Assembly (NCBI RefSeq): GCF_004785955.1
Contig: NZ_ML214300.1
Location: 1-64,000, forward strand
Source: Halostella litorea
Lineage (GTDB): Archaea > Halobacteriota > Halobacteria > Halobacteriales > Natronoarchaeaceae
DNA: 64,000 bases
Direction: 5' to 3'
The position numbers and the translations under genes are program-made. The notes beneath the pieces are model-generated. The model saw nothing but the letters and a program-made list of their open reading frames with translations, had not been told where the DNA came from and did no database searches. Numbering within the stretch: position 1 is the stretch's first letter; each line of letters opens with the position of its first letter. This document shows positions 1 through 64,000 of the stretch, one piece after another.

Positions 1-80
1 ACACGGACGTTAAGCCCGCCAGCGTTCCGGCAAGTACTGGAGTGCGCGAGCCTCTGGGACCACCGGATCGCCGCCTCCCA
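1..80 (+). rRNA. rrf: 5S ribosomal RNA, 3' part
   Basis: The first 80 bases match the 3' two thirds of haloarchaeal 5S rRNA: a loop with AAGCCCGCCAGCGTTCCGG, then GTACTGGAGTGCGCGAGCC, then a 3' strand ending GCCGCC that would pair with the missing 5' end. The 5' part lies outside the window. A strong terminator follows 11 nt later, so this is probably the last gene of a 16S-23S-5S operon. The exact 3' end is uncertain by a few bases. Confidence 0.93.
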
Positions 81-90
81 CTCATACTAC

Positions 91-122
91 AGCCCAGTCG
101 GCACCCGCCGACTGGGCTTTTC
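91..122 (+). terminator. rho-independent-like terminator after 5S rRNA
   Basis: A perfect 12-bp inverted repeat (arms 91-102 and 107-118, loop ACCC) is followed by a short T-run. It sits immediately downstream of the 5S gene and has the shape of a hairpin-plus-oligo-T terminator for the rRNA operon. No tRNA-Cys, often found here in haloarchaeal rrn operons, is visible between the 5S gene and this hairpin. Confidence 0.85.
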
Positions 123-242
123 TCATACCATCCACGGAGCCATCAGGCTCCGCCACACCTCTCCCGTCGAGTAGCACGCTCGATGAGACCATCACCGCCC
201 AGTACCGACAGCGGACCGCGACCGCCGTCCGCGCGCCGCGTC

Positions 243-249
243 ATTAATA
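243..249 (+). promoter_or_regulatory. TATA-like box of dinB
   Basis: ATTAATA lies 24 nt before the dinB start codon in an otherwise GC-rich gap. That is the spacing expected when transcription starts at or next to the ATG (leaderless mRNA). Confidence 0.5.
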
Positions 250-273
250 CCGCTTGGCTACCAACCGCCGGCC

Positions 274-1578
274 ATGGACGGGCCGCAGCTCCCCGGCGTC
301 CCCGACGCGGAGGACCGCGACCGGATCGTCCTCCACGTCGACATGGACTGCTTCTACGCGGCCTGCGAACGGCTCCGGGAGCCACGGCTCCGCGGCGAAC
401 CGCTCGTCGTGGGGATGGGGTACGAACCGGACGACGACATCGGCGCGGTTGCGACCGCGAGCTACGAGGCCCGAGCGTACGGCGTCGAGAGCGCGCAGGC
501 CATCTCGACGGCGCTGGAGCGGCTGCCCCGGAAAGTCGACGCCCGGGAGGACCCGGACCTCGACCCGGCCGACGCGGGGTACTACCGGCCGGTGGACATG
601 GACTTCTACGAGTCGATCAGCGAGAACGTGAAGGCGATCCTCCACGACTGCGCGGACGTGGTCCGCGAGGTGAGCGTCGACGAGGCGTACCTCGACGTGA
701 CCGACCGCACCGCCTGGGAGGTGGCGGAGGGGTTCGCGCGCCACGTGAAAAACCGGATCGAGCGTGAGGTGGGCGTCGTCGCCAGCGTCGGCGTCGCGCC
801 GAACATGAGCACCGCGAAGGTCGCCAGCGACCGGGACAAGCCGGACGGCCTCGTCGTGGTCGACCCCGACGAGGTGGCGGACTTCCTCGCACCGCTGGAC
901 GTGGAGGAGATCCACGGCGTCGGCCCGGTGACCGCGCGGACACTTCGCGAGATGGGGCTGGAGACGGCGGGCGACGTCGCCGACGCGGACCCGCGGGACC
1001 TGGAAGCCGCGTTCGACAGCCGCGGCCGCGAACTGTACGACCGCGCGAGGGGGGCCGACGACCGCGAGGTGACGCCGACCGGTCGGCCGAAGAGCCTCTC
1101 CCGGGAGTCGGCGTTCGCGGAGGCGGTCACGGACCCGGACCCGAAACGGGAGCAGGTACGCACGCTGGCGACGGCCGTCGCCGACCGCGCCCAGAGGGAG
1201 GGCGCACTGTATCGGACTATCGGCATCAAGGCGGTGACGCCGCCCTACGACGTGAACACGCGCGCGCGGTCGTTGCCCGGTCCCGTGGACGAGCCGGAAC
1301 TCGTCGAGGACGTTGCGCTGGACCTGCTGACGGAGTTCGCCGACGAGCCGGTCCGGAAGGTCGGCGTGCGCGTCTCGAACCTCAGCTTCTCGGCGGGCGA
1401 CCAGGCGAGCCTCGACGGCTGGGGTGGCGGTACGGACGACGGCGCGTCGAGCGGCGACGACGCCGCAGCGGATCGGACTGGAACCGAGAGCGCGGTCGAC
1501 GAGTCGGCTGATCGCCCGGCCCTCTCCGGACAGACGACGCTGAGCGACTTCCGCGGCCGACAGGATTACTTGCATTGA
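274..1578 (+). CDS. dinB: DNA polymerase Y family (Pol IV, translesion)
   Basis: 434-aa Y-family DNA polymerase that copies past damaged template bases. The palm begins with HVDMDCFYA (catalytic Asp23) and carries the second acidic motif SVDEAYLD (Asp136, Glu137). A helix-hairpin-helix region (HGVGPVTARTL) and the little-finger domain follow. The C-terminus is an acidic linker ending in QTTLSDF (residues 420-426), which fits a PCNA-interacting peptide, so clamp binding is inferred. The start is the ATG 24 nt after a TATA-like box. It follows the rRNA operon as a separate unit. Length and motif order are normal for the family. Confidence 0.95.
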   Translation: MDGPQLPGVPDAEDRDRIVLHVDMDCFYAACERLREPRLRGEPLVVGMGYEPDDDIGAVATASYEARAYGVESAQAISTALERLPRKVDAREDPDLDPADAGYYRPVDMDFYESISENVKAILHDCADVVREVSVDEAYLDVTDRTAWEVAEGFARHVKNRIEREVGVVASVGVAPNMSTAKVASDRDKPDGLVVVDPDEVADFLAPLDVEEIHGVGPVTARTLREMGLETAGDVADADPRDLEAAFDSRGRELYDRARGADDREVTPTGRPKSLSRESAFAEAVTDPDPKREQVRTLATAVADRAQREGALYRTIGIKAVTPPYDVNTRARSLPGPVDEPELVEDVALDLLTEFADEPVRKVGVRVSNLSFSAGDQASLDGWGGGTDDGASSGDDAAADRTGTESAVDESADRPALSGQTTLSDFRGRQDYLH

Positions 1579-1579
1579 A

Positions 1580-1587
1580 CCTATAAA
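1580..1587 (+). promoter_or_regulatory. TATA-like box of the J-domain gene
   Basis: CTATAAAC lies just after the dinB stop and about 33 nt before the ATG at 1621. This suggests the J-domain gene has its own promoter despite the short 42-nt gap. Confidence 0.4.
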
Positions 1588-1620
1588 CCCTGGGTACGTT
1601 TCGGGAACCGAACACTCTCT

Positions 1621-2793
1621 ATGACGCACGACTTCTACGATCTCCTCGGAGTCCCCGCCGACGCCTCCCAGGACGAGATCAAGGAAGCGTTCAGGAAGAA
1701 GGTACAGGAGGTACACCCCGACCTGAACGACGACCCCCGGGCACCGGCCCAGTTCACCGCTCTGAAGAAGGGGTACGACACGCTGAAAGACCCCGTCGAG
1801 CGGAAGGCGTACGACAGGCTCGGACACAAGGACTACGTCGCGAAGCGGCTGGAGGGGCTGCCCGACCCCGACCAGTGGAAGCCGGCCGACGCGGACGGCG
1901 ACGCGGGCGGCGGATCGGGGACCACGAGCGGGTCGGCTTCGACGGGAGCCACGACCGCGGGACGGAGCGGCGGGTCGACCACGAGCACGACGGCCGGGAG
2001 CGCCGGCAAAACGGCCTCCTCCGGCGGCTCGGCGTCGGCGGACACGTCGACGAGTACGGGCACCGGGTCGGGGTCGTCGTCGCGGACGAACACCCGCACG
2101 CGGACGAGCACCGGGAGCGCGACCGCAGGCGGGACGCGAACCGGGACGACGAGTTCGGGGGGGACGAACGCGGGCGCGTCGACGAGCACCAGCAAGGCGG
2201 CGGCCGGGACGAGCGACGCGTCGTCGGAGGCGTCCTCGACGAGCACCCCCACGAGCGATACGACGTCTGGTCCCGGACTGGTCGAGCGCCTCCGGTCGCT
2301 CAACTACGGCTGGCCGGTCGTGTTCCTCACGTCGCTCGTCTACCTCGCGGGTGTGGGGCTGTACGCCCGCGGGCACGTCGGGGCGCTCCGGGAGTTCGCG
2401 GCGGCGGTGCGCGCGGCGGGGACGGACACGACGGCGCTCCGCGAAGCCCTGGTCGCCGGCGAGTACGGGCTGACGTCGGTGTTCGAGTACGTCCGGACGA
2501 CGGCCGTCTCCGACGGGCTCCCGGGTGCCGGACTGCTCGTCGCCCTCGGAGCCGTCGCGCTGCCGGCGGTGTTTTTCGTCGTGGTCAGGACGACGCGGCG
2601 GTCGTTCGCCTGGCAGCCCACCTACCTCTACGTCGTGGCGGTCCTCACGCCGCTTTTCGGCCTCGGCGCGGGCGCGGCGGAGTACGACTGGCCGGTCGTG
2701 ACCGTCGTCGCGTTCGGCGTCCTGCCGCTGCTGGCGGTCGTCGCCCTCCCGTTCAACGCCTTCGTCACGCCGCGGCTGAAGCGTCTGTTCTGA
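1621..2793 (+). CDS. membrane-anchored J-domain protein
   Basis: 390 aa. Residues 1-65 form a DnaJ-type J domain (MTHDFYDLLGVP) with the HPD tripeptide at 32-34 that stimulates Hsp70 ATPase. There is no Gly/Phe region, zinc finger or C-terminal substrate domain, so this is not full DnaJ. Residues about 85-218 are a low-complexity Ser/Thr/Gly/Ala linker. The C-terminal 170 residues contain about four hydrophobic segments. It may recruit DnaK to the membrane (inference). Its 3' end overlaps the convergent glycosyltransferase gene by 29 nt. The linker is built from near-repeated ACGAGC/GGGACG-type codons, suggesting slippage-prone DNA. Confidence 0.85.
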   Translation: MTHDFYDLLGVPADASQDEIKEAFRKKVQEVHPDLNDDPRAPAQFTALKKGYDTLKDPVERKAYDRLGHKDYVAKRLEGLPDPDQWKPADADGDAGGGSGTTSGSASTGATTAGRSGGSTTSTTAGSAGKTASSGGSASADTSTSTGTGSGSSSRTNTRTRTSTGSATAGGTRTGTTSSGGTNAGASTSTSKAAAGTSDASSEASSTSTPTSDTTSGPGLVERLRSLNYGWPVVFLTSLVYLAGVGLYARGHVGALREFAAAVRAAGTDTTALREALVAGEYGLTSVFEYVRTTAVSDGLPGAGLLVALGAVALPAVFFVVVRTTRRSFAWQPTYLYVVAVLTPLFGLGAGAAEYDWPVVTVVAFGVLPLLAVVALPFNAFVTPRLKRLF

Positions 2794-4018
2794 CGGCCGC
2801 GCCGCCCTGCCGTCGGCGGTAGACTACACACGCCGCGAGCATCAGCAACATCCCGTACTCGATCGGCGAGGCGAACGTGAAAAGCGGGCGGACGACCGCG
2901 AACAGCGCCGGCCGGACGGCCTCGGGGAGCAGTCGGACGACGTTCTCGGCGTTGTTGAGCGTAAAGGAGAGGTTCGCCACGAACGCGCCCGCGACGAACG
3001 CCGTCCGCGAGGGGCGGTCGTCCATGAGGTACAGCAGCGCGACGAGCGGGAAGGCCAGATACACGTAGTAGATGAAGTAGGAGGGCAGCGCGAGCAGCGT
3101 CGCCGTCACGGTGCCGTGGATGGCGACGAGGCGGTCGACGCGGTCGTCGACCCCGGTGTAGAGGTAGCACACGACCGGCGCGAGCAGGAGGAAGGGGAGC
3201 GCGACGAGCAGCGTCGGGTCCATCTCGGGGAAGGCGACCGACAGCGGCCGGCGGAGCGTGATGTACGCGCTGTTGGGGTCCAGTCCGCCCTGGAACAGCT
3301 CCGCGCGGTTCCGCGGGAACAGCGCCTCCTCTAGATAGGTCCGCGTCGTCCCGACGCCGAAGACGGGCACGCCGAGCGCGAGCAGGCCGAGGCCGGTCCC
3401 CACGGCCGCGCCGACGGCGCGCCACGCGCGGCGGCGGAGGAACCAGACGCCGAACAGCGCCGGGAACACCTTGATGAACGCGGCCAGCGCGAACGCGACC
3501 CCGGACAGTTCCTCGCGGCCGCGGTCCAGCGCGACGAAGCCGGCGACGGTGAGCGCGGCCAGTTGCACGTTGACGTTGCCGTAGAACACCGACGGGACGG
3601 AGTGGATCGAGAGGACGAGGAAGCCGACGATCAGGCCGTAGTCGAGGCGGGAGAGCGAGCGCCCGGCGCGCTCGACGTAGCGCCCGAGCAGGACGCCGCC
3701 GGCCGCGCCGAACGCGGCCGCGCCGGCCGTGTGGACGAGGAAGCCGGGGACCCAGCTTCCGGGGACCGCGGCGGGGTAGAACGCGAGGACGGACAGCGGC
3801 GGGTAGAGGTATCTGTACGCCGGCCAGTCCGGCGGCGTCGCGGCGTAGAAGTCGCCGCCGGCCATCGCGGTCTCGGCGGCGTAGTAGTACACCTTGAAGT
3901 TGAGCGCGAACATGTCGGCGCGCCCGAACCACATCACCGCGGCCGTGCGGAGGCCGAAGACGACGCCCGTCGCGAGGACGAACCACGCGCCGAGCGGGTA
4001 GCCGCGAAACCGGTCCAT
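2765..4018 (-). CDS. GT87/DUF2029-family membrane glycosyltransferase
   Basis: 417-aa protein with about ten hydrophobic segments. The loop after TM1 (MFALNFKVYYYAAE, then YRYLYPP) and the GNVNVQLAALTV...FIKVFPALFG block are typical of DUF2029/GT87 polyprenyl-phosphate-dependent mannosyltransferases, which act on the outer face of the membrane. The sugar and acceptor cannot be read from the sequence. It starts at an ATG and stands alone on the minus strand, convergent with and overlapping the J-domain gene. The family call is firmer than the enzymatic role. Confidence 0.75.
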   Translation of the reverse strand: MDRFRGYPLGAWFVLATGVVFGLRTAAVMWFGRADMFALNFKVYYYAAETAMAGGDFYAATPPDWPAYRYLYPPLSVLAFYPAAVPGSWVPGFLVHTAGAAAFGAAGGVLLGRYVERAGRSLSRLDYGLIVGFLVLSIHSVPSVFYGNVNVQLAALTVAGFVALDRGREELSGVAFALAAFIKVFPALFGVWFLRRRAWRAVGAAVGTGLGLLALGVPVFGVGTTRTYLEEALFPRNRAELFQGGLDPNSAYITLRRPLSVAFPEMDPTLLVALPFLLLAPVVCYLYTGVDDRVDRLVAIHGTVTATLLALPSYFIYYVYLAFPLVALLYLMDDRPSRTAFVAGAFVANLSFTLNNAENVVRLLPEAVRPALFAVVRPLFTFASPIEYGMLLMLAACVVYRRRQGGAAVRTDASAAA

Positions 4019-4103
4019 ACGTCACGCTCCGCGGGAACCCATACGTGTTTTGTGGAATCGACGGAACCGCCGGGGTCGGCCGGCGCGGGGCGATCGGCCG
4101 CGG

Positions 4104-4763
4104 TCAGCGGACCCGGTACGGTTCGCTCCCGGGGAGGAACCGCCCGAGGTCGCTCTCCTGTCGGTAGTCGGAGCCGAGGATCGCCTCCAGGCGCGCGCGG
4201 AGCCGGTCGGCATCCGTGTCGTCCCACTCGCCCGGGTCGCGCACGGGCACGACGAGGTAGCCGCGGCCGCGGACCTCGGAGCCGTGGATCGCCGGCATGT
4301 CCGTCTCGACCTGGTTGGCCTTCGCGGTGAACTCCGCGAGGACGTGGTCGGTCGCGCGCTCCCCGACCGGGAGGATGACGTGGGCGTTGATCGCCCGGAA
4401 CTCGGCGTCGAAGAACGGTTCGAGCCGGGCGTACGCGTCGGCGTCGGGTGTCGCCCCGTCGGGCGGACAGCAGGCGTGGAGGTAGCTCAGAAACAGGTTC
4501 TCGGCCGTCGGCTCGTCGGCGTAGGGAGCACCGAGGAGGCCGACCTCGTGGAGCACCGACTGGAGGCGCTCGGCCCCCGCGGTGCCGGTAAACGGGACGC
4601 CGGTCCCCCCGCCGCCGTGGACGCCCGGGTGGTCGCCGACGACGTGGAAGTCCGCGTTGGCGTCGCCGTAGCCGAGGACGGCCGCGTGGCTCGCCGAGCA
4701 GGCGGCTTCACAGGGCGGCGACATGCCGAAGGGGTTCCGCGTCCGGTCGGTGACGTTCTGCAC
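4104..4763 (-). CDS. uracil-DNA glycosylase family protein
   Basis: 219 aa. The N-terminus NVTDRTRNPFGM with Cys18 and Cys22, a later HACCPP pair, and GDANADFHVVGDHPG (motif 1 of the UDG superfamily, GDHPG replacing GEGPG) point to a family 4/5-like uracil-DNA glycosylase with an iron-sulfur cluster. Such enzymes remove uracil from deaminated DNA. The GTG at 4763 is preferred because it keeps the conserved region ahead of Cys18; an ATG at 4724 would remove part of it. It is a single minus-strand gene. Activity on uracil is inferred from family resemblance. Confidence 0.75.
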   Translation of the reverse strand: MQNVTDRTRNPFGMSPPCEAACSASHAAVLGYGDANADFHVVGDHPGVHGGGGTGVPFTGTAGAERLQSVLHEVGLLGAPYADEPTAENLFLSYLHACCPPDGATPDADAYARLEPFFDAEFRAINAHVILPVGERATDHVLAEFTAKANQVETDMPAIHGSEVRGRGYLVVPVRDPGEWDDTDADRLRARLEAILGSDYRQESDLGRFLPGSEPYRVR

Positions 4764-4865
4764 GGGGACCGGTAGGACGGAGACGCCTAAAACGGCCGCG
4801 GTTCGGCGGTCGCTGGCGGTCGCCGGCCACGCACCTCGACCCGATGTCCCCAGCCGACGACCCGG

Positions 4866-5063
4866 TTACGTCGAGGCCTCGTAGCCGGCCATCTCGACTT
4901 TCGTCACCAGCGTCTCGGGGTCGGCGTCCCCCTGCACCTCGGCGACGCTCTCGTAGCGGTCCGCCGAGGCGTCGTCGACGCCGTCGGCCATCTCCAGTGC
5001 CTTCTCGACGACCGCTTCGCAGCCCTGGCAGGTCATCCCGTCGACCGTGAGTTCTGTCGCCAT
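4866..5063 (-). CDS. CopZ-like heavy-metal chaperone (HMA domain)
   Basis: 65-aa single HMA domain. GMTCQGC (Cys12, Cys15) is the metal-binding CxxC loop of copper chaperones and of P1B ATPase N-termini. The small acidic fold would carry Cu(I) in the cytoplasm. It is encoded 62 nt downstream of a TRASH-domain Lrp regulator on the same strand, an arrangement that indicates a copper-response unit. The start is the ATG at 5063; the upstream extension in the same frame is a shadow of the regulator gene. No copper ATPase is adjacent. Confidence 0.88.
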   Translation of the reverse strand: MATELTVDGMTCQGCEAVVEKALEMADGVDDASADRYESVAEVQGDADPETLVTKVEMAGYEAST

Positions 5064-5125
5064 ACCCGGGGGAACGGAGCGTTCCTTTAGAACAGTTACG
5101 GCTCGGACGCTCCGGCCCGCGCCGC

Positions 5126-5716
5126 TCAGGCTGGGTCTTCCAACGGCTCGTAGCGCTCCGCGAAGTCGCTCCGGCAGGCAGACGAGCAGAAGTGATGGAG
5201 GCGGCCGTCGATCCGGACCGACTCGCCGTCGGCCGTGACGGTGTCGCCACACTCGTCGCAGTTCGGGGCGAACTCGGCGGCGTCGACCTGTGGGCTCCGC
5301 TCGGCGTCGGCGAGGAGGCGCACGTCGTAGTCGCGGACCTGGTCGGCGTCGACCGCGTCCGCGAGCATCGCTCCGACCTCGTCGGGCCGGACGGTCGCCT
5401 TCGCCACGACGCCCGCGTCGGCGGTGGCGAACACGTGCTCGACCTCGTCGACCTCGGCGAGGCGGCGCTTGACGTCGCCGACGGATCCGGGCCGGAGGTC
5501 GACGTCGACGAGTACCGACACGCCGTCGCTCAGCTTCGAGCGGTCGATGTCGAGCGTGAACCGCTCGATGACGCCGAGTTCCTCGAGCCGGTCGACGCGG
5601 TCGGAGACGGTCGGCGGCGAGACGCCGACCCGCTCGGCGATCTCGCTGTACGGGCGGCGGGCGTCGGCGGCCAGCAAGCGCAGAATGCCGAGGTCGGTGT
5701 CGTCGAGTTCGTGCAT
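5126..5716 (-). CDS. Lrp/AsnC regulator with C-terminal TRASH metal-sensing domain
   Basis: 196 aa from the ATG at 5716 (MHELDDTDLGILRLL). Residues 1-55 are an AsnC-type winged helix (DARRPYSEIAERVGVSPPTV), followed by a ligand-binding-like alpha/beta part. The C-terminus is a TRASH domain with CDEC and CSSAC cysteine pairs. This architecture is known in haloarchaeal copper-responsive regulators. It is transcribed with the CopZ-like gene just downstream, so it probably controls copper chaperone or export genes. An upstream in-frame ATG at 5743 would add nine residues of non-conserved sequence. Confidence 0.85.
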   Translation of the reverse strand: MHELDDTDLGILRLLAADARRPYSEIAERVGVSPPTVSDRVDRLEELGVIERFTLDIDRSKLSDGVSVLVDVDLRPGSVGDVKRRLAEVDEVEHVFATADAGVVAKATVRPDEVGAMLADAVDADQVRDYDVRLLADAERSPQVDAAEFAPNCDECGDTVTADGESVRIDGRLHHFCSSACRSDFAERYEPLEDPA

Positions 5717-5802
5717 GCCCCGGCGTTGTGCCGTCGCCGCCAAACGCTTTTCGACACGCGACGGTTAATTTAACGCCGCGCGGCTGTTGCGACTGTCGGC
5801 GG

Positions 5803-6375
5803 TCATCGGCCCATCGTGTGGAACTCCTCGTTCGGCCGCATGTCCGCAAGCTGGGCCATCCGGTTCGAGAGGTTGAAGAAGGCGGCGACGGCCCCGATGT
5901 CCCAGATCTCCCGCCGGCTGAACCCGGCCTCGTGGAGGCGCTCGAAGTCGTCCTCGTCGACCGCCGCCTGGTTCTCGGTGAGCTCCACCGCCAGGTCGAG
6001 CATCCGGCGGTGGCGGTCGCTGACGTCCGCGTTCCGGTAGTTGGAGACGAGCTGGTCGGCCAGCAGCGGGTCCTCCGCGTAGATACGGACCAGCGCGCCG
6101 TGGGCGACGTTGCAGTAATAGCAATCGTTGACGCCGCTGACGGCGACGATTATCATCTCAATCTCCTCGCGGGTCAGGTCGCTGTCCTCGACCAGCGCGT
6201 CGTAGTACTGGAAGAACGCCCGGAACTGCGAGGGCCGGTAGGCGTAGGCGAGGAACACGTTCGGCGTGAAGCCGGCGCGCTCGGTCTCGGCCTCGATGCG
6301 CTCCCGCAGGTCCGCGGGCAGGTCCTCGACGTCCGGTACGGGGAACCGCGTCATGGCGTCTACGTCCTCGGCCAT
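5803..6375 (-). CDS. carboxymuconolactone decarboxylase/AhpD-like peroxidase-related protein
   Basis: 190 aa. The central EMIIVAVSGVNDCYYCNVAHG contains the CxxC-x3-H pattern of AhpD-like and peroxidase-related CMD proteins, where the cysteines are redox active. The region before it (YYDALVEDSDLTREE) also fits this family (TIGR01926-type). The true reaction is unknown; alkylhydroperoxide-linked reduction is a guess from the motif. The ATG at 6375 is chosen; the ATG at 6354 is an alternative. It is divergent from the next gene with an 84-nt gap. Confidence 0.8.
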   Translation of the reverse strand: MAEDVDAMTRFPVPDVEDLPADLRERIEAETERAGFTPNVFLAYAYRPSQFRAFFQYYDALVEDSDLTREEIEMIIVAVSGVNDCYYCNVAHGALVRIYAEDPLLADQLVSNYRNADVSDRHRRMLDLAVELTENQAAVDEDDFERLHEAGFSRREIWDIGAVAAFFNLSNRMAQLADMRPNEEFHTMGR

Positions 6376-6459
6376 GCGCGGCGGTTCGGCACTAACGATT
6401 ATGATGGTTTCGACCGGCGGACCGACAGCTTTCCGAGCGTCCGGCGCGTACCCCGGGCC

Positions 6460-6951
6460 GTGTATCAGCTGGGTCACTACGGGATCGCGATGCTCGTGTA
6501 CGCGCCGGTCGGCGCGGCGCTCGTGCTCGCCGGGCACCCGTTCGCGGCGTACGTCGGCGGCGCGGTGATGGTCGGCACCGCGACGCTCCCGGACTGCGAC
6601 CACCGCCTGCCGCTCGTCGAGCACCGCGGGCCGACCCACTCGCTGGCGTTCGCGCTGCTGGTCGGCGGCGTCCTGGCCGTCGCGGGGTCAGCGCTCGCGC
6701 CGGCCGTCGACGGGGTGCTCGGCCTTGACCCGGCCGTCCTCGGGTTCGCGCTCGGAACGCTATCGGTGTCGACCCACCTGCTCGGCGACGTGCTGACGCC
6801 GATGGGGATCCGCCCGCTGTGGCCGCTGTCGCGCCGCCGCTACTCGCTGAACCTGACGCCCGCGAAAAACCGGGTCGCCAACTACGGCCTGTTCGCGCTC
6901 GGCGTGCTCGCAACGGCGGTGACGGTCGTCGGCCTCGCCCGGGTCGCCTGA
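6460..6951 (+). CDS. YdjM-type membrane-bound metal-dependent hydrolase (DUF457)
   Basis: 163 aa from a GTG start (VYQLGHYGIAM). DCDHRLPLVEHRGPTHSL holds the conserved Asp/His cluster of the YdjM/DUF457 family, with four to five membrane segments and a second conserved STHLLGDVLTPMG block. These proteins are predicted membrane metal-dependent hydrolases with unproven substrates. The frame stays open far upstream, but that part overlaps the CMD gene on the opposite strand and is not coding. The GTG sits right before the conserved segment. Confidence 0.8.
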   Translation: MYQLGHYGIAMLVYAPVGAALVLAGHPFAAYVGGAVMVGTATLPDCDHRLPLVEHRGPTHSLAFALLVGGVLAVAGSALAPAVDGVLGLDPAVLGFALGTLSVSTHLLGDVLTPMGIRPLWPLSRRRYSLNLTPAKNRVANYGLFALGVLATAVTVVGLARVA

Positions 6952-7002
6952 CCGCGCTTCGCGGCCGTATCAACTAAGTATTGTCGTCTGCTAACAGCTA
7001 GC

Positions 7003-7281
7003 ATGAACGCCCTCGTCACGGCGGTCCTGTACGCCGGCGTCGTCGTGCTGGTGCCCCTGCTCGTCGTGCTCCCCCTGCTCCTGCTGGAGCGCAGCCGGGA
7101 CGACGGCAGGAGCCTCCCGAACCGGGCCGCCGGCTCGGGGTTCCCGCGGACGTCCGACGAGCGGTCCCGGGGGTCGGACGACGGGGCGGGAGACGCCGTC
7201 GCGTGCCGGACCTGCGGGGCGCTCAACGGGGCCGAGTACACGTTCTGCCACGAGTGTACGGACCGGCTCGGCGGGCGCTGA
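7003..7281 (+). CDS. small membrane protein with C-terminal zinc ribbon
   Basis: 92 aa. One long N-terminal hydrophobic helix (residues 3-28) is followed by a charged linker and a zinc-ribbon-like end CRTCGALN...FCHECTD. Such one-helix, one-zinc-knuckle proteins are common in haloarchaea and have no assigned function. The cysteines would face the cytoplasm if the N-terminus acts as a signal anchor. An ACTAAGTA stretch about 22 nt before the ATG may be the promoter. Confidence 0.75.
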   Translation: MNALVTAVLYAGVVVLVPLLVVLPLLLLERSRDDGRSLPNRAAGSGFPRTSDERSRGSDDGAGDAVACRTCGALNGAEYTFCHECTDRLGGR

Positions 7282-7326
7282 CGGCGGCCCGCGTCGCCAG
7301 TCGACCGACCGGCTGGGGGCCCGAAG

Positions 7327-8304
7327 TTAGTCGAGCGTCGCGGGCGCGTCGGTCGCCGCGCTCTCCTTTATGGCGTCGATGACCGCGAGCGTCGCCGCGG
7401 CGTCCTCGGCGTCGGTCAGCGGCGTCCGCCCCTCGGCGACGCAGTCCGCGAAGTGGTCCGCCTCCAGCGCGTACTGGTCGACCGGCTCGAACGTCTCGGT
7501 GACGGTCCGCCCGTCGACCGCGTAGGTCAGCGTCGGCTCGGTCACGTCGGACGTGTTGAACGCGTCGGTGACCTCCAGCCAGCCGTCGGTCGTCTCGACG
7601 CGGTAGTACTGGGTCTCCGGCGTCTCGAACCCGGACGACACCTGCGCCGTCGCGCCGCCCTCGTACTCCAGCGTCGCGGCGGCCTCCGTCTCGACGCCCG
7701 CGCCCCGCGCGTCGTTCGTGGTGCCGACGACCCGCTCGGGCTCGCCGAGGAACTGCCGGGTCGCGTGGATGGCGTAACAGCCCACGTCCATCAGGCTCCC
7801 GCCGGCCAGGTCGGGGGAGAGGCGGATGTCGTCGGGGGTGTCGCCCATGCGGAACGAGAACCGCGACTGCACGGAGCGCACCTCGCCCAGTTCCTCCTCG
7901 ACGACTTCGATGGCCCGCTCCGTGCGGGGGTTGTACCGGTACATGAACGCCTCCATCAGCGTCACGCCCCGCTCGTCGCAGTACTCGCCCAGTTCGCGCG
8001 CCTCGTCGGCGTCGACGCCGAGGGGCTTCTCGCAGAGCACGTGGAGGCCGGCGTCGGCCGCCCGCTCCGTCCACTCGGCGTGGTGGGCGTTCGGCAGCGG
8101 GTTGTAGACGGCGTCCAGCCCGTCGTCCTCCAGCAGCGCCTCGTAGCTCCCGTACGAGCGGGGGATCCCGTGGTCCTCCGCCGCCGCCGCGGCGCGGTCG
8201 CCGTCCCGGGACGCGATCGCCACGACGTCGTGGTCGGTGCCGTCGAGCGCGGGGATGAAGGCCGTCCGAGCGATGTGTGCCGTGCTGAGTACGCCGAAGT
8301 TCAT
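7327..8304 (-). CDS. Gfo/Idh/MocA-family NAD(P)-dependent sugar dehydrogenase
   Basis: 325 aa. The N-terminus MNFGVLSTAHIARTAFIPAL is a Rossmann fold with a modified glycine loop, and LHVLCEKPLGVDADEA carries the conserved EKP lysine of the family. The C-terminal half (GGSLMDVGCYAIH) is the substrate domain. It resembles dimeric dehydrogenases, including haloarchaeal D-xylose 1-dehydrogenase. No pentose pathway genes are nearby, so the substrate is left open. It starts at the ATG and is a single gene. Confidence 0.85.
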   Translation of the reverse strand: MNFGVLSTAHIARTAFIPALDGTDHDVVAIASRDGDRAAAAAEDHGIPRSYGSYEALLEDDGLDAVYNPLPNAHHAEWTERAADAGLHVLCEKPLGVDADEARELGEYCDERGVTLMEAFMYRYNPRTERAIEVVEEELGEVRSVQSRFSFRMGDTPDDIRLSPDLAGGSLMDVGCYAIHATRQFLGEPERVVGTTNDARGAGVETEAAATLEYEGGATAQVSSGFETPETQYYRVETTDGWLEVTDAFNTSDVTEPTLTYAVDGRTVTETFEPVDQYALEADHFADCVAEGRTPLTDAEDAAATLAVIDAIKESAATDAPATLD

Positions 8305-8383
8305 ACCGCAGCTTCGGCGCGAGGTGTCAAAAAGCCGCGGAAAGCGTCACCGCGGGAGGGGGTCGGTTTTCATCGTACCAAGA

Positions 8384-8390
8384 TTTAAAA
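8384..8390 (+). promoter_or_regulatory. TATA-like box of the 152-aa unknown gene
   Basis: TTTAAAA in the gap between the divergent dehydrogenase gene and the ATG at 8423, with 32 nt to the start. It supports choosing 8423 rather than the further upstream in-frame ATG. Confidence 0.5.
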
Positions 8391-8422
8391 GAAGACACGT
8401 GGTATCCAAGACCAATCAGTTC

Positions 8423-8881
8423 ATGACGACGAACGGGGGAGCGGCCGACCGGGGGATAGGGGTATCGACGATCAGCGACGGCGGCGTGTTCGACGATGGC
8501 GACGCGGAAGACGGCGTCCGGGACACGACGGCGGGCGAACTGTTCCGCGAACTGCGGGACGAGGCCGAGACGGACGGGCTTGACGCGACGTTCGACGGGT
8601 CCGCCGACGAGATAGTCGCCGACGCTGAGGGACACAGCTACGAACGGTTCACCGACGGCGGGCAGGCGATCGCGGCGGGGAGCGAACTGGACGACCTCCT
8701 CATCCCGGACCGAAAGGAGGGCGACGAGTTCCACTGGGTCGACCCCGACGGCGGGGACGACGCGAGCGAGGCCGCGGACGTCGGCGACGGCACCGAGGCG
8801 TCCGCCGACTCGGCCGACGAGTCGTCCGCGGGGAGCGGCGGCATCCTCGGCGCGGTTCGGTCGCTGTTCGGCCGACGCTGA
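8423..8881 (+). CDS. acidic haloarchaeal protein of unknown function
   Basis: 152 aa, very acidic, no membrane segment. The readable body is residues 20-110 (TAGELFRELRDEAETDGLDA and FTDGGQAIAAGSELDDLLIPD), followed by an Asp/Ala/Ser-rich linker. It ends in a short hydrophobic/basic tail (ILGAVRSLFGRR) that could be an amphipathic helix. I do not recognise a family. The start at 8423 is set by the TATA-like box; an in-frame ATG at 8237 lies inside the divergent neighbour. Codon use matches the neighbours, so it is likely a real gene. Confidence 0.7.
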   Translation: MTTNGGAADRGIGVSTISDGGVFDDGDAEDGVRDTTAGELFRELRDEAETDGLDATFDGSADEIVADAEGHSYERFTDGGQAIAAGSELDDLLIPDRKEGDEFHWVDPDGGDDASEAADVGDGTEASADSADESSAGSGGILGAVRSLFGRR

Positions 8882-8945
8882 GGCCGGCACCGGGGTCGCG
8901 TCACCGCCCGAAAGCGCCTACTTTCGCCCCGCCGTAGGGGGTCGC

Positions 8946-9401
8946 ATGGTCGACGCTGAAGCGCTGTCGCTCGGGCTGGTGCCGCCGCTGGCGGCGCTGC
9001 TGCTCGCCGTCTCGGTGCCCGTCCCGCCGTGGGTCCGGCTCCCGGCCGCCGCGGCGCTCCTGCTGGCGGGCGCGGCCGGCGGCTACGTCGCGGGGACGCT
9101 CGCCGGCGGCGACCGACGACGACGCGCGCTCCACGGCCTCGCGAGCGGCGGGACCGCCGGCGTCCTCTTCGGCGGGTCGCTGGCCTACGCGATCCACGAG
9201 AGCGCCGCCCCGCGCCACACCGTCTACTGGTGGCTCCACTACGCGGTCGCCACGAACACCCCGCCGGACGTCGTCGTCGCGTACGGCTACTACGTCCTCG
9301 CGGGCGTCGGCGTCGCGGCGGCGCTCGCGTACGCCGCCGGCGGCGCGGTCGCCGCGGGGGCGACGATGACGGAAGGCGACCGGGGGTTTCGCTACAGTTA
9401 A
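8946..9401 (+). CDS. hypothetical membrane protein
   Basis: 151 aa with four predicted membrane segments arranged as two hairpins (residues about 8-28, 29-52, 65-90 and 108-135) and a periplasmic-side stretch ESAAPRHTVYWWLHY. The glycine-rich turns resemble haloarchaeal small integral proteins of the DUF5518 type, but that assignment is tentative. It precedes an aldo/keto reductase by 28 nt on the same strand, so the two may share a transcript. Confidence 0.7.
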   Translation: MVDAEALSLGLVPPLAALLLAVSVPVPPWVRLPAAAALLLAGAAGGYVAGTLAGGDRRRRALHGLASGGTAGVLFGGSLAYAIHESAAPRHTVYWWLHYAVATNTPPDVVVAYGYYVLAGVGVAAALAYAAGGAVAAGATMTEGDRGFRYS

Positions 9402-9429
9402 CGGCGTCGCGTGAGGGGATCGAACCGTC

Positions 9430-10269
9430 ATGACTCTCCCGACCAAGACGCTCCCGAGCGGCGACGAACTGCCGGTGGTCGGCGTCGGCACGTGGAACAT
9501 CGGCGGCGACACCGTCCGCGAGGCCGTCCGCGCCGGCCTGGACGCGGGCTACGCGCACGTCGACACCGCCGAGGGGTACAAAAACGAGGCCGAGATCGGC
9601 GAGGCCCTCGCGGACTACGACCGCGACGACGTGTTCCTCACGTCGAAGGTGCTCCCGAAGAACCTCGCGTACGAGTCGGTGATCCAGTCCTGCGAGGCGT
9701 CGCTGGAGCGACTGGGCACCGACTACCTGGACCTGTACCTGATCCACTGGCCGAACCCGGCGATATCCCTCCGGGAGACGCTGGACGCGATGGCGACCCT
9801 GCACGACGAGGGGAAGGTGCGCAACGTCGGCGTCTCGAACTTCAGCGCCTACCAGCTCAGCTGCGCCCAGCACGTCTCCGACGTCCCCATCGCCGTCAAC
9901 CAGATCGAGTACCACCCGTGGTTCCAGCGCCCGGACCTCGTGGAGTACTGCCGCGAGACCGACACCGTGATCGAGGCCGCCGCGCCGCTCGCCCGCACGG
10001 AGATATTCGAGAGCGACGTCGTGGCGGACCTCGCCGACTCCTACGGCAAGTCGCCCGCGCAGGTCGTCCTCCGCTGGGCGGTCGAGAACGACGTGGTGCC
10101 GCTCCCGAAGTCCTCGACGCCCGAGCACGTCCGCGAGAACGTCGAACTGTTCGACTGGGAACTCGACGACGCGGACCGGCAGCGCCTCGACGAGGCCGAC
10201 CGCGATCGGCCGGTGTACGACTACCCGTCGCGGGACTGGACCGGCGACGTGTACGGCATCTCGGAGTAG
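9430..10269 (+). CDS. aldo/keto reductase
   Basis: 279 aa, a TIM-barrel NAD(P)H-dependent carbonyl reductase of the 2,5-diketo-gluconate reductase group. Visible landmarks are GLDAGYAHVDTAEGYKNE (catalytic Asp and Tyr), VFLTSKV (catalytic Lys), DYLDLYLIHWP (catalytic His), NVGVSNFSAYQL, and the C-terminal cofactor segment LPKSSTPEHVRENVELFDW. Length is normal. It probably reduces aldehydes or ketones; the natural substrate is not visible. It follows the small membrane protein on the same strand. Confidence 0.93.
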   Translation: MTLPTKTLPSGDELPVVGVGTWNIGGDTVREAVRAGLDAGYAHVDTAEGYKNEAEIGEALADYDRDDVFLTSKVLPKNLAYESVIQSCEASLERLGTDYLDLYLIHWPNPAISLRETLDAMATLHDEGKVRNVGVSNFSAYQLSCAQHVSDVPIAVNQIEYHPWFQRPDLVEYCRETDTVIEAAAPLARTEIFESDVVADLADSYGKSPAQVVLRWAVENDVVPLPKSSTPEHVRENVELFDWELDDADRQRLDEADRDRPVYDYPSRDWTGDVYGISE

Positions 10270-10304
10270 CGCCGTCGGGGCCGCGCGGCCGCCGCCGACC
10301 GCGG

Positions 10305-10616
10305 CTACTCGACGCGCTCCAGTACGACCCGCTCTTCGAACCGCCCGCGGTCTTCCGCTTTCTCCGCGCGCAACGCCGCCAGTTCCGCCTCCGTCAGCCC
10401 CGCTAGCTCGCGGAGCGCGTGTACGACCTCCAGTACGTCGGCCAGTTCCTCGGGGTCGCCGTCCTCGCGGTACTCGCGAACTTCCTCGTCCAGTTTCTCG
10501 CGCAGGCGGCGCTCGTACTCCGCGCCGTCCGCGACGTGTGTCACCGGCCGCTCGCCGTCCGCCTCGATCAGCTCCGGGATCCGGTCCCGGACCAGTTTGT
10601 CGTACTCGCGTGCCAT
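10305..10616 (-). CDS. MazG-like nucleotide pyrophosphohydrolase / phosphoribosyl-ATP pyrophosphohydrolase-like
   Basis: 103 aa, alpha-helical. [17 protein letters not shown] at the N-terminus and [10 protein letters not shown]...[13 protein letters not shown] reproduce the EExxE...ExxD magnesium-binding pattern of the all-alpha NTP pyrophosphatase superfamily. Short proteins of this type are annotated as phosphoribosyl-ATP pyrophosphohydrolase-like, but no histidine genes are adjacent, so house-cleaning of modified nucleotides is equally possible. It lies 51 nt downstream of sucD on the same strand. Confidence 0.8.
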
Positions 10617-10640
10617 ACCCGCTGCTCGCGGGCGGCGGGC

Positions 10641-10646
10641 AAAAAA
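10641..10646 (-). terminator. oligo-T terminator after sucD
   Basis: Read on the minus strand, the sequence has a run of six T about 22 nt after the sucD stop and just before the MazG-like ATG. Oligo-T tracts alone can end transcription in archaea, so this may separate the sucCD unit from the next gene. No strong hairpin precedes it. Confidence 0.4.
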
Positions 10647-10667
10647 CCGGGAGAACCGCGCGTCGGC

Positions 10668-11537
10668 CTACAGCAGGTCCTCGACGGCGTCGGCGACCTC
10701 CCCGGGGGTGTCGCCGACCGGGACGCCCGCGTCGTTGAGCGCCTGGATCTTCGACTCGGCGGTGCCGGTGCCGCTGCCGGAGACGATGGCGCCGGCGTGG
10801 CCCATGCGCTTGCCCGGCGGGGCCGTGCGGCCGGCGATGAAGCCGGCGACCGGCGTGTCCATGTGCTCGCCGATGTACGCCGCGGCCTCCTCCTCGTCCT
10901 CGCCGCCGATCTCGCCGCACATGACGACGGCCTCGGTGTCCTCGTCGGCCTCGAACAGTTCGAGGGCGTCGACGAAGTCCGTGCCGATGATCGGGTCGCC
11001 GCCGATGCCGATGGCGGTCGTCTGGCCCAGGCCGCGGTCGGTCAGGTTGTCGACGACCTGGTAGGTGAGCGTCCCCGACCGGGAGACGAGGCCGACGTTG
11101 CCCGAGGAGAAGATGTTGCCGGGCAGGATGCCCAGTTTCGCCTCGCCGGGCGTGATGATGCCGGGGCAGTTCGGCCCGATGAGGCGGGTGTCGACCTCGT
11201 CGAGGCGCTTGTTCACGCGGGCCATGTCCTGCGTGGGGATGCCCTCCGTGATGGCGACCGCGAGGTCGATCGGCGCGTCGAGCGCCTCGAAGACGGCGTC
11301 GCCGGCGAAGGCCGGCGGCACGAAGATCACCGACGCGTCGGCGTTCTCCTCGCGCGCGGCGGCCTCCACGGTGTCGTAGACGGGGACGCCGTGGACCTCC
11401 TGGCCGCCCTTGCCCGGCACCGCGCCGGCGACGACGTTGGTGCCGTACTCGATCATCTGCTCGGCGTGGAAGTTGCCCTCCCCGCCGGTGATGCCCTGCA
11501 CGACCACTCGGGTGTCGTCGTCGACGAGAACACTCAT
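10668..11537 (-). CDS. sucD: succinyl-CoA ligase (ADP-forming) alpha subunit
   Basis: 289 aa. The CoA-binding Rossmann domain begins [38 protein letters not shown] and the active-site histidine in [19 protein letters not shown], phosphorylated during catalysis, are intact. With SucC it interconverts succinyl-CoA and succinate with nucleotide triphosphate formation in the citric acid cycle. Its ATG overlaps the sucC stop by 4 nt, indicating translational coupling. Confidence 0.97.
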
Positions 11538-12682
11538 GCTTCCACCTCCTCGGCGTAGTCGACCGCACGCTGGACCGCGTCCTCAAGTGTCTGCTCGACG
11601 GTGACGAGGTCCTCGTTCAGGATCTCGAGGCCCTCCTCCCAGTTGGTGCCCGCGAGGCGCACGACGACGGGCTTGGGGATCTCGTCGAACTGTTCCAGGG
11701 CTTCGTTGATGCCGCGGGCGACCTCGTCGCCGCGGGTGATGCCGCCGAAGATGTTGAACACGACGCTGTCGACGTTGTCGTCGGAGAACACCATGTCGAG
11801 GGCGTTGGCGATCCGCTCGGCCTTCGCGCCGCCGCCGACGTCGAGGAAGTTGGCGGGCGCGCCGCCGTAGTAGTCGACGAGGTCGAGCGTCGTCATCACG
11901 AGGCCCGCGCCGTTGCCGATGATGCCGACGTTGCCGTCGAGGCGGACGTAGTCGAAGCCGTACTCGTCGGCCTTCTGCTCCAGTTCGTCGCCGGACGCGG
12001 ACTCGTCCTCCATCTCCGCGATCTCGGGCTGGCGGAACAGGGCGTCCTCGTCGATGTTCATCACGGCGTCGGCCGCGATGACCTCGTCGTCGCTGGTGAC
12101 CATCAGCGGGTTGATCTCCGCGTCGGCCCCGTCCTTGTCGTCCCACAGCTGGTACAGCGTGCGCAGGACGCTCGCCACGTCGTTGGCGACGGCGCGGTCG
12201 ACGCCGGCCTCGTAGACGGCCTTCCGGGCCTGGTAGGGGTGCATCCCGAACGCGGGGTCGACGTGCTCGCGCACGATGGCGTCGGGGTCCTCCTCGGCGA
12301 CCTCCTCGATGTTGACGCCGCCGCGGGTCGACACCATCGCCACGGGCTTGCCCTCGCCGCGGTCCATGGTGACGCCGACGTACAGTTCGTTGACGAAGTC
12401 GACCGCCTCCTCGACGAGGACCCGGTCGACGTGGATGCCCTTGAGGTCCATCCCGAGGATCGACTCGGCCGCCTCGCGGGCCTCCTCGTCGCTCTCGACC
12501 AGTTTGATACCGCCCGCCTTGCCGCGGCCGCCGACCTGTACCTGCGCCTTCACAGCCACCGGATAGCCGATCTCCTCGGCCGCTGCCAGGACCTCGTCGA
12601 CGCTGTCCGCCAGTTCGGAGGCGGGCGTCGGGATCCCGGCGTCGGCGAAGACTCCCTTCGCCTGGTACTCGTGCAGTTTCAT
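11534..12682 (-). CDS. sucC: succinyl-CoA ligase (ADP-forming) beta subunit
   Basis: 382 aa. An ATP-grasp domain is present from the N-terminus ([37 protein letters not shown]), and the C-terminal part has [13 protein letters not shown] and [15 protein letters not shown]. These are diagnostic for SucC. It is first in a two-gene operon with sucD (4-nt overlap). Family length is normal and no key residue is missing. The upstream gap contains no obvious strong TATA box. Confidence 0.97.
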
Positions 12683-12784
12683 TATTGGCTCGGGCAGTAC
12701 TTCCGAGGACGGCGAGTTAGTTGTGTCGAAAGTTATCAGGGTGGCCGCGAGGTGCGTCGCGCACTAATCCGCCTTGGGTCCGGG

Positions 12785-14446
12785 TCACGCCGCGTCGACC
12801 GTCCGCTCGAACTCGCCGATCCCCTCGTCGCTGCCGGCGACGAACACCTCGTCGTCGGCGCGGATCGTGGTGCGCTCGTCGGTGCGGACCTCGCCGTCGC
12901 GCACGACGCCGGCGACCATCCACCCCCTGTCCCCGACCCGGCGCGTGTCCCCGAGCGCCTCGCCCGCGAACGGCGCGGCATCGGCCCGGACCAGCCGGAT
13001 CTGGTTCGTGGGGTCCATCACGCGCTCGCCGTGGACCTCGGAGGCGACGAGCCGCGCGCACACCCGCTGGACGGAGAGGACGTAGTCCGCGCCGGCCCGG
13101 AACGCGGCCGACGCCTTCTCGGCGTCCGTCACGCGGGCCAGTATCTCCACGTCGGACGACAGCGACCGGGCCATCGCCACGGTCAAAAGCGCCGTCGCGT
13201 CGTCGTCGACCGTGACGACGAGCGCGGAGGCGTCGTCGATGCCGGCCTCGCGGAGCGTCTCGGGTTCGGTCACGTCCCCGACGACGTCCGGGTCGGCCGC
13301 CGCGTCGTCGTCGATGGTCGTCGCCGCGACGTCGTCGGGGAAGGCGTTCACCGCCGCCATCCCGCCCTCGCCGAAGCCCGCGACCAGAACCCGGGAATGT
13401 GCGGCGGTCCTGCTGACGCGGACGTCGCTCAGGTCGCTGGCCACGTCGTCGATCTCGCCCGCCGGGCCGGCGACGACCAGCACCGTGTTGGGCGTGAGCC
13501 GCTCGTCGGGCGACGGCGGCAGCCGCAACTCGCCGTCGAACCAGCCGGCGACGAGCGTCAGGTTCGGGTGACTCGCGAGCGGCGACTCGCGCACCGTGAC
13601 GCCGTGCAGCGGGCTGTCCCGCCGGACGAGTATCTCCCGGATCACCACGCCGCCGTCGTCGTCGACCGGCGCGTCGACCGCGACCGGCGTCGCCGCCTTC
13701 TCGGCGAGCCGTTGGCCGATGAGCGCGTTCGGCGCGACCCCTCTATCCACGCCGACCTCCGTCAGCGCCGCCTTCCGGCGGGTCGATTCGAGGAAGCTGA
13801 CGACCCGCAGGTCCTCGTTTTCCTCCAGGGCCGTCAGGACGATGCTCGCGGTGCGGTCGCCCGCGTCGGTGATGAGCACGTCGGCCCGGCCGACGGTGGC
13901 GCGGCGGAGGTCGTCGCGGTCCTCCGGGTCGCCGTTTATCGCCTGGTAGCCGTCGTCCGAGAGCCGCTTTGCCTCGTCCTCCTCGGAGTCGACGAGCACG
14001 TAGTCCACGTCCAGTTCCTCTAGCTCGTCGAGCAGTAGCTCCGCGTTCCGCTGGTACTCGGCGACGACGACGTGGTCGTCCTTCGTCGAGAGCCGGTCGT
14101 CCAGGTTGAGCGGCGTTCGCTCGAACAGCGGGATGACGAGAACCCGGAGCGTGACGAAGCCGATCACCACGCCGGTCACCTGGATCGTCACCATCAACAC
14201 GTTCATCGCCGGGGTGTCCCACGGCGCGTCCGCGCCGAAGCCGGTCGTCGTCATCGTCTCGACGACCGTCTGGAACGACCGGAAGATCGACTGGGGGCGG
14301 CCCTCCAGCGCCGCCATCCCCCAGTTGTAGACCACCGTGAGCAGGAGGACGACGGTCCCCAGCCCGACCGCGTACACCACCAGGAGCCGCTGGCGCTGCG
14401 TCAGGTCCTTCGGTCGGAACCCCTCGATGTCTCGAAGTTCTCGCAT
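12785..14446 (-). CDS. K+ channel-like protein with tandem TrkA/RCK domains
   Basis: 553 aa. Two membrane helices flank a pore loop whose filter reads TTTGFG (residues 66-71) in place of the usual TVGYG. Next comes a first RCK-like unit whose nucleotide loop is degenerate (VVVAEYQRNAELL, no GxGxxG), then a TrkA-C domain. A second RCK unit has an intact loop (VLVAGFGEGGMAAV), followed by a second TrkA-C. This is the plan of a ligand-gated potassium channel subunit in the cytoplasmic membrane. Ion selectivity is inferred. Start ATG; single gene. Confidence 0.85.
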   Translation of the reverse strand: MRELRDIEGFRPKDLTQRQRLLVVYAVGLGTVVLLLTVVYNWGMAALEGRPQSIFRSFQTVVETMTTTGFGADAPWDTPAMNVLMVTIQVTGVVIGFVTLRVLVIPLFERTPLNLDDRLSTKDDHVVVAEYQRNAELLLDELEELDVDYVLVDSEEDEAKRLSDDGYQAINGDPEDRDDLRRATVGRADVLITDAGDRTASIVLTALEENEDLRVVSFLESTRRKAALTEVGVDRGVAPNALIGQRLAEKAATPVAVDAPVDDDGGVVIREILVRRDSPLHGVTVRESPLASHPNLTLVAGWFDGELRLPPSPDERLTPNTVLVVAGPAGEIDDVASDLSDVRVSRTAAHSRVLVAGFGEGGMAAVNAFPDDVAATTIDDDAAADPDVVGDVTEPETLREAGIDDASALVVTVDDDATALLTVAMARSLSSDVEILARVTDAEKASAAFRAGADYVLSVQRVCARLVASEVHGERVMDPTNQIRLVRADAAPFAGEALGDTRRVGDRGWMVAGVVRDGEVRTDERTTIRADDEVFVAGSDEGIGEFERTVDAA

Positions 14447-14505
14447 TCGCTGGTTCGTCCCTGTTCGCCCGGCAGGTTAAATGACCGGTCGGAGCAGGCA
14501 ACGAC

Positions 14506-16905
14506 TCAGTCCTGACTCGGGGTCGAACTCGTCCCCTGCACCCCCATCCGGCGGTTCCGGCTCCGCAGGCCGACGACGGCCCGGTACAGCGGGAACAGCA
14601 GCCCTTCGATCCGGCCGCGGACGCCCGTCTCGCCGGCGTACACGACGACGGGGACGCCGGCCGCCGCCGCCCGCTCGATGACGCGGTCCGGCGTGCTCCC
14701 GAGCACCCACTGGCGCAGCGCCCGGGTGCGCGACGCGCCGATGACGAGTATCCCGCCGTTCTCGGCCGCCGTCGTCACCAGCCCCTCGGCGACGGTGTCG
14801 GCGGTGACGTCGTGGACCTCGACCGACTCGGCCGACGGCAGGCCGCTAAGCGTCGAACTGGGGTCCTCGGCCGTCCCGCCACCGCCGCGCGGATCGACGT
14901 TGACGACGTGGACCGCGGCCCCGTTACCGGCCAGCCTGTCGACGAACGGCAGGAGCGCCTCGTGGTGGGGCCCGCCGCCCGCGCCGACGTTGACGACGGA
15001 GGGAACGCCGGTGGCGGCGTCGGGGAACCCGTTCACGTACAGCACGTCGCAGGGGGCGCTGTACTCCACCCGCTCGGCGATGTCGGGGTGGTCCTCGGGG
15101 TAGCCCATGAGGATGAGGTCGGCCCCGTGGTTCCGCGCGGTCTGGACGATGCCGAAGCCGACGTCGCGGGAGACGTGCCCCTCGACGGTGTACTCCACCT
15201 CGACCCCGGCGGCGGCGAGTTCGTCGCCGATCCGGGTGGCGCGCTCCTCCGCCGTGTCGACGACCATCTCGCTCGGCGTCTGGTCGGGGATCCCGGTGAC
15301 GGTTATCACCTGCACGACGGGGTCGTCGGCGTACTGCTGCCCGACGGTCGCCGCGAGGCGGACGTACCGGGGCGCACGGTCGGGACGGCGAACAGGGACG
15401 ACGATCCGGAACCGGTCCTCGTCCCCCGTCCCCGTGCCCTCGCCCGCCGTCGACGCCACCGGCGCCTCGTCGGGGTCCCGACCGCCGCCACCGCCGCCGA
15501 CCGACCGCCTGGCCGCCTCCTCCGGGGAGTACGGCGAGACGACGCGCTCGAACAGTTCCCCGGTCTCGGGCGCGCCGCCCCAGACCAGATAGGCGGCCAC
15601 GAGCCCCGTGATGACGATCGTGCCGACCACGACGCCGGTGACCGGAAGGTTCGTGATCAGCGCGAGGTTGGCGAGGATGCCGACGACCGGCAGGAGCGGG
15701 ACCAGCGGGACGCGGACCGGTCGCTCGATGTCCGGGAAGCGCCGCCGCGAGACGATCAGCGCGACGTTGACAACGGACAGCGGCGCGAGCAGGTTGAACG
15801 TCGCGAAGCCGGTCAGCGCGTCCAGTCCGAGGCCGAGGCCGAGCGGGCCGCCCCCGGCGGGAAACGCCATGATGAACGCGACGATCATGACGACGATGGT
15901 CGCCGTGACCGTCCCGACGCTCCAGAACGGCGTGCCGTAGACGGGGTGGATCCGCGAGAACGGCCGCGGTGCCTGCCCCTGTCGGCCCATCAGCGACCCG
16001 ATGCTGCTGGCGGCGAGCACGCTCGCGTTCGACGCGCTCACCATGCTGAAGATCGCGCCGGCGACGATCAGGGCCATCCCGACGTTGCCGAGGAAGGCGT
16101 TCGCGACGGTGCCCATCGCCGTCTCGCCCTCCTCGGCGATGACCTCCGCCGGGATCGGCGCGTTCACCATGGCGACGATGACGAACGCGTAGAGGATCGT
16201 GACGGTGACGATGCTCGCCGCGATAGCCCGCGGGACCGTCTTCCGGGGTTCGATGATCTCCCCCGCGCTGGCCGCGATGGCGGAGAACCCGAAGAACGTG
16301 ATGAACGCCAGCGCCGCGATGGAGACGATCCCGCCCACGTCCGTCGAGAACGCCGCCGTGAACGACCCGACCGTCTCCGCCGGGGCCTTGTACGCGAACG
16401 CGCCGCCGATGAAGGCGATCAGGACCGCCACCTTCGCGCCGCTGACGATCACCTGGAACGCCCCGCTCTCCTCGGTCCCCTGCGCGTTGAGCGCGCCGAG
16501 CAGGACGGCCGCCAGGACCCCGATCGTCCCGTGGGGGATGGGCCACCCGTGCGGGACGATGAACTCGAAGAACCACTCGTCCATCGTCGCGAGGTAGAAC
16601 GCCGTCGTCCCGGTGTAGCCGAGAAACAGCGACGCGCCGACGCCGTACTCCAGCAGGTCGCGGTCGAACGTCCGCGAACTGAAGAGGTAGCCGCCGCCGT
16701 TCTCCGCGTAGATCGACGCGAACTCCGAGTACGACGCCGCGGTCACGCCGGCGATGAGCGCGGCGATGACGAAGGAGAGTATCGCGCTGCTCCCGACGAC
16801 GGCCACCGCCTGCCCGGACAGCGAGAAGATGCCCGCCGCTATCATCGTCCCAAGCCCGAGCGCGAACGCGACCCAGAACCCGAGCGTACGGGTGTGTTCG
16901 ACCAT
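14506..16905 (-). CDS. APC-family amino acid permease fused to tandem universal stress (UspA) domains
   Basis: 799 aa. Residues about 1-450 form an amino acid-polyamine-organocation transporter with 12 membrane segments (GLGTMIAAGIFSLSGQAV in TM1; AGEIIEPRKTVPRAI). Residues about 490-620 and 635-765 are two Usp-like alpha/beta domains; the second contains VIGASRTRALRQWVLGSTPD, close to the Usp ATP-binding signature G-x2-G-x9-G(S/T). Haloarchaea commonly have such fusions, thought to couple transport to nucleotide or stress sensing. The substrate is unknown. Confidence 0.9.
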   Translation of the reverse strand: MVEHTRTLGFWVAFALGLGTMIAAGIFSLSGQAVAVVGSSAILSFVIAALIAGVTAASYSEFASIYAENGGGYLFSSRTFDRDLLEYGVGASLFLGYTGTTAFYLATMDEWFFEFIVPHGWPIPHGTIGVLAAVLLGALNAQGTEESGAFQVIVSGAKVAVLIAFIGGAFAYKAPAETVGSFTAAFSTDVGGIVSIAALAFITFFGFSAIAASAGEIIEPRKTVPRAIAASIVTVTILYAFVIVAMVNAPIPAEVIAEEGETAMGTVANAFLGNVGMALIVAGAIFSMVSASNASVLAASSIGSLMGRQGQAPRPFSRIHPVYGTPFWSVGTVTATIVVMIVAFIMAFPAGGGPLGLGLGLDALTGFATFNLLAPLSVVNVALIVSRRRFPDIERPVRVPLVPLLPVVGILANLALITNLPVTGVVVGTIVITGLVAAYLVWGGAPETGELFERVVSPYSPEEAARRSVGGGGGGRDPDEAPVASTAGEGTGTGDEDRFRIVVPVRRPDRAPRYVRLAATVGQQYADDPVVQVITVTGIPDQTPSEMVVDTAEERATRIGDELAAAGVEVEYTVEGHVSRDVGFGIVQTARNHGADLILMGYPEDHPDIAERVEYSAPCDVLYVNGFPDAATGVPSVVNVGAGGGPHHEALLPFVDRLAGNGAAVHVVNVDPRGGGGTAEDPSSTLSGLPSAESVEVHDVTADTVAEGLVTTAAENGGILVIGASRTRALRQWVLGSTPDRVIERAAAAGVPVVVYAGETGVRGRIEGLLFPLYRAVVGLRSRNRRMGVQGTSSTPSQD

Positions 16906-16974
16906 ACGATCGGTTCGTCGGGGACCCGGTAAAGCGCCAGTGTCCGGCCGGTTACCTGTCCCGGTCCGTACCGG

Positions 16975-17250
16975 TCACCCGTCGGGCAGGATCGCGTCGG
17001 CCAGCGCCCGCGCACGCTCGACGTGCTCGTCCGCCTCCGGGTGGCCGGTCCCCTCCACCTCGGCGAGCAGGTCCTGGACGTGGCCGACGCGCTCCGCGAC
17101 CGTCCCCGGCGGCAGGTCGCTCCCGGCGAGGTCCGCCGCCACGGCCTCCGCCTCGCCGATCCACCGGCTCGCGTCGCGTTCGACCGGTAGTTCGGCCGTC
17201 GCGGCGAGGCGCTCGTACAGTTCCCGGAGCGTCGCGTCGTGGTCGCTCAC
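16975..17250 (-). CDS. hypothetical acidic helical protein
   Basis: 91 aa, no cysteines, predicted mostly helical (LRELYERLAATAELPVER; ERVGHVQDLLAEVEGTG). No family is recognised. Composition and codon use are haloarchaeal, the frame is flanked by normal intergenic spacing, and the ATG at 17250 is the only sensible start. It may be a small helical-bundle protein restricted to haloarchaea. Confidence 0.6.
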   Translation of the reverse strand: MSDHDATLRELYERLAATAELPVERDASRWIGEAEAVAADLAGSDLPPGTVAERVGHVQDLLAEVEGTGHPEADEHVERARALADAILPDG

Positions 17251-17377
17251 GACACGGGATCGAACCGCCAGCGCCGTGTGGGTTATGCCCGCGGCCGGCC
17301 GGCGTCGCTTCCCCCCGGCCCGACAGGTAACGCGAGCGTGGACTGGCGCTTAACCCGCTCCCCGTGGAACCGCGGCC

Positions 17378-18331
17378 ATGCCCGACTTCGGCTTCGCCCT
17401 GTCGAGCGAACTCCACGGCCCGAACGAACTCGTCGACCACGCGGTCCGCGCCGAGGAACTCGGCTTCGACTACCTGACGATATCCGACCACTACCACCCG
17501 TGGATCCCCGCACAGGGCGAGAGCCCGTTCGTCTGGTCGACGCTGGGCGGCGTATCGCGGGCCGTCGACGGGATACCGGTCGAGACCGGCGTCACGTGCC
17601 CGATCATGCGGATCCACCCGGCGATAGTCGCGCAGGCCGCCGCGACGGCGGCGACGATGCACCCCGGGACGTTCTCGCTCGGCGTCGGCACCGGCGAGGC
17701 GCTGAACGAGCACGTACTCGGCGACCACTGGCCCGAGCAGCCGGTCCGCCTGGAGATGCTGGAGGAGGCGGTCGCGGTGGTCCGGAAGCTCTGGTCCGGT
17801 GAGCAGGTGAGCCACCACGGCACCCACTTCGACGTGGAGAACGCCCGCTTGTTCACGCTCCCCGACGAGGAGCCGGACGTGCACGTCTCGGCGTACGGCG
17901 AGCGCGCCGCCCGGACCGCCGCCGAGATAGGCGACGGCCTCGTCTCGGTCGGCCCGCAGGAGGACGTCGCGGAAGCCTTCGCGGACGCCGGCGGTGAGGG
18001 GCCGAAGTACGGCCAGTTGAGCCTCTCCTACGCCGAGACAGAGGACGAGGCGGTCGAGGCCGCCTACGAGCGCTGGCCGAACACGGCGCTGACGGGCGAA
18101 CTCAGCTCGCTGCTGCCGACCCCGACCCACTTCGACCAGGCCTGCGAGATGGTCGAACCCGCCGACATCGCCGAGGGGAGCATGGTCACGGACCCAGACC
18201 CGAACGCCCACGTCGAGAACGTCGGCGCGTTCGAGGACGCGGGGTACGACCGCGTGACGCTCATGCAGGTCGCCCCGGACGTGGAGGGGGTACTGGAGTT
18301 CTACGCCGAGGAAGTGATGCCGTCGTTCTGA
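17378..18331 (+). CDS. F420-dependent LLM-class oxidoreductase (G6PDH-like, TIGR03557 type)
   Basis: 317-aa luciferase-like TIM barrel. FGFALSSELHGPNELVDHAV, DYLTISDHYHPWIPAQGESPFVW and FSLGVGTGEALNEHVLG are characteristic of coenzyme F420-binding members related to F420-dependent glucose-6-phosphate dehydrogenase. The physiological substrate is unknown in haloarchaea, which do make F420. The start is the ATG at 17378; CTTAAC upstream at about 17349 may be its TATA element. It is a single gene convergent with coaD. Confidence 0.9.
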   Translation: MPDFGFALSSELHGPNELVDHAVRAEELGFDYLTISDHYHPWIPAQGESPFVWSTLGGVSRAVDGIPVETGVTCPIMRIHPAIVAQAAATAATMHPGTFSLGVGTGEALNEHVLGDHWPEQPVRLEMLEEAVAVVRKLWSGEQVSHHGTHFDVENARLFTLPDEEPDVHVSAYGERAARTAAEIGDGLVSVGPQEDVAEAFADAGGEGPKYGQLSLSYAETEDEAVEAAYERWPNTALTGELSSLLPTPTHFDQACEMVEPADIAEGSMVTDPDPNAHVENVGAFEDAGYDRVTLMQVAPDVEGVLEFYAEEVMPSF

Positions 18332-18353
18332 CGGCGGGGACGCCCCGTCGAGT

Positions 18354-18812
18354 TCAGAGCACGTTGCCGTGCTCGTCTATCTCGCCGCGAACCACGCGCG
18401 TCGAGGAGATCCGCTCCCCGTCGTCGGCGAGGACGTGCGGGACGACTATCTCCGCCAGCGGCTCGAACCCCCGTTCCTCGCGCCGGCGGTTGATCGCCGC
18501 CACCCGGTCGTCCGTCTCCGGCGAGACGACGATGGCGTCGAGCGCCGGGTCGTCGTCCGCGAAGCCGTACTCGTCGTCGATCCGCCGGATCTCGACGTCG
18601 CAGCCGCGCCCGTCGAGGCGGTCCAGTTCGGCCGCCACGCGCTCGCGGCGCTCCTCGAACGGCGGCACCGGGCGGTCCCGGGACGACCGGGCCAGGTCGT
18701 CGCTCGTGACCCCGACCACGACGCCCCCGTCGCCGCGCTCCAGCGCCGCCTCGAACAGGGCGCGGTGTCCGTCGTGGATCGGGCCGAACGTGCCGGCGAC
18801 GACGACTCGCAT
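18354..18812 (-). CDS. coaD: phosphopantetheine adenylyltransferase (archaeal type)
   Basis: 152 aa. MRVVVAGTFGPIHDGHRAL has the nucleotidyltransferase motif with the HxGH catalytic pair, and SSTRVVRGEID near the end corresponds to the second conserved ATP-site motif (ISSTxxR). The enzyme adenylates 4'-phosphopantetheine in coenzyme A synthesis. It is in the size range of archaeal PPAT. Start ATG. It is convergent with the F420 gene, with only 22 nt between stops. Confidence 0.9.
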   Translation of the reverse strand: MRVVVAGTFGPIHDGHRALFEAALERGDGGVVVGVTSDDLARSSRDRPVPPFEERRERVAAELDRLDGRGCDVEIRRIDDEYGFADDDPALDAIVVSPETDDRVAAINRRREERGFEPLAEIVVPHVLADDGERISSTRVVRGEIDEHGNVL

Positions 18813-18864
18813 AAGGGGAGTTGGTCCCGGAGCGGCTTATACGGTCGGCCGCGCTCCGCCGGAG

Positions 18865-19653
18865 CTAGTCGGACCCGTTACCGAGCGTGACGACGCCCTC
18901 GCCGGCGGCGAAGTTGACCCGTTTCTCCTCGCCGACGGTCAGGCTCACCGTCGCCGCATCGAGCGTTTCCGGGCGCTCGAAGCGCACGGCCACCGTCCGT
19001 GAGGTCAGGTCCGCCGTGTAGACGCAGGGGTGGCGCTCGCAGCCGAACGCGCGGATCCCGTCGTCGGTCGCCTCGACCCGCTTGACGTGGGGCGTCACCG
19101 TCCCGGACCCCCAGCCGGTCTGGGCGACCAGCACGGCCTCGCTCCCGAAGTCGGTCCCCTCGACGAGCGCGACCGCCTCGGAGTCGGAGTCCTCGAGGCG
19201 TTCCAGGTCCGACTCGTCGGTCAACAGCGTCGCATAGTACTGGGAGTTCTCGTTGGACTCGTCCAGCCGGAGCCCCTCGTCGGCGAGACACGACCCCCGC
19301 CCGTTCGCCTGCGAGAACGCGACTGACGGCTCCGCGGCCATGTTCTCGCAGAGCCAGAGCGGGTCGCGGCCGTCCTCCGGCGGGTCGCAGTCCGGCTCCG
19401 ATATCTCGTACGGCGGTTCGTCGACGCGGGCGACGCCGTCGGGCAGTTCGCCGTCGAGTTCGGTCCCGCCGTTTTCGCCGTTCCCGTCGTCCTCCGTCTC
19501 GGTGCGGTCGGGGGTCGTCGCGCCGTCGTCGGTCTCCGGGTCGTCGCTCCCGTCGGCGTCACCGCCCGGACCGCCCTCCGACAGACACCCAGCGAGCGCG
19601 GTGCTCGCGAACGAGACGCCCGCGACGAGTGCTCGTCTCCGGTTCAGTTCCAT
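18865..19653 (-). CDS. exported lipoprotein, unknown function
   Basis: 262 aa from the ATG at 19653. MELNRRRALVAGVSFASTALAGCLSE is a Tat-type signal (RR) with lipobox ALAGC, so the mature protein is membrane-anchored outside. A 70-residue Asp/Glu/Gly/Thr linker follows, then a globular domain with several cysteines (SEPDCDPPEDG, LWLCENM, GSCLADEG, CERHPCVY) that may form disulfides. No enzymatic motif is seen. A longer in-frame start at 19698 would bury the signal peptide and is rejected. Confidence 0.75.
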   Translation of the reverse strand: MELNRRRALVAGVSFASTALAGCLSEGGPGGDADGSDDPETDDGATTPDRTETEDDGNGENGGTELDGELPDGVARVDEPPYEISEPDCDPPEDGRDPLWLCENMAAEPSVAFSQANGRGSCLADEGLRLDESNENSQYYATLLTDESDLERLEDSDSEAVALVEGTDFGSEAVLVAQTGWGSGTVTPHVKRVEATDDGIRAFGCERHPCVYTADLTSRTVAVRFERPETLDAATVSLTVGEEKRVNFAAGEGVVTLGNGSD

Positions 19654-19722
19654 ACGCCACGGTGGGCGGTAAGGTATGAATCCCTTCTGTAGACTCAAAT
19701 CGCCGGTTGACCTACGGAGCGG

Positions 19723-20595
19723 CTACGTCCCGCCGTCGATGGAGTAGACGTACCAGTTCCCCTCGTACGTGCGGACCTGGTACACCGTCTCGAACGTCGT
19801 CGTTTGCTCCTCGCCGTCCTGGGTGTAGGTCATCTCGAACTCCACCGCCACGGACGCGCGGTCTTCGGACATCTCCTCCATGTCCATCGACAGGACGGTG
19901 ATCTCGCCGCCGGAGCCGCTTTCCTCGGGCGAGGTGGTCGCGGTCCCGTCCGGGTGGACGACCGCCGCCATCGCTTCGGCGTCGTCCTGCTGCCCGGCCT
20001 CGACGTACGCCTCGACGGCTTCCCGGGGCGACGCCGCGCCGTCGCCGACCTGACCGCCACCGGACTCGCCGTCGCCCGACGGTTCGGCCACTTCGACCGT
20101 GGCCGACGCCGCTTCGTTCGGGGATATCTCGACTTTGTACTCGCCGCTCTCGGGGATCTCCCTGAGCCACGTGTCCGACGAGTCCGTCCCGGCGTTCAGC
20201 AGGAAGTGCCCGCTCCTGCTGATGAACGCCAGCGTGGTGGCGTCGTTCTCGCTGTCGACGCTCACCCGGACCCGCGCCCCGGCTTCCAACTCGAGGGTGA
20301 ACCGGTTCGTCTCCGTCACCCGCTCGTCGAACACCGTCTCGAACCCGTCGTCGCCCTCCTCCGTCGTGCCGTCGTCGGTCGAGGTCCCGTCGCCCCCGCC
20401 CTCCGTGCTCCCGTCGGATTCGGACGTGTCCACTCCGCCGCCGTCGGTGGAGTCGCCCGGATCGCCGCCGTCATCGCCCGTGTCGCCCGAGTCGCCGCCG
20501 CCCGAGCAGCCGGCGACCCCCGTCACCACGGCCGTCGCCCCGACCGCCCGGAGCGCCCGGCGTCGGCTCCATCGGTCGGTCCTTTCCTCCGTCAT
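19723..20595 (-). CDS. exported lipoprotein with C-terminal NTF2-like domain
   Basis: 290 aa. The Tat signal with lipobox (SRRRALRAVGATAVVTGVAGC) is followed by a long Gly/Asp/Ser/Thr linker. A beta-sandwich-like segment comes next (FTLELEAGARVRVSVD). The C-terminal 90 residues (SPREAVEAYVEAGQQDDAEA ... EGNWYVYSI) look like an NTF2/SnoaL-like or DUF4878-type cone. Function is unknown; an extracellular binding role is a guess. It lies next to another lipoprotein gene on the same strand, 69 nt upstream, so they may be co-transcribed. Confidence 0.75.
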   Translation of the reverse strand: MTEERTDRWSRRRALRAVGATAVVTGVAGCSGGGDSGDTGDDGGDPGDSTDGGGVDTSESDGSTEGGGDGTSTDDGTTEEGDDGFETVFDERVTETNRFTLELEAGARVRVSVDSENDATTLAFISRSGHFLLNAGTDSSDTWLREIPESGEYKVEISPNEAASATVEVAEPSGDGESGGGQVGDGAASPREAVEAYVEAGQQDDAEAMAAVVHPDGTATTSPEESGSGGEITVLSMDMEEMSEDRASVAVEFEMTYTQDGEEQTTTFETVYQVRTYEGNWYVYSIDGGT

Positions 20596-20781
20596 CCGTC
20601 GACACCCCCAGTCCGGTTCGGTTGCGCTACGTTGGTGTGGGACATGAACTATATTCTATCGGACCCGTTTTCGAGGGGACAAGTAAAGTTGAGACGCTAC
20701 CTGTGTAGTGCCACGTCGACGGAGACCGCCGGACACCGCCGTTGCGCCGGACGCCGCGCTCGCGAGTTGAACTGATAGAAG

Positions 20782-20856
20782 TGCTCCGTCTGGGATTTGA
20801 ACCCAGGTCATCGGCTCGAAAGGCCGAAATGATTGGCCGGACTACACCAACGGAGC
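20782..20856 (-). tRNA. tRNA-Glu (anticodon UUC)
   Basis: The minus strand reads GCTCCGTTGGTGTAGTCCGG at the 5' end. The anticodon stem is TCGGC/GCCGA with the seven-base loop CTTTCGA (anticodon TTC). A T arm with GGTTCAAATCC follows, and the acceptor 3' strand ends ACGGAGC plus A. All four arms fold in the standard 75-nt cloverleaf without intron or encoded CCA. The anticodon reads GAA/GAG glutamate codons. A TATA-like box lies about 30 nt upstream. Confidence 0.96.
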
Positions 20857-20884
20857 GGGCTGCATCAGACCGTACCGGGTTTTT

Positions 20885-20894
20885 GCTTATATGC
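20885..20894 (-). promoter_or_regulatory. TATA-like box of tRNA-Glu
   Basis: GCATATAAGC on the minus strand, about 28 nt before the 5' end of the tRNA gene, is the only AT-rich element in the gap and has ordinary archaeal promoter spacing. Confidence 0.6.
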
Positions 20895-20984
20895 CCATCG
20901 GATCGGGCTCACAGCGGGGCGGCCACGCCACGGTCGGCTACCGCTTTCCCAAAGGCTTAGCGGGGGTCACCCGTCTCCCCGGAC

Positions 20985-21716
20985 ATGAGACGCGTGCGCT
21001 TTCGCGACCAGGCCGGCGCGGTGCGAACGGGCGAGTGGACCGACGAGGGAATCGAGTTCGGCGGCGAGACGTACGACCCGGACGCCGTCGACGTGCTCCC
21101 CCCGTCCGAACCCTCGAAGATCGTCTGTATCGGCCGCAACTACGCGAAACACGCGGAGGAGCGAAACGAGGAGGTACCGGACCGCCCGCTGCTGTTCCTG
21201 AAGCCGCCCAACGCCGTCGCGGGCCACGGCGACGAGATCAGCCTGCCGGCCGGGAAAGAAGGGATCGAACACGAGGCCGAACTCGCCGTCGTGATCGGGC
21301 AGCAGTGCCGGAACGTCCCCGAGAGCGAGGCCGCAGAGGTGATCGCGGGCTACACCTGCATGAACGACGTGTCGAACCGCGAGGACCAGTCCCGGGAACA
21401 GAACTGGGTCCGCGGGAAGGCGTTCGACGGGGCCGCGCCGCTCGGTCCGGTCGTCGCGCCGCCGGAAGACGTGCCCGAGGACGCCCGGATCCGGTTGCGC
21501 GTGAACGGCGAGACGCGCCAGGACTCCTCGCTGGAACACCTCATCTTCCGCGTGCCGGAGCTGATCGCCGAGATAACGACCTACATGACGCTCGAACCCG
21601 GCGACGTGATCGCCACCGGAACGCCCGAGGGCGTCGGCCCGCTCACCGACGGCGACCGCGTCGAGGTCGAGATAGAGGGCGTCGGAACGCTGGCCCACAC
21701 GGCGACACGGGACTGA
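20985..21716 (+). CDS. fumarylacetoacetate hydrolase (FAH) family protein
   Basis: 243 aa. The core SKIVCIGRNYAKHAEE, the metal-binding HEAELAVVIG (Glu-x-Glu pattern), CMNDVSNREDQ and LEPGDVIATGTPEGVG are diagnostic of the FAH superfamily, which hydrolyses or decarboxylates 2-oxo acids with Mg2+. The substrate (acylpyruvate, oxaloacetate or a sugar acid) is not decidable. Start ATG at 20985. The next gene starts 48 nt later behind its own putative operator. Confidence 0.9.
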   Translation: MRRVRFRDQAGAVRTGEWTDEGIEFGGETYDPDAVDVLPPSEPSKIVCIGRNYAKHAEERNEEVPDRPLLFLKPPNAVAGHGDEISLPAGKEGIEHEAELAVVIGQQCRNVPESEAAEVIAGYTCMNDVSNREDQSREQNWVRGKAFDGAAPLGPVVAPPEDVPEDARIRLRVNGETRQDSSLEHLIFRVPELIAEITTYMTLEPGDVIATGTPEGVGPLTDGDRVEVEIEGVGTLAHTATRD

Positions 21717-21742
21717 GCAGACCGAACGACAAGTCCTAAGTT

Positions 21743-21756
21743 TTAGGTTTGCCTAA
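21743..21756 (+). promoter_or_regulatory. candidate DtxR/IdeR-type operator (TTAGG-N4-CCTAA)
   Basis: TTAGGTTTGCCTAA forms a 5-bp inverted repeat with a 4-bp spacer, 8 nt before the ATG of the Tat/GMC pair. An extra CCTAA lies at 21735-21739. The half-sites resemble those of DtxR-family iron regulators, which haloarchaea possess. Its place over the core promoter or start would suit repression. Regulation is inferred, not shown. Confidence 0.45.
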
Positions 21757-21764
21757 TCACGCTG

Positions 21765-22307
21765 ATGACGGAGCTGACGCGACGCGACGCGCTCGCCGCG
21801 CTGGCCTCCGGCGGCGTCGTCGTCGGGGCGGGCGCGGCCGGCTTGCGGCGGTCGCTCGCCGACGCGCCGGACGACGGCGTCGACCTCTCCGCGGAGCGCG
21901 AGCGCGACCTGCTTTTCGCCGTCGCCGAGGTCGTTTACCCGTCCGAACTCGACGGCGTGCGCGAGTTCGTCGAGACGTACGTCGCCGGCCGCGCGGACGA
22001 CCGCGACGGGTACCGGGCGGCGACCCGCGAGGCGCTGGCGACGATAGACGAGCGCGCCCGGACGTGGCGGGACGCCGAGTTCCCCGCGCTGCCCCCCGAC
22101 GAACGCGACGCCCACCTGCGCGAGATGGGGCTGCACAGCGCCGACGCCGACCCCGACGGCTACGAGTCCGCCCGGATCCGCTACTACGTCGTCAACGAAC
22201 TGCTGTACGCGCTGTACAGTTCCCCGACGGGCGGCGAACTGGTCGGGATCGAGAACCCGCAGGGCCACCCCGGCGGGGGCGACACCTACCGGCGGGGGCC
22301 GCGATGA
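21765..22307 (+). CDS. Tat-exported small subunit of a GMC dehydrogenase (gluconate 2-dehydrogenase subunit 3 family)
   Basis: 180 aa. LTRRDALAALASGGVVVGAG is a Tat signal. The body FAVAEVVYPSELDGVREFVETYV and the later ELLYALYSSPTGGELVGIENPQGHPGG match the gluconate 2-dehydrogenase subunit 3 family, small partners that help export and hold the FAD-containing large subunit. The stop overlaps the large-subunit ATG by 4 nt, so the two are translationally coupled and probably form one membrane-side dehydrogenase. The start is the ATG directly after the putative operator. Confidence 0.88.
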   Translation: MTELTRRDALAALASGGVVVGAGAAGLRRSLADAPDDGVDLSAERERDLLFAVAEVVYPSELDGVREFVETYVAGRADDRDGYRAATREALATIDERARTWRDAEFPALPPDERDAHLREMGLHSADADPDGYESARIRYYVVNELLYALYSSPTGGELVGIENPQGHPGGGDTYRRGPR

Positions 22308-23911
22308 GCGCGGACGGCGACGTCGACCGCACGCCGTCCGAGCGCGCCGACGTCTGCGTCGTCGGTGCCGGGCCGGCCGGCGCGCTCGTCGCCCACCGGC
22401 TGAGCGCCCGCGGGTACGACGTGGTGGTGCTGGAGGCCGGCGAGCGGTTCGACGCCGCCGACCGCCCCGAGCGGATGGAGCGGGCGATCCGCCCCGGCCA
22501 CGACCCGCTTGAGGTGTGGGACATGGGCGGAACGCGCGACGCCTACACCGCCGACGGCGAGCGGTTCTACCCGCTGAACGCCGGCCGCGTCAAGGGGGTC
22601 GGCGGCACGACGCTCCACTGGCAGGGCATGGTGATGCGGTTCCACGAGCGGGACTTCGAACTGCGCTCGCGGGCCGGCGTCGGGCGGGACTGGCCCATCG
22701 GCTACGACGACCTGCGCCCGTACTACGCCGAGGCCGAATCCGAACTCGGCGTCGCCGGGGCCGACGACAATCCCTTTGCCCCGCCCCGCGAGGAGCCGTT
22801 CCCGATGCCCGCGTTCCGCCCGTCGTACAGCGACTCGCTGTTCGCGGATGCCTGCGAGGAGCTGGGCATCGCGATGCACTCCGTGCCGAACGCGCGCAAC
22901 TCCGAGCCCTACGACGACCGGAGCGAGTGCGTCGGCTACGGTACCTGCAAGCCGGTCTGCCCGTCGGGCGCGAAGTACTCCGCGGACGTGCACGTCCGCA
23001 AGGCCGAGCGCGAGGGCGCGCGCGTAGTCGACCGTGCCCCGGTCCAGCGGCTCGTCCACGGCGACGACGGCGAGCGCGTCGAGGCCGCCGTCTACGCGAC
23101 GCCGGACGGCCGCGAACACCGCCAGGAGGCCCGGGAGTTCGTCCTCGCTGCGGGCGGCGTCGAGATACCGCGCCTCCTGTTGCTGTCGAAATCCGAGCAG
23201 TATCCCGACGGCCTCGCCAACTCCAGCGGCGCGGTCGGCCGGTACTTCATGGACCACCTCTTTGCCGGCACGAGCGGGCGGCTCGGTGAACCGACCCGGC
23301 AGAACCACGTCGGCTTCGTCACCAGCGAGTCCCACCAGTTCTACGACGACGGGGACGCCGACGTCGGCGCGTTCAAACTGGAGTTCCTCAACTACGCCGG
23401 CCCCTCGCCGGTCGAACTCGCGCTCTCGGGCGACGAGTGGGGCGACGACCTGCTCGGCTCGCTCCGGGGCGCGTACGGCGACCACGTCGCCGTCGGCGGC
23501 CTCGTCGGCCAGCTCCCGCGGAAGGAAAACCGCGTCACGCTCGACCCCTCGACCACCGACGACCACGGCAACCCGGTCCCGCGGATCCGCTGGTCGCTGG
23601 ACGACCGGACGAAGCGCACGATCCGCCGCGCGAACGAGGTCCAGCGGTCGATACTGGAGGAACTCGGCGCGGAGGTCGGGACGGTCGTCGGCCCGACGTC
23701 GACCGGCCCCGCGTTCCACCACATGGGCACGACGCGGATGGGAACCGACCCGTCCGAGAGCGTGGTGAACCCGCGCCTCCGGACCCACGACCTGGCCAAC
23801 CTGTGGATCCCCTCCAGTTCCGTCTTCGTCACGGGCGGCGCGCTGAACCCGACGCTGACCATCGCCGCGCTCGCGCTGAAAGCGGCGGATCACGTCGACG
23901 AGGCGCTGTAG
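22304..23911 (+). CDS. GMC-family FAD-dependent dehydrogenase, large subunit
   Basis: 535 aa. The FAD-binding Rossmann loop is VVGAGPAGALVA (GAGPAG at 21-26). GRVKGVGGTTLHWQGMVM is the GMC signature, and the C-terminus has FHHMGTTRMGTD and FVTGGALNPTLTIAALALKAADH. A cysteine group C209-x5-C215-x3-C219 (CVGYGTCKPVC) resembles a partial iron-sulfur ligand set. With the Tat small subunit it likely oxidises a sugar or alcohol on the outer face and passes electrons to the membrane chain (family inference). It has no signal of its own, so it would hitchhike with the small subunit. Confidence 0.9.
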   Translation: MSADGDVDRTPSERADVCVVGAGPAGALVAHRLSARGYDVVVLEAGERFDAADRPERMERAIRPGHDPLEVWDMGGTRDAYTADGERFYPLNAGRVKGVGGTTLHWQGMVMRFHERDFELRSRAGVGRDWPIGYDDLRPYYAEAESELGVAGADDNPFAPPREEPFPMPAFRPSYSDSLFADACEELGIAMHSVPNARNSEPYDDRSECVGYGTCKPVCPSGAKYSADVHVRKAEREGARVVDRAPVQRLVHGDDGERVEAAVYATPDGREHRQEAREFVLAAGGVEIPRLLLLSKSEQYPDGLANSSGAVGRYFMDHLFAGTSGRLGEPTRQNHVGFVTSESHQFYDDGDADVGAFKLEFLNYAGPSPVELALSGDEWGDDLLGSLRGAYGDHVAVGGLVGQLPRKENRVTLDPSTTDDHGNPVPRIRWSLDDRTKRTIRRANEVQRSILEELGAEVGTVVGPTSTGPAFHHMGTTRMGTDPSESVVNPRLRTHDLANLWIPSSSVFVTGGALNPTLTIAALALKAADHVDEAL

Positions 23912-23941
23912 GCGCGCCCCGCGATCCGGCGTCCCCCGGGC

Positions 23942-24622
23942 TCAATCGCGGCGGAGGTGCGTGTCGACGAACGTCCGCCAGGGTCGGAAGGGGAAGTCAG
24001 GTCCGGACTCGTCCCCGGGTTCGGGGCCGCTCTCCGCGTCGTCTTCGGTCTCGGGTTCGTCCTCGCCGCTCCCGCCGCAGTGGTCGCAGGTCTCCCCCCG
24101 GTTGAACGCCCGCAGGTCGTCCCGGATCGGCTCGCCGTCCACGCCGCGGGCGTCCTCCCACGTCCAGGTGAGCGTGTAGTCGTCGGGCGCGGCGACGTAG
24201 GCCCACCTGTCGTCGGACGCGTCGTCGGACCGGGCCAGCCACGTGAGTGCGTCGCCGATCCGGGGTTTGATCTCGGTCGCCGCCTCCTCGCACGCGCCGC
24301 CCTCACCGACTCGGATCGCGGCGACGTTGGCCTGCGCGACGACGACCTGCCGCGCCAACTGGAGCGCCTTGTCGGCCCCGGGTGGATCCCGGAGGACCGC
24401 GTACGTCGTCTCCCTGTCGTACCGCGCCCCGCTCCGGTCGAGGCGGAAGTGCGTCCGCGTGTCGCCGAACTTGGCGGGGTGGTTCTTCCAGTACTGGAAC
24501 GGGCGCGGACAGTCGAGCGTCGCCGCCGCGGTACCCGTCGCCCCGGCGATTCCGACCGCCAGGCCGCCACTCGCGGCGACGCCGCGCCGCAGGACCGTCC
24601 GCCTCGTGACCTCCTCTGTCAT
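23942..24622 (-). CDS. Tat-exported hypothetical protein
   Basis: 226 aa. TRRTVLRRGVAASGGLAVGI is a clear Tat signal. The mature part begins CPRPFQYWKNHPAKFGD, and the frame contains a CDHCGG knuckle followed by an acidic low-complexity region and a final basic stretch. No family is recognised. The WKNHP segment recurs in some secreted haloarchaeal proteins, but I cannot assign a role. It is convergent with the GMC gene (30-nt gap). The start is the ATG that puts the RR near the N-terminus. Confidence 0.7.
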   Translation of the reverse strand: MTEEVTRRTVLRRGVAASGGLAVGIAGATGTAAATLDCPRPFQYWKNHPAKFGDTRTHFRLDRSGARYDRETTYAVLRDPPGADKALQLARQVVVAQANVAAIRVGEGGACEEAATEIKPRIGDALTWLARSDDASDDRWAYVAAPDDYTLTWTWEDARGVDGEPIRDDLRAFNRGETCDHCGGSGEDEPETEDDAESGPEPGDESGPDFPFRPWRTFVDTHLRRD

Positions 24623-24767
24623 CGTTACCGATCTGTCCCACGCCGGATCATTTCGTTATGACATCCGTTACCACAGTGCCGTTCGGGTAAGCCGGTCGTA
24701 CTCCGGCGGAACGCGGGGATTAACGCCGCCCCGGGGAGCGTGGCCGCCGGCAACGGGCTTGAGCAAC

Positions 24768-24773
24768 CTTAAG
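24768..24773 (+). promoter_or_regulatory. TATA-like box of hisC
   Basis: CTTAAG 24 nt before the hisC ATG, the spacing of a leaderless haloarchaeal transcript. It supports the start at 24798 against longer in-frame readings. Confidence 0.45.
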
Positions 24774-24797
24774 ACCCGCCGCCCACTTCCCCCGACT

Positions 24798-25919
24798 ATG
24801 CAACCGCGAGACCTGTCGGCCCACGACCCCTACGAGGCGGGCCGCGGGATAGAGGAGGTCGCCCGCGAACTCGGGCGGGACCCCGACGAGTTCGTCAAGT
24901 TGGCGTCGAACGAGAACCCGCTCGGGCCGAGCCCCGACGCCGCCGACGCGATCCGCGAGGCCGCCGGCCGGGCCAACTCGTACCCGACCGCGGCACACAC
25001 GGACCTGACCGCCGCCGTCGCGGACGCCTGGGACGTCGCCGAGGCGCAGGTGTGGCTCGCCAACGGCGGCGACGGCGCGCTCGACTACCTCGCCCGCGCG
25101 GCGCTGTCGCCCGGCGACGACGTGCTCGTGCCCGACCCCGGCTTCTCCTACTACGCGATGAGCGCCCGCTACCACCACGGGGCCGTCCGGTCCTACCCCC
25201 TCGCGGCGGCCGACGACTACGCGATGGACGCCGACACCGTGCTCGACGCCTACGACGGCGAGCGCGTCGTCTACGTCACCTCGCCGCACAACCCGACGGG
25301 GCGCGTGATGGCGCTGGACGAAATCGAGCGCGTCGCGGCCGAGACGGACGAGGAGACGCTCGTCATCGTCGACGAGGCCTACGGCGAGTACGCGGCCGAA
25401 CCCTCCGCCGTCTCGCTGGTCGGCGGCGTGGCGAGCAAGGAGGCGGGCCTCTCGGACGCCGCCGAGGACCGCGCCCCCCGCGACGACGTCGCCGTCCTGC
25501 GGACGTTCTCGAAGGCGTACGGCCTCGCGGGCGTCCGCCTCGGCTACGCCGTCGTCCCGGACGCGTGGGCCGACGCGTACGCGCGGGTCAACACGCCGTT
25601 TGCGGCCAGCGAGATCGCCTGCCGGGCGGGCCTCGCGGCGATGGGCGACCGCGAGCACGTCCGCGAGTCCGTGGAGACGGCGGCGTGGGCCCGCGAGTAC
25701 GTCAGCGACCACGTCGACGCGCCGACGCTCCCGAGTTCGGGGAACTTCGTGCTCGTGGAGGTCGGCGACGGGACCGGGACGTACGAGGCGCTGAAGCGCC
25801 GCGGCGTCATCGTCCGTGACACGTCGAGCTACGGCCTCCCCGAGTACGTGCGGCTCACCTGCGGCACGCGCGAGGAGACCAGAACCGCCGTGAGCGAACT
25901 GAACGAGGTGCTCGCATGA
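24798..25919 (+). CDS. hisC: histidinol-phosphate aminotransferase
   Basis: 373-aa fold-type I PLP aminotransferase. KLASNENPLGPSP at the N-terminus, VYVTSPHNPTGRVM, VDEAYGEY and the PLP lysine in TFSKAYGLAGVRLGY (Lys239) match HisC. It converts histidinol phosphate and 2-oxoglutarate reversibly in histidine synthesis. Close paralogues for other amino acids exist, but the motif set favours HisC. Its stop overlaps the AK6 ATG by 4 nt, so it heads a coupled cluster. Confidence 0.93.
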   Translation: MQPRDLSAHDPYEAGRGIEEVARELGRDPDEFVKLASNENPLGPSPDAADAIREAAGRANSYPTAAHTDLTAAVADAWDVAEAQVWLANGGDGALDYLARAALSPGDDVLVPDPGFSYYAMSARYHHGAVRSYPLAAADDYAMDADTVLDAYDGERVVYVTSPHNPTGRVMALDEIERVAAETDEETLVIVDEAYGEYAAEPSAVSLVGGVASKEAGLSDAAEDRAPRDDVAVLRTFSKAYGLAGVRLGYAVVPDAWADAYARVNTPFAASEIACRAGLAAMGDREHVRESVETAAWAREYVSDHVDAPTLPSSGNFVLVEVGDGTGTYEALKRRGVIVRDTSSYGLPEYVRLTCGTREETRTAVSELNEVLA

Positions 25920-26422
25920 GGGTCGCCGTCACCGGCACGCCCGGGACGGGCAAGACGACCGCGACCGAGCGGCTGGACGTCGACCTCGACGTGGTCCACC
26001 TCAACGAGGTCCTCCGCGAGGAGGGGCTCTACGACGAGGTCGACGAGGAGCGCGGCAGCGTCGTCGCCGACATGGACGCCGTCGCCGAGTGGCTCGGCGA
26101 CTACGACGACGCCGTGATAGACTCCCACCTCGCGCACCACTTCGACGCGGACCGCGTCGTTGTGTTGCGCTGCCGTCCCGAGGAGATCGAGCGCCGCCTC
26201 CGCGAGCGGGGCGAACCCCCCGAGAAAGCCGAGGAAAACGCCGAGAGCGAGGCGCTGGACGTGATCCTCGCGGAGGCGGTCGACGCCCACGGCGAGGAGC
26301 GCGTGTACGAGGTGGACACGACCGACCGCGACCCCAACGAGGTGGCCGCCGCCGTCGAGGCCGTCGTCGCGGGCGAGCGCGAACCGAGCGCGGGCACCGT
26401 CTCCTTCGTCGAGTACCTATGA
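25916..26422 (+). CDS. AK6/Fap7-type adenylate kinase
   Basis: 168 aa. P-loop GTPGTGKT at residues 7-14, HLNEVLREEGL and VVLRCRPEEIERRLRERG correspond to the archaeal adenylate kinase 6 group, whose eukaryotic member Fap7 acts in small-subunit ribosome maturation. It probably has adenylate kinase/ATPase activity and may assist rRNA processing (family knowledge). The 4-nt overlaps with the genes on both sides indicate one operon. Start ATG at 25916. Confidence 0.93.
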   Translation: MRVAVTGTPGTGKTTATERLDVDLDVVHLNEVLREEGLYDEVDEERGSVVADMDAVAEWLGDYDDAVIDSHLAHHFDADRVVVLRCRPEEIERRLRERGEPPEKAEENAESEALDVILAEAVDAHGEERVYEVDTTDRDPNEVAAAVEAVVAGEREPSAGTVSFVEYL

Positions 26423-27027
26423 CGCTGGACCAACTGCGCCCCTACGTCGACGGGCTGCTCGACCCGTGGGTGAGTGCGGCCGACCGCGTCGGCCTCACGC
26501 CCAACGGCGTCAGCGCCGTCGCGGGGCTGGTCGCCGTCGGCGCGGGCGTCGCGTACTACCTCGCCGGGGCCGACCCAGTCTGGTACGCCGTCGGCTCGGC
26601 GCTGGTCGTGCTCAACGGCTGGTTCGACGTGATCGACGGCGCGCTCGCCCGCCGGCAGTCGGTCGACTCGGAGGCCGGCGACCTGCTGGACCACGTGCTC
26701 GACCGCTACGCCGACATCGTCATCATCGCCGGCGTCGCCGCCGGCGTCGGGCGCTACGACCTCGGCCTCGCGGCGGTGACCGGCGTCCTGATGACCTCCT
26801 ACCTCGGCACGCAGGCCCAGGCCGTCGGGCTGGACCGCCTGTACGCCGGCCTCGTGGGTCGCGCCGACCGGCTGGTGATCATCGCGGCGGTCGGCTTCGC
26901 GGCGGCGGCCGTCGACCCGACGGCCTACGGCCTCGGGCTGCCGGGGTGGCTGCTCGTCTTCCTCGCGGTCGTCGGCCACCTCACCGCAGTCCAGCGGTTC
27001 TACGAGGCGTGGGGCCGGCTCGACTGA
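26419..27027 (+). CDS. CDP-alcohol phosphatidyltransferase family (archaeal phospholipid synthesis)
   Basis: 202 aa with about six membrane helices. The catalytic motif D-G-x2-A-R-x8-G-x3-D-x3-D is complete in DGALARRQSVDSEAGDLLD plus HVLD. Such enzymes transfer CDP-activated archaeol to glycerol phosphate, inositol phosphate or serine. The acceptor is unclear; an archaetidylinositol- or archaetidylglycerol-phosphate synthase role is plausible. Coupled to AK6 by an ATGA overlap. The frame upstream of 26419 is a shadow of AK6. Confidence 0.9.
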   Translation: MTLDQLRPYVDGLLDPWVSAADRVGLTPNGVSAVAGLVAVGAGVAYYLAGADPVWYAVGSALVVLNGWFDVIDGALARRQSVDSEAGDLLDHVLDRYADIVIIAGVAAGVGRYDLGLAAVTGVLMTSYLGTQAQAVGLDRLYAGLVGRADRLVIIAAVGFAAAAVDPTAYGLGLPGWLLVFLAVVGHLTAVQRFYEAWGRLD

Positions 27028-27040
27028 CCCCGTCGCATCA

Positions 27041-27046
27041 TTTATA
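27041..27046 (+). promoter_or_regulatory. TATA-like box of mbf1
   Basis: TTTATA located 24 nt before the ATG at 27071, in a short AT-rich patch. It indicates an independent leaderless promoter for the MBF1 gene even though the upstream operon ends only 43 nt before that ATG. Confidence 0.6.
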
Positions 27047-27070
27047 CAGCGGCGCGATATACCCTCACGC

Positions 27071-27610
27071 ATGGTTCAGTGTGAGATGTGCGGCGCGGAG
27101 ACCTCGTCGCCGAAGAAGGTGAAAGTCGAAGGCGCGGAGTTGGACGTCTGCAGCGACTGCGCCGACTTCGGGACGGAGGTCAAGACCCAGTCCTCGTCCG
27201 GCGAGACGTCGACCAAGTACTCGACGTCGTCCGGCGGGTCCAGCTCGTCGTCCAGCGCCTCGGGCAGCACCTCGACGACGAGCTCCACCGGCGGCGGCTC
27301 CCGGAGCCGGTCGGACATGTTCGACGACATGGACGAGCTCGCGCAGGACTACGACGACCGCATCCGCAACGCCCGCGAGGACCGCGGGCTCTCGCAGGCC
27401 GACCTCGCCAACGAGCTCAACGAGAAGGCGAGCCTCATCCGGAAGTTAGAGCGGGGCGACACGCTCCCCAGCGACGAGGTGCAGTCCGAACTGGAGGGCT
27501 ACCTCGACATCACCCTGAGCGGCAGCGGCGGCGGCGAGGACACCGAGTGGGAGGGCGGCTCCTCGACCGGCGAGTACACGCTGGGCGACGTGGTCAAGCG
27601 CAAGGACTGA
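27071..27610 (+). CDS. mbf1: archaeal multiprotein bridging factor 1 (aMBF1)
   Basis: 179 aa. The N-terminal zinc ribbon (CEMCGAE...CSDCADFG) is joined by a Ser/Thr/Gly-rich linker (residues about 50-85) to a Cro/C1-type helix-turn-helix (IRNAREDRGLSQADLANEL, LIRKLERGDTLPSDE). This is the archaeal MBF1 arrangement; the protein associates with ribosomes or transcription machinery in other archaea. The linker is longer than usual. Downstream is tpiA, a neighbourhood often conserved in haloarchaea. Confidence 0.92.
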   Translation: MVQCEMCGAETSSPKKVKVEGAELDVCSDCADFGTEVKTQSSSGETSTKYSTSSGGSSSSSSASGSTSTTSSTGGGSRSRSDMFDDMDELAQDYDDRIRNAREDRGLSQADLANELNEKASLIRKLERGDTLPSDEVQSELEGYLDITLSGSGGGEDTEWEGGSSTGEYTLGDVVKRKD

Positions 27611-27679
27611 GCCCGCCCGGCTCGGGCGACGCCTGCCGTTCTCGCAACCTATTTGTCCCGCCGCCGATGCGGTACGAGT

Positions 27680-28324
27680 ATGTTCGTTCTCGTCAACCTG
27701 AAGGCGTACCCGTGTGACCCCGTCGCCGTCGCGGAGGCCGCGGCGGACGTCGACGACGACACCGACGCGGAGATCGTCATCGCGCCACAGGCCGCCCACC
27801 TGCCGGCCGTGGCCGACACCGGCGTGACGACGTGGGCCCAGCACGTCAGCCCCGTCGAGCACGGCAGCCACACCGGCAGCACGCTCGCCGAGGCGGCCGC
27901 CGACGCCGGCGCGACCGGCACGCTGCTCAACCACTCGGAGAACCGGCTGAAGCTCGCCGACATCGACGGTTCGCTCGACGCCGCCGAGCGCGTCGGCTTC
28001 GACACCTGCGTATGCGCGAACAACCCCGAGCAGGTCGCCGCGGCGGCCGCGCTCGGCCCGGACGGCGTCGCCGTCGAGCCGCCGGAACTGATCGGCACCG
28101 GGACGCCCGTCAGCCAGGCCGACCCGGACATCGTTCGGGACGCCGTCGCGGCCGCCGAGGACGTCGACGAGAGCGTCGACGTGTACTGCGGCGCGGGGAT
28201 CAGTACGGGCGAGGACCTCGTGGCCGCCCGCGACCTCGGGGCCGACGGCGTCCTGCTCGCCAGCGGCGTGGCGAAGGCCGACGACCCGGCCGCCGCGCTC
28301 GCCGACCTCGTCGACCCGCTGTAA
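27680..28324 (+). CDS. tpiA: triosephosphate isomerase (archaeal short type)
   Basis: 214 aa, the compact archaeal TIM barrel. [11 protein letters not shown] carries the catalytic Lys, [14 protein letters not shown] the catalytic His, [13 protein letters not shown] the catalytic Glu, and [14 protein letters not shown] the phosphate-binding loop. It interconverts glyceraldehyde-3-phosphate and DHAP. The ATG at 27680 is chosen because archaeal TPI starts directly with the first beta strand; an in-frame ATG 27 nt upstream would add a basic tail. Confidence 0.95.
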
Positions 28325-28387
28325 CGACGGTCGACCCGGGTCGCCGACGACCCGCACTTCTATCCTCCCGGGCGCCCGAGGGTGAGT

Positions 28388-28753
28388 ATGACCGATCCCG
28401 ACGACCGCCCGCTCGCGGAGCGACTCGACGAACAGCTCATGGGACTTGGCGTCTACCTGACCGACGTGGAGGCCGGGGACGACCGACTGGCGATAGAGTA
28501 CGAGACGGTCGCGCCCGGCGACGGCGTCCCGGGGCGGCAGGTCGGCCAGGTGCTCCAGACGGTCTGGTCCGTCCGCGGCGAGGACGCCGACCCCGTCAGC
28601 GTCGACGCGACGGTGACGGACGACGACGGGGAGCTTCGCGGCACCTGGCGCGCGGAGGCCGAGTGGGTCGAACGGCTCGGCGACGACCTGACCCAGACGG
28701 AGTTCTCGGAGCGGGTGCTCGACACCGTCGAGGAGCCGTCGGCTACGCCTTGA
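28388..28753 (+). CDS. hypothetical haloarchaeal protein
   Basis: 121 aa, acidic, no cysteines or membrane segments. It starts PLAERLDEQLMGLGVYLTDVEAGDDRLAIEYETVAPGDGVPGR and ends with a helix TQTEFSERVLDTVEE. The alternating beta strands then helix suggest a small alpha/beta fold found as standalone proteins in haloarchaea. Function unknown. A GTG six bases upstream is also possible. It overlaps the convergent next gene by 11 nt. Confidence 0.7.
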   Translation: MTDPDDRPLAERLDEQLMGLGVYLTDVEAGDDRLAIEYETVAPGDGVPGRQVGQVLQTVWSVRGEDADPVSVDATVTDDDGELRGTWRAEAEWVERLGDDLTQTEFSERVLDTVEEPSATP

Positions 28754-29129
28754 GAAGCGCCATTGGGTGCCCGTCGTCGAGGCTCGCCGGGCCGTCGCCG
28801 CCGTCGTCGGGCGCGGCCGCCCGGGCGGTCGCCTCGTGGACCGAGAGCACCGCCTCGAATTCCGCGTCGCTCATGTCGTGGTGGTCGGCGAACTGCCGCC
28901 AGATCCGCCGCGGGAGCGCGACGTAGTACGCCTCGCCGTCGGCGAAGGCGAGCGGGTCCTCGCGCAGCGTCGTCCGCCACTCGTACACCAGGCCGTCGAC
29001 GCCGGGCAGGTCGGACATGCCCTCCTGGTGGCGCGAAAGCAGCGCCCGGAGGTCGTCGGCGTCGACGCCGGCGTCGGCCGCGGCGCTCCGGACCCGCTCG
29101 TCGGCGAAAAATGCCGGACTGTCGCTCAT
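28743..29129 (-). CDS. hypothetical haloarchaeal protein
   Basis: 128 aa from the ATG at 29129 (MSDSPAFFADERV). Mostly helical: RSAAADAGVDADDLRALLSRHQEGMSDL, then a short strand region VDGLVYEWRTTLREDPLAF and FEAVLSVHEATARAA. No known family is recognised. It is the single gene upstream of a convergent overlap. The longer in-frame ATG at 29156 would add nine residues without similarity to the rest. Confidence 0.65.
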   Translation of the reverse strand: MSDSPAFFADERVRSAAADAGVDADDLRALLSRHQEGMSDLPGVDGLVYEWRTTLREDPLAFADGEAYYVALPRRIWRQFADHHDMSDAEFEAVLSVHEATARAAAPDDGGDGPASLDDGHPMALLKA

Positions 29130-29181
29130 GGGCGTCCCTGCGTGCTCCACGAACACGTATCGTTCGCTTCGGCGGGGTCGC

Positions 29182-29481
29182 CTACGAGACCGTCGCGGAC
29201 TCGGAGTCGCTCTCCAGGTACTCCTCCTCCCACTCGCGGCGCGCCTCTATCTCGCGTTTCCCCCGCTGGGTCAGCGCGTAGTAGTTGGTTCGGCGGTCGA
29301 GTTCCCCCTTCTCGACCAGCCCCTTGTCGACCAGCGTGTCGAGGTTCGGGTACAGCCGACCGTGATGTATCTCCGTCTCGTAGTACTTCTCGAGTTCGTC
29401 CTTGATAGCGAGTCCGTGTGGGTCGTCCAAGCCAGCGATGACCGTCAGCAGATCCCGCTGGAACCCTGTTAGATCGTGCAT
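29182..29481 (-). CDS. PadR-family transcriptional regulator
   Basis: 99-aa winged helix. LTGFQRDLLTVIAGLDDPHGLAIKDELEKYY, then IHHGRLYPNLDTLVDKGLVEKG and RTNYYALTQRGKREIEARREWEEEYL match PadR/DUF24 group regulators, typically dimeric repressors of stress or efflux genes. The target is not evident; the divergent TIR-zinc gene is 135 nt away and is the nearest candidate. TAATAT on the promoter side of the ATG (about 29501) could be its TATA element. Start ATG at 29481. Confidence 0.88.
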   Translation of the reverse strand: MHDLTGFQRDLLTVIAGLDDPHGLAIKDELEKYYETEIHHGRLYPNLDTLVDKGLVEKGELDRRTNYYALTQRGKREIEARREWEEEYLESDSESATVS

Positions 29482-29586
29482 CGTTCCCCCCACCGTACTG
29501 TAATATCACACTCGGCATAAACGTATGGGGGTATCACACCACACCCCGCGGATCCGAGACGACGGGATCCGGCCGTCGGGAGAGGG

Positions 29587-29592
29587 TTTAAG
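29587..29592 (+). promoter_or_regulatory. TATA-like box of the TIR-zinc gene
   Basis: TTTAAG 24 nt before the ATG at 29617, again at leaderless spacing. Confidence 0.5.
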
Positions 29593-29616
29593 CCTCGACC
29601 GATACAGGTTGGCCTC

Positions 29617-30231
29617 ATGAGCGACGAGCGAGTGTTCGTCTCGCACGCGCCGGGGGATGGGGAACTCGTCGGGCGGCTGTTCCGGTCGATCCGGAACCTG
29701 CCCTTTGACGTCCACGTCGCGGGCGAGGAGGTGGAGCGGGGCCGCGACAGGGGGAGCCTCAGGGGCCGCATCGACGAGAGTTCCGTCACCGTAGCGGTGC
29801 TGACCCCGGCCGGGGCGTCGAACCAGTGGGTCAACCAGGAGATCGGGTACGCCGTCGCTCGGGGGGTAGACATCGTGCCGGCCACGTCGAGCGCGGACCT
29901 GCTCGGCGGCTACCTCGCCGGGTCCGACACGGTCACGCTCGACGGCGAGTCGATGGACCGGTCCGTGTTCGAACTCCTCTCGGCCCTGCGGAGCCTGCTG
30001 GCCCCGGTCGGGGGGCTGGACACGCCGAAGTGGTACCTCCCGTTCCACTGCACCGTCGAGGGCTGTTCGGCCGCCGTGACGCTCGACGTCGACCGCGACC
30101 AGCCCGGCCTGTGGCGGCTCCACGACCACGGGCGGACGATCCACGTCGACTGCGGCGAGTGCGGCGCGCGGTACCACTTCGACCCGGGGACGCTGGCCTT
30201 CCTCCGGCGGGAGACCCCACGCGCCGAGTGA
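29617..30231 (+). CDS. TIR-domain protein with C-terminal zinc-binding module
   Basis: 204 aa. Residues 4-125 look like a TIR domain: RVFVSHAPGDGELVGRLF (strand A and BB-loop region) and SNQWVNQEIGYAVARGVDIV, where Glu75 is in the position of the NAD-hydrolysing glutamate of prokaryotic TIR enzymes. The C-terminal 60 residues carry C-x4-C (HCTVEGC) and C-x2-C (DCGECGARYHF), a likely zinc ribbon. No signal peptide or membrane helix. Prokaryotic TIR proteins often act in antiviral NAD depletion or signalling, but no defence partner gene is adjacent. Catalytic activity is inferred. Confidence 0.75.
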   Translation: MSDERVFVSHAPGDGELVGRLFRSIRNLPFDVHVAGEEVERGRDRGSLRGRIDESSVTVAVLTPAGASNQWVNQEIGYAVARGVDIVPATSSADLLGGYLAGSDTVTLDGESMDRSVFELLSALRSLLAPVGGLDTPKWYLPFHCTVEGCSAAVTLDVDRDQPGLWRLHDHGRTIHVDCGECGARYHFDPGTLAFLRRETPRAE

Positions 30232-30261
30232 GGCGGGGCGGGCGTCGCCCCCGCCCGCGGC

Positions 30262-30960
30262 TCACTCCGTGAGCCGCTCGTACGCCCGCTTGACGGCCTT
30301 GAACTCCGACTGGCTGCCGCCCGCGCGGTCCGGATGCGCCTCCTTTACCTTCTCCAGGAACGCCGACCGGATCGCCTCGTCGTCGGCATCGCCGTCGACG
30401 CCGAGCGTCGCGTACGCCTCGGCCCGGCGCATCCGCACCGCCTTCACGATGCCGTCCGCTAAGCCTTCGTCCTTGCAGTCCGGACAGAACGACTGCGTCC
30501 GGCCGTCGACCATCTCGACGCGGTACAGTTCGACGGTGAACTCCTCGCGACAGCCGTCGCAGGCGTTTCGCGTGACCGCCGTCTCGTCCGTCTCGTCCGT
30601 GGCCGAGCGGTCGGCCGCCCCGTCGGTGTCGTCGGCCGCCGCCCGGTCGCCCGTCGTCGACGTGCGGTCGTCGCCGCGGCCCGGGACGTGCCGCTCGCAC
30701 TCCCCACAGCACAGCACGGACGTCCCGTCGGACAGCGTCACCTCCGTGAGGTCCGCCACGCGGTGCTCGGCCCCGCAGCCGTCACAGGAGCGGCGTCGCT
30801 GGTCCAGCCCGGCCGCCTTCTCGGCGGCCGTCTCGGCGTACTCGCGACACTCCGGGCAGCAGACCGCGGTGTGGCCGTCCGGCATCGTCACGGAGTACAG
30901 ATCGTCGACCGGCAGGCTTCGCCCGCAGCCGTCACAGCCCCGCCTGTCGGTCACAGCCAT
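30262..30960 (-). CDS. J-domain protein with three tandem zinc-knuckle repeats
   Basis: 232 aa from the ATG at 30960. Three repeats of about 35 residues, each with CDGC or CDGCG, a DGx(S/T) turn and a second CxxC/CCxEC pair, occupy residues 8-45, 51-87 and 126-165; an Asp/Thr-rich linker separates the last. The C-terminus is a J domain (AYATLGVDGDADDEAIRSAF, HPD in EAHPDRAGG). The order zinc-zinc-zinc-J is the reverse of DnaJ. Probably an Hsp70 co-chaperone with a nucleic acid- or protein-binding zinc array (inference). Divergent from zntA. Confidence 0.8.
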   Translation of the reverse strand: MAVTDRRGCDGCGRSLPVDDLYSVTMPDGHTAVCCPECREYAETAAEKAAGLDQRRRSCDGCGAEHRVADLTEVTLSDGTSVLCCGECERHVPGRGDDRTSTTGDRAAADDTDGAADRSATDETDETAVTRNACDGCREEFTVELYRVEMVDGRTQSFCPDCKDEGLADGIVKAVRMRRAEAYATLGVDGDADDEAIRSAFLEKVKEAHPDRAGGSQSEFKAVKRAYERLTE

Positions 30961-30983
30961 CGTCGGCCGTTTGACTCTCGTCG

Positions 30984-30990
30984 TATATAT
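30984..30990 (-). promoter_or_regulatory. TATA-like box of the zinc/J-domain gene
   Basis: TATATAT (reads as ATATATA on the minus strand) 23 nt before the ATG at 30960, typical leaderless spacing. Confidence 0.55.
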
Positions 30991-31040
30991 GTCTTGCAGG
31001 TGGCAGGATGGGCGTCCGTTCCGGACGGCGTCACTGCCCA

Positions 31041-31055
31041 CGAGTTAATAACTCG
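31041..31055. promoter_or_regulatory. palindrome in the zntA / J-protein divergent promoter region
   Basis: CGAGTTAATAACTCG is a perfect 7-bp inverted repeat around a central A. It lies midway between two divergent TATA-like boxes, about 85 nt from each start codon. Size and symmetry suit a dimeric regulator such as an ArsR/SmtB-type metal sensor controlling zntA. Binding is speculation. Confidence 0.45.
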
Positions 31056-31109
31056 GATCCAGTTCTTTATTTACTACTGCGATCCCCGGCCGCTCTGATA
31101 GCAGGAGGA

Positions 31110-31117
31110 TTAATAAA
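31110..31117 (+). promoter_or_regulatory. TATA-like box of zntA
   Basis: TTAATAAA 23 nt ahead of the zntA ATG at 31141; leaderless spacing. Confidence 0.55.
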
Positions 31118-31140
31118 CGAACGGTTCGTACTCACCGCCA

Positions 31141-33444
31141 ATGAGCAACGAGACTGCGGACGGGCGGTCGATAACGCTCTCGGTCCCCGACATGGACTGT
31201 GCGTCCTGCGCGTCGAAGGTCGAGGGCAGCGTCGGGGAGGTCGACGGCGTCACGGCCATCAGCCCGAACCCGACGACCGGGAAACTCGACGTGACGTTCG
31301 ACCCGGCCGCCGCCGACGCCGCCGACGTGACCGCCGCCGTCGAGGCCGCCGGCTACGAGGTCGCGGCGGGCGGCCCGGACGAACCGGGGGCCGACACGGC
31401 CGCCGTCTGGCGGAGCGCCCGCGCTGTCAAGACCGGCGTCGCCGGCGCGTTCCTCGCGCTCGCCCTCGTCGTGCAGTGGGGCGTCCCCGGCGCGAACGCG
31501 ACGCTCGTGACCGCGCTGGGCGGGGAGTGGGCGCTGGCGGACGCGCTCTTCCTCGGGGCGGTCGCCGTCGGCGGCGAGGTGATCGTCCGCAACGGCTACT
31601 ACTCGGCGCGGAACCTGAGCCTCGACATCGACTTCCTGATGACCGTGGCGATACTCGCGGCCACGGGGCTGACGCTCGCGGTGCCCGACGAGAACTTCCT
31701 GGTCGAGGCGGCGTCGCTCGCGGTCCTGTTCAACCTCGCGGAGGTGCTCGAACGCTACTCCGTCACGCGGGCGCGCCAGTCGCTGGCGGAACTGTTCTCG
31801 CTGGCCCCGGATACCGCGGTGGTCAGGCGCGACGGGGAACTCGTCGAGGTGCCGGTCGACGCGGTCGGCGTCGGCGAGACAGTCGTCGTGGAGCCGGGCG
31901 AGAAGGTGCCCCTCGACGGCGTGGTCACGGAGGGCGAGAGCGCGGTCAACGAGGCCCCGATCACCGGGGAGAGCGTCCCCGTCGACAAGCGCGAGGGCGA
32001 CGACGCCTTCGCGGGCACGATAAACCAGCAGGGGTATCTGGAGATCCGCGTCACGGCACAGGCCGACGACAGCACGCTCGCCCGGATCATCGACCTCGTG
32101 GAGGGCGCACAGGAGAACCGGACCGACCGCGAGCAGTTCGTCGACCGCTTCGCCGGCTACTACACGCCGGTCGTGACGGCCGCGGCGATACTGACGGCCG
32201 CGGTGCCGCCCCTGCTCGGCGCGGACCCGGTGACGTGGGCCGTCCGCGGCATCGCCTTGCTGGTGATCGCCTGCCCCTGCGCGTTCGTCATCTCGACGCC
32301 GGTCTCGGTGGTGTCGGGGGTCACGAGCGCGGCGCGCAACGGCGTCCTGATCAAGGGCGGCGACCACCTGGAGACGATGGGCGAGGTCGACGCCGTCGCC
32401 CTCGACAAGACGGGGACGCTCACGACCGGCGAACTGTCGGTGACGGACGTGGTGCCGCTGGCCGGCAACGACGCCGCCGACGTGCTGGCCTGCGCCCGCG
32501 GCGTCGAATCCCGGAGCGAGCACCCCATCGGCGACGCCATCGTCGAGCACGCCGAGTCCGAGGGGGCCGAGGCCGGTGACGTCTCCGACTTCGAGGCGAT
32601 CACCGGGCAGGGCGTCCGCGCGGACCTCGACGGGACGACCCACTACGCCGGCAAGCCTGCGTTCTTCGAGGACCTCGGTTTCGACCTCGATCACGTCCAC
32701 GTCGCGACGGACGGCGGCGCGGCCCTCGCGGACGCCGGCGCGGCGGGGTCGGGCGGGGCCGTCGCCGACGAACTCCGGAGCCAGTGCGAGCGCCAGGGCT
32801 GTCTCGACCTCGTCGAGGGGACCATCCCGCGCCTGCAGGAGGAGGGGAAGACGGTGATCCTCGTCGGCACGGAGGACGCCATCGAGGGCGTCGTCGCCGT
32901 CGCGGACACGGTCCGGCCGGACGCGACGGCCGCCGTCGCGGCGCTCCGCGACGCCGGCGTCGAGCCGGTCATGCTCACCGGCGACAACGCCGGCACCGCC
33001 GCGGCCATCGCGGGCCAACTCGGGATCGATCGCTACGAGGCCGGCCTGCTCCCCGAGGAGAAGGTCGAGGCAGTCGAGGAACTCCGCGAGGAGTTCGGCA
33101 CCGTCGCCATGGTCGGCGACGGGATCAACGACGCGCCGGCGCTCGCCGCCGCGGACGTGGGGATCGCCATGGGCGCGGCCGGCACCGACACGGCCATCGA
33201 GACGGCCGACGTGGCCCTGATGGCCGACGACCTCTCGAAGCTCCCCTACCTCGTCGACCTCTCCCGGACCGCCAACGGGGTCATCCGGCAGAACATCTGG
33301 GCGAGCCTCGGCGTGAAGGCGCTGCTCGCGGTCGGTATCCCGCTCGGCTACGTCAGCCTCGTCGTCGCGGTGCTGGCCGGCGACGTCGGCATGACGACGG
33401 CCGTCACCGGCAACGCGATGCGGCTCTCGCGCGTCCGGCCGTAG
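31141..33444 (+). CDS. zntA: P1B-type heavy-metal ATPase (Zn/Cd/Pb exporter, ZntA-like)
   Basis: 767 aa. The N-terminal HMA domain has MDCASC (Cys20, Cys23). Actuator domain ITGES; membrane metal site CPC at 378-380 followed by AFVISTPVSVVSG; phosphorylation site DKTGT at Asp422; HP motif ESRSEHPIGDAI; hinge MVGDGINDAPAL. The C-terminal helices (NIWASLGVKALLAVG, DVGMTTAVTGNAMRL) have the Lys and Asp typical of the P1B-2 zinc/cadmium group rather than copper pumps. It exports divalent soft metals at ATP cost. No adjacent ArsR gene; a palindrome upstream may be the operator. Confidence 0.92.
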   Translation: MSNETADGRSITLSVPDMDCASCASKVEGSVGEVDGVTAISPNPTTGKLDVTFDPAAADAADVTAAVEAAGYEVAAGGPDEPGADTAAVWRSARAVKTGVAGAFLALALVVQWGVPGANATLVTALGGEWALADALFLGAVAVGGEVIVRNGYYSARNLSLDIDFLMTVAILAATGLTLAVPDENFLVEAASLAVLFNLAEVLERYSVTRARQSLAELFSLAPDTAVVRRDGELVEVPVDAVGVGETVVVEPGEKVPLDGVVTEGESAVNEAPITGESVPVDKREGDDAFAGTINQQGYLEIRVTAQADDSTLARIIDLVEGAQENRTDREQFVDRFAGYYTPVVTAAAILTAAVPPLLGADPVTWAVRGIALLVIACPCAFVISTPVSVVSGVTSAARNGVLIKGGDHLETMGEVDAVALDKTGTLTTGELSVTDVVPLAGNDAADVLACARGVESRSEHPIGDAIVEHAESEGAEAGDVSDFEAITGQGVRADLDGTTHYAGKPAFFEDLGFDLDHVHVATDGGAALADAGAAGSGGAVADELRSQCERQGCLDLVEGTIPRLQEEGKTVILVGTEDAIEGVVAVADTVRPDATAAVAALRDAGVEPVMLTGDNAGTAAAIAGQLGIDRYEAGLLPEEKVEAVEELREEFGTVAMVGDGINDAPALAAADVGIAMGAAGTDTAIETADVALMADDLSKLPYLVDLSRTANGVIRQNIWASLGVKALLAVGIPLGYVSLVVAVLAGDVGMTTAVTGNAMRLSRVRP

Positions 33445-33524
33445 GCGTCGACGCCGCCCGTGCAACACATTACCACGGCCGGTACGACTAACACCATCGG
33501 CGGAGTAGCGGCCACCGTCCGACC

Positions 33525-34229
33525 ATGTCCCGAGAGCCGCTCGACCGGCAGACCGGCCCGGTGGCCGAGGTGGAGTTCTCCTTTCGCGACCCGGAGTACC
33601 CGTTCGTGTCCGCGTCGGACTCGGAGGAGTGCGTCTTCGAACTCGCCGAGATGGTGCCCCGGGACGGCGGTCGCTACGCCGAGTTCTTCAACGTGACCGA
33701 CGTCGAGCCCGGGCGGATCCTCGACCTCACGGCCGACCGGGAGACGGTCGACGTCTCCCTGCTCAGGGAGTACGAGCACGGGGGGCTGTTCGAGTTCCTC
33801 GTCTCCGGGGACTGCCCGGCCTTCGCGCTCGCCGAACTCGGCGCGCTCCCGCGGGACGTGTACGCCGCCGACGGCGAGGGGCGGATCGTCGCGGAGATAC
33901 CCCCGCGGCACGACCCGTGCGACGTCGTCGACCGGTTCCTCGACGAGTCCCCCGGCGCGGAGGTGGTCAGGAAGCAGCGGAAAGAGGCCGTCACCCCGCT
34001 GCTCCCACAGTCGGGGTTCACCGAACTGCTGGCCGAGCGGCTCACCGACAGGCAGCGCGAGGTCCTGTGTGCCGCCTACGAGGCGGGGTACTACGACTGG
34101 CCCCGCGACTGTACCGGCGAGGAGGTCGCCGAGTCGCTCGGCATCTCCTCGGCGACGTTCTCGGAACACATCCACGCCGCCGAGCGCAAGCTCCTCGCGG
34201 CGGTCTTCGACGGCTCGGGCGCGAACTGA
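33525..34229 (+). CDS. HTH_10 (Bat-type) transcriptional regulator
   Basis: 234 aa. The C-terminal LTDRQREVLCAAYEAGYYDWPRDCTGEEVAESLGI...FSEHIHAAERKLL is the haloarchaeal HTH_10 domain found in bacterioopsin-activator-like proteins. The N-terminal 160 residues (PVAEVEFSFRDPEYPFV) are the associated sensory beta-rich domain. Target unknown. It follows zntA by 80 nt but a shared transcript is uncertain. Start ATG at 33525. Confidence 0.88.
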   Translation: MSREPLDRQTGPVAEVEFSFRDPEYPFVSASDSEECVFELAEMVPRDGGRYAEFFNVTDVEPGRILDLTADRETVDVSLLREYEHGGLFEFLVSGDCPAFALAELGALPRDVYAADGEGRIVAEIPPRHDPCDVVDRFLDESPGAEVVRKQRKEAVTPLLPQSGFTELLAERLTDRQREVLCAAYEAGYYDWPRDCTGEEVAESLGISSATFSEHIHAAERKLLAAVFDGSGAN

Positions 34230-34253
34230 CGGCCCGCTCGGGCCGCGACGGCC

Positions 34254-34568
34254 TCACGGACGGTCGCCGCGTTTCGACACCACGGCCCGGCCGTCGGCGT
34301 GCACGGAGACGGCGCAGCCTTCGAACCGGAACGAGACGACCGTCCCCGGGGACGTTCGACCGCGCTCGCCGCCCCGCCCGCACAGCCAGTCCAGCGCGTG
34401 CGGGTCGAGCGTCTCGTACAGCGGCTCCATGGCCGTGGGCTCGCTGTCGGTCGCCGCCGCGACCGCCTCGACGACGCTGTGGACGGCCGTCCGCCCGCCT
34501 CCCTGTGCGTGGCGTGCCGTGTACGTCTCGGACTCGGGATCGTACCGTACCGTATCTGTGCTGTCCAT
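34254..34568 (-). CDS. HalOD1 output-domain protein
   Basis: 104 aa. TAVHSVVEAVAAATDSEPTAMEPLYETLDPHALDWL and the final beta part TVVSFRFEGCAVSVHADGRAVV define the haloarchaeal HalOD1 domain, predicted as a signalling output module. It stands alone, without a receiver or PAS domain. Convergent with the HTH_10 gene (24-nt gap). Its partner is unknown. Start ATG. Confidence 0.85.
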   Translation of the reverse strand: MDSTDTVRYDPESETYTARHAQGGGRTAVHSVVEAVAAATDSEPTAMEPLYETLDPHALDWLCGRGGERGRTSPGTVVSFRFEGCAVSVHADGRAVVSKRGDRP

Positions 34569-34687
34569 GCCGGGTGCCCCGGTGAACCACGCCGGCGGAC
34601 GGGCTTAGTTCGTCACCCTACAACTCAAGGGACGCCCCTTGCGGTCCCCGGACGGCAGTCCGGATCGGGACACGGCGGTCGGGCGGG

Positions 34688-35668
34688 CTATAGCCACCCC
34701 TCGCGCCGGAAGTACGCCGCCATCCCGACCGCGAGCAGGGCCATCACTATCAGCACGGCCGGGTAGCCGTACCGCCACGTCAGCTCCGGCATGTTGTACG
34801 GGCTCCCGTCGAAGTTCATCCCGTACACGCCGGCGACGAACGTCAGCGGGAGGACGATGGTGGCGACGACGGTGAGCTTCTTCATCACCTCGTTGGTCGA
34901 GGCCGACAGCGAGTTCAGGTAGATGTCCCGCGCGCCGCTGGCCAGGTCGCGATAGGTCTCCACGAGGTCGACCAGCTGGACGACGTGGTCGTACACGTCG
35001 CGGTAGTACTTCTCGGCCTCCTCGGTGACCTGGTCGGGGTCGCCGCGTGCGAGCACGCTGGCGGCGTCCCGGACCGGCCACACGAGGCGGCGAAGCGAGA
35101 GCAGTTCCCGCCGGAGGCTCTGGATCCGCTCCAGCGTCCCCACGTCGGGCGAGTCGATCACCTCGTCCTCGACGCGTTCGATGTCGTCCTCTATCTCGTC
35201 CAAGAGGCCGTAGTAGTCGTCGACGATGCCGTCCAGGATCCGGTAGGCCGCGAAGTCCGCCCCGCGGGCGACCAGCCGGGCGTCGCCGCGCCCGACGGCC
35301 TCCCAGGCGCGCCTGACGGCGTCGATGCGGTTGGGAGCCAGCGTGACGACCCAGCCGTCCCCGAAGAAGATCCCGATGGGGTCCTCGACCAGTTCCTCCT
35401 CGAACGTCGTCTCCCCGCGGGCGAGTTCGGCCTCCTTGACCAGCACGAAGGTGTGGTCGTCGAACAGTTCCACCTTCGGCCGGACGCCGTTTTGCACGTC
35501 CTCCGTCTCCAGCGGATGGATCCCGAAGGTGTCCCTGATCGCCGTCAGTTCGGCCTCGGTGGGGCCGACGACGCGGACCCACGTCGTCCCCGGGGCGTCG
35601 CGGGCCGTCGCCACGTCGTCGTACGACGACGCCCCGGCCTCGTCGTAGACGATGGTCTCGACCGTCAC
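34688..35668 (-). CDS. corA: CorA-type Mg2+/Co2+ transporter
   Basis: 326 aa from the GTG at 35668 (TVETIVYDEAG). The long cytoplasmic helical region (DEIEDDIERVEDEVI, LRRELLSLRRLVWPVRD) ends in two membrane helices with the GMN signature (VAGVYGMNFDGSPYNMPEL). CorA pentamers import magnesium. The frame continues upstream to a GTG at 35749, but that part is Arg-rich and unlike the family. A TATA-like CATAAAA near 35767 would place transcription start close to 35740, which also favours the downstream start. Confidence 0.9.
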   Translation of the reverse strand: MTVETIVYDEAGASSYDDVATARDAPGTTWVRVVGPTEAELTAIRDTFGIHPLETEDVQNGVRPKVELFDDHTFVLVKEAELARGETTFEEELVEDPIGIFFGDGWVVTLAPNRIDAVRRAWEAVGRGDARLVARGADFAAYRILDGIVDDYYGLLDEIEDDIERVEDEVIDSPDVGTLERIQSLRRELLSLRRLVWPVRDAASVLARGDPDQVTEEAEKYYRDVYDHVVQLVDLVETYRDLASGARDIYLNSLSASTNEVMKKLTVVATIVLPLTFVAGVYGMNFDGSPYNMPELTWRYGYPAVLIVMALLAVGMAAYFRREGWL

Positions 35669-35857
35669 GGCCGGTCCCCCCGGGACGCCCCGGTGACAGC
35701 CGCGGTCGCGCTCGCGCCCCCGACGGGCGGCGGTCGGTTCATGGCTCACCTATCGGCTGACCGGTACATAAAACGTCGCCGCGTTTACGGACTGCCGTAC
35801 GGTACCGTCGGTAGCCGCTCCCCGGACGACGGCCGAACACGGGAACGGCGGTCCGTC

Positions 35858-36424
35858 TCACCCCTCGGGGAGGATGTCGCCGAGCGCGGCACCGATCGCC
35901 ATCACGACGCCGGTGACGGTCGTCTGGCACGTCGCGACCCACGGCTCGGCCCAGTCGACGCGGCCCCACGCGGTCATCAGGACGAGGGCCGTCGCGCCGG
36001 AGACGACCAGGATACCGAGGAGGCGCCGGGGCACCACCCCGAACAGGAGGTCGCTCTCGACGTCCGCAAAGCCCACGGCGTGGAGGATGCCGACGGTGAC
36101 GACCAGCCCGATCAGGACGGTCACGAGGAAGTACGGCGGATGATCGGCGATGTAGCGCCCGACGTCGAGCGTGCCGTCCTCGACCAGCATCGGGACGCCG
36201 AAGATGAGGCTGCCGACCAGCGCCTCGCCGGCGTCCCGAACGTCGAAACTCGACCGGATCCGGCCGAACAGGGGCGGGTTCTCGGCCTTCCGGAGCGTCC
36301 GCATCGTCTCCCTGACCTGCTTGCGCTCGTCCTCGGAGTCGACGATCCCCTCCAGTTCCTCCAGTTCGTCCATCGCGTCGTCGATCCCGGGTCGGTCCGG
36401 CGGTCGGTCGTCGGCTTGAGACAT
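35858..36424 (-). CDS. DUF2391 family membrane protein
   Basis: 188 aa. An N-terminal acidic helical part (DDAMDELEELEGIVDSEDER, then ETMRTLRKAENPPLFGRI) precedes four membrane helices (FGVPMLVED..., YFLVTVLIGLVVTVGI, LLGILVVSGATALVLM, the last ending in GDILPEG). This matches the TIGR02587/DUF2391 group of predicted integral membrane proteins. Function unknown. It is upstream of corA on the same strand, 189 nt apart. The ATG at 36424 sits before the acidic helix; the very long frame upstream is not coding. Confidence 0.8.
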   Translation of the reverse strand: MSQADDRPPDRPGIDDAMDELEELEGIVDSEDERKQVRETMRTLRKAENPPLFGRIRSSFDVRDAGEALVGSLIFGVPMLVEDGTLDVGRYIADHPPYFLVTVLIGLVVTVGILHAVGFADVESDLLFGVVPRRLLGILVVSGATALVLMTAWGRVDWAEPWVATCQTTVTGVVMAIGAALGDILPEG

Positions 36425-36503
36425 ACCTGATCCGAGGGGACGCGACCGGGATAAAACGCCCGTCGCCCCAAGAGGGAAGCGCCCGCGCACCGACGGACGA
36501 TCC

Positions 36504-37079
36504 GTGACGGGGGACGTCCGACCGTTCCACCGCTTCGCCCGGTGGTACGACCTCGCGATGCCCGGTGTCGACGCCGACGCGCTCCGGAGCGCGCTCGAAC
36601 TCGCCGAGCGGCCGGTCCGGCGGGGACTGGACGTCGCCGGCGGGACGGGACGCGCCGCCCGGGGGCTGCCGGACGTCGAGTGGACCGTCGTCGACGCCGC
36701 GCAGGGCATGCTCACCCGCGCGGCGGACCGGGACCTCGCGGCGGTGCGCGGCGACGCGGCGCGGCTCCCGGTCCGCGAGGGGTCGGTCGATGCGGTGGTC
36801 GTCGTCGACGCGCTCCACCACGTCGCCGACCAGTCAGAAGCGGTCCGGGAGGCGTACCGCGTCCTCCGCCCGGGCGGCGTGCTCGCGGTGGCGGACTTCG
36901 ACCCCCGGACGGTCCGCGGCCGCGCGCTCGTGGCGGCCGAGCGCGCCGTCGGGTTCGACTCGACGTTCCGGGAGCCTACCGCGCTGTCGGCCGACCTGCG
37001 GCGCGCGGGCTTCTCGACGCTGGTGCCCGAACCCGGCTTCGCGTACGTCGTGGCGGGCGTGAAACCGTCGGATGGATAA
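36504..37079 (+). CDS. class I SAM-dependent methyltransferase
   Basis: 191 aa from GTG at 36504. FHRFARWYDLAMPG leads into motif I GLDVAGGTGRAARGL (LDVxGGTG SAM loop), the acidic VVDAAQGML, and post-I VDALHHV; LRPGGVLAVADFDP is motif III. It resembles small UbiE/COQ5-like methyltransferases of haloarchaea. The methyl acceptor cannot be determined. Next gene begins 23 nt downstream on the same strand. Confidence 0.85.
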   Translation: MTGDVRPFHRFARWYDLAMPGVDADALRSALELAERPVRRGLDVAGGTGRAARGLPDVEWTVVDAAQGMLTRAADRDLAAVRGDAARLPVREGSVDAVVVVDALHHVADQSEAVREAYRVLRPGGVLAVADFDPRTVRGRALVAAERAVGFDSTFREPTALSADLRRAGFSTLVPEPGFAYVVAGVKPSDG

Positions 37080-37102
37080 CCCGGGAGGCCGCAGTTTCCG
37101 GC

Positions 37103-37522
37103 ATGGCCTCGCACGACGCCGGAAACCGGTCGCCCGCCCGCCGGTCCGTGAGCGTGCTCGTCCCCGGCGACGCGCTCGTGGTCGCAGCGTTCCTGATCGT
37201 CGGTGAGCTGAGCCACGGCATCGACCCGGTCGCCCAGCCGCTCCACGTGCTCGAAACGATCGCGCCGTTCCTGGTCGGCTGGGCGGTCGCCGCGCCGCTG
37301 GTCGGCCTCTACGACGACGGCGCGCTGGCGACGCCGACGCGGACCGTCCGGCTGACGACGGCGGCGTGGCTCGGCGCGGCGAACGTCGGCCTCCTGCTCC
37401 GCGGGTCGCCGTACTTCGTCGGCGGGACGACCTGGCCGTTCCCGCTCGTCATCACCGGGATCGGGCTGCTGTTTCTCGTGACGTGGCGGGTCGCGGCCGG
37501 GCGCGTGCTCTCCGGGCGCTAA
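37103..37522 (+). CDS. DUF3054 family membrane protein
   Basis: 139 aa, four membrane segments. GDALVVAAFLIVGELSHGID, LVGWAVAAPLVGLY and the C-terminal RGSPYFVGGTTWPFPLVITG fit the DUF3054 family, unknown function, present in bacteria and haloarchaea. It follows the methyltransferase closely and overlaps the convergent MFS gene by 4 nt at their stops. Start ATG at 37103. Confidence 0.85.
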   Translation: MASHDAGNRSPARRSVSVLVPGDALVVAAFLIVGELSHGIDPVAQPLHVLETIAPFLVGWAVAAPLVGLYDDGALATPTRTVRLTTAAWLGAANVGLLLRGSPYFVGGTTWPFPLVITGIGLLFLVTWRVAAGRVLSGR

Positions 37523-38733
37523 CCCGTCGCGTAGTACAGCGCGACGCCGACCAGCGAGCCGACCGTCGCCACGCCCGCGAGCGCGAGGAACAGCGCCGTC
37601 GGCGTCGCGTACGTCAGCACCGCGCCGGCGAGCGTCCCGCCGAACGCGCCGACGCCGAACGTGCCGAGGTAGGTGAACCCGTAGGAGAGCCCGCGCGTCC
37701 CGGCCGGCGTGTACTCCGCGACAGTCGCCTGATACAGCGGCTGGACGCCGAACAGCGTGAAGCCAAGCGCCGCGCCGAGCGCGACCAGCGGGATTAGGCC
37801 GGCGTCGGCCGCCGGGACGAACAGGACCGCGAGCACGGCCAGCGTGGCGAACGCCGCCGCGATCCCCGCCTCCGTCCGGATCCGGTCGGTGAGCCGTCCG
37901 CCGACGTACTGGCCGGCCATCCCGACCGTGAGCAGGCCGACGTACGCGTAGCGCGCCGGTTCGAGGGTCGTCCCGGCGACGGGGACCGGCGACAGCGCCT
38001 CCACGTCGGCCAGCAGTTCGGGGAGGAAGGTGAGGACGCCGCGGTAGTACAGCCCGGACGCGACGACGACGGCGAAGACGCCGACGAACGCCCCGGCGAA
38101 CAGCGACCGGCTCCCGGCGAGGAACTCCGCAAGCGAGGAGACGGGGTCGGCGCGCCCGTCGCCGTCGGCCGCTACCGCCGCGCCCTCCTCGACGTCGACT
38201 CGCAGCGCGTACAGGCCGCCGACCGCCGCGGGGAGCGCGAGCAGGCCGACGACGGTCCGCCAGCCGAAGGGGATCAGCAGGAGCGTGGTCGCGAGCGGCC
38301 CGACCGCGATGCCCGCGTTGCCGGCGATCCCGTGGTAGGCGAAGGCGCTCCCGCGCTCGCTGACGCCGGTGCTGATGAGCGAGAGCCCCGACGGGTGGTA
38401 GACGGACGCCGCTGTCCCCCACAGCAGGAGCGCGACGGTGATCACCGGGATGGATGGCGCGACGCTCAAAACGAGGAAGGAGCCGCTCATCCCGAGCAGG
38501 CAGGCGGCGATCACCCGCCGCGATCCGACCGCGTCGGCGACGACGCCGCCCGGCAGCGCGCCGATCCCGAACAGCGCGTACCCTGCGGTGACGACCAGTC
38601 CGATCGTCGCCTCGGTGACGGAGAACTCGACCAGCCAGACGGACACCAGGATCGGGATCGAGAGTTCGTACGTGTGCACCATCGCGTGGCCGACCATCAC
38701 GAGGCCGACGATGGACCTGTCGTTGCCGTTCAC
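37519..38733 (-). CDS. major facilitator superfamily transporter
   Basis: 404 aa with 12 membrane helices. GGVVADAVGSRRVIAACLLG is the MFS loop 2-3 motif (normally GxLaDrxGrkr), and AFAYHGIAGNAGIAVGPL lies in the later half. Many relatives are drug or sugar efflux carriers; substrate unknown. The GTG at 38733 (VNGNDRSIVGLVMVGHAM) is preferred because the 58 upstream residues are basic, contain no membrane helix, and lie in the promoter-rich gap. Ends overlap with the DUF3054 gene. Confidence 0.87.
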   Translation of the reverse strand: MNGNDRSIVGLVMVGHAMVHTYELSIPILVSVWLVEFSVTEATIGLVVTAGYALFGIGALPGGVVADAVGSRRVIAACLLGMSGSFLVLSVAPSIPVITVALLLWGTAASVYHPSGLSLISTGVSERGSAFAYHGIAGNAGIAVGPLATTLLLIPFGWRTVVGLLALPAAVGGLYALRVDVEEGAAVAADGDGRADPVSSLAEFLAGSRSLFAGAFVGVFAVVVASGLYYRGVLTFLPELLADVEALSPVPVAGTTLEPARYAYVGLLTVGMAGQYVGGRLTDRIRTEAGIAAAFATLAVLAVLFVPAADAGLIPLVALGAALGFTLFGVQPLYQATVAEYTPAGTRGLSYGFTYLGTFGVGAFGGTLAGAVLTYATPTALFLALAGVATVGSLVGVALYYATG

Positions 38734-39120
38734 GTGCCCGAGGCGTACGGCTCCCCCCGATTTGAAGCCGTCGAAAGGTGGGATGACAGCCCGGTTCCGG
38801 GGCTGGATCGGGCGCTCGGATGGAACCCCGCTGGCCCCCCTCCGCGCGCACTCGATAGTATGGCACACAGTCACTAATAGGCGGATGAACGCCCCAAATA
38901 ATGCCAAGCGTTCGAACGGTTTCGCCGTTTACTGTTCACGACCGTCGGCGACCTCGATAGATCGGCCGTTAGAGGCCGTCTACGGGCCGGAACGGCGTCT
39001 ATAACTGATTGATAACTTATGGCGATTATCTACACCGAATACCAGTCGCCAACGCATGAAATACCAGGTGCCTATGGGGAACACTTATATGCGTATCCTG
39101 CATACTATGTAATAGAAATC
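38734..39120. other. AT-rich intergenic region between divergent genes
   Basis: 387 nt between the MFS start and a small membrane gene. It is distinctly more AT-rich than the rest (for example CTAATAGGCGG, AATAATGCC, TTGATAACTTATGG, ACTTATATGCG). Several TATA-like patches are present on both strands, but no ORF with haloarchaeal composition and no clear large inverted repeat. The right end holds the promoter of the 39121 gene. Confidence 0.5.
39085..39090 (+). promoter_or_regulatory. TATA-like box of the 73-aa membrane gene
   Basis: TTATAT 30 nt before the ATG at 39121. Confidence 0.5.
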
Positions 39121-39342
39121 ATGACCGGATACTACGACCTCGTTCTCGGCCTCATTCCGCTCGCACTCCTCGGCCTCACCGGCGCGCTCACCGTCGCCGG
39201 ACTCGGGCTGACGACCGCCGTCCCGGTGGCCGCCACCGTCTCCGTGGGCCTCATCGGGCACGCGATGTTCGTCAACGCCCCGACCGACGAGGGCGCGTCG
39301 ACGAACGCCTCCGCGAACGTCGCGCCGGTCAACGCCGACTGA
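39121..39342 (+). CDS. small two-helix membrane protein
   Basis: 73 aa starting MTGYYDLVLGLIPLALLGLTG. Two hydrophobic segments (residues 7-27 and 28-50) separated by a glycine turn, then a polar tail rich in Asn and Ala (TNASANVAPVNAD). Small haloarchaeal proteins of this kind are common; function unknown. The in-frame upstream ATG at 39019 is not used because it lies in the AT-rich promoter region. A pyrimidine-rich terminator follows. Confidence 0.75.
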   Translation: MTGYYDLVLGLIPLALLGLTGALTVAGLGLTTAVPVAATVSVGLIGHAMFVNAPTDEGASTNASANVAPVNAD

Positions 39343-39368
39343 GCCGTTCGCCGCCGTCTACGCTCTCC

Positions 39369-39408
39369 CTGTTTTCTCCGCTTTTCCTCGTTTCCTCTCC
39401 CCTTTTCC
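39369..39408 (+). terminator. pyrimidine-rich oligo-T terminator
   Basis: After the small membrane gene the non-template strand has about 40 nt almost without purines, with four T-runs (TTTT, TTTT, TTT, TTTT). Repeated oligo-T tracts are the known signal for archaeal factor-independent termination. Confidence 0.55.
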
Positions 39409-39456
39409 GAACGCCGTCTACCAACGTTTTTGCCGCCGGTCCCCGTTGGTCCGCGC

Positions 39457-40455
39457 ATGACGAGCACACGGTTCCTGACGAGCGACGACGTCGCCGGCCT
39501 CGCCTCGCCCGCGGAGTACGTCGACGCGGTCCGCGAGGGCTACCGCCAGCGCGGCGAGGGCGCGCCCGCCGAACCGCGGACCAAGCTCCGAAACGAGTCC
39601 CCGCCCGGCATGCTGACCGGGTACTCCGCGGTGCTGCCCGACACCGGTGCGATGGGCGGATACATGTACGCCGCGGGGTTCGGCGCGGCCGACGCCTGGT
39701 TCGTCACGCCGCTGTTCGACGCCGAAAGCGGCGAGCCGCTCGCGCTGCTGGACGGCGCGAGCATGAACCCCTTCAAGACCGGGGCGGCCGGCGCGGTCGG
39801 CGTCGACGCCCTCGCGCGGCCGGACGCGAGCCACGTCGCGCTGATCGGCAGCGGCGCGCAGGCCCGCGGCCAGTTGCGCGCGACCGTGACGGTCCGGGAC
39901 GTCGAGACCGTCGACGTCTACTCGCCCACCAAGGAGAACCGCGAGTCGTTCGCGGCGGAGATGAATGAGCGCCTCGACGCCTCCGTCGCCGCCGTCGCCA
40001 GCAGCTCCGCGGCCGTCGAGGAGGCCGACGTCGTCATCACGGCGACGACGGCCAGCGAGCCGGTGTTCGACGGCGGGATGCTCGCCGACGGCGCACACGT
40101 CACGGCGATGGGGCAGTACGACCCCGAGAAGCGCGAACTCGACGCTACCACGATCGAACGCGCGACGTACGTCCCCGACCTGCGCGAGCGCGTCACGCAG
40201 GACGCCGGCTCGTTCATTCACGCGCTGGAGGAAGGCGTCGTGAGCGAGGACCACGTCCACGCCGAACTCGGCGAGGTGGTCGCCGGCGAGGCCCCCGGCC
40301 GCGAGAGCCCGGACGAGGCGACCGTGTTCGACAGCGGCGGCACGGGGATCGAGACGGTCGCCGCCGCCCACATGCTGTACGAACGAGCCGCCGAGCGGGA
40401 CCTCGGGTCGGAGATCGAGTTCGCGCCCGCCAGCGAGGCGCTGACGGGGGAGTAG
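39457..40455 (+). CDS. ornithine cyclodeaminase/mu-crystallin family protein
   Basis: 332 aa. RFLTSDDVAGLASPAEYVDAV, GMLTGYSAVLPDTGAMGGYMYAAG, FKTGAAGAVGVDALAR and the Rossmann loop ALIGSGAQARGQLRA, then ITATTASEPVFDG are all family landmarks. Members include ornithine cyclodeaminase, alanine dehydrogenase and ketimine reductases, so the substrate is uncertain. Start at the ATG 39457. It is convergent with the presenilin-like gene. Confidence 0.88.
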   Translation: MTSTRFLTSDDVAGLASPAEYVDAVREGYRQRGEGAPAEPRTKLRNESPPGMLTGYSAVLPDTGAMGGYMYAAGFGAADAWFVTPLFDAESGEPLALLDGASMNPFKTGAAGAVGVDALARPDASHVALIGSGAQARGQLRATVTVRDVETVDVYSPTKENRESFAAEMNERLDASVAAVASSSAAVEEADVVITATTASEPVFDGGMLADGAHVTAMGQYDPEKRELDATTIERATYVPDLRERVTQDAGSFIHALEEGVVSEDHVHAELGEVVAGEAPGRESPDEATVFDSGGTGIETVAAAHMLYERAAERDLGSEIEFAPASEALTGE

Positions 40456-40462
40456 CGACCGG

Positions 40463-41512
40463 TTACAGCCCGAGCGCCTGGACGAGCGTCAGGCCGCTCG
40501 CCATCGCGCCGACGAGGTAGCCGCCGATCGCACCGCCGTTGAGCAGCGGGAGGCCGGCGTGTGCCCGCCCCTTCAGCACCATCGTCATCAGCGCGAGCAG
40601 GCCGAGCGTCGTCCCGACCATCGCGGACAGCGCCGCGAGGTTGAGCGCGATGCCCGGCACTTCTATCGTCCCGGCGTCGACGAAGAAGGCCGCGCTGGCG
40701 ACGATGATCGTCGGCATCACCGCGTCGCCGAGGCCGATGAACAGCGCGTCGCGCTCCATCGGTCCTTCGTCGGTGACCGAGTCGGCGTCCCCGTCGGCCG
40801 CCGGCTCGCCGCCGTTCGGCGCAGCCGCGGCGGCGTCGGCGGTTCCCTCGGGGTCGTCGGCCCCCTCGCCGTCGGTCGAGTCCGCGCCGTCCCCGGCGTC
40901 GAGGAAGGAGTACGGCAGCGACGTCGGGACCACGAACATGATGGGGACGTTCAGGTCCATCACGCCCTCGGCGAGCGTGAGCATGTGTTCGGTGCCGTAG
41001 ACGCTGATCGCGTCGTAGACGGCGAGCGCCGTCAGGAGGACGATGGCGGGCAAGATGCCGAAGCTGATCCCGAAGATGCCCGCCGCGCCCGCCCCCATGA
41101 TGATCCCGGCCGCGTCGATGACGTACCACTCGGGGTGGACGAGTAGACCGACGACGATGGCGGCCGCGCCCGCGACGGCGAGGACGTTCACCGCCGCGCC
41201 GCCGGCCGGGACGGTGACGACCGGCGGCACGACGACGTTCAGGACGTACCACGACAGCAGGCCGCTGGTGAAGACGATCAGCCCGCGGATGAACCAGCGG
41301 GCGTCGAACTTGATCGCGGCCAGCATCACGACCGTCGCGACGAGGATCGCCCCGAGGTAGGCGAAGCTGTTGGTCGTGTCCCCGGGGTCCTCGGTCGCCT
41401 GATACCCCGCCGACTGGAACGGTTCGACCAGCGCGAGCGCGCCGACCTGTACCAGAAGGAAGATGCCGACGGTCGCGGCGACCGCGGCGTACGCGCGATG
41501 TCGCTGTTCCAT
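40463..41512 (-). CDS. presenilin/signal-peptide-peptidase family intramembrane aspartyl protease
   Basis: 349 aa with nine predicted membrane segments. The two catalytic aspartates are visible in VYDAIS (Asp167) and GLGDAVMP (Asp263, the GxGD motif); a PAL-like PLL near the end completes the active site. A 50-residue acidic loop (residues about 205-255) separates the catalytic helices. Archaeal homologues cleave peptides inside the membrane. The start is the ATG at 41512. It precedes gar1 and srp19 in the same direction of the chromosome. Confidence 0.9.
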   Translation of the reverse strand: MEQRHRAYAAVAATVGIFLLVQVGALALVEPFQSAGYQATEDPGDTTNSFAYLGAILVATVVMLAAIKFDARWFIRGLIVFTSGLLSWYVLNVVVPPVVTVPAGGAAVNVLAVAGAAAIVVGLLVHPEWYVIDAAGIIMGAGAAGIFGISFGILPAIVLLTALAVYDAISVYGTEHMLTLAEGVMDLNVPIMFVVPTSLPYSFLDAGDGADSTDGEGADDPEGTADAAAAAPNGGEPAADGDADSVTDEGPMERDALFIGLGDAVMPTIIVASAAFFVDAGTIEVPGIALNLAALSAMVGTTLGLLALMTMVLKGRAHAGLPLLNGGAIGGYLVGAMASGLTLVQALGL

Positions 41513-41603
41513 GTGCGCGCCGGTTGGGCCGCCCGCGGTATTGCAGTTGCGTTCCGTCCGTCCCGCCCTCTCGGCCGGCCGAACGGGTCGGCCGCGCCCG
41601 CCG

Positions 41604-41831
41604 CTACCGGGCGTACAGCTTCTCACCCAGCATGGGCGCGAGCCGGCGGTCGTCGTCCGGGGAGACGGCGACGTACGGGCGGGAGACGGGGCCGAACACG
41701 TCGACCACGCGGCCCACCTCGTTCAGCGACTCGTCGACCGCCTCGGTGCCGATGTCGGGTGTCGCGTCGTCGGGCACACGCAGGATCAAAAGGCCCTGTG
41801 CCGTCCGCACGACCTCGCCGAGCCGGTCCAT
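41604..41831 (-). CDS. gar1: H/ACA RNP protein Gar1-like
   Basis: 75 aa, small beta barrel: [53 protein letters not shown]. This is the Gar1/Naf1 core, a component of the H/ACA ribonucleoprotein that guides RNA pseudouridylation with Cbf5. The glycine-arginine arms of eukaryotic Gar1 are absent, as usual in archaea. Its ATG shares one base with the srp19 stop, so the genes are coupled. Confidence 0.9.
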   Translation of the reverse strand: MDRLGEVVRTAQGLLILRVPDDATPDIGTEAVDESLNEVGRVVDVFGPVSRPYVAVSPDDDRRLAPMLGEKLYAR

Positions 41832-42112
41832 CAGTCCCGGAGGGCGGCGACGTACGCGGCGACCGCCTGGACGATGTCGTTTTTCGCGTCGTCGTCCGCG
41901 TTCTTGATGAGCACCCGGCCGCGCTCCTCGTACCCCTCGCGGGAGTAGGCCTTGTCGCGTTCGATCACGGCGTCGTAGCCCACCTGTCCGGCCGCCTCGG
42001 CTATCTCGTCGACCGTCGGTTTCGGTACGGCGACGTCCGCCGGAACCCGGCGGCCCTCGGTGCGGCTCAGGTCCGCGTCGAGATACGCGGGCCAGATGAC
42101 GTTTTCGACCAT
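41831..42112 (-). CDS. srp19: signal recognition particle 19 kDa protein
   Basis: 93 aa. [22 protein letters not shown] is the conserved SRP19 start that binds SRP RNA, and [25 protein letters not shown] the second RNA-binding segment. It assembles with 7S RNA and SRP54 for cotranslational targeting. It is followed directly by gar1 (1-nt overlap), an arrangement common in haloarchaea. Start ATG at 42112. Confidence 0.95.
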
Positions 42113-42150
42113 ACGGCCCGCTCGTCTCGCCGCGTTAACAACCTTTCCGG

Positions 42151-43323
42151 TCAGCGGCGACGCGCGAGCGCCAGCGCCGCCACCAGCGCGGCGACCGCGG
42201 CCCCGACGCCCATGCCGGGCTGGCCGCCGCCGTCGCTGGTCTCGGTGTCGTCGCTGCCGCCGTCGTCGCCCATACCGCCGTTATCCGTCGTCGTGGTCGT
42301 CCCGTCCGTTCCGGCGTCCCCGCGGATGCTGGCGTTGGCCTCGGCGTACGCCTCGGGGTGGATCGACTGTGCGACCTGGCTGATCGGGATCACGACCCGC
42401 GGCGCGGGCTGGTTGAGGTAGTTGGCGTTCACCTCGATGATCTGGTCCTCCTGGACCGCGGTGGTCGCGGAGAGCGCCTCGGTCTGCTGGAGGCCGTACT
42501 GCTCCTGGACCAGTATCCACTCGGGGTTCTGCGCGACGACAACCTCGTTCGACAGGGTGTCGTAGCCGGTGACGTTGGCCGACGCGGCGATGTTCTCGCC
42601 GCCGCCGAGTTCGATGATCCGGTTGATGAACGTCCCCTCGCCGGCGGTGAAGCCGCCGGTCATCTGGTAGTACACCGTGCCGGGCTCCTCGCCGCTGACG
42701 GCCTCCTGCACGACCCGGATGTCGGTCCGCATCTCGCCGACGGCCTCGGCCGCGCCCTCACAGTTACCAGTGAGGCGACCCGTGGTGTTTGTCTTCTCGT
42801 AGATGTCCCCTATCGACTCCGCCATGCGGAACTCGTACACCGGCATCCCGACCTCGCGGAGCTGGCTGATCGTCGAGTCGGGCGTGCTGTTCGGCGCGAG
42901 CACGAGGTCGGCGTCCGTGGCGACGGCCGTCTCGATGCTCACGGAGACGCCGTCGTCCTGACTGATGTCGGTCTTGCCCTCGCGCCCGTCGAGGTAGTCG
43001 GTGTACTGGCTGATCGGCAGCCCGGTCACCTGCCCCTGGGCTCCGATCTCCCACATCGTCTGGGCGGCGCTTGGCTGGAGCGCGACGACCGACTCCGGGC
43101 GCTCCTCCAGCGTCAGTTCGTTCCCCTTCGCGTCGGTCACCGTGACCGGGAACGAGCAGTTCTCCTGTGCGGTCGCGGACGCGGCGAACGCCCCGTCGGC
43201 GCTCGCCGGCGTCGCCGCGGCCGTGCCGGCCGCCGACGCGCCGGCGGCGGGCGCGGCGAGGGCGACGACGCTCGCCGCGACGACAAGCAGTGCAACCATC
43301 CGTCGAACTCCGTCTCGTGGCAT
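42151..43323 (-). CDS. btuF: BtuF-type ABC substrate-binding protein with PGF-CTERM-like tail
   Basis: 390 aa. Sec signal peptide (residues about 8-30, [21 protein letters not shown]), then a class III periplasmic binding fold: [45 protein letters not shown]. After residue 330 a Thr/Gly/Asp-rich spacer leads to [22 protein letters not shown], a PGF-CTERM-like sorting signal (PGM variant) for archaeosortase processing and lipid anchoring. The ligand is a corrinoid by analogy to BtuFCD operons; a siderophore or heme is possible. Divergent from btuC. Confidence 0.85.
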
Positions 43324-43347
43324 CGTCCGCCCTTCGCCGGGGAGTCA

Positions 43348-43359
43348 ATAAATATTTAT
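43348..43359. promoter_or_regulatory. symmetric TATA element shared by btuF and btuC
   Basis: ATAAATATTTAT is a perfect 12-bp palindrome placed exactly 24 nt from the btuF ATG on one side and 24 nt from the btuC ATG on the other. It is the only TATA-like sequence in the 60-nt gap. The spacing predicts leaderless transcription in both directions from one TBP site. Confidence 0.7.
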
Positions 43360-43383
43360 CTAACCCAACTCAGATTGCGTAGT

Positions 43384-44490
43384 ATGCGAACCGGCGCTCG
43401 CGCGGCCGCCTGGTCGGCCGCCCTCACCGCCCTCCTCGCGGCCGTCGTCGTCGTGAGTGCCGCCATCGGTCCGGTGACGCTCGACTACGTCGTGGTGGCG
43501 AAGGCGGCGGTCAACGCGGTCGCCGTCCCGTCGTCGCTGGACCTGACCGTCTCGTCCACGCCGCTTCCGTACCTCCCGGCGTCGGTCCCGGTGCCGGGCC
43601 TCGACGTGAGCTACGTCCGCCCGTTCTCGCTGTCGACCCCCGAGACCGCCCAGCGCATCGTCGGCCAGCTCCGCCTCCCGCGGATCGTCCTCGGTGCCGT
43701 CGTCGGCTTCGCGCTCGGCGCGGCCGGGACGGTGATGCAGGGCTTCTTCCGCAACCCGATGGCCGACCCGTCGATCATCGGCGTCTCGTCGGGGGCGGCC
43801 GTCGGCGCGGTCGCCGCCATCGCCGTCCCGGGGATGCTCCCAGTCGGCCCGCGGACGGCGGCGTTCGCCGGCGCGCTGGCGACCGCCTTCCTCGTCTACG
43901 CCATCGCCACCGAGGGCGGGCGGACGCCCGTGGCGACGTTGTTGCTCGCCGGCGTGGCGGTCCAGACGTTCCTCGGCGCGGTCATCTCGTACCTGCTCGT
44001 CATGAGCGGCCGCCAGCTCCGCGAGGCGGTGTACTGGCTGATGGGGAACCTCCGCGCGTCGACGTGGGGCGAGGTGGAGTTCGCCCTGCCGGTCGTCCTC
44101 GCCGGCTTTCTCGTCCTGCTCGCGTTCGCCCGGGACCTCAACGTCCTCCTGCTCGGGGAGACCGACGCGACCCACCTCGGCGTCGAGGTAGAGCGTACGA
44201 AGCGCCTGCTGCTCGGGCTGGCGAGCGTCGTCACCGCGGCCTCCGTCGCCGTCGTCGGGGTCGTCGGCTTCGTCGGCCTCATCGTCCCCCACATGCTGCG
44301 GCTTATCGTCGGCCCGGACCACCGCATCCTGCTCCCGACGAGCGCGCTCGCCGGGGCCTCCTTTCTCGTCGCCACGGACACGCTCGCGCGCTCCGGCCCC
44401 GCGGAGGTGCCGGTCGGCATCGTCACCGCGGCGCTGGGCGCGCCCTTCTTCCTCTTCCTGCTCCGCCGCCGGGAGGTGACCGCGCTGTGA
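43384..44490 (+). CDS. btuC: BtuC-type ABC transporter permease
   Basis: 368 aa with about ten membrane helices. [44 protein letters not shown] and [21 protein letters not shown] are the FecCD/BtuC signatures. It forms the channel of a corrinoid or siderophore importer with btuD and btuF. The unusually long first periplasmic loop (residues about 40-90) is typical of haloarchaeal members. ATG at 43384; the last bases overlap the btuD GTG (GTGA). Confidence 0.9.
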
Positions 44491-45731
44491 TCGAGGTCGA
44501 CGGCGTCTCCGTCTCGCTGGGCGGGGCCGAGGTGCTGTCCGACGTCGACGCGGCGGTCGACCGCGGCTCGTTCGTCGGGCTGGTCGGCCCGAACGGCGCG
44601 GGCAAGACGACGCTGCTCCGAACGATGAGCGGGGCACTCGCGCCCGACGCCGGCTCGGTCCGGATCGGCGGGGACGCCGTCCACGACCTGCCCTCGAAGG
44701 CGGCCAGCCGCCGGGTCGCGGTCGTCCCGCAGGAGACCCACCTCGCCTTCGAGTTCGACGTGGAGACGGTCGTCGGGATGGGCCGGCACCCCCACCGCTC
44801 GCGCTTCGGCGGCCCCTCGGAGCGCGACCGCGAGGCCGTCGCCGACGCGATGGAGCGCACCGGCGTCGCGCGGTTCGCGGACCGCTCGGTCGGCGCGGTC
44901 AGCGGCGGCGAGCGCCAGCGCGTCCTGCTGGCCCGCGCCGTCGCACAGGACGCGCCCGCGCTCCTGCTGGACGAACCGACCGCGAGCCTCGACGTGAACC
45001 ACCAGGTCGAGACGCTCGAACTCGTCGCGGACCTGGTCGCCGACGGGAAGACGGCCGTCGCGGCCATCCACGACCTCGACCTCGCGGCCCGCTACTGCGA
45101 CGAACTCGTCATGCTCTCGGACGGCGGCGTCCTCGCGTCCGGCCCGCCGGCGGAGGTGGTGTCGGAGGCCAACCTCGCCGAGGCCTTCGACGCCGACGCC
45201 GTCGTCTCGCGGGACGGCGCGACGGGGAGCCTCTCGGTCACGGCGCTGCCGGACCGCCCGTCGGCGGACGCGACCGTCCACGTCGTCGGCGGCGGGGAGA
45301 CCGGCGCGCGCGCCATCGACGCCCTCGGGGCCGCCGGCTTCGACCGGACGGCCGGGCCGCTCCCGGTCGGCGACGCGGCCGCCGAAACCGCACGCTCCCA
45401 GGGCGTCGACGCGGTGACGACGCCGCCGTTTTCCGCCGTCGACGGGGGGACCGTCGAGGCGGTCCGCGAGCGCGTCGCGGCGGCCGACGTCACGGTCGTC
45501 GCCGACCTCGCTGTCACGCCCGGCAACCGCGACGTGCTGGACGCCGTCGCGGAGGCCGACCGGCCGGTCGTCGTGGAGACCCGGCCCTTCGCGGAGCGCA
45601 ACCGGGCCGGCGACCGCGCCCGGGAGCGCTACGAGCGCCTGCGGCGGCGCGCGACGGTCGTGACGGCCGACGACGTGGCCGCGGCGGCGCGGGAGCTACG
45701 CGGGACGGTGCCGGCGGAGATAGAACAGTGA
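44487..45731 (+). CDS. btuD: BtuD-type ABC transporter ATP-binding protein with C-terminal extension
   Basis: 414 aa from the GTG at 44487. ABC core: Walker [11 protein letters not shown] loop VPQETH, signature SGGERQRV, Walker [10 protein letters not shown]-loop AIHDL. After residue about 255 there is a further 160-residue domain ([41 protein letters not shown]) with a Rossmann-like glycine loop that ordinary BtuD lacks. Haloarchaeal BtuD-type proteins frequently carry such an extension; its role is unknown. Coupled to btuC by a 4-nt overlap. Confidence 0.9.
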
Positions 45732-45752
45732 CGTCGGGGTAAACGGCGCGCG

Positions 45753-46778
45753 CTACTCGTCGTGGCCGGCCTGCCGAACGGACCGCTTCGCGACGGCCGT
45801 CGCGCAGTCGGCCGTCGCCAGCAGCGTCTCGTAGACGACCGCAAGCGCCGCCGGGTCCGCGGCGTCGGCGGCCGCGTCGACGGGGTCGAGGTCCTCCCGG
45901 AACGCGTCGGTGCCCGCGAGCACCTCGTAGGCCGCGGTCCGGCTCTCCGCCGGGTCGTCGTCGAGCGCGGCGGCAACGGCGTCCTCGACGAGCCGTTCCG
46001 CCTCGCGGCTCCGCTCGGCGAGGTTCGAGCCGACGGCCTCGGCGGGCGGGTCGTCCAGCCGGGGCGTCACGGACGCGATCCGCTCCGCGTTCCCGGCGAC
46101 GCGGCGTAGCTGAGCCGCGGCGGCGTACCTGTCGAACGTCTGCCAGCGGGGGCCGTCGGACGCGGCCGGGCGGTCGTACCCGTCCAGCGAGCGCTCGAAC
46201 TGCCGGGCGACGAGCAGGAACTGGCGGGTCACGCCCGGCCCCGAGAGGACCGTCTCGGCGAGTTCGGCGTCGGCCTCGACGGCCGACCGGACCGCGTCGC
46301 GGTGCATCGAGAGCGCGACGTGCTGGAGGTTCAGGACGGTCTGGGAGAGCGACACCTTCGACGGGTTGAGCACGTTCCGGAACCCGACCTGGTCGGCGGC
46401 CCTGTCGTCGACCTCCAGCCCGGTCAGGTCCGTGCCGGCGGCGGCGAGCGCCCGCCGCTGCTCCGGGTCGAACCCGTCCTCGCCCTCCGCGACGACGCGG
46501 AACCGGTCGCTGCCCGCGGCGTACAGCTGGCGGACGGTCCGGGTGAGGTCCGTCGTCGAGAGGTCGCCGCCGGGGACGACGCGCTCGTCTCCCCCGTCCT
46601 CGCGGGGGCCGACGCGGACGACGAGCGAGCCGTCGTCGCTGGGGTAGAGGTTGACCTCCCGCCCCGTTTCGAGGCCGTGGGCGGTCGCCCACTCCTTCGG
46701 GAGCGACACGGTGAACGTCGAGTTCCCGGCGATCTGTACCTTCCGCGTCACCGGGGACTCGTCGATCGAACTGGTCAC
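45753..46778 (-). CDS. AbrB-like / PhoU-domain phosphate regulator
   Basis: 341 aa from a GTG start. Residues 9-45 form a swapped-hairpin AbrB/SpoVT-like DNA-binding domain (TRKVQIAGNSTFTVSLPKEWA). Residues about 110-330 are helical PhoU repeats (LQHVALSMHRDAVRSAVEADA; FERSLDGYDRP). Haloarchaea have this fused form at the end of pst operons, where it probably controls phosphate transport and its own operon. It lies 54 nt downstream of pstB on the same strand. DNA binding is inferred from fold similarity. Confidence 0.85.
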   Translation of the reverse strand: MTSSIDESPVTRKVQIAGNSTFTVSLPKEWATAHGLETGREVNLYPSDDGSLVVRVGPREDGGDERVVPGGDLSTTDLTRTVRQLYAAGSDRFRVVAEGEDGFDPEQRRALAAAGTDLTGLEVDDRAADQVGFRNVLNPSKVSLSQTVLNLQHVALSMHRDAVRSAVEADAELAETVLSGPGVTRQFLLVARQFERSLDGYDRPAASDGPRWQTFDRYAAAAQLRRVAGNAERIASVTPRLDDPPAEAVGSNLAERSREAERLVEDAVAAALDDDPAESRTAAYEVLAGTDAFREDLDPVDAAADAADPAALAVVYETLLATADCATAVAKRSVRQAGHDE

Positions 46779-46832
46779 GGTACGACCCTCCCGCGCCGGC
46801 GGCCGGCCGGCGGACTGTGTGCCATCATCGCC

Positions 46833-47726
46833 TCACCCGAACTTGCCGGTGATGTAGTCCTCGACGCGCTGGTGTTCGGGGTTCTCGAAGACGGTGTTCG
46901 TATCGTCGAACTCGACGAGTTCGCCCCCGGTGAGGAACACGGCCGTCTTGTCAGAGATGCGCGCGGCCTGTTGCATGTTGTGCGTGACGATGACCACCGT
47001 GTACTCCTCGGCGAGTTCCGTGATGAGGTCCTCGACTTTCGAGGTGGCGACGGGGTCGAGCGCGCTCGCCGGCTCGTCCATCAGCAACACGTCGGGGTCG
47101 ACGGCGATGGCGCGGGCGATACAGAGGCGCTGCTGCTGGCCGCCCGACAGGTCGAGCGCGCTCTCGTCCAGCCGGTCGTTCACCTCGTCCCACAGCGCGG
47201 CACCCTTCAGCGCCTCCTCGACCGTCTCGTCTACGTTCTCCGTCTTGCCCTGGACGCGGAGGCCGTAGGCGACGTTGTCGTAGATGCTCTTCGGGAACGG
47301 GTTGGGGTGTTGGAACACCATGCCGATGCGCCGCCGGAGCGCGACCGGGTCGACGTCGTCGGCGTAGATGTCGTCGCCCCCGAACCGCAGTTCGCCCTCG
47401 ATGCGGGCGGAGTCGACCAGGTCGTTCATGCGGTTGATACACCGCAGGAACGTCGACTTCCCGCAGCCCGACGGCCCGATGATCGCCGTCACGCGCTCCG
47501 ACGGAATGGCGATGTCCACGTCCTGCAGGGCCTGCTCGCTCCCGTAGAACACGTCCAGGTCACGGGACTCGATCACCGTCTCGGAGGGCCCGGACCGCTC
47601 CGGGGCCGCGCTCGCGTCGACCGATGTCTCTATGAGCGGCTCGCCGTCGCTTGCGCTACCGTCGCTGCTCTCGTCGTCCCGAACGATGCTCCCCGCCTCG
47701 TCTTCAGCTGATACTTCCTTTGACAT
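46833..47726 (-). CDS. pstB: phosphate ABC transporter ATP-binding protein
   Basis: 297 aa. Walker [21 protein letters not shown] (PstB-specific), Q loop [13 protein letters not shown], signature [14 protein letters not shown], Walker [13 protein letters not shown]. These are exact PstB marks. The first 55 residues are acidic and disordered ([20 protein letters not shown]) and are extra compared with bacterial PstB. The start at 47726 is 3 nt past the pstA stop, so the gene belongs to the pst operon. The frame continuing upstream belongs to a shadow. Confidence 0.95.
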
Positions 47727-47728
47727 TG

Positions 47729-49456
47729 TTAACCGTCTCGCTGGTACCTGTTGCGGATCAGTATCGCGGTCCCGTTCATGATGAGCAGGACGAGCAGCAG
47801 CGTCACGACCCCGGCCGCGAGCACGCCGAAGCGGAAGGCCTCGTTGAACTCCGAGGACCAGCCGTAGATCTGGCGCGGCATCGCGCTGAACTTCGCGAAG
47901 AACCCGTCCGGCGGGAGCCGGACGCTCTGGGCGGCCCCGATCATCAGCAGGGGCGCGGTCTCGCCGATCGCGCGGCCGAGCGCGAGGATCGTCCCAGTGA
48001 GGATACCGGGCAGCGCCTCCGGCAGGACGACGTTGCGGGTCGTCTGCCACCGGGTCGCGCCCATCCCGTACGACGCCTTCCGCATGGAGTCGGGCACCGA
48101 ACGGATGGCCTCCTGAGCCGAGATGATGATGATGGGCAGGATCAGCAGGCCGACGGTGAGGCCGCCGACGATGACGATGCCTGCCTCGAGCCCGATCCCC
48201 TTCACGAACAGCGCCAGGCCGAGCAGCCCGTAGACGACCGACGGAACGCCGGCGAGGTTCCCGATGTTGATCTCGATCAGGTCGACGACCCGCCCGGCGA
48301 TGCCCTTCTCCGGCGCGTACTCCTCCAGGTAGATGGCCGCGCCGACGCCGACCGGGAACACGCTGACGATGATGACGACCAGCATCAGGACCGACCCGAC
48401 GAGCGGCGGGTAGATGCCTGCCTCCCTGGGACGGAAGCGTGACGTGGCGTTCGTCAGGAAGCCCCAGTCCAGCCACGTGGTCGGGCCGGCGAAGCCGAAC
48501 GCGTCGACGGCCGCCGCGCCGAGTAACGCCCCCGCGACCAGCACGACCGGGAACAACAGGCCCGTCATCCCCTTGCGCCGCCTGACGACGCCCTCAAGGT
48601 AGACGCCGGTCGGGACCAGCGTCGACGTGGCGATGACGACCCAGTTCTCGGCGTTCAGGTTGAGCAGCGGCGCGACGGCGACCGCCCCGACCGCGACGAC
48701 TGCGACCGAGACGGCGACCGTCTCGACGAGTCCCCGGCCGTCCTCGCGGCGCGTTTCGACGAACCTGCCGAAGGCGGCCGCGGCGGGAACCGTCAGCGTA
48801 AGCACGAGGAGGATCCAGCCGACCGGCAGCATCGGCAACAGCGCGAGCAGGTCTGTCATCGAGGGTACCAACGCCGGCGTGGTCACGTCGATCGTGAACA
48901 GTTCGGTCCCGGTAAACGGCGTCGTCGCGGTGAAGTCGATCGCGAACGACGGGACACCGAACACCCCGACGATCGGGGCGAAGATGGTCACGAACAGCCG
49001 CTGGACCGCGGCTTCGGGGCGGTACCGGCGGTGCGCGCGGATGACGCCGACGCCGACGAGCAGGCCGAGGACGATCCCGAGCCACTCGAGCGGCGTGATG
49101 ATCTCCACGAACAACACGATCAGGCCGCCGCCGGCCACCAGCCCCACGATCGGGATGCCGGTGCTCGCGTACGCGACCGACCCGGCCGCGGGGTCGCGGA
49201 CGTAGAAGTAGCCGGCGAGCAGCAGGACCGGCAACACGAACGTCAGCAGGAACGTCAGGTGCCAGCCGGGGTCCGCGGACAGCGGCTCAAGCGCGTCGTT
49301 GAACACGTACAGCAGCATGAACGCGACCATCGCCAGGCCGAACACCGTCGAGGCGAGCGTCAGCGCCTCGAAGACGACCCCGCGGACCCGGCTCACCGTC
49401 GCCTGGGTCGACGAGATCCCGGTGCCCGTCCCGTCCGGCGCGTCTTCGGTCGCCAT
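47729..49456 (-). CDS. pstA: phosphate ABC transporter permease PstA, long form
   Basis: 575 aa. The C-terminal 300 residues are a PstA permease: [42 protein letters not shown], the ABC coupling region [23 protein letters not shown], and [17 protein letters not shown]. The first 270 residues add six or seven extra helices not found in bacterial PstA. The extension is characteristic of haloarchaeal PstA and its purpose is unknown. Transcribed between pstC and pstB, 19 nt after pstC. Confidence 0.93.
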
Positions 49457-49475
49457 CAGGCGATCACCCCGTCGG

Positions 49476-50411
49476 TCATTGGTACTCCTCCCTGTATCGT
49501 TCCGAGATGCGGTTGCTGAGGTAGTTCATGAGGAAGGTGATCGCAAACAGCGTCAGGCCGAGCGCGAACATGCTCTTGTACGTCGGGGACTGCGCGCCGA
49601 CGTCGCTCGTGACGGCCTGGACCATCGCGGAGGTCATCGTCTGTCCGGACTCGGTGAGGCTCGCGGTCGGGTTCGTCAGGTCGAGCATCTTCGGCCTGAG
49701 CCCCATCGCCATCACGACGATCATCGTCTCGCCGATCGCCCGCGACAGCGCGAGGATGAACGAGGCGAAGATCCCGGAGACAGCAGCGGGGATGACCACG
49801 CCGGTCGATACGTCGTACTTCGTGCCACCGAGGGCGTACCCTGCCTCCCGAAGCGCGTCGGGGACGGCGCTCATGGCGTCCTCGCTGAGGCTCGACACCA
49901 TCGGAATGATCATCACGCCGACCATGATCGAGGCGCTCAACACGTTGAACGTACCCAGCTCGATCCCGAGCGTCCGGAGGAACGGAGTGAGATACACGAG
50001 CGCGAGGTAGCCGTACACGACGGTCGGGATCCCGGCGAGTATCTCCAGCCCCGGCTTCAGCACGGCCCGGGCGCGGTCGCTGGCGTACTCGCTCAAGTAG
50101 ACGGCCGCGCCGACCCCGACCGGCACCGCGATGACCGCGGCGACGGCGGTCACGAGCACCGTGCCCGTGACGAGCGGGAGCACGCCGAACTGCTCCCGGT
50201 TGGTGATCCAGGTGGTTCCGGTGAAGAACTCGACGGGATGGACCATCTCGAAAAACTGCACCGCATCGACGGCCAGCGCCACGACGATACTAACGGTTAC
50301 GAACACGGACAGCGCCGCACAGAGAAACAGGATCCAGCGGTACAGCCGCTCCCGGACCACGCGCCGCTGCTGGCCCCCGGTCAACTGCAAACGGCTCGAT
50401 TCGTTGCTCAT
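49476..50411 (-). CDS. pstC: phosphate ABC transporter permease PstC
   Basis: 311 aa with six or seven membrane helices. VGVGAAVYLSEYASDRAR, LEILAGIPTVVYGYLALVYLTP and REAGYALGGTKYDVSTGVVIPAAVSGI plus ALSRAIGETMIVVMA are PstC signatures. It pairs with PstA to form the phosphate channel. It begins 38 nt downstream of pstS. Length is normal. Start ATG. Confidence 0.95.
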   Translation of the reverse strand: MSNESSRLQLTGGQQRRVVRERLYRWILFLCAALSVFVTVSIVVALAVDAVQFFEMVHPVEFFTGTTWITNREQFGVLPLVTGTVLVTAVAAVIAVPVGVGAAVYLSEYASDRARAVLKPGLEILAGIPTVVYGYLALVYLTPFLRTLGIELGTFNVLSASIMVGVMIIPMVSSLSEDAMSAVPDALREAGYALGGTKYDVSTGVVIPAAVSGIFASFILALSRAIGETMIVVMAMGLRPKMLDLTNPTASLTESGQTMTSAMVQAVTSDVGAQSPTYKSMFALGLTLFAITFLMNYLSNRISERYREEYQ

Positions 50412-50449
50412 TGGTTGAAAGTTCGAACGGGCTCCGTGGGACGGAGCTG

Positions 50450-51511
50450 TTAGTTACCCGCGATCTCGTCGAGCTTGCTGAGGTTGTCGTCGCGCATCTG
50501 CTGGCTGGACGGGACGTAACCGATCTCCTGAACGATGTCGGTCTCGGCCTGCTCCAGGTAGAAGCTGAGGAACTCGTAGACCTGCTCCTTGTTCTGAATG
50601 GACGACTGGGCCGGGTAGATGAACAGCGGGCGGGCCATCGGGTAGGAGCCGTCCTTCGCGTTCGCGAGGCTCGGCTCGGTGGGCTCGTCGCCCTCCTCGG
50701 CCGCGATGTTGACCGCCTTCACGGCGTCGGAGTTCTGGTTGTAGTAGGCGTACCCGAAGTAACCCATCGCGTACTGGCTGTCCTGGATACCCTGCACGAT
50801 GAGGTTGTCCTCCTCCGTGGGCTCGTGCTGGGCCGTGTGGTTGTAGTCCGGACCGATGACGTTCTCGTTGAACCAGTCGTACGTGCCGGAGGTCGAGGCC
50901 GGACCGAACAGTTCGAGGTCCTCGTCGGGCCACTCGTCGCGGACGTCGGACCACTGCTGTGCACCGTCCTCGCGCCAGATCTGGGACAGCTCGTCGAAGG
51001 TCATGCTGTCGACCCAGTCGGCGTCGTTGTTGACGGCCATCGTCAGCGCGTCGCCGGCGATGTGGAACTCGACCGGCTCGACGCCGTTGCTCTGACAGTT
51101 CTCCGTCTCGGCGTCCTTGATCGGGCGCGACGCGCCGTTGATGTCGGAGTTGCCCGGGCAGAAGTGGTTCTCGAACCCGCCGCCGCTCCCCGTGGAGTCC
51201 ACCGTGACGTTGACCTCCGGGTGGTCCTCCATGAACAGCTCCGCCATCGCGTCGGAGATGGGGAACACCGTGCTGCTCCCGGTGATGACGACGTCACCGG
51301 ACAGGCTACCGCCACCGCCGCCACCGCCGTTTCCGTCGTCGTCACCGCCGCCACCGCCGCCGCCGCCACCGCCGCCGCCATCGTTACTGTCGTTGTTGGC
51401 GTCGGTTTCCTCCGTACAGCCCGCGATTGCCAGGGCGCTGGCGGAGCCGGTCGCCGCCAGGAAGTCTCTCCGCGATACCGAATCGAGCGGACGCGTCAAG
51501 TCGGGCGTCAT
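50450..51511 (-). CDS. pstS: phosphate-binding lipoprotein PstS
   Basis: 353 aa. Tat signal with lipobox (SVSRRDFLAATGSASALAIAGC). A Gly-run linker of about 40 residues (two blocks of 12 and 7 glycines) precedes the binding fold: VVITGSSTVFPISDAMAEL, VNVTVDSTGSGGGFE and NGASRPIKDAE carry the phosphate-contacting Ser/Thr/Asp residues. It captures inorganic phosphate outside the cell for PstCAB. First gene of the operon; its TATA-like box is about 33 nt upstream. The glycine linker is encoded by a GGT/GGC tandem tract. Confidence 0.95.
   Translation of the reverse strand: MTPDLTRPLDSVSRRDFLAATGSASALAIAGCTEETDANNDSNDGGGGGGGGGGGGDDDGNGGGGGGGSLSGDVVITGSSTVFPISDAMAELFMEDHPEVNVTVDSTGSGGGFENHFCPGNSDINGASRPIKDAETENCQSNGVEPVEFHIAGDALTMAVNNDADWVDSMTFDELSQIWREDGAQQWSDVRDEWPDEDLELFGPASTSGTYDWFNENVIGPDYNHTAQHEPTEEDNLIVQGIQDSQYAMGYFGYAYYNQNSDAVKAVNIAAEEGDEPTEPSLANAKDGSYPMARPLFIYPAQSSIQNKEQVYEFLSFYLEQAETDIVQEIGYVPSSQQMRDDNLSKLDEIAGN
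51304..51386. repeat. GGC/GGT-type trinucleotide tract encoding poly-Gly
   Basis: On the plus strand this is a run of CCACCGCCG-type units, interrupted once by a TCGTCGTC segment. It encodes the poly-glycine spacer of PstS on the minus strand. Such tandem trinucleotides can change length by slippage. Confidence 0.8.
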
Positions 51512-51544
51512 CGATTAATCGGGGGTAGCAGTAGTTAAAGTAGT

Positions 51545-51552
51545 CTTATATG
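51545..51552 (-). promoter_or_regulatory. TATA-like box of pstS
   Basis: CATATAAG on the minus strand, 33 nt before the pstS ATG. The palindrome ACCCGCGGGT lies just upstream and may be an activator or repressor site. Confidence 0.5.
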
Positions 51553-52257
51553 AGGGGTACGGGTCGCTACCCGCGGGTGGGTAACGGGGGTTACTGATAC
51601 AGTCGGGACTATAGCATACATGCCCAATATGTAGGGTATATATCGGTACATACCCGGGGCGGCGTCCGAACATGAGTACGGGAGCTGGCAAGAAGAAACC
51701 GCGGGACGGTGGAGCCGTCGACCAGCAATCAGCCGACCCGGTGAGGTGTCCCGTCGATATCGACGAAGCCGAGAACTCACCGTGGAACCGCCAGCAGTCG
51801 AGCAACGAGCGGTCCCGGATGTCCGCGGCGGCCTACGTTACCGGCACGAACGGGGACCGATCGCCCATACTTCGGATCCCGGCTCGGAGATCAAATAACG
51901 ACGGTCCTCGGAGCCGCTTTCGGGGCTACGGGACTTCGTCTCCTTCCGCACCCCGACCCCCGGATCACGCCTGTGGTCGGCGATCCACCGGAACTGGCGA
52001 GTTTAGTCCAGGCCGTGCGATCCGACGCGCCAAGCCCGTGGGAGTTCGGGAACACGTTTCTATATAGATCCTCGGACCGTCACGCGCCGTCCGGCGGCAC
52101 CCGAGACACGTTCGCCGCGCGCGAGGCCGCCGGCCGACGTCGTCCCTGTCTTCGCCCCCGGGTCGGCGGCGGTCGTCGGTTGAAATTAGTCGACCCGACG
52201 GGGGACTAACCGGTATCGGTTACGCCGGACGTCGCGAGGGTTGACGCCGACCACGGG

Positions 52258-52265
52258 TATTTATT
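52258..52265 (+). promoter_or_regulatory. TATA-like box of the formate dehydrogenase operon
   Basis: TATTTATT about 37 nt before the ATG at 52303, suggesting a short leader of roughly 10 to 15 nt. Confidence 0.5.
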
Positions 52266-52302
52266 GGTTGGAATCGGATGGTTGGGTTGGACACGGTAGT
52301 AG

Positions 52303-53796
52303 ATGACAATCATCACATCGGGGCGAGACCCCGTGGTTCGGATCGCCGACCGCGATCCGACGGAAACGCTGCAAGCCGTACCGAACACCGACCTCCCAGT
52401 GGCGGCAGTCGGCTCGACGGGGGTCGGGGCAGTCGAGCCGCTCGTGCTGGTGACCCACGACGGTCGGACCGCCGCCCACGCGCGCTGCACGCCCGACCGC
52501 GCCGCGGACGTGGTCGCCGCGGCGGCCGACGACCCCGACGGGATCGCGGACGGTGCCGACGCCGTCGTCGAACACGAGCCCGGACGACCCCGGCTCCCGG
52601 CGCTCGACCTCTCGGGCCTCGACGCGGGCGACCGGCGCGTCCTTGGCGCGTGCGGGTGGCGACGGCCGACCGAACCGGCCGACCACGAGGCCGCCGGCGG
52701 GTTCGCCGAGCACGAGGCGACCGCCGTCCGGGACGCCGCCGCGGACCTCCGCGGCAGAGGGTGGGGCGACTGGTGTCGCGACCGCCCGCTTGGCGGGACG
52801 TGGGACGCCGCCCGCGCGGCCGACGGCGACCCCTGCGTCGTCGTCAACGGCCACGGCAACCCCGCCGACGCGCTGCTGCTCGCCAGCGCGCCCTTCGAGG
52901 TTCTGGAGGGGGCGCAGGCGGCCGCCCGCGCCGTCGGTGGCGACCGCGTGGTCGTGTACGCGTCGAGCGACGACGCCCGCGCGGTCGAGGCGGTCCGCGA
53001 GGCCGCCGAGCGCTACCCGGACCCGGCGGCGAGCGTCGACGTGGTCGCCGGGCCGCCGGAGTACCGCGCGGCCGAGCCGACGATGGCGCTCGAAGCGATC
53101 GAGGGGAACCACCGGCTGGAGGCGCGGCTCCGCCCGCCCGGCCCCGAAAAGGAGGGGCTCCACGGCTGCCCGACGCTGGTTCACACGCCGCGGACGCTGG
53201 CCTACCTCGCGGTGGCGCTCCGCGAGGGCGGGCCGGCCGACACGCGCGCCGTGACCGTGACGGGCGACGTCGACGCGCCCGCGACGGTCGAACTGCCCGA
53301 GTCGGAGACGCTCGCCGCCGCGGTCGACGCCGCGACCGTGGACGGCGAGTTCAAGGCCGCCTGCGTCGGCGGGCGGTTCGGCGGCGTCACGCGGTCGCTC
53401 GACGTCGCGCACGCGCCCGAGGACCTCGCGGAGGCGGGCCTCGGCACCGAAGGCGTCGTGCAGGTGCTCGCCGAGGACCGCTGCATCGTCGAGTTCGTCG
53501 GGAAGCGCGCGCAGTTCGCGTCCGAGACGAACTGCGGCCGCTGTGTCCCCTGTCGCGAGGGGACGACCCAGCTCGCCGAGCGGCTCCGCGACGTCTACGA
53601 CCGGAACTACGACGCCGCGGGGATCGAGGAGCTCGTCCGCGTGATGGAGCGGTCGAGCATCTGCGCGTTCGGGGAGGACGCGGGCCGGCCCGCCCGGACC
53701 GCGATGGCGGCGTTCGAATCGGAGTTCGAGGCCCACGCCCGCGGGCGCTGTCCGGCGGGTCGTTGCATGGAGACCACGGAGGGGATCGCACAATGA
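52303..53796 (+). CDS. NuoF-like iron-sulfur subunit of a formate dehydrogenase complex
   Basis: 497 aa. The C-terminus has the NuoF [4Fe-4S] pattern TNCGRCVPCREGT plus SSICAFGEDAG (Cys411, 414, 417, 454), and GCPTLVHTPRTLA matches NuoF. The upstream FMN/NADH part is recognisable but altered: the GRGGAGFPTG-type loop reads GRGWGDWCRDRPLGGTW (151-167), and the NADEGEPG-type acidic motif reads NGHGNPAD (182-189). NAD(H) or FMN binding is therefore doubtful. First gene of the operon; the stop overlaps the next ATG by 4 nt. Confidence 0.85.
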   Translation: MTIITSGRDPVVRIADRDPTETLQAVPNTDLPVAAVGSTGVGAVEPLVLVTHDGRTAAHARCTPDRAADVVAAAADDPDGIADGADAVVEHEPGRPRLPALDLSGLDAGDRRVLGACGWRRPTEPADHEAAGGFAEHEATAVRDAAADLRGRGWGDWCRDRPLGGTWDAARAADGDPCVVVNGHGNPADALLLASAPFEVLEGAQAAARAVGGDRVVVYASSDDARAVEAVREAAERYPDPAASVDVVAGPPEYRAAEPTMALEAIEGNHRLEARLRPPGPEKEGLHGCPTLVHTPRTLAYLAVALREGGPADTRAVTVTGDVDAPATVELPESETLAAAVDAATVDGEFKAACVGGRFGGVTRSLDVAHAPEDLAEAGLGTEGVVQVLAEDRCIVEFVGKRAQFASETNCGRCVPCREGTTQLAERLRDVYDRNYDAAGIEELVRVMERSSICAFGEDAGRPARTAMAAFESEFEAHARGRCPAGRCMETTEGIAQ

Positions 53797-54752
53797 GTTC
53801 GGAACGCACGGATACGGCGGACGTCCCGCCGCTGACGGAGGGGATCGCGCCCGGAACCGCGACCGACCCGGACGTATCGAGCGACGAGCCGGCCACGGTG
53901 ACCGTCGACGGGATCGAGGTGTCGCTCGACGCGGGCGACACGCTGCTGGACGCCGTCGAGGCGGTCGAGCCCGACGAGTCGGTTCCGGCGCTGTGTAGCT
54001 ACGACAGACAGGAGATCGGCCCGCGGAGCGAGTGCCGGACCTGCATGGTCGAAACCGACGCGTACGGCGTCGTCCCGGCCTGTAGCTTCCCGGTCGAGGA
54101 CGGCATGACGGTCAGCACCGCGGCGGAGGCGGCCGCCGAGGCGCGCGACGTGAACCTCGACCTGGTGCTGTCGGACCACAACCTGCGCTGTACGACCTGC
54201 GGGAAGAACGGCCGCTGCGAACTGCAGGACGCCGCCATCGATCAGGAGGTCGAGGAGCCGCGTTACGGGGTGCTGGACGACCGCGAGGAGTACGAGCCGA
54301 TCGACGACTCCTCGTCGTTCATCCAGATAGACCGCAACAAGTGCATCCTCTGTAACCGCTGCGTCGAGGCCTGCAACGACGTGCAGGTCGAGGGCGTCCT
54401 CCGCATGGAGGGGTCGGGGCAGGACACGCGGATCGGCTTCCAGAACGACGCCGCGACGATGGAAGAGTCCACCTGCGTCTCCTGTGGCCACTGCGTCACC
54501 GTCTGCCCGACCGGGTCGCTCGTGGAGAAGGGGATCGAGGACGCGACGACGATCCCGATCCCCGGGTTCACCCAGAAGAACAGCGTCGGTAAGACCTACG
54601 AGAACTCCGGGGAGACGAAGGGGCCGATGACGCCGAAGAAGCGCCCGGAGCGCCCGGACGCCGACGGGGAGTCGGCCACGGCCGATGAAGGATCCAGTGC
54701 CGGCGACGACCCCGGCGGCGTCTGGAGCGACGACGGGGGTGACTGGCCGTGA
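53793..54752 (+). CDS. NuoG-like iron-sulfur electron-transfer subunit (formate dehydrogenase-associated)
   Basis: 319 aa. It begins with a [2Fe-2S] ferredoxin part (LCSYDRQEIGPRSECRTCMV, PACSFPV). A NuoG-type cluster region (SDHNLRCTTCGKNGRCELQD) follows, then two [4Fe-4S] ferredoxin motifs CILCNRCVEAC and CVSCGHCVTVCP. This is the NuoG N-terminal wiring without its molybdopterin domain. It would carry electrons from FdhF toward the NuoF-like subunit. The tail is acidic and disordered. Coupled on both sides by 4-nt overlaps. Confidence 0.9.
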   Translation: MSSERTDTADVPPLTEGIAPGTATDPDVSSDEPATVTVDGIEVSLDAGDTLLDAVEAVEPDESVPALCSYDRQEIGPRSECRTCMVETDAYGVVPACSFPVEDGMTVSTAAEAAAEARDVNLDLVLSDHNLRCTTCGKNGRCELQDAAIDQEVEEPRYGVLDDREEYEPIDDSSSFIQIDRNKCILCNRCVEACNDVQVEGVLRMEGSGQDTRIGFQNDAATMEESTCVSCGHCVTVCPTGSLVEKGIEDATTIPIPGFTQKNSVGKTYENSGETKGPMTPKKRPERPDADGESATADEGSSAGDDPGGVWSDDGGDWP

Positions 54753-57016
54753 GCGACGAACTCGACGGCGTCGCCGGCTACATGCAACAGGCGAAAGAGC
54801 AGGCGATGGAGAACGTCGAGAACGTCGCCGAGGGCGTCGCCGCCGAGACGCTCCCCGAGGGCAAACTGTTCGAGATCGCCCAGTCGATCGGCGACAAGCG
54901 CCTGGAGGAACTGAACGTCGCGGACACCACCTGTGGCTACTGCGCCGTCGGCTGCCGGTTCGACCTGTACTCCGACGGCGAGGAGGTGCTCGCCGCGCGG
55001 CCCACCGCCGAGGAGGACGCGCCCGTCAACGGCATCTCGACGTGCGTGAAAGGGAAGTTCGGCTACGACTTCGTCAACTCCGACGACCGCCTGACCGCGC
55101 CGCTGGTCCGCGACGAGTCGGGCGAGTTCCGCGAGGCGTCGTGGGACGAGGCGCTGTCCCGTGTCGCCGAGGGACTCGGCGGGATCAAGGAGGAACACGG
55201 CGGCGACGCGCTGTCGGTGATCGCCTCCTCGAAGGCGACCAACGAGGAGAACTACCTGATGGGCAAGTTCGCCCGGCAGGTGCTCGGCACCAACAGTGTC
55301 GACAACTGCAACCGCCTCTGTCACTCCTCGACGGTCGCCGGCCTGGCCCAGACGTACGGCTACGGCGCGGCCTCCATCAGCACGGAGGACCTCGAACTCG
55401 CCGACTGCATCCTTCTGACGGGGTCGAACACCACGGAGGCCCACCCGGTGCTGGCGACGCGGATCAAGCAGAACGTCCGGGACGGCGCGGACCTGCTCGT
55501 GTTCGACCCGCGGGAGGTCCAGATCGCCGAGTACGCCACCCAGTACAGCCAGGTCAACCCCGGCTACGACGCGGTGTGGATCAACGCCGTCACCCGCCAC
55601 ATCGTCAACAACGACCTCCACGACGAGGAGTTCGTCGCGGAGCGGACGACCGGGTTCGAGGACCTGAAGGAGTCGCTCCAGGAGTTCACGCCGGAGCGCG
55701 TCGAGGAGATAACCGGGATCCCGCACGCGGAGATCGTGTCGGCAGCCGAGACCATCGCCGAGGCGGACCGCACCGTCTTCGGATGGACGCTCGGCCTCAC
55801 CGAGCACTCCCACGGCACGGAGAACGTGCTGGCGATGGCGAACCTCGCGGCGGTCACGGGCAACCTCGGCAAGCCCGGGGCCGGCGTCTCGCCGTTCCGC
55901 GGCCAGAACAACGTGCAGGGCGGCGGCGGCGACATGGGGCCGCTACCGGACAACTTCCCCGGCTATCAGGACATCGCCGACGACGAGGTCCGCGCGAAGT
56001 TCGAGGACGCCTGGGACTGCGACATCTCCGGGGAGTACGGCTACTACACCACCCAGATGTTCCTCGCGGCGGACGACGACGACCTGCGGGGGATGTACGT
56101 GATCGGCGAGAACCCCGCGCTCTCCGAACCGGGCGTCAACCACGCCGAGGACGTGCTCGCCGACCTGGACTTCCTCGTCGTGCAGGACCTGTTCGTCACC
56201 GAGACCGCACAGTACGCCGACGTGGTGTTGCCGGCCTGCTCGTTCGTCGAGAAGACCGGGACGTTCACCAACACCGACCGGACCGTCCAGAAGGTAAACG
56301 AGGTGATGGAGCCCAAGGGCGACTCGCGGCCCGACTGGAGGATACTCCAGGACCTGGCCAACCGGATGGGCCGGGACTGGGACTACGACTCGACCGCGGA
56401 GGTCATGGACGAGGTGAACTCGCTGACGCCGCTGTACGGCGGCGTCACCCACGAGCGCGTCGAGCGCGAGGGCGGCCTCCAGTGGCCCTGCTGGGACGAG
56501 GACCACCCGGGCACCGAACGGCTATACACCGAGGAGTTCAATACTGACGACGGGAAGGCCCACCTGCAGGGCGTCGGCTTCAGCGAACCGGCCGAGACGC
56601 CGGACGAGGAGTACCCGTTCACGCTGACGACCGGCCGGGTGCTGTACCAGTACCACACCGGCACGATGACCCACCGCGAGGAGGGGATCATGCAGTACAC
56701 GCCGAGCGACTTCGTCGAGGTACACCCCGACACCGCCGCGAGCCACGGGATCGAGAGCGGCGACATGGTGCGGATCGCGTCCCGCCGCGGCGAGATCACG
56801 GTGCCCGCGCAGGTGACCGACCGCGTCGGGCCGGACAACGTGTTCGTCCCGATCCACTTCGCCGAGAGCGCGGTGAACCGCCTGACCGACGAGGAGCGCC
56901 TCGACCCGGCCGCGGCGACGCCCGAGTTCAAGGTGTCGGCCGTCCGGATCGCGCCCGCGGAGGGCGAGTCCGAACCGGTCCGACCCTCCGGGGCCGACGT
57001 CACGGGGGACGACTGA
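54749..57016 (+). CDS. fdhF: molybdopterin formate dehydrogenase catalytic subunit
   Basis: 755 aa from GTG. A 60-residue helical N-terminus precedes the [4Fe-4S] ligands Cys62, 65, 69 and 99 (CGYCAVGC, STCVKG). The active site is CNRLCHSSTVAG with Cys191 in the selenocysteine position and His192. Arg384 in SPFRGQNNVQGGGGDMG fits the conserved arginine. The C-terminal TTGRVLYQYHTGTMTHR and VFVPIHF are MopB cofactor-binding segments. It oxidises formate to CO2 (or the reverse). Third gene of the operon. Confidence 0.9.
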   Translation: MSDELDGVAGYMQQAKEQAMENVENVAEGVAAETLPEGKLFEIAQSIGDKRLEELNVADTTCGYCAVGCRFDLYSDGEEVLAARPTAEEDAPVNGISTCVKGKFGYDFVNSDDRLTAPLVRDESGEFREASWDEALSRVAEGLGGIKEEHGGDALSVIASSKATNEENYLMGKFARQVLGTNSVDNCNRLCHSSTVAGLAQTYGYGAASISTEDLELADCILLTGSNTTEAHPVLATRIKQNVRDGADLLVFDPREVQIAEYATQYSQVNPGYDAVWINAVTRHIVNNDLHDEEFVAERTTGFEDLKESLQEFTPERVEEITGIPHAEIVSAAETIAEADRTVFGWTLGLTEHSHGTENVLAMANLAAVTGNLGKPGAGVSPFRGQNNVQGGGGDMGPLPDNFPGYQDIADDEVRAKFEDAWDCDISGEYGYYTTQMFLAADDDDLRGMYVIGENPALSEPGVNHAEDVLADLDFLVVQDLFVTETAQYADVVLPACSFVEKTGTFTNTDRTVQKVNEVMEPKGDSRPDWRILQDLANRMGRDWDYDSTAEVMDEVNSLTPLYGGVTHERVEREGGLQWPCWDEDHPGTERLYTEEFNTDDGKAHLQGVGFSEPAETPDEEYPFTLTTGRVLYQYHTGTMTHREEGIMQYTPSDFVEVHPDTAASHGIESGDMVRIASRRGEITVPAQVTDRVGPDNVFVPIHFAESAVNRLTDEERLDPAAATPEFKVSAVRIAPAEGESEPVRPSGADVTGDD

Positions 57017-57018
57017 CC

Positions 57019-57759
57019 ATGGCGGAGCCACGCGACGCGTACCCCGAGACGGCCACCAAGGGCGGCCGCGACGAGGGCGGCGACGCCGAGGGCGAGGCGG
57101 CGCTCCGGGCGGCGCTGGCCGAGCACGGCGAGGACCTCGCGGGCGTCGTCGGGACCACCGACGAAATCGACGACCTCCTCACGACGGCCATACTGGTGAT
57201 CGCCAGCGCGGACGATGAGGAGGTCCAGCACGTCACCGAATCGACCGCCAACCTGGTGAAGGCCGCCGACGGGCTGTCGACCGACGGCGCGGCCGACCTC
57301 GCGGCGGAACTGGGCGACAGCGCGGACGACCTGGCGGTGACGCTCGATACCGTCCTCGAACTCCAGCGCGCGGGCCACCTCGACGACCTCGTGACGATAG
57401 CGACCGCGTTCTCGGAGTCGCTGTCCCCGGGGGAGGTCGAGGAACTGGCGACGACGCTGGAGGACAACGGCGACGAACTCGTCGGGGCGCTCGACGTGGT
57501 GCTGGAGCTCCAGCGGGAGGACCAGCTCGAGGACCTCGTGACCCTCGCCAAGACGTTCTCCGCCATCGAAGCCGACGCGGACACCGTGCGGGGGTTGAAC
57601 ACCGTGCTGGCCGCCGTCGGCGAGGCCGAGCGGGAGTCGGAGCCGGTCGGCGTGCTCGGACTGTTCCGGAAACTGCGGGGCCGCGACGCCCGCGCCGGGC
57701 TCGGCTACCTCGTCTCGCTCCTGAAGGCACAGGGCCGCCGGCTCCGGAACGACCGATAG
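57019..57759 (+). CDS. DUF1641 family protein (formate dehydrogenase-associated)
   Basis: 246 aa, helical and acidic. Residues about 60-180 contain two related helical stretches (ADDLAVTLDTVLELQRAGHLDDL and GDELVGALDVVLELQREDQLEDL), and GLFRKLRGRDARAGLGYLVSLLKAQG is the conserved DUF1641 end. DUF1641 genes sit beside formate dehydrogenase genes in bacilli and archaea, so an assembly or electron-transfer adaptor role is inferred. It starts 2 nt after fdhF and 4 nt before the next GTG. Confidence 0.85.
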   Translation: MAEPRDAYPETATKGGRDEGGDAEGEAALRAALAEHGEDLAGVVGTTDEIDDLLTTAILVIASADDEEVQHVTESTANLVKAADGLSTDGAADLAAELGDSADDLAVTLDTVLELQRAGHLDDLVTIATAFSESLSPGEVEELATTLEDNGDELVGALDVVLELQREDQLEDLVTLAKTFSAIEADADTVRGLNTVLAAVGEAERESEPVGVLGLFRKLRGRDARAGLGYLVSLLKAQGRRLRNDR

Positions 57760-57763
57760 CGCC

Positions 57764-59716
57764 GTGACGGACGAAGGCCCGGACCCCTCGACCGTCTGCC
57801 CGCGCTGTGCCGTCGGGTGTCACCTGGAACCCGGCGACGGAGGCCGGGCATCGGGACGGCCCGGCCCGGCGAACCCGAACGGCCGGCTCTGTGCGAAGGG
57901 CGTCGCCGCGTTCGAACCGCTCGACGACCGCCTGACCGAGCCGCTGGTCCGCCGCGACGGGGAACTGGTCGCGGCGTCCTGGGAGACGGCGTACGACCGC
58001 GTCGCCGAGGGGTTCCGGCGGATCCGCGACCGGCACGGCCCCGACGCGCTGGCGTTTCTCGGCGCGCCCCACTGCACCAACGAGGAGAACTACCTGCTCC
58101 AGAAGCTCGCGCGGACGCTCGGGACGAACAACGTCGACAACCGCGCCCGCCTCTGTCACAGCGGGACGGCGCGGGCGCTGTCCGAGCGGGTCGGCTGGCC
58201 GGCGACCACGAACGGCCTCGACGACGTCGGCGACGCCGACGTGATCCTGGTCGCCGGCGCGAACCCCGCGAAGCGCCAGCCCGTCGCGTTCAACTCGTTC
58301 GTCCGGCCGGCCGTCGCCGACGGAACGACGCTCGTCCACGTCGACCCCGTCGGCAACGAGACGACGCGGCTCGCGGACGTCCACCTCGCCCCGCGCCCCG
58401 GGACGGACGCGACCGTGTTCGACCTGCTGGCCGCGGGCGTGGTCGAGGCAGGCGGGGTCGACCGCGAGTTCGTCGCCGAACGCACACGAGGCTACGAGGC
58501 GTTCGCCGCGGCGCTCGGGGGGTCGTTCGACCGTGAAGCGGCGCTCTCGGCGGCGGGCGTGGACCCCGCCACGCTCGACCGCGTCGCCGACCGGATCGCC
58601 TCGGCCGATCGCGTCGCGGCGATGGTTGGCACCGGCGTCGAGGGCGGCGAGGGGCCGGCGAACGCGCCGGACTCGCTCCTGAACCTCCTGTTGCTGACGG
58701 GCAACCTCGGCCGCCGCGGCACCGGCCTCCACGTACTCCGCGGCCTCGTCAACGAGCAGGGCGCGACGGACGCGGGCTGCGTCCCCGACCGGTTGCCCGG
58801 GCATCGGTCCGTCACCGATCCCAACGCGCGCGACCGCGTCGCCGAGGCGTGGGGAACCGCGCCGCCCGCGGATCCGGGGATGACCGCGACGGAACTGCTC
58901 GGGGCGTTCGGCGACGAGGTCCGCGGCGCGCTGGTCGTCGGGGAGAACCCCGCCGTCTCGAAGCGCCAGCTGGACTGGGTCCGCGACCGGCTGGACGCGC
59001 TCGACCTGCTCGCGGTGGTCGAAGTCGCCGAGAGCGAGACGACGCGCCACGCCGACGTGGTGTTGCCCGCGGCGTCCGGCGTGGAGAAGGCCGGAACCGT
59101 CACCAACCTCGACAGGCACGTCCAGCGGCTTCGCCCGACCGCGTCGCCGCCGAGCGACGCGCGGCCCGATGCCGCCGTCCTCCGCGACCTGGGAAAGCGG
59201 CTCCTGCCCGACTCCGGGCACTTCGACTACGAGTCGGTCGGCGAGGTGTTCGACGAACTGACCGCGGTCGCGCCCCCATACGCCGGGGCAACGTACGCGG
59301 AAATCAGCGAGACGCCGCGCCGCTGGCCGTTCGACCGCGACGGCGTGTTATACCGCGAATCGTTCGACACGCCGGACGGGCTCGCGCCGTTCGAACCCCC
59401 GGGCGGCGTCGCCGAACCCGCCCCCGAGACGGGGCTCGTGCTCGTGACCGGCGGCAGGTCCAGCGACGCCGACGACGCCGGGGACCGCACGGTTCGGCTC
59501 CATCCCGACGACGCCGCCGACCGCGGCGTCGAGCGGAACGCCCCGGTCCTCGTGACGGACGGCGATACGACCGTCGATGCAACGGCGACGCTGGACGACG
59601 GCGTCCGGCGGGGCGCGGCGTACGTCCACGCTGTCGACGCCGACCCGTTCCTCCGGTGTGGTGCGACGACGGTCGACGTGCGACCGCGCGACGGGACGTC
59701 CGGATCGACCGAGTAG
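57764..59716 (+). CDS. second molybdopterin oxidoreductase, FdhF paralogue
   Basis: 650 aa from GTG. [4Fe-4S] ligands Cys12, 15, 19 and 43 (CPRCAVGC, LCAKG) and the active-site pair Cys131-His132 (RARLCHSGTARAL) parallel FdhF, and the conserved arginine is kept in VLRGLVNEQGATDAG. The NNVQG loop and the long C-terminal cofactor domain are shortened. It could be an active second formate dehydrogenase, a nitrate reductase-like enzyme, or a chaperone-like partner. Last gene of the operon, 4 nt after DUF1641. Confidence 0.8.
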   Translation: MTDEGPDPSTVCPRCAVGCHLEPGDGGRASGRPGPANPNGRLCAKGVAAFEPLDDRLTEPLVRRDGELVAASWETAYDRVAEGFRRIRDRHGPDALAFLGAPHCTNEENYLLQKLARTLGTNNVDNRARLCHSGTARALSERVGWPATTNGLDDVGDADVILVAGANPAKRQPVAFNSFVRPAVADGTTLVHVDPVGNETTRLADVHLAPRPGTDATVFDLLAAGVVEAGGVDREFVAERTRGYEAFAAALGGSFDREAALSAAGVDPATLDRVADRIASADRVAAMVGTGVEGGEGPANAPDSLLNLLLLTGNLGRRGTGLHVLRGLVNEQGATDAGCVPDRLPGHRSVTDPNARDRVAEAWGTAPPADPGMTATELLGAFGDEVRGALVVGENPAVSKRQLDWVRDRLDALDLLAVVEVAESETTRHADVVLPAASGVEKAGTVTNLDRHVQRLRPTASPPSDARPDAAVLRDLGKRLLPDSGHFDYESVGEVFDELTAVAPPYAGATYAEISETPRRWPFDRDGVLYRESFDTPDGLAPFEPPGGVAEPAPETGLVLVTGGRSSDADDAGDRTVRLHPDDAADRGVERNAPVLVTDGDTTVDATATLDDGVRRGAAYVHAVDADPFLRCGATTVDVRPRDGTSGSTE

Positions 59717-59823
59717 CCGCGGTAGCGAGGACTTTAGCGGACGAAGCCGTCGGACGACTCGGCGGTCAGGGATCCCCGTCATCCCCGGAGATTCAGTATA
59801 GCGAAATATAATTTACCAGTGTC

Positions 59824-60891
59824 TCACGCATCGTCGGGTAGCACCCGGTACACGTTCGCCTCGTACGTCTCACGGACTCTGTCGCCCCAGTTGTGGGTGT
59901 ACGTGTCGATCACGTCCTGCGCGACGTCACCCCGCAGGTACTTCACGATGCCGCGGTCGCCGGTCCGGTCCCGGAGATGCGTCGTGAAGAAGTGCCGGAA
60001 GTAGTGGGGCGTGACGTTCGCCGCCGCGCCGCCGCCTGACCGGTACCACCCCCGCTTCCGGGCGTGTGTCTCGACGGCGTGATGGACCATGTCGGGGGTG
60101 AGCCGCCGCCCCCAGTCGCCGCTCGTGCTGGTAAACAGCGGCTCCGCGGGCGATGTCGTGTCCGGCCGGATCGCAAGCCAGCGGCCGAGGACCCGCCGGA
60201 GTTCGTCGTCGACCGGAACGACCGTGGCGCGCTTGCGCTTGTTCGACGCCGTCCGCTCCTCGCCGTTGACCACCTCGCCGCGGGCGGGTTCTGCCGCGAC
60301 GTAGACCGAGTCCGGCCGTTCGGCAATTTGTGGCCGACGCGACGCATTGTCGCGGTCGAACGGCACCGACGAGAGGTGGACGTCCCGCCGGTCGAGGTTG
60401 CAGAGCTCGCCGACCCGCATCCCGGTCTTCAGCAGCGTCACGACGACCGCACGCTCCAGGGGGTGCGTGACGTCCGCGACGAACTCCCGCATGTCCGGGA
60501 GCGGGACGTCCCTCCGTTCGGGGTCCGTGTCGATCGTCTCGTCCATCTCCTCGACGACCAGCGTCATTGGGTTGGCGTCGAACGCACCCACCTGGGTCAT
60601 GTACGCGTAGAACCGGTGGAGGTAGGAGGCGTACGTCGCGACGGTGCTCTCGGCCACGCTGCCACGGATATCGTGGATCCAGGCCATGCAGTCCCGGTGG
60701 GACGCGGCCGCCAGCGCCGTCTCGGTCCCGGCCGGGTTGCGGTCGGGGTCGGCGAGGAAGCGCTCGAACCGCCGCAGGACCCGCTCGTAGGCGTCCCTCG
60801 TCCGGTCGCTTTTCCCGTGGTACGCGACGTCCTGCAGGAAATAGGCCACGGGGTCCTCGATGTCGCCGGGATCCGGACCGATCGTGCTCAT
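59824..60891 (-). CDS. XerC/D-like tyrosine recombinase (integrase)
   Basis: 355 aa. SAM-like N-terminal domain (YERVLRRFERFLADPDRNPAG) and C-terminal catalytic domain with Arg159 (KTGMRVGELCNL), a basic SNKRKR segment (likely Lys218 or 220), HYFRH (His296, Arg299) and the nucleophile Tyr331 in DVIDTYTHNW. The second conserved His is replaced (RGD around 321-322), which is usual for haloarchaeal members. Site-specific recombination by strand transfer. Coupled to the DUF5805 gene by a 4-nt overlap. Confidence 0.9.
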   Translation of the reverse strand: MSTIGPDPGDIEDPVAYFLQDVAYHGKSDRTRDAYERVLRRFERFLADPDRNPAGTETALAAASHRDCMAWIHDIRGSVAESTVATYASYLHRFYAYMTQVGAFDANPMTLVVEEMDETIDTDPERRDVPLPDMREFVADVTHPLERAVVVTLLKTGMRVGELCNLDRRDVHLSSVPFDRDNASRRPQIAERPDSVYVAAEPARGEVVNGEERTASNKRKRATVVPVDDELRRVLGRWLAIRPDTTSPAEPLFTSTSGDWGRRLTPDMVHHAVETHARKRGWYRSGGGAAANVTPHYFRHFFTTHLRDRTGDRGIVKYLRGDVAQDVIDTYTHNWGDRVRETYEANVYRVLPDDA

Positions 60892-61304
60892 CCGTCCACC
60901 TTCGTGTAGCCGCCGTGGCGACCGCTGTACCGAACCTCGTCGGCCGCCTGGAGCTCCTGCAGCGCGTCCTCCAGTCGGCTCTCGATGTCGCCGGTGAGCG
61001 CCTCGACGAGTTCGTCCCAGTCCCGGTACGCACCCGAATCGAGCGTCGCGAGGACCCGGTCTTCGAGGCCGTCACCCCCAGGGGTAGCGTCCGCAGAACC
61101 GGGTTCCTCCGGGCCGCCTTCGTCCCCCTCGGTTTCCGCATCGTCGGGGTCGAACCCGCGCCGCCCGGCCTGGACCATCGTCCGGACGAACTCGCTCTGG
61201 CTCATGTCGAGGTCGTCGGCGTGGTCGATCCAGCGCTCCTTCTGGTAACGCGGCACGAAGGTCTTCACCACGGTTCGCTCCGTCTCGTCTCCCTCGGCTG
61301 CCAT
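60888..61304 (-). CDS. DUF5805-type predicted ribbon-helix-helix DNA-binding protein
   Basis: 138 aa from the ATG at 61304. TERTVVKTFVPRYQKERWIDHADDLDMSQSEFVRTMVQAGRRGF is the conserved N-terminal part, with a RHH-like strand-helix pattern; the C-terminal GLEDRVLATLDSGAYRDWDELVEALTGDIESRLEDAL looks like a winged helix. Proteins of this type occur beside haloarchaeal integrase genes. The name DUF5805 is by recognition only. Probable autoregulator of the recombinase operon; palindromes lie directly upstream. Confidence 0.8.
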   Translation of the reverse strand: MAAEGDETERTVVKTFVPRYQKERWIDHADDLDMSQSEFVRTMVQAGRRGFDPDDAETEGDEGGPEEPGSADATPGGDGLEDRVLATLDSGAYRDWDELVEALTGDIESRLEDALQELQAADEVRYSGRHGGYTKVDG

Positions 61305-61348
61305 GTTCGACCCATCGCAGGTCGACCACTTCAACCTGTCCCACGGGT

Positions 61349-61370
61349 ACGAATAAGGTCATTTATTCGT
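61349..61370. promoter_or_regulatory. inverted repeat ACGAATAA-N6-TTATTCGT upstream of the DUF5805-recombinase operon
   Basis: Perfect 8-bp arms separated by GGTCAT, 44 nt before the DUF5805 ATG. Read on the minus strand it includes AATAAAT, a TATA candidate, so a bound dimer would block the promoter. Its 22-bp layout also recalls a small recombinase binding site. Confidence 0.55.
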
Positions 61371-61414
61371 GGTTGTAGTACCTTTTCAATCGCCGAATAC
61401 ACCGAATATCTGTG

Positions 61415-61430
61415 TTTATAGTACTATAAA
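61415..61430. repeat. perfect 16-bp palindrome TTTATAGTACTATAAA
   Basis: Fully self-complementary, without a spacer, 110 nt upstream of the DUF5805 start. Together with the next palindrome it could be a DNA-binding site array, a recombination site, or a hairpin. Confidence 0.6.
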
Positions 61431-61436
61431 ATCGGC

Positions 61437-61450
61437 TAGTAGTGCTACTA
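61437..61450. repeat. palindrome TAGTAGTGCTACTA
   Basis: Perfect 6-bp arms with a 2-nt centre, 6 nt after the 16-bp palindrome; shares the TAGTA word with it. Confidence 0.55.
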
Positions 61451-61863
61451 AGACGGATCAAAATATAGTCCATACTGGCACCCAACTTTCGCCACGATCG
61501 GTTCGATGTCGGATTCGAAACGACTTCTCACTCGAAGGACACACTGATCGAAGTGCCGTTCAGAAGGAGCCGGCCTCGTGTAGCGTCGGTGCAGTAATGG
61601 CGAGTCCGTGGGCCGCGGGACTCCGGCGAAGAAGTCGCAAAGGACGTTCGTTCGCCGCCGGGTCACTCAGCGAGTTACGGTGGGCGAGATGCCAACGGGA
61701 CACTAGCTGTGAGTCCACTCGTCGAGCCGGCCGCTGGCAGGCGTAGTATGCAGCCTCATCGCTTTGTGAACAACATGCGGATGTATCTACGCATGTGCTG
61801 TGGCGACAACGACTGAGGGCGTCACAGACGGTTGTGACCAGCCGTACCGTTGCTGCAGGCCAG

Positions 61864-62061
61864 TCAGCGGCCGTATCGCAGGTACGAGAACGCGAGGAAG
61901 GCGAGCACCGAACCGATGGCGAACCCCGCGAGTCCGAGGGGGCCGGACCCCAGCGACCCCATGATGCTACCGAAAACGACACCGACGAGTGCGCAAGCGA
62001 AGACGAGGAGGGCACCCGACTGCCAGTCCTCGACCAGATCCGCGACGCTCCGTTCGGCCAT
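61864..62061 (-). CDS. small two-helix membrane protein
   Basis: 65 aa: an acidic N-terminus (MAERSVADLVEDWQS) followed by two hydrophobic segments (residues about 17-39 and 41-61) with glycine-rich GSIMGSLGSGPLG between. No function is known. Composition and codon use are haloarchaeal, in contrast to the frames around it, so it is accepted despite its size. Start ATG at 62061. Confidence 0.7.
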   Translation of the reverse strand: MAERSVADLVEDWQSGALLVFACALVGVVFGSIMGSLGSGPLGLAGFAIGSVLAFLAFSYLRYGR

Positions 62062-62391
62062 GTCCGGCTATGCGCGTTCCGGGCGCTTTAGTCCACCGAC
62101 GGGCCAGCTACTCGTAAATCGTATACTGATATAGATAACGCACCCCAGGACGGGGCCGCAAGAGTTCGACTCTCGGACCGCCGTAGTGATGTATCGCGAC
62201 CAATGGCACTCAGGTCATCCTGAGCCATGGGCGACCGCCGGTAAGCTCGAATTTCCGCTCAGGAGGGCGTCACGACCCCGCTGGACGCCGGACCGTTGCG
62301 TCCGCTACGCTGCGAAACGGGTCGATTCAGATATGCTTTCGGCGACGCAATCCACGGATAACAAAGCGACCTGCGTGGGAGCGAAGGCGAT
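62062..62391. other. 330-nt intergenic region, no gene seen
   Basis: Moderately AT-rich at the left (GTAAATCGTATACTGATATAGATAACG, only partly promoter-like). A stretch AGAGTTCGACTCT around 62168-62180 resembles a tRNA T arm, but no matching cloverleaf exists. Nothing else is recognised. Confidence 0.4.
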
Positions 62392-63288
62392 ATGCGCCGA
62401 CAGGATCACGGCCGGGCAGGATGGATCAGCACGCTCAGCATCGCTGCGCTCGTCGCGGTGAGCGGTCTCGTCGCCGTCCCCGGACTGCCAAGTGGGGCCG
62501 GTCCGGCTCCACCCGAGCACGCCGGTGGATCGCACGCCTGCCTCGACGACGTGCCCGTCGGCCAGTCCGGTGATGACTCGGAGGCCGATAACGAGAGTGC
62601 GTCCACAGCGACCGGTGGAGGGTCCAGTGACGTGACCCGGACGACGCCCGCGGCCGGGAACGTGACCGTCGCACCGGGGACGGAGATGCTGTTCGAGGCC
62701 GCGGCCACGGAGTACGCCGGCGACTACATCGTCGCCGAGTGGACCGTCGACGGCGAGCCCGGCACGGCCGTCGGCGCGTTCCAGACCGAGTACGGGCAGG
62801 AAGGGGAGGCGTTCTCCCGGCAGACGTTCGAGGAGCCCGGGCCCCACACGGTGAACGCGACGCTGGTCGACGCGAACGGCGACACGGTCGGGTCGGCCGA
62901 GTGGACCGTCACGGTCGAGCGCGGCGGTAACGAAGCACCGGAAGTCGCCGGGGCGACCGTCGACGGCTCATCCTCGAACGACGCCGCGGGCGACGAACCC
63001 CTCTCCGTCGACCGGACCGCGAATTTCTCGGTCGCGGTCGCGGACCCCGACGGCGACCTCCACCGGGTCGTCTGGTTCCTCGGGATGGCGGACGTCCGGC
63101 TCGGTACGAGTTCGGTGAACGGGTCGGCGGACACGGCCAGCGTGACCGTGGACGACCCCTGCGAGACCTGCCCCGTGTTCGTCTGGGTGGTCGACGAGTC
63201 GGGAGCCGTGACCGAGCGGACGGTCGGCTCCTTCGAAGGGGCGTCGCGTGCAAACGGCGGGGCGGCGAACGCCTCGGCGACTCACTGA
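62392..63288 (+). CDS. secreted protein with two Ig/PKD-like domains
   Basis: 298 aa. N-terminal Sec-type signal (WISTLSIAALVAVSGLVAVPG), then a Ser/Thr-rich spacer. Beta-sandwich units at about residues 85-180 (VTVAPGTEMLFEAAATEYAG, HTVNATLVDANGDTVGS) and 200-275 (RTANFSVAVADPDGDLHRVVW). The second unit has CETC and an NxS/T pattern. Extracellular role unknown; no transmembrane or sorting tail is present. The gene ends 7 nt into the convergent next gene. Confidence 0.7.
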   Translation: MRRQDHGRAGWISTLSIAALVAVSGLVAVPGLPSGAGPAPPEHAGGSHACLDDVPVGQSGDDSEADNESASTATGGGSSDVTRTTPAAGNVTVAPGTEMLFEAAATEYAGDYIVAEWTVDGEPGTAVGAFQTEYGQEGEAFSRQTFEEPGPHTVNATLVDANGDTVGSAEWTVTVERGGNEAPEVAGATVDGSSSNDAAGDEPLSVDRTANFSVAVADPDGDLHRVVWFLGMADVRLGTSSVNGSADTASVTVDDPCETCPVFVWVVDESGAVTERTVGSFEGASRANGGAANASATH

Positions 63289-64000
63289 ACGGCCAGCGCC
63301 GTCTCGAACTCGCCGTCGGCGAACAGTTCGGTGACGACGGCGGACCGGTCGGTCGTCTCGACAACGTTCTCCATGAGGACGGTCTCGCTGGGGAACAGCT
63401 GCTCGCCGAGTTCCAGCCCGTGTGACCGGGCGGTCGACCCGGTCATGGTGAGGTAGACGCCCAGCCCCACGTCGGCTATCGTCGCCTCCTCCTCGTCACC
63501 CTCCTCCGGGTAACAGAACTCCACGCCGGTCATCGCCTCGGTGCCGAGCACAGCCTGTACGAGGCGCTCGTAGCGCGGCGAGATGCAGAGCGGCCCCTCG
63601 TAGTCGGCGACGAACTCGCGGGTCAGGTCGTCGCCCGGGCCGTGACGGCGGACCGCCGGCGTGCCCATCAGCGTGTGGTAGACGGTGTCGCCGAGCCCGT
63701 TGACGACCCTGACGTCCGTGTCCTGCGGGTCGATGCGGGCGTTCAGGTCGGCGATGGAGCCGAGCGGTTCCTCGCGCAGTTGGACGACTTCCTCAAGCAC
63801 CAGGTCGGCGCTGTCGAACCCGAGCGCGAACTCGTGGGTCCGGACCGCGCGGAACGGCTCCTCCCGGCCGACCAACTGCACGGGGATGCCGTCGCTCTCG
63901 ACGGTGACGCTGTCGAAGACGATGCGCCGCGGCATGCCGGCCCGGTCGTCCCGCAGGAGCGTGTAGTCGGGGGCGGCCGGGTCCGAGAGGTCGCTGTACT
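63282..64000 (-). CDS. hypothetical protein, 5' end cut by the window
   Basis: 239 codons are visible and the frame is open through the right edge, so the true start lies outside. Readable parts are PRRIVFDSVTVESDGIPVQLVG, EFALGFDSADLVLEEVVQLRE, RVVNGLGDTVYHTLMGTPAVRRHG and EGPLCISPRYERLVQAVLG. The first in-frame ATG at 63935 is probably internal. No family is recognised; the acidic composition is haloarchaeal. It overlaps the convergent secreted-protein gene by 7 nt. Confidence 0.6.
   Translation of the reverse strand, partial: YSDLSDPAAPDYTLLRDDRAGMPRRIVFDSVTVESDGIPVQLVGREEPFRAVRTHEFALGFDSADLVLEEVVQLREEPLGSIADLNARIDPQDTDVRVVNGLGDTVYHTLMGTPAVRRHGPGDDLTREFVADYEGPLCISPRYERLVQAVLGTEAMTGVEFCYPEEGDEEEATIADVGLGVYLTMTGSTARSHGLELGEQLFPSETVLMENVVETTDRSAVVTELFADGEFETALAVQ

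Follow-up and report, generated by a model that had tools for sequence, protein, structure and literature searches.

A TATA-like core shared by the divergent btuF and btuC genes of haloarchaea lies within an apparent B12-regulon operator

Bacterial promoters that fire in both directions from one common −10 element were reportedly described by Warman and others in Nature Microbiology in 2021. In promoters of this kind a pseudo-symmetric core, the sigma-70 −10 element, drives two divergent RNAs, often mRNAs, from starts 10–23 bp apart, and at basal activity the effect of mutual exclusion is small (PMC12825309). In Pyrococcus furiosus many antisense RNAs share a TATA box with a sense RNA, and in vitro one such promoter yielded two RNAs starting 49 bp apart, with a TATA-to-start spacing of 23 nt, from one near-symmetric TATA element between opposite starts, TBP binding symmetrically and TFB setting the direction; the second RNA was studied there mainly as antisense and is regarded as non-functional (PMC6640164). 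A shared archaeal TATA element is hence already known in kind, and the locus discussed here differs in that the shared element is embedded in an apparent B12-regulon operator for which there is a candidate regulator.

In bacteria, the btu and cbi genes for B12 uptake, cobalt uptake and synthesis are mostly co-ordinated by the cobalamin riboswitch. Riboswitch control acts through RNA, whereas the haloarchaeal sites described below are DNA dyads close to start codons; at gathering score, Rfam recognised no RNA family in 113,994 bases from five sources, which speaks against a cobalamin riboswitch in these sequences. Transcriptional control of haloarchaeal cobalamin genes has been described in Halobacterium salinarum, where TrmB and a second regulator act on the cob/cbi genes and each was inferred to activate them (PMC3794607). 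The TrmB motif printed there, TACT-N(7-8)-GAGTA, is found neither at 43324–43383 of our locus nor in any of 86 btuF|btuC intergenic sequences, by which TrmB was ruled out as the binder of this region; the putative operator is a different site from that of TrmB. The predicted cobalamin regulon of P. furiosus, CblR, would likewise be under a DNA-binding regulator (PMC10746257).

The locus analysed here lies in a window of 64,000 nucleotides (positions 1 to 64,000 of contig NZ_ML214300.1 of Halostella litorea), in haloarchaeal DNA with a GC content of 0.707, and comprises the following genes.

42151–43323, minus strand: btuF-like gene for a PGF-CTERM-anchored ABC substrate-binding protein, 390 aa (Pfam PF01497; TIGR04281)
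43384–44490, plus strand: btuC, vitamin B12 ABC transporter permease, 368 aa (NF007081; Pfam FecCD)
44487–45731, plus strand: btuD-like corrinoid ABC ATPase gene, overlapping the btuC end (NF007082; Pfam ABC_tran)

The btuF-like protein scores 409.9 bits against NCBIfam TIGR04281 (cut-off 325), which places the substrate-binding component of the importer at this locus, and only 67.8 bits against the bacterial BtuF model NF002894 (cut-off 234). BtuC is identified as the permease by 582 bits against NF007081 (cut-off 461). The btuD-like ATPase, with 473 bits, falls below the equivalog cut-off of NF007082 (537); orthology is still likely, since NF007082 is its best-scoring model and the gene overlaps btuC. 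Adjoining btuD on the minus strand (45753–46778) is a gene for a protein with an AbrB/MazE-type domain (PF04014), and nearby open reading frames resemble a phosphate ABC transporter. We consider it probable, on comparative sequence evidence, that the 60 bp separating the btuF and btuC genes combine a bidirectional core promoter, conserved in haloarchaea, with an operator run by a cobalamin-related regulator.

The btuF start codon begins with the A at 43323 (minus strand) and the btuC ATG at 43384, and the following elements of the core promoter were found or predicted in the 60 bp that separate them.

43348–43359, no strand assigned: 12-bp perfect palindrome ATAAATATTTAT, read from the sequence
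43350–43357, no strand assigned: shared TATA-like core AAATATTT, 26 nt from each start codon (sequence; AARTAYTT in 79 of 86 divergent loci)
about 43380, plus strand: predicted btuC transcription start, from the P. furiosus 23-nt TATA-to-start spacing
about 43327, minus strand: predicted btuF transcription start, from the same spacing

The preliminary description had placed the palindrome 24 nt from each of the two start codons, and this is exact on both sides. ATAAATATTTAT occurs once in the window, in none of 100 dinucleotide shuffles and at one place only in the whole genome of 3,745,232 bases. The transcripts of btuF and btuC are predicted to start 53 bp apart, with leaders of about 3 nt, close to the 49 bp of the P. 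furiosus promoter and unlike the shorter distance of the bacterial promoters, with TBP and TFB as the expected factors; in Haloferax volcanii, 72% of protein-coding transcripts are reported to be leaderless (PMC4983044). Among 57 divergent gene pairs in 464 kb of the same genome (the window together with 20 stretches, genes being called by a simple program and gaps limited to 400 bp), a TATA-like core 22–30 nt from the starts of both genes was present in one, btuF|btuC itself, in a count that admits alternative starts, since the caller began btuF 24 nt too far into the coding sequence. Within the limits of the gene caller, a doubly placed shared core is uncommon in this sample. As for the flanks at which TFB would make its contacts, a conserved CAA lies on one side of the core and CTA on the other, both of which are also parts of the tandem site discussed below; CGAAA, proposed in print as the haloarchaeal BRE, is not evident on either side of the core, nor is the BRE-TATA-BRE motif of the P. 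furiosus report recognised there (PMC6640164).

The geometry is conserved. We sampled 89 btuC loci (the best 80 among named genomes and nine from a search of the family), of which 86 have a divergent btuF; the exceptions are L057, L060 and L075, the last at a contig end. The 86 intergenic sequences include 82 distinct ones, and the sets of loci overlap, with at least one genome sampled twice (L002 has sequence in common with L115, and L046, being inside the G020 stretch, was not counted as independent). A strict core, AARTAYTT, is present in 79 of the 86, at 25–28 nt from the btuF start and 22–31 nt from the btuC start, with a mode of 26 nt for both genes in these 79 anchored loci. Since the core letters were fixed by the anchor, their invariance in the 79 loci is uninformative; outside the anchor, the CAA before it, the CTA after it and the AA and TT of the right-hand dyad are each retained in 77–79 of the 79. 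In Haloferax the btuF start codon is GTG.

Across the order, the strict pattern was found in 76 of 146 genomes, at 78 places (none for the reversed-pattern control), and each of the 30 places inspected adjoins btuF and/or btuC; a BtuC match is present in 134 of the 146. In an adverse test we drew 40 genomes from the 70 that fail the strict pattern and took the best-scoring window upstream of btuC: all 40 have 18–22 of the 22 defined positions, and 36 are divergent, scoring 19–22. In these genomes the core is 24–33 nt from the btuF start; its distance to the btuC start is 24–30 or 32 nt, with the one exception of L207, which has no btuC start near 26 nt, the nearest tried being at 132 nt. Exact symmetry, in contrast, was sought in relatives and is not general. 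Only 10 of 106 distinct divergent sites carry a perfect 12-bp palindrome, while 50 have one mismatch, 32 two and 14 three, and perfect symmetry was consequently ruled out as a conserved trait. This set of 106 regains six loci that fail the anchor (L038, L040, L047, L051, L058 and L071), and the seventh, L024, was entered as two single-gene copies. The conserved feature is a single TATA-like core, roughly 26 nt away from either start and contained in a 32-bp element.

Sites that serve one gene only offer a natural test of bidirectionality. In the stretches examined, btuC stands without a divergent btuF in L193 and L208 (which stop 0.6–0.9 kb upstream of btuC), L199 and L248, L223, and L057 and L060, and in L024 (Salinibaculum) the element is duplicated within a 142-bp intergenic region, so that each gene has its own copy near promoter distance. 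A second btuF of Haladaptatus carries the element, with the nearest rightward gene starting 243 nt away. Index 5 is A in 105 of the 106 distinct divergent sites and in both btuF-only sites, and is altered in six of seven distinct btuC-only sites; the alteration spans four of five btuC-only lineages, and two Haloquadratum copies retain the A. The spacer CTA behaves alike (99 of 106 divergent and 2/2 btuF-only sites, with alteration in six of the seven btuC-only sites and retention in L223). Conversely, T stands at index 10 in 102 of 106 divergent and in six of seven btuC-only sites (A in L248), and G stands there in both btuF-only sites; four divergent sites are also without this T. Taken together, these counts suggest that the positions of one side serve btuF and those of the other side btuC, and that they mostly decay when unneeded. 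The sample is small (seven distinct btuC-only sites in five lineages and two btuF-only sites), and single-side decay is comparative evidence for one shared bidirectional core promoter. The earlier proposal that one TATA element directs two leaderless transcripts thus stands in part: the shared core is borne out by the kept distances and by single-side decay, leaderless or near-leaderless transcripts are probable, and a role for perfect symmetry is not supported. As to gene order, the genome of L223 has, downstream and on the strand of btuC, an open reading frame named as btuF-like by reading; in L249 (G100, 1–3132) a btuF-like frame is downstream of btuC on the same strand, and the btuC promoter has lost the btuF-side position.

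A core promoter does not account for the element's right half. The conserved 32 bp can be read as two dyads in tandem, as follows (no strand assigned).

43346–43377: 32-bp composite element CAATAAATATTTATCTAACCCAACTCAGATTG, CAA-N6-TTK, an 8-bp spacer with CTA, and CAA-N6-TTK (pattern match)
43346–43357: left dyad CAA-N6-TTT, which coincides with the TATA core (sequence comparison)
43358–43365: 8-bp spacer with conserved CTA at 43360–43362, which may double as the btuF TFB site
43366–43377: right dyad CAA-N6-TTG, of all parts the one most clearly repeated at the family's other B12 promoters; it ends 6 nt short of the btuC ATG

We define the operator here as tandem MAA-N6-TTK dyads with an 8-bp spacer containing YTA. 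The exact pattern has its sole match in the own genome at 43346–43377, at btuF|btuC, and is present in all nine family genomes, at 22 places, with none for the control; with up to two mismatches allowed, 400 kb of own-genome background contain one site. A search with the 32-mer gave one site even at three mismatches, as if the element were specific to this gene pair, but that reading was rejected when an 18-bp part of it revealed a regulon. A matrix of this right-hand part was built from btuF|btuC sites and run against 12 cob/cbi regions, which CobS and CbiC had served to locate in the family; best scores were 11.6–24.0 in 12 of 12 regions, against at most 10.4 in 20 own-genome background stretches of 20 kb. 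The sites it picks out are those of the HAD-cbiB-cobS salvage operon (in the own genome at L275:6729), cobN|chlID, cbiX and cbtB, the names cobN and cbiB being taken from reading or from the annotation of relatives. The half-pattern CTANNNMAANNNNNNTTG alone is noisy, with seven own-genome matches against 11 for the control, and two of the seven are B12 places among those viewed.

Additionally, we took six annotated records of other genera (L317–L322), picked for a plasmid-borne cobN, in which the sites again consist of two CAA-N6-TTK dyads, 8 bp apart and 20 bp from centre to centre. With up to one mismatch the tandem pattern has 23 sites in these records, which are 8.1% intergenic; 17 of the sites are wholly intergenic, and the remaining six, at cobN|chlID, have seven of their 32 bases inside chlID. 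They include positions before cbiT, cobN|chlID, cbiX, cobA, cbtB, cobT and a second btuF, and 21 of the 23 lie within 130 nt of a start codon, 20 of them within 40 nt, the two farther from any start being L317:22418 and L319:11810. The reversed pattern gave no site in the same records at up to one mismatch and two sites at two mismatches. At 13960–14001 the annotated starts of cobN and the chlID-like gene are 34 bp apart in all six records, and the tandem site overlaps the chlID start. On the Halococcus dombrowskii plasmid (L319:7953–11431), genes for a binding protein, a permease and an ATPase, putatively BtuF-C-D by gene order, lie on one strand; the shared element is absent from this importer, and the only tandem site at one mismatch is 378 nt upstream of its first gene.

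The HAD operon of the family has one good dyad only, and four of its regions are without a tandem match even at two mismatches. In the own genome the dyad upstream of HAD-cbiB-cobS (L275:6729–6757) ends 16 nt before the predicted GTG and has a TATA-like AAATT within it. Among the own-genome regions inspected, the importer and the cob salvage operon, the latter with its one dyad, carry sites. A CbiC match is absent from the own genome, as from five of the nine family genomes; the organism is probably a scavenger of corrinoids and not a maker.

Considering that the tandem dyad recurs at B12 genes, we suggest that the TATA box of btuF|btuC sits inside one dyad of an apparent B12-regulon operator, so that the left dyad and the shared core are one stretch of DNA. 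The CAA was set aside as a BRE alone, because an identical CAA opens the dyad at other B12 genes; similarly, since CTA is present at the tandem sites of other genes, it may belong to the operator rather than to a BRE.

A candidate for the protein that binds these dyads is a MarR-like protein. In Halorussus its gene is divergent from cbiT, with a tandem site between the two, and both this protein and the own-genome copy consist of a winged helix followed by DUF7839. A match is present in 144 of the 146 genomes of the order and in 122 of 122 good ones. Within the best 30 loci the gene adjoins cbiT-cbiL in 19, the best-scoring homologues being biased because the query itself was chosen from beside cbiT, and by coordinates it lies near btuCD in G020, G034, G016, G042 and G052, which belong to two other families. 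The own copy (G000:C1:230374–231159) is about 53% identical to the query, has no B12 gene in the surrounding 4.5 kb, and is assigned a winged helix by 34.6 bits against Pfam MarR_2 (cut-off 27). An AlphaFold model of the candidate has a mean pLDDT of 90 and a pTM of 0.56. Foldseek matched it to MarR proteins, such as the MarR-like regulators HcaR and SlyA, mainly in the N-terminal winged-helix part, and among the 50 matches listed none from the PDB was full-length (TM-score by query length ≤0.31). In a tree of the regulator, branches are long and deep forks weak, and we accordingly make no claim of orthology between cbiT-linked and other copies. We regard the DUF7839 protein as a lead with good linkage, its identification as the regulator being drawn from the position of its gene; that it could equal the second, TrmB-dependent regulator of H. 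salinarum is speculation.

The mechanism that we propose for btuF|btuC runs as follows. TBP would read the one near-symmetric TATA-like core in both orientations and TFB would pick the direction through flanking contacts, giving two divergent mRNAs, leaderless or nearly so. The core would double as the left CAA-N6-TTK dyad of the tandem operator, whose second dyad is offset by 20 bp on the btuC side. The tandem dyads may be bound by a winged-helix regulator, for which the near-universal DUF7839 protein of MarR type is the most likely candidate, presumably in response to a cobalamin-related signal; a dimer on the left dyad would cover the core promoter of both genes, and occupancy of the right dyad would cover the btuC melting region. 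In this way one regulator could control btuF and btuC together, setting the binding protein and the permease/ATPase jointly and along with the rest of the B12 regulon. Most likely this would be by repression, which we favour since the tandem sites lie on core promoters. Unlike the P. furiosus promoter (PMC6640164), this one is predicted to yield, in each direction, an mRNA for the same transporter; relatives throughout the order share its arrangement, and its core falls within a site that recurs at B12 genes.

The preliminary description had further supposed that only one of the two genes is fired at a time and that such mutual exclusion by itself keeps the parts of the importer balanced. It is true that a single TATA-like core, equidistant from both starts, is conserved, and that opposing polymerases of E. 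coli cannot co-occupy a bidirectional promoter; nevertheless, in the same study, five of five E. coli promoters tested were too weak at basal activity for competition between polymerases, and weakening one direction barely affected the other (PMC12825309). Moreover, exclusion alone would fix no ratio, the palindrome is imperfect in 96 of the 106 distinct sites, and a conserved extra dyad would not be needed. The supposition is left without support and we consider it unlikely. Since the element is a full copy of the tandem site found at other B12 genes, the two genes could be co-ordinated more simply, and their joint control by a single operator is the likelier arrangement. The opposite reading, that the element is an operator only, with separate weak promoters elsewhere and a TATA look that is a by-product of the CAA-N6-TTK dyad, draws on the fact that tandem dyads at many B12 genes explain the outer CAA and TTK without TBP, and on a few left dyads at other B12 genes that are AT-rich too. 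Left dyads there, however, are often not AT-rich in the middle (e.g. CAACCTGAGTTG), whereas the btuF|btuC left dyad is nearly always CAA-YAARTA-YTT; the spacing to either start codon holds near 26 nt and single sides mostly decay along with the gene on that side, all of which makes an operator-only element unlikely.

A bidirectional promoter with a B12-regulon site may also be combined with a dyad-binding protein that activates, or with one that is not the DUF7839 protein, and to this we give a substantial probability, somewhat short of even. TrmB and the TrmB-dependent second regulator of H. salinarum are both inferred to activate cob/cbi genes (PMC3794607), which speaks against simple repression, though the TrmB motif is absent here; seen from btuF, the right dyad comes immediately upstream of the core promoter, a position that activators may use as well; and it is through gene linkage only that the DUF7839 protein is singled out. 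Against another protein stand that same linkage, to cbiT and, in two other families, to btuCD, and the near-universal occurrence of the gene. Against activation stand the 20 of 23 tandem sites so close to start codons that binding there would block core promoters. More broadly, haloarchaeal B12 uptake, cobalt uptake, salvage and synthesis may be under a class-wide winged-helix and DUF7839 regulator acting on tandem dyads, and at btuF|btuC one dimer would govern two divergent promoters at once, with regulator and TBP in competition for one near-symmetric site. We hold this tentatively, at just under an even chance.

Bidirectional archaeal promoters, operator design and B12 regulation, usually studied apart, come together at btuF|btuC. 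The comparison supplies a specific operator together with its target genes, points to a candidate regulator that is near-universal and brings out half-site variants that occur in nature; it makes the question why TATA symmetry persists at some divergent genes directly testable in a laboratory strain. In the literature searched, which lay largely outside the subscription journals, we found neither the tandem operator nor the DUF7839 regulator.

Finally, full second copies of the element of the btuF type are present beside btuF paralogues in two genomes, G006 and G064 (L189:3182–3213 and L190:6150–6177). The second element of G006 lies between the btuF paralogue and a putative cobalamin operon whose gene names are given by reading.
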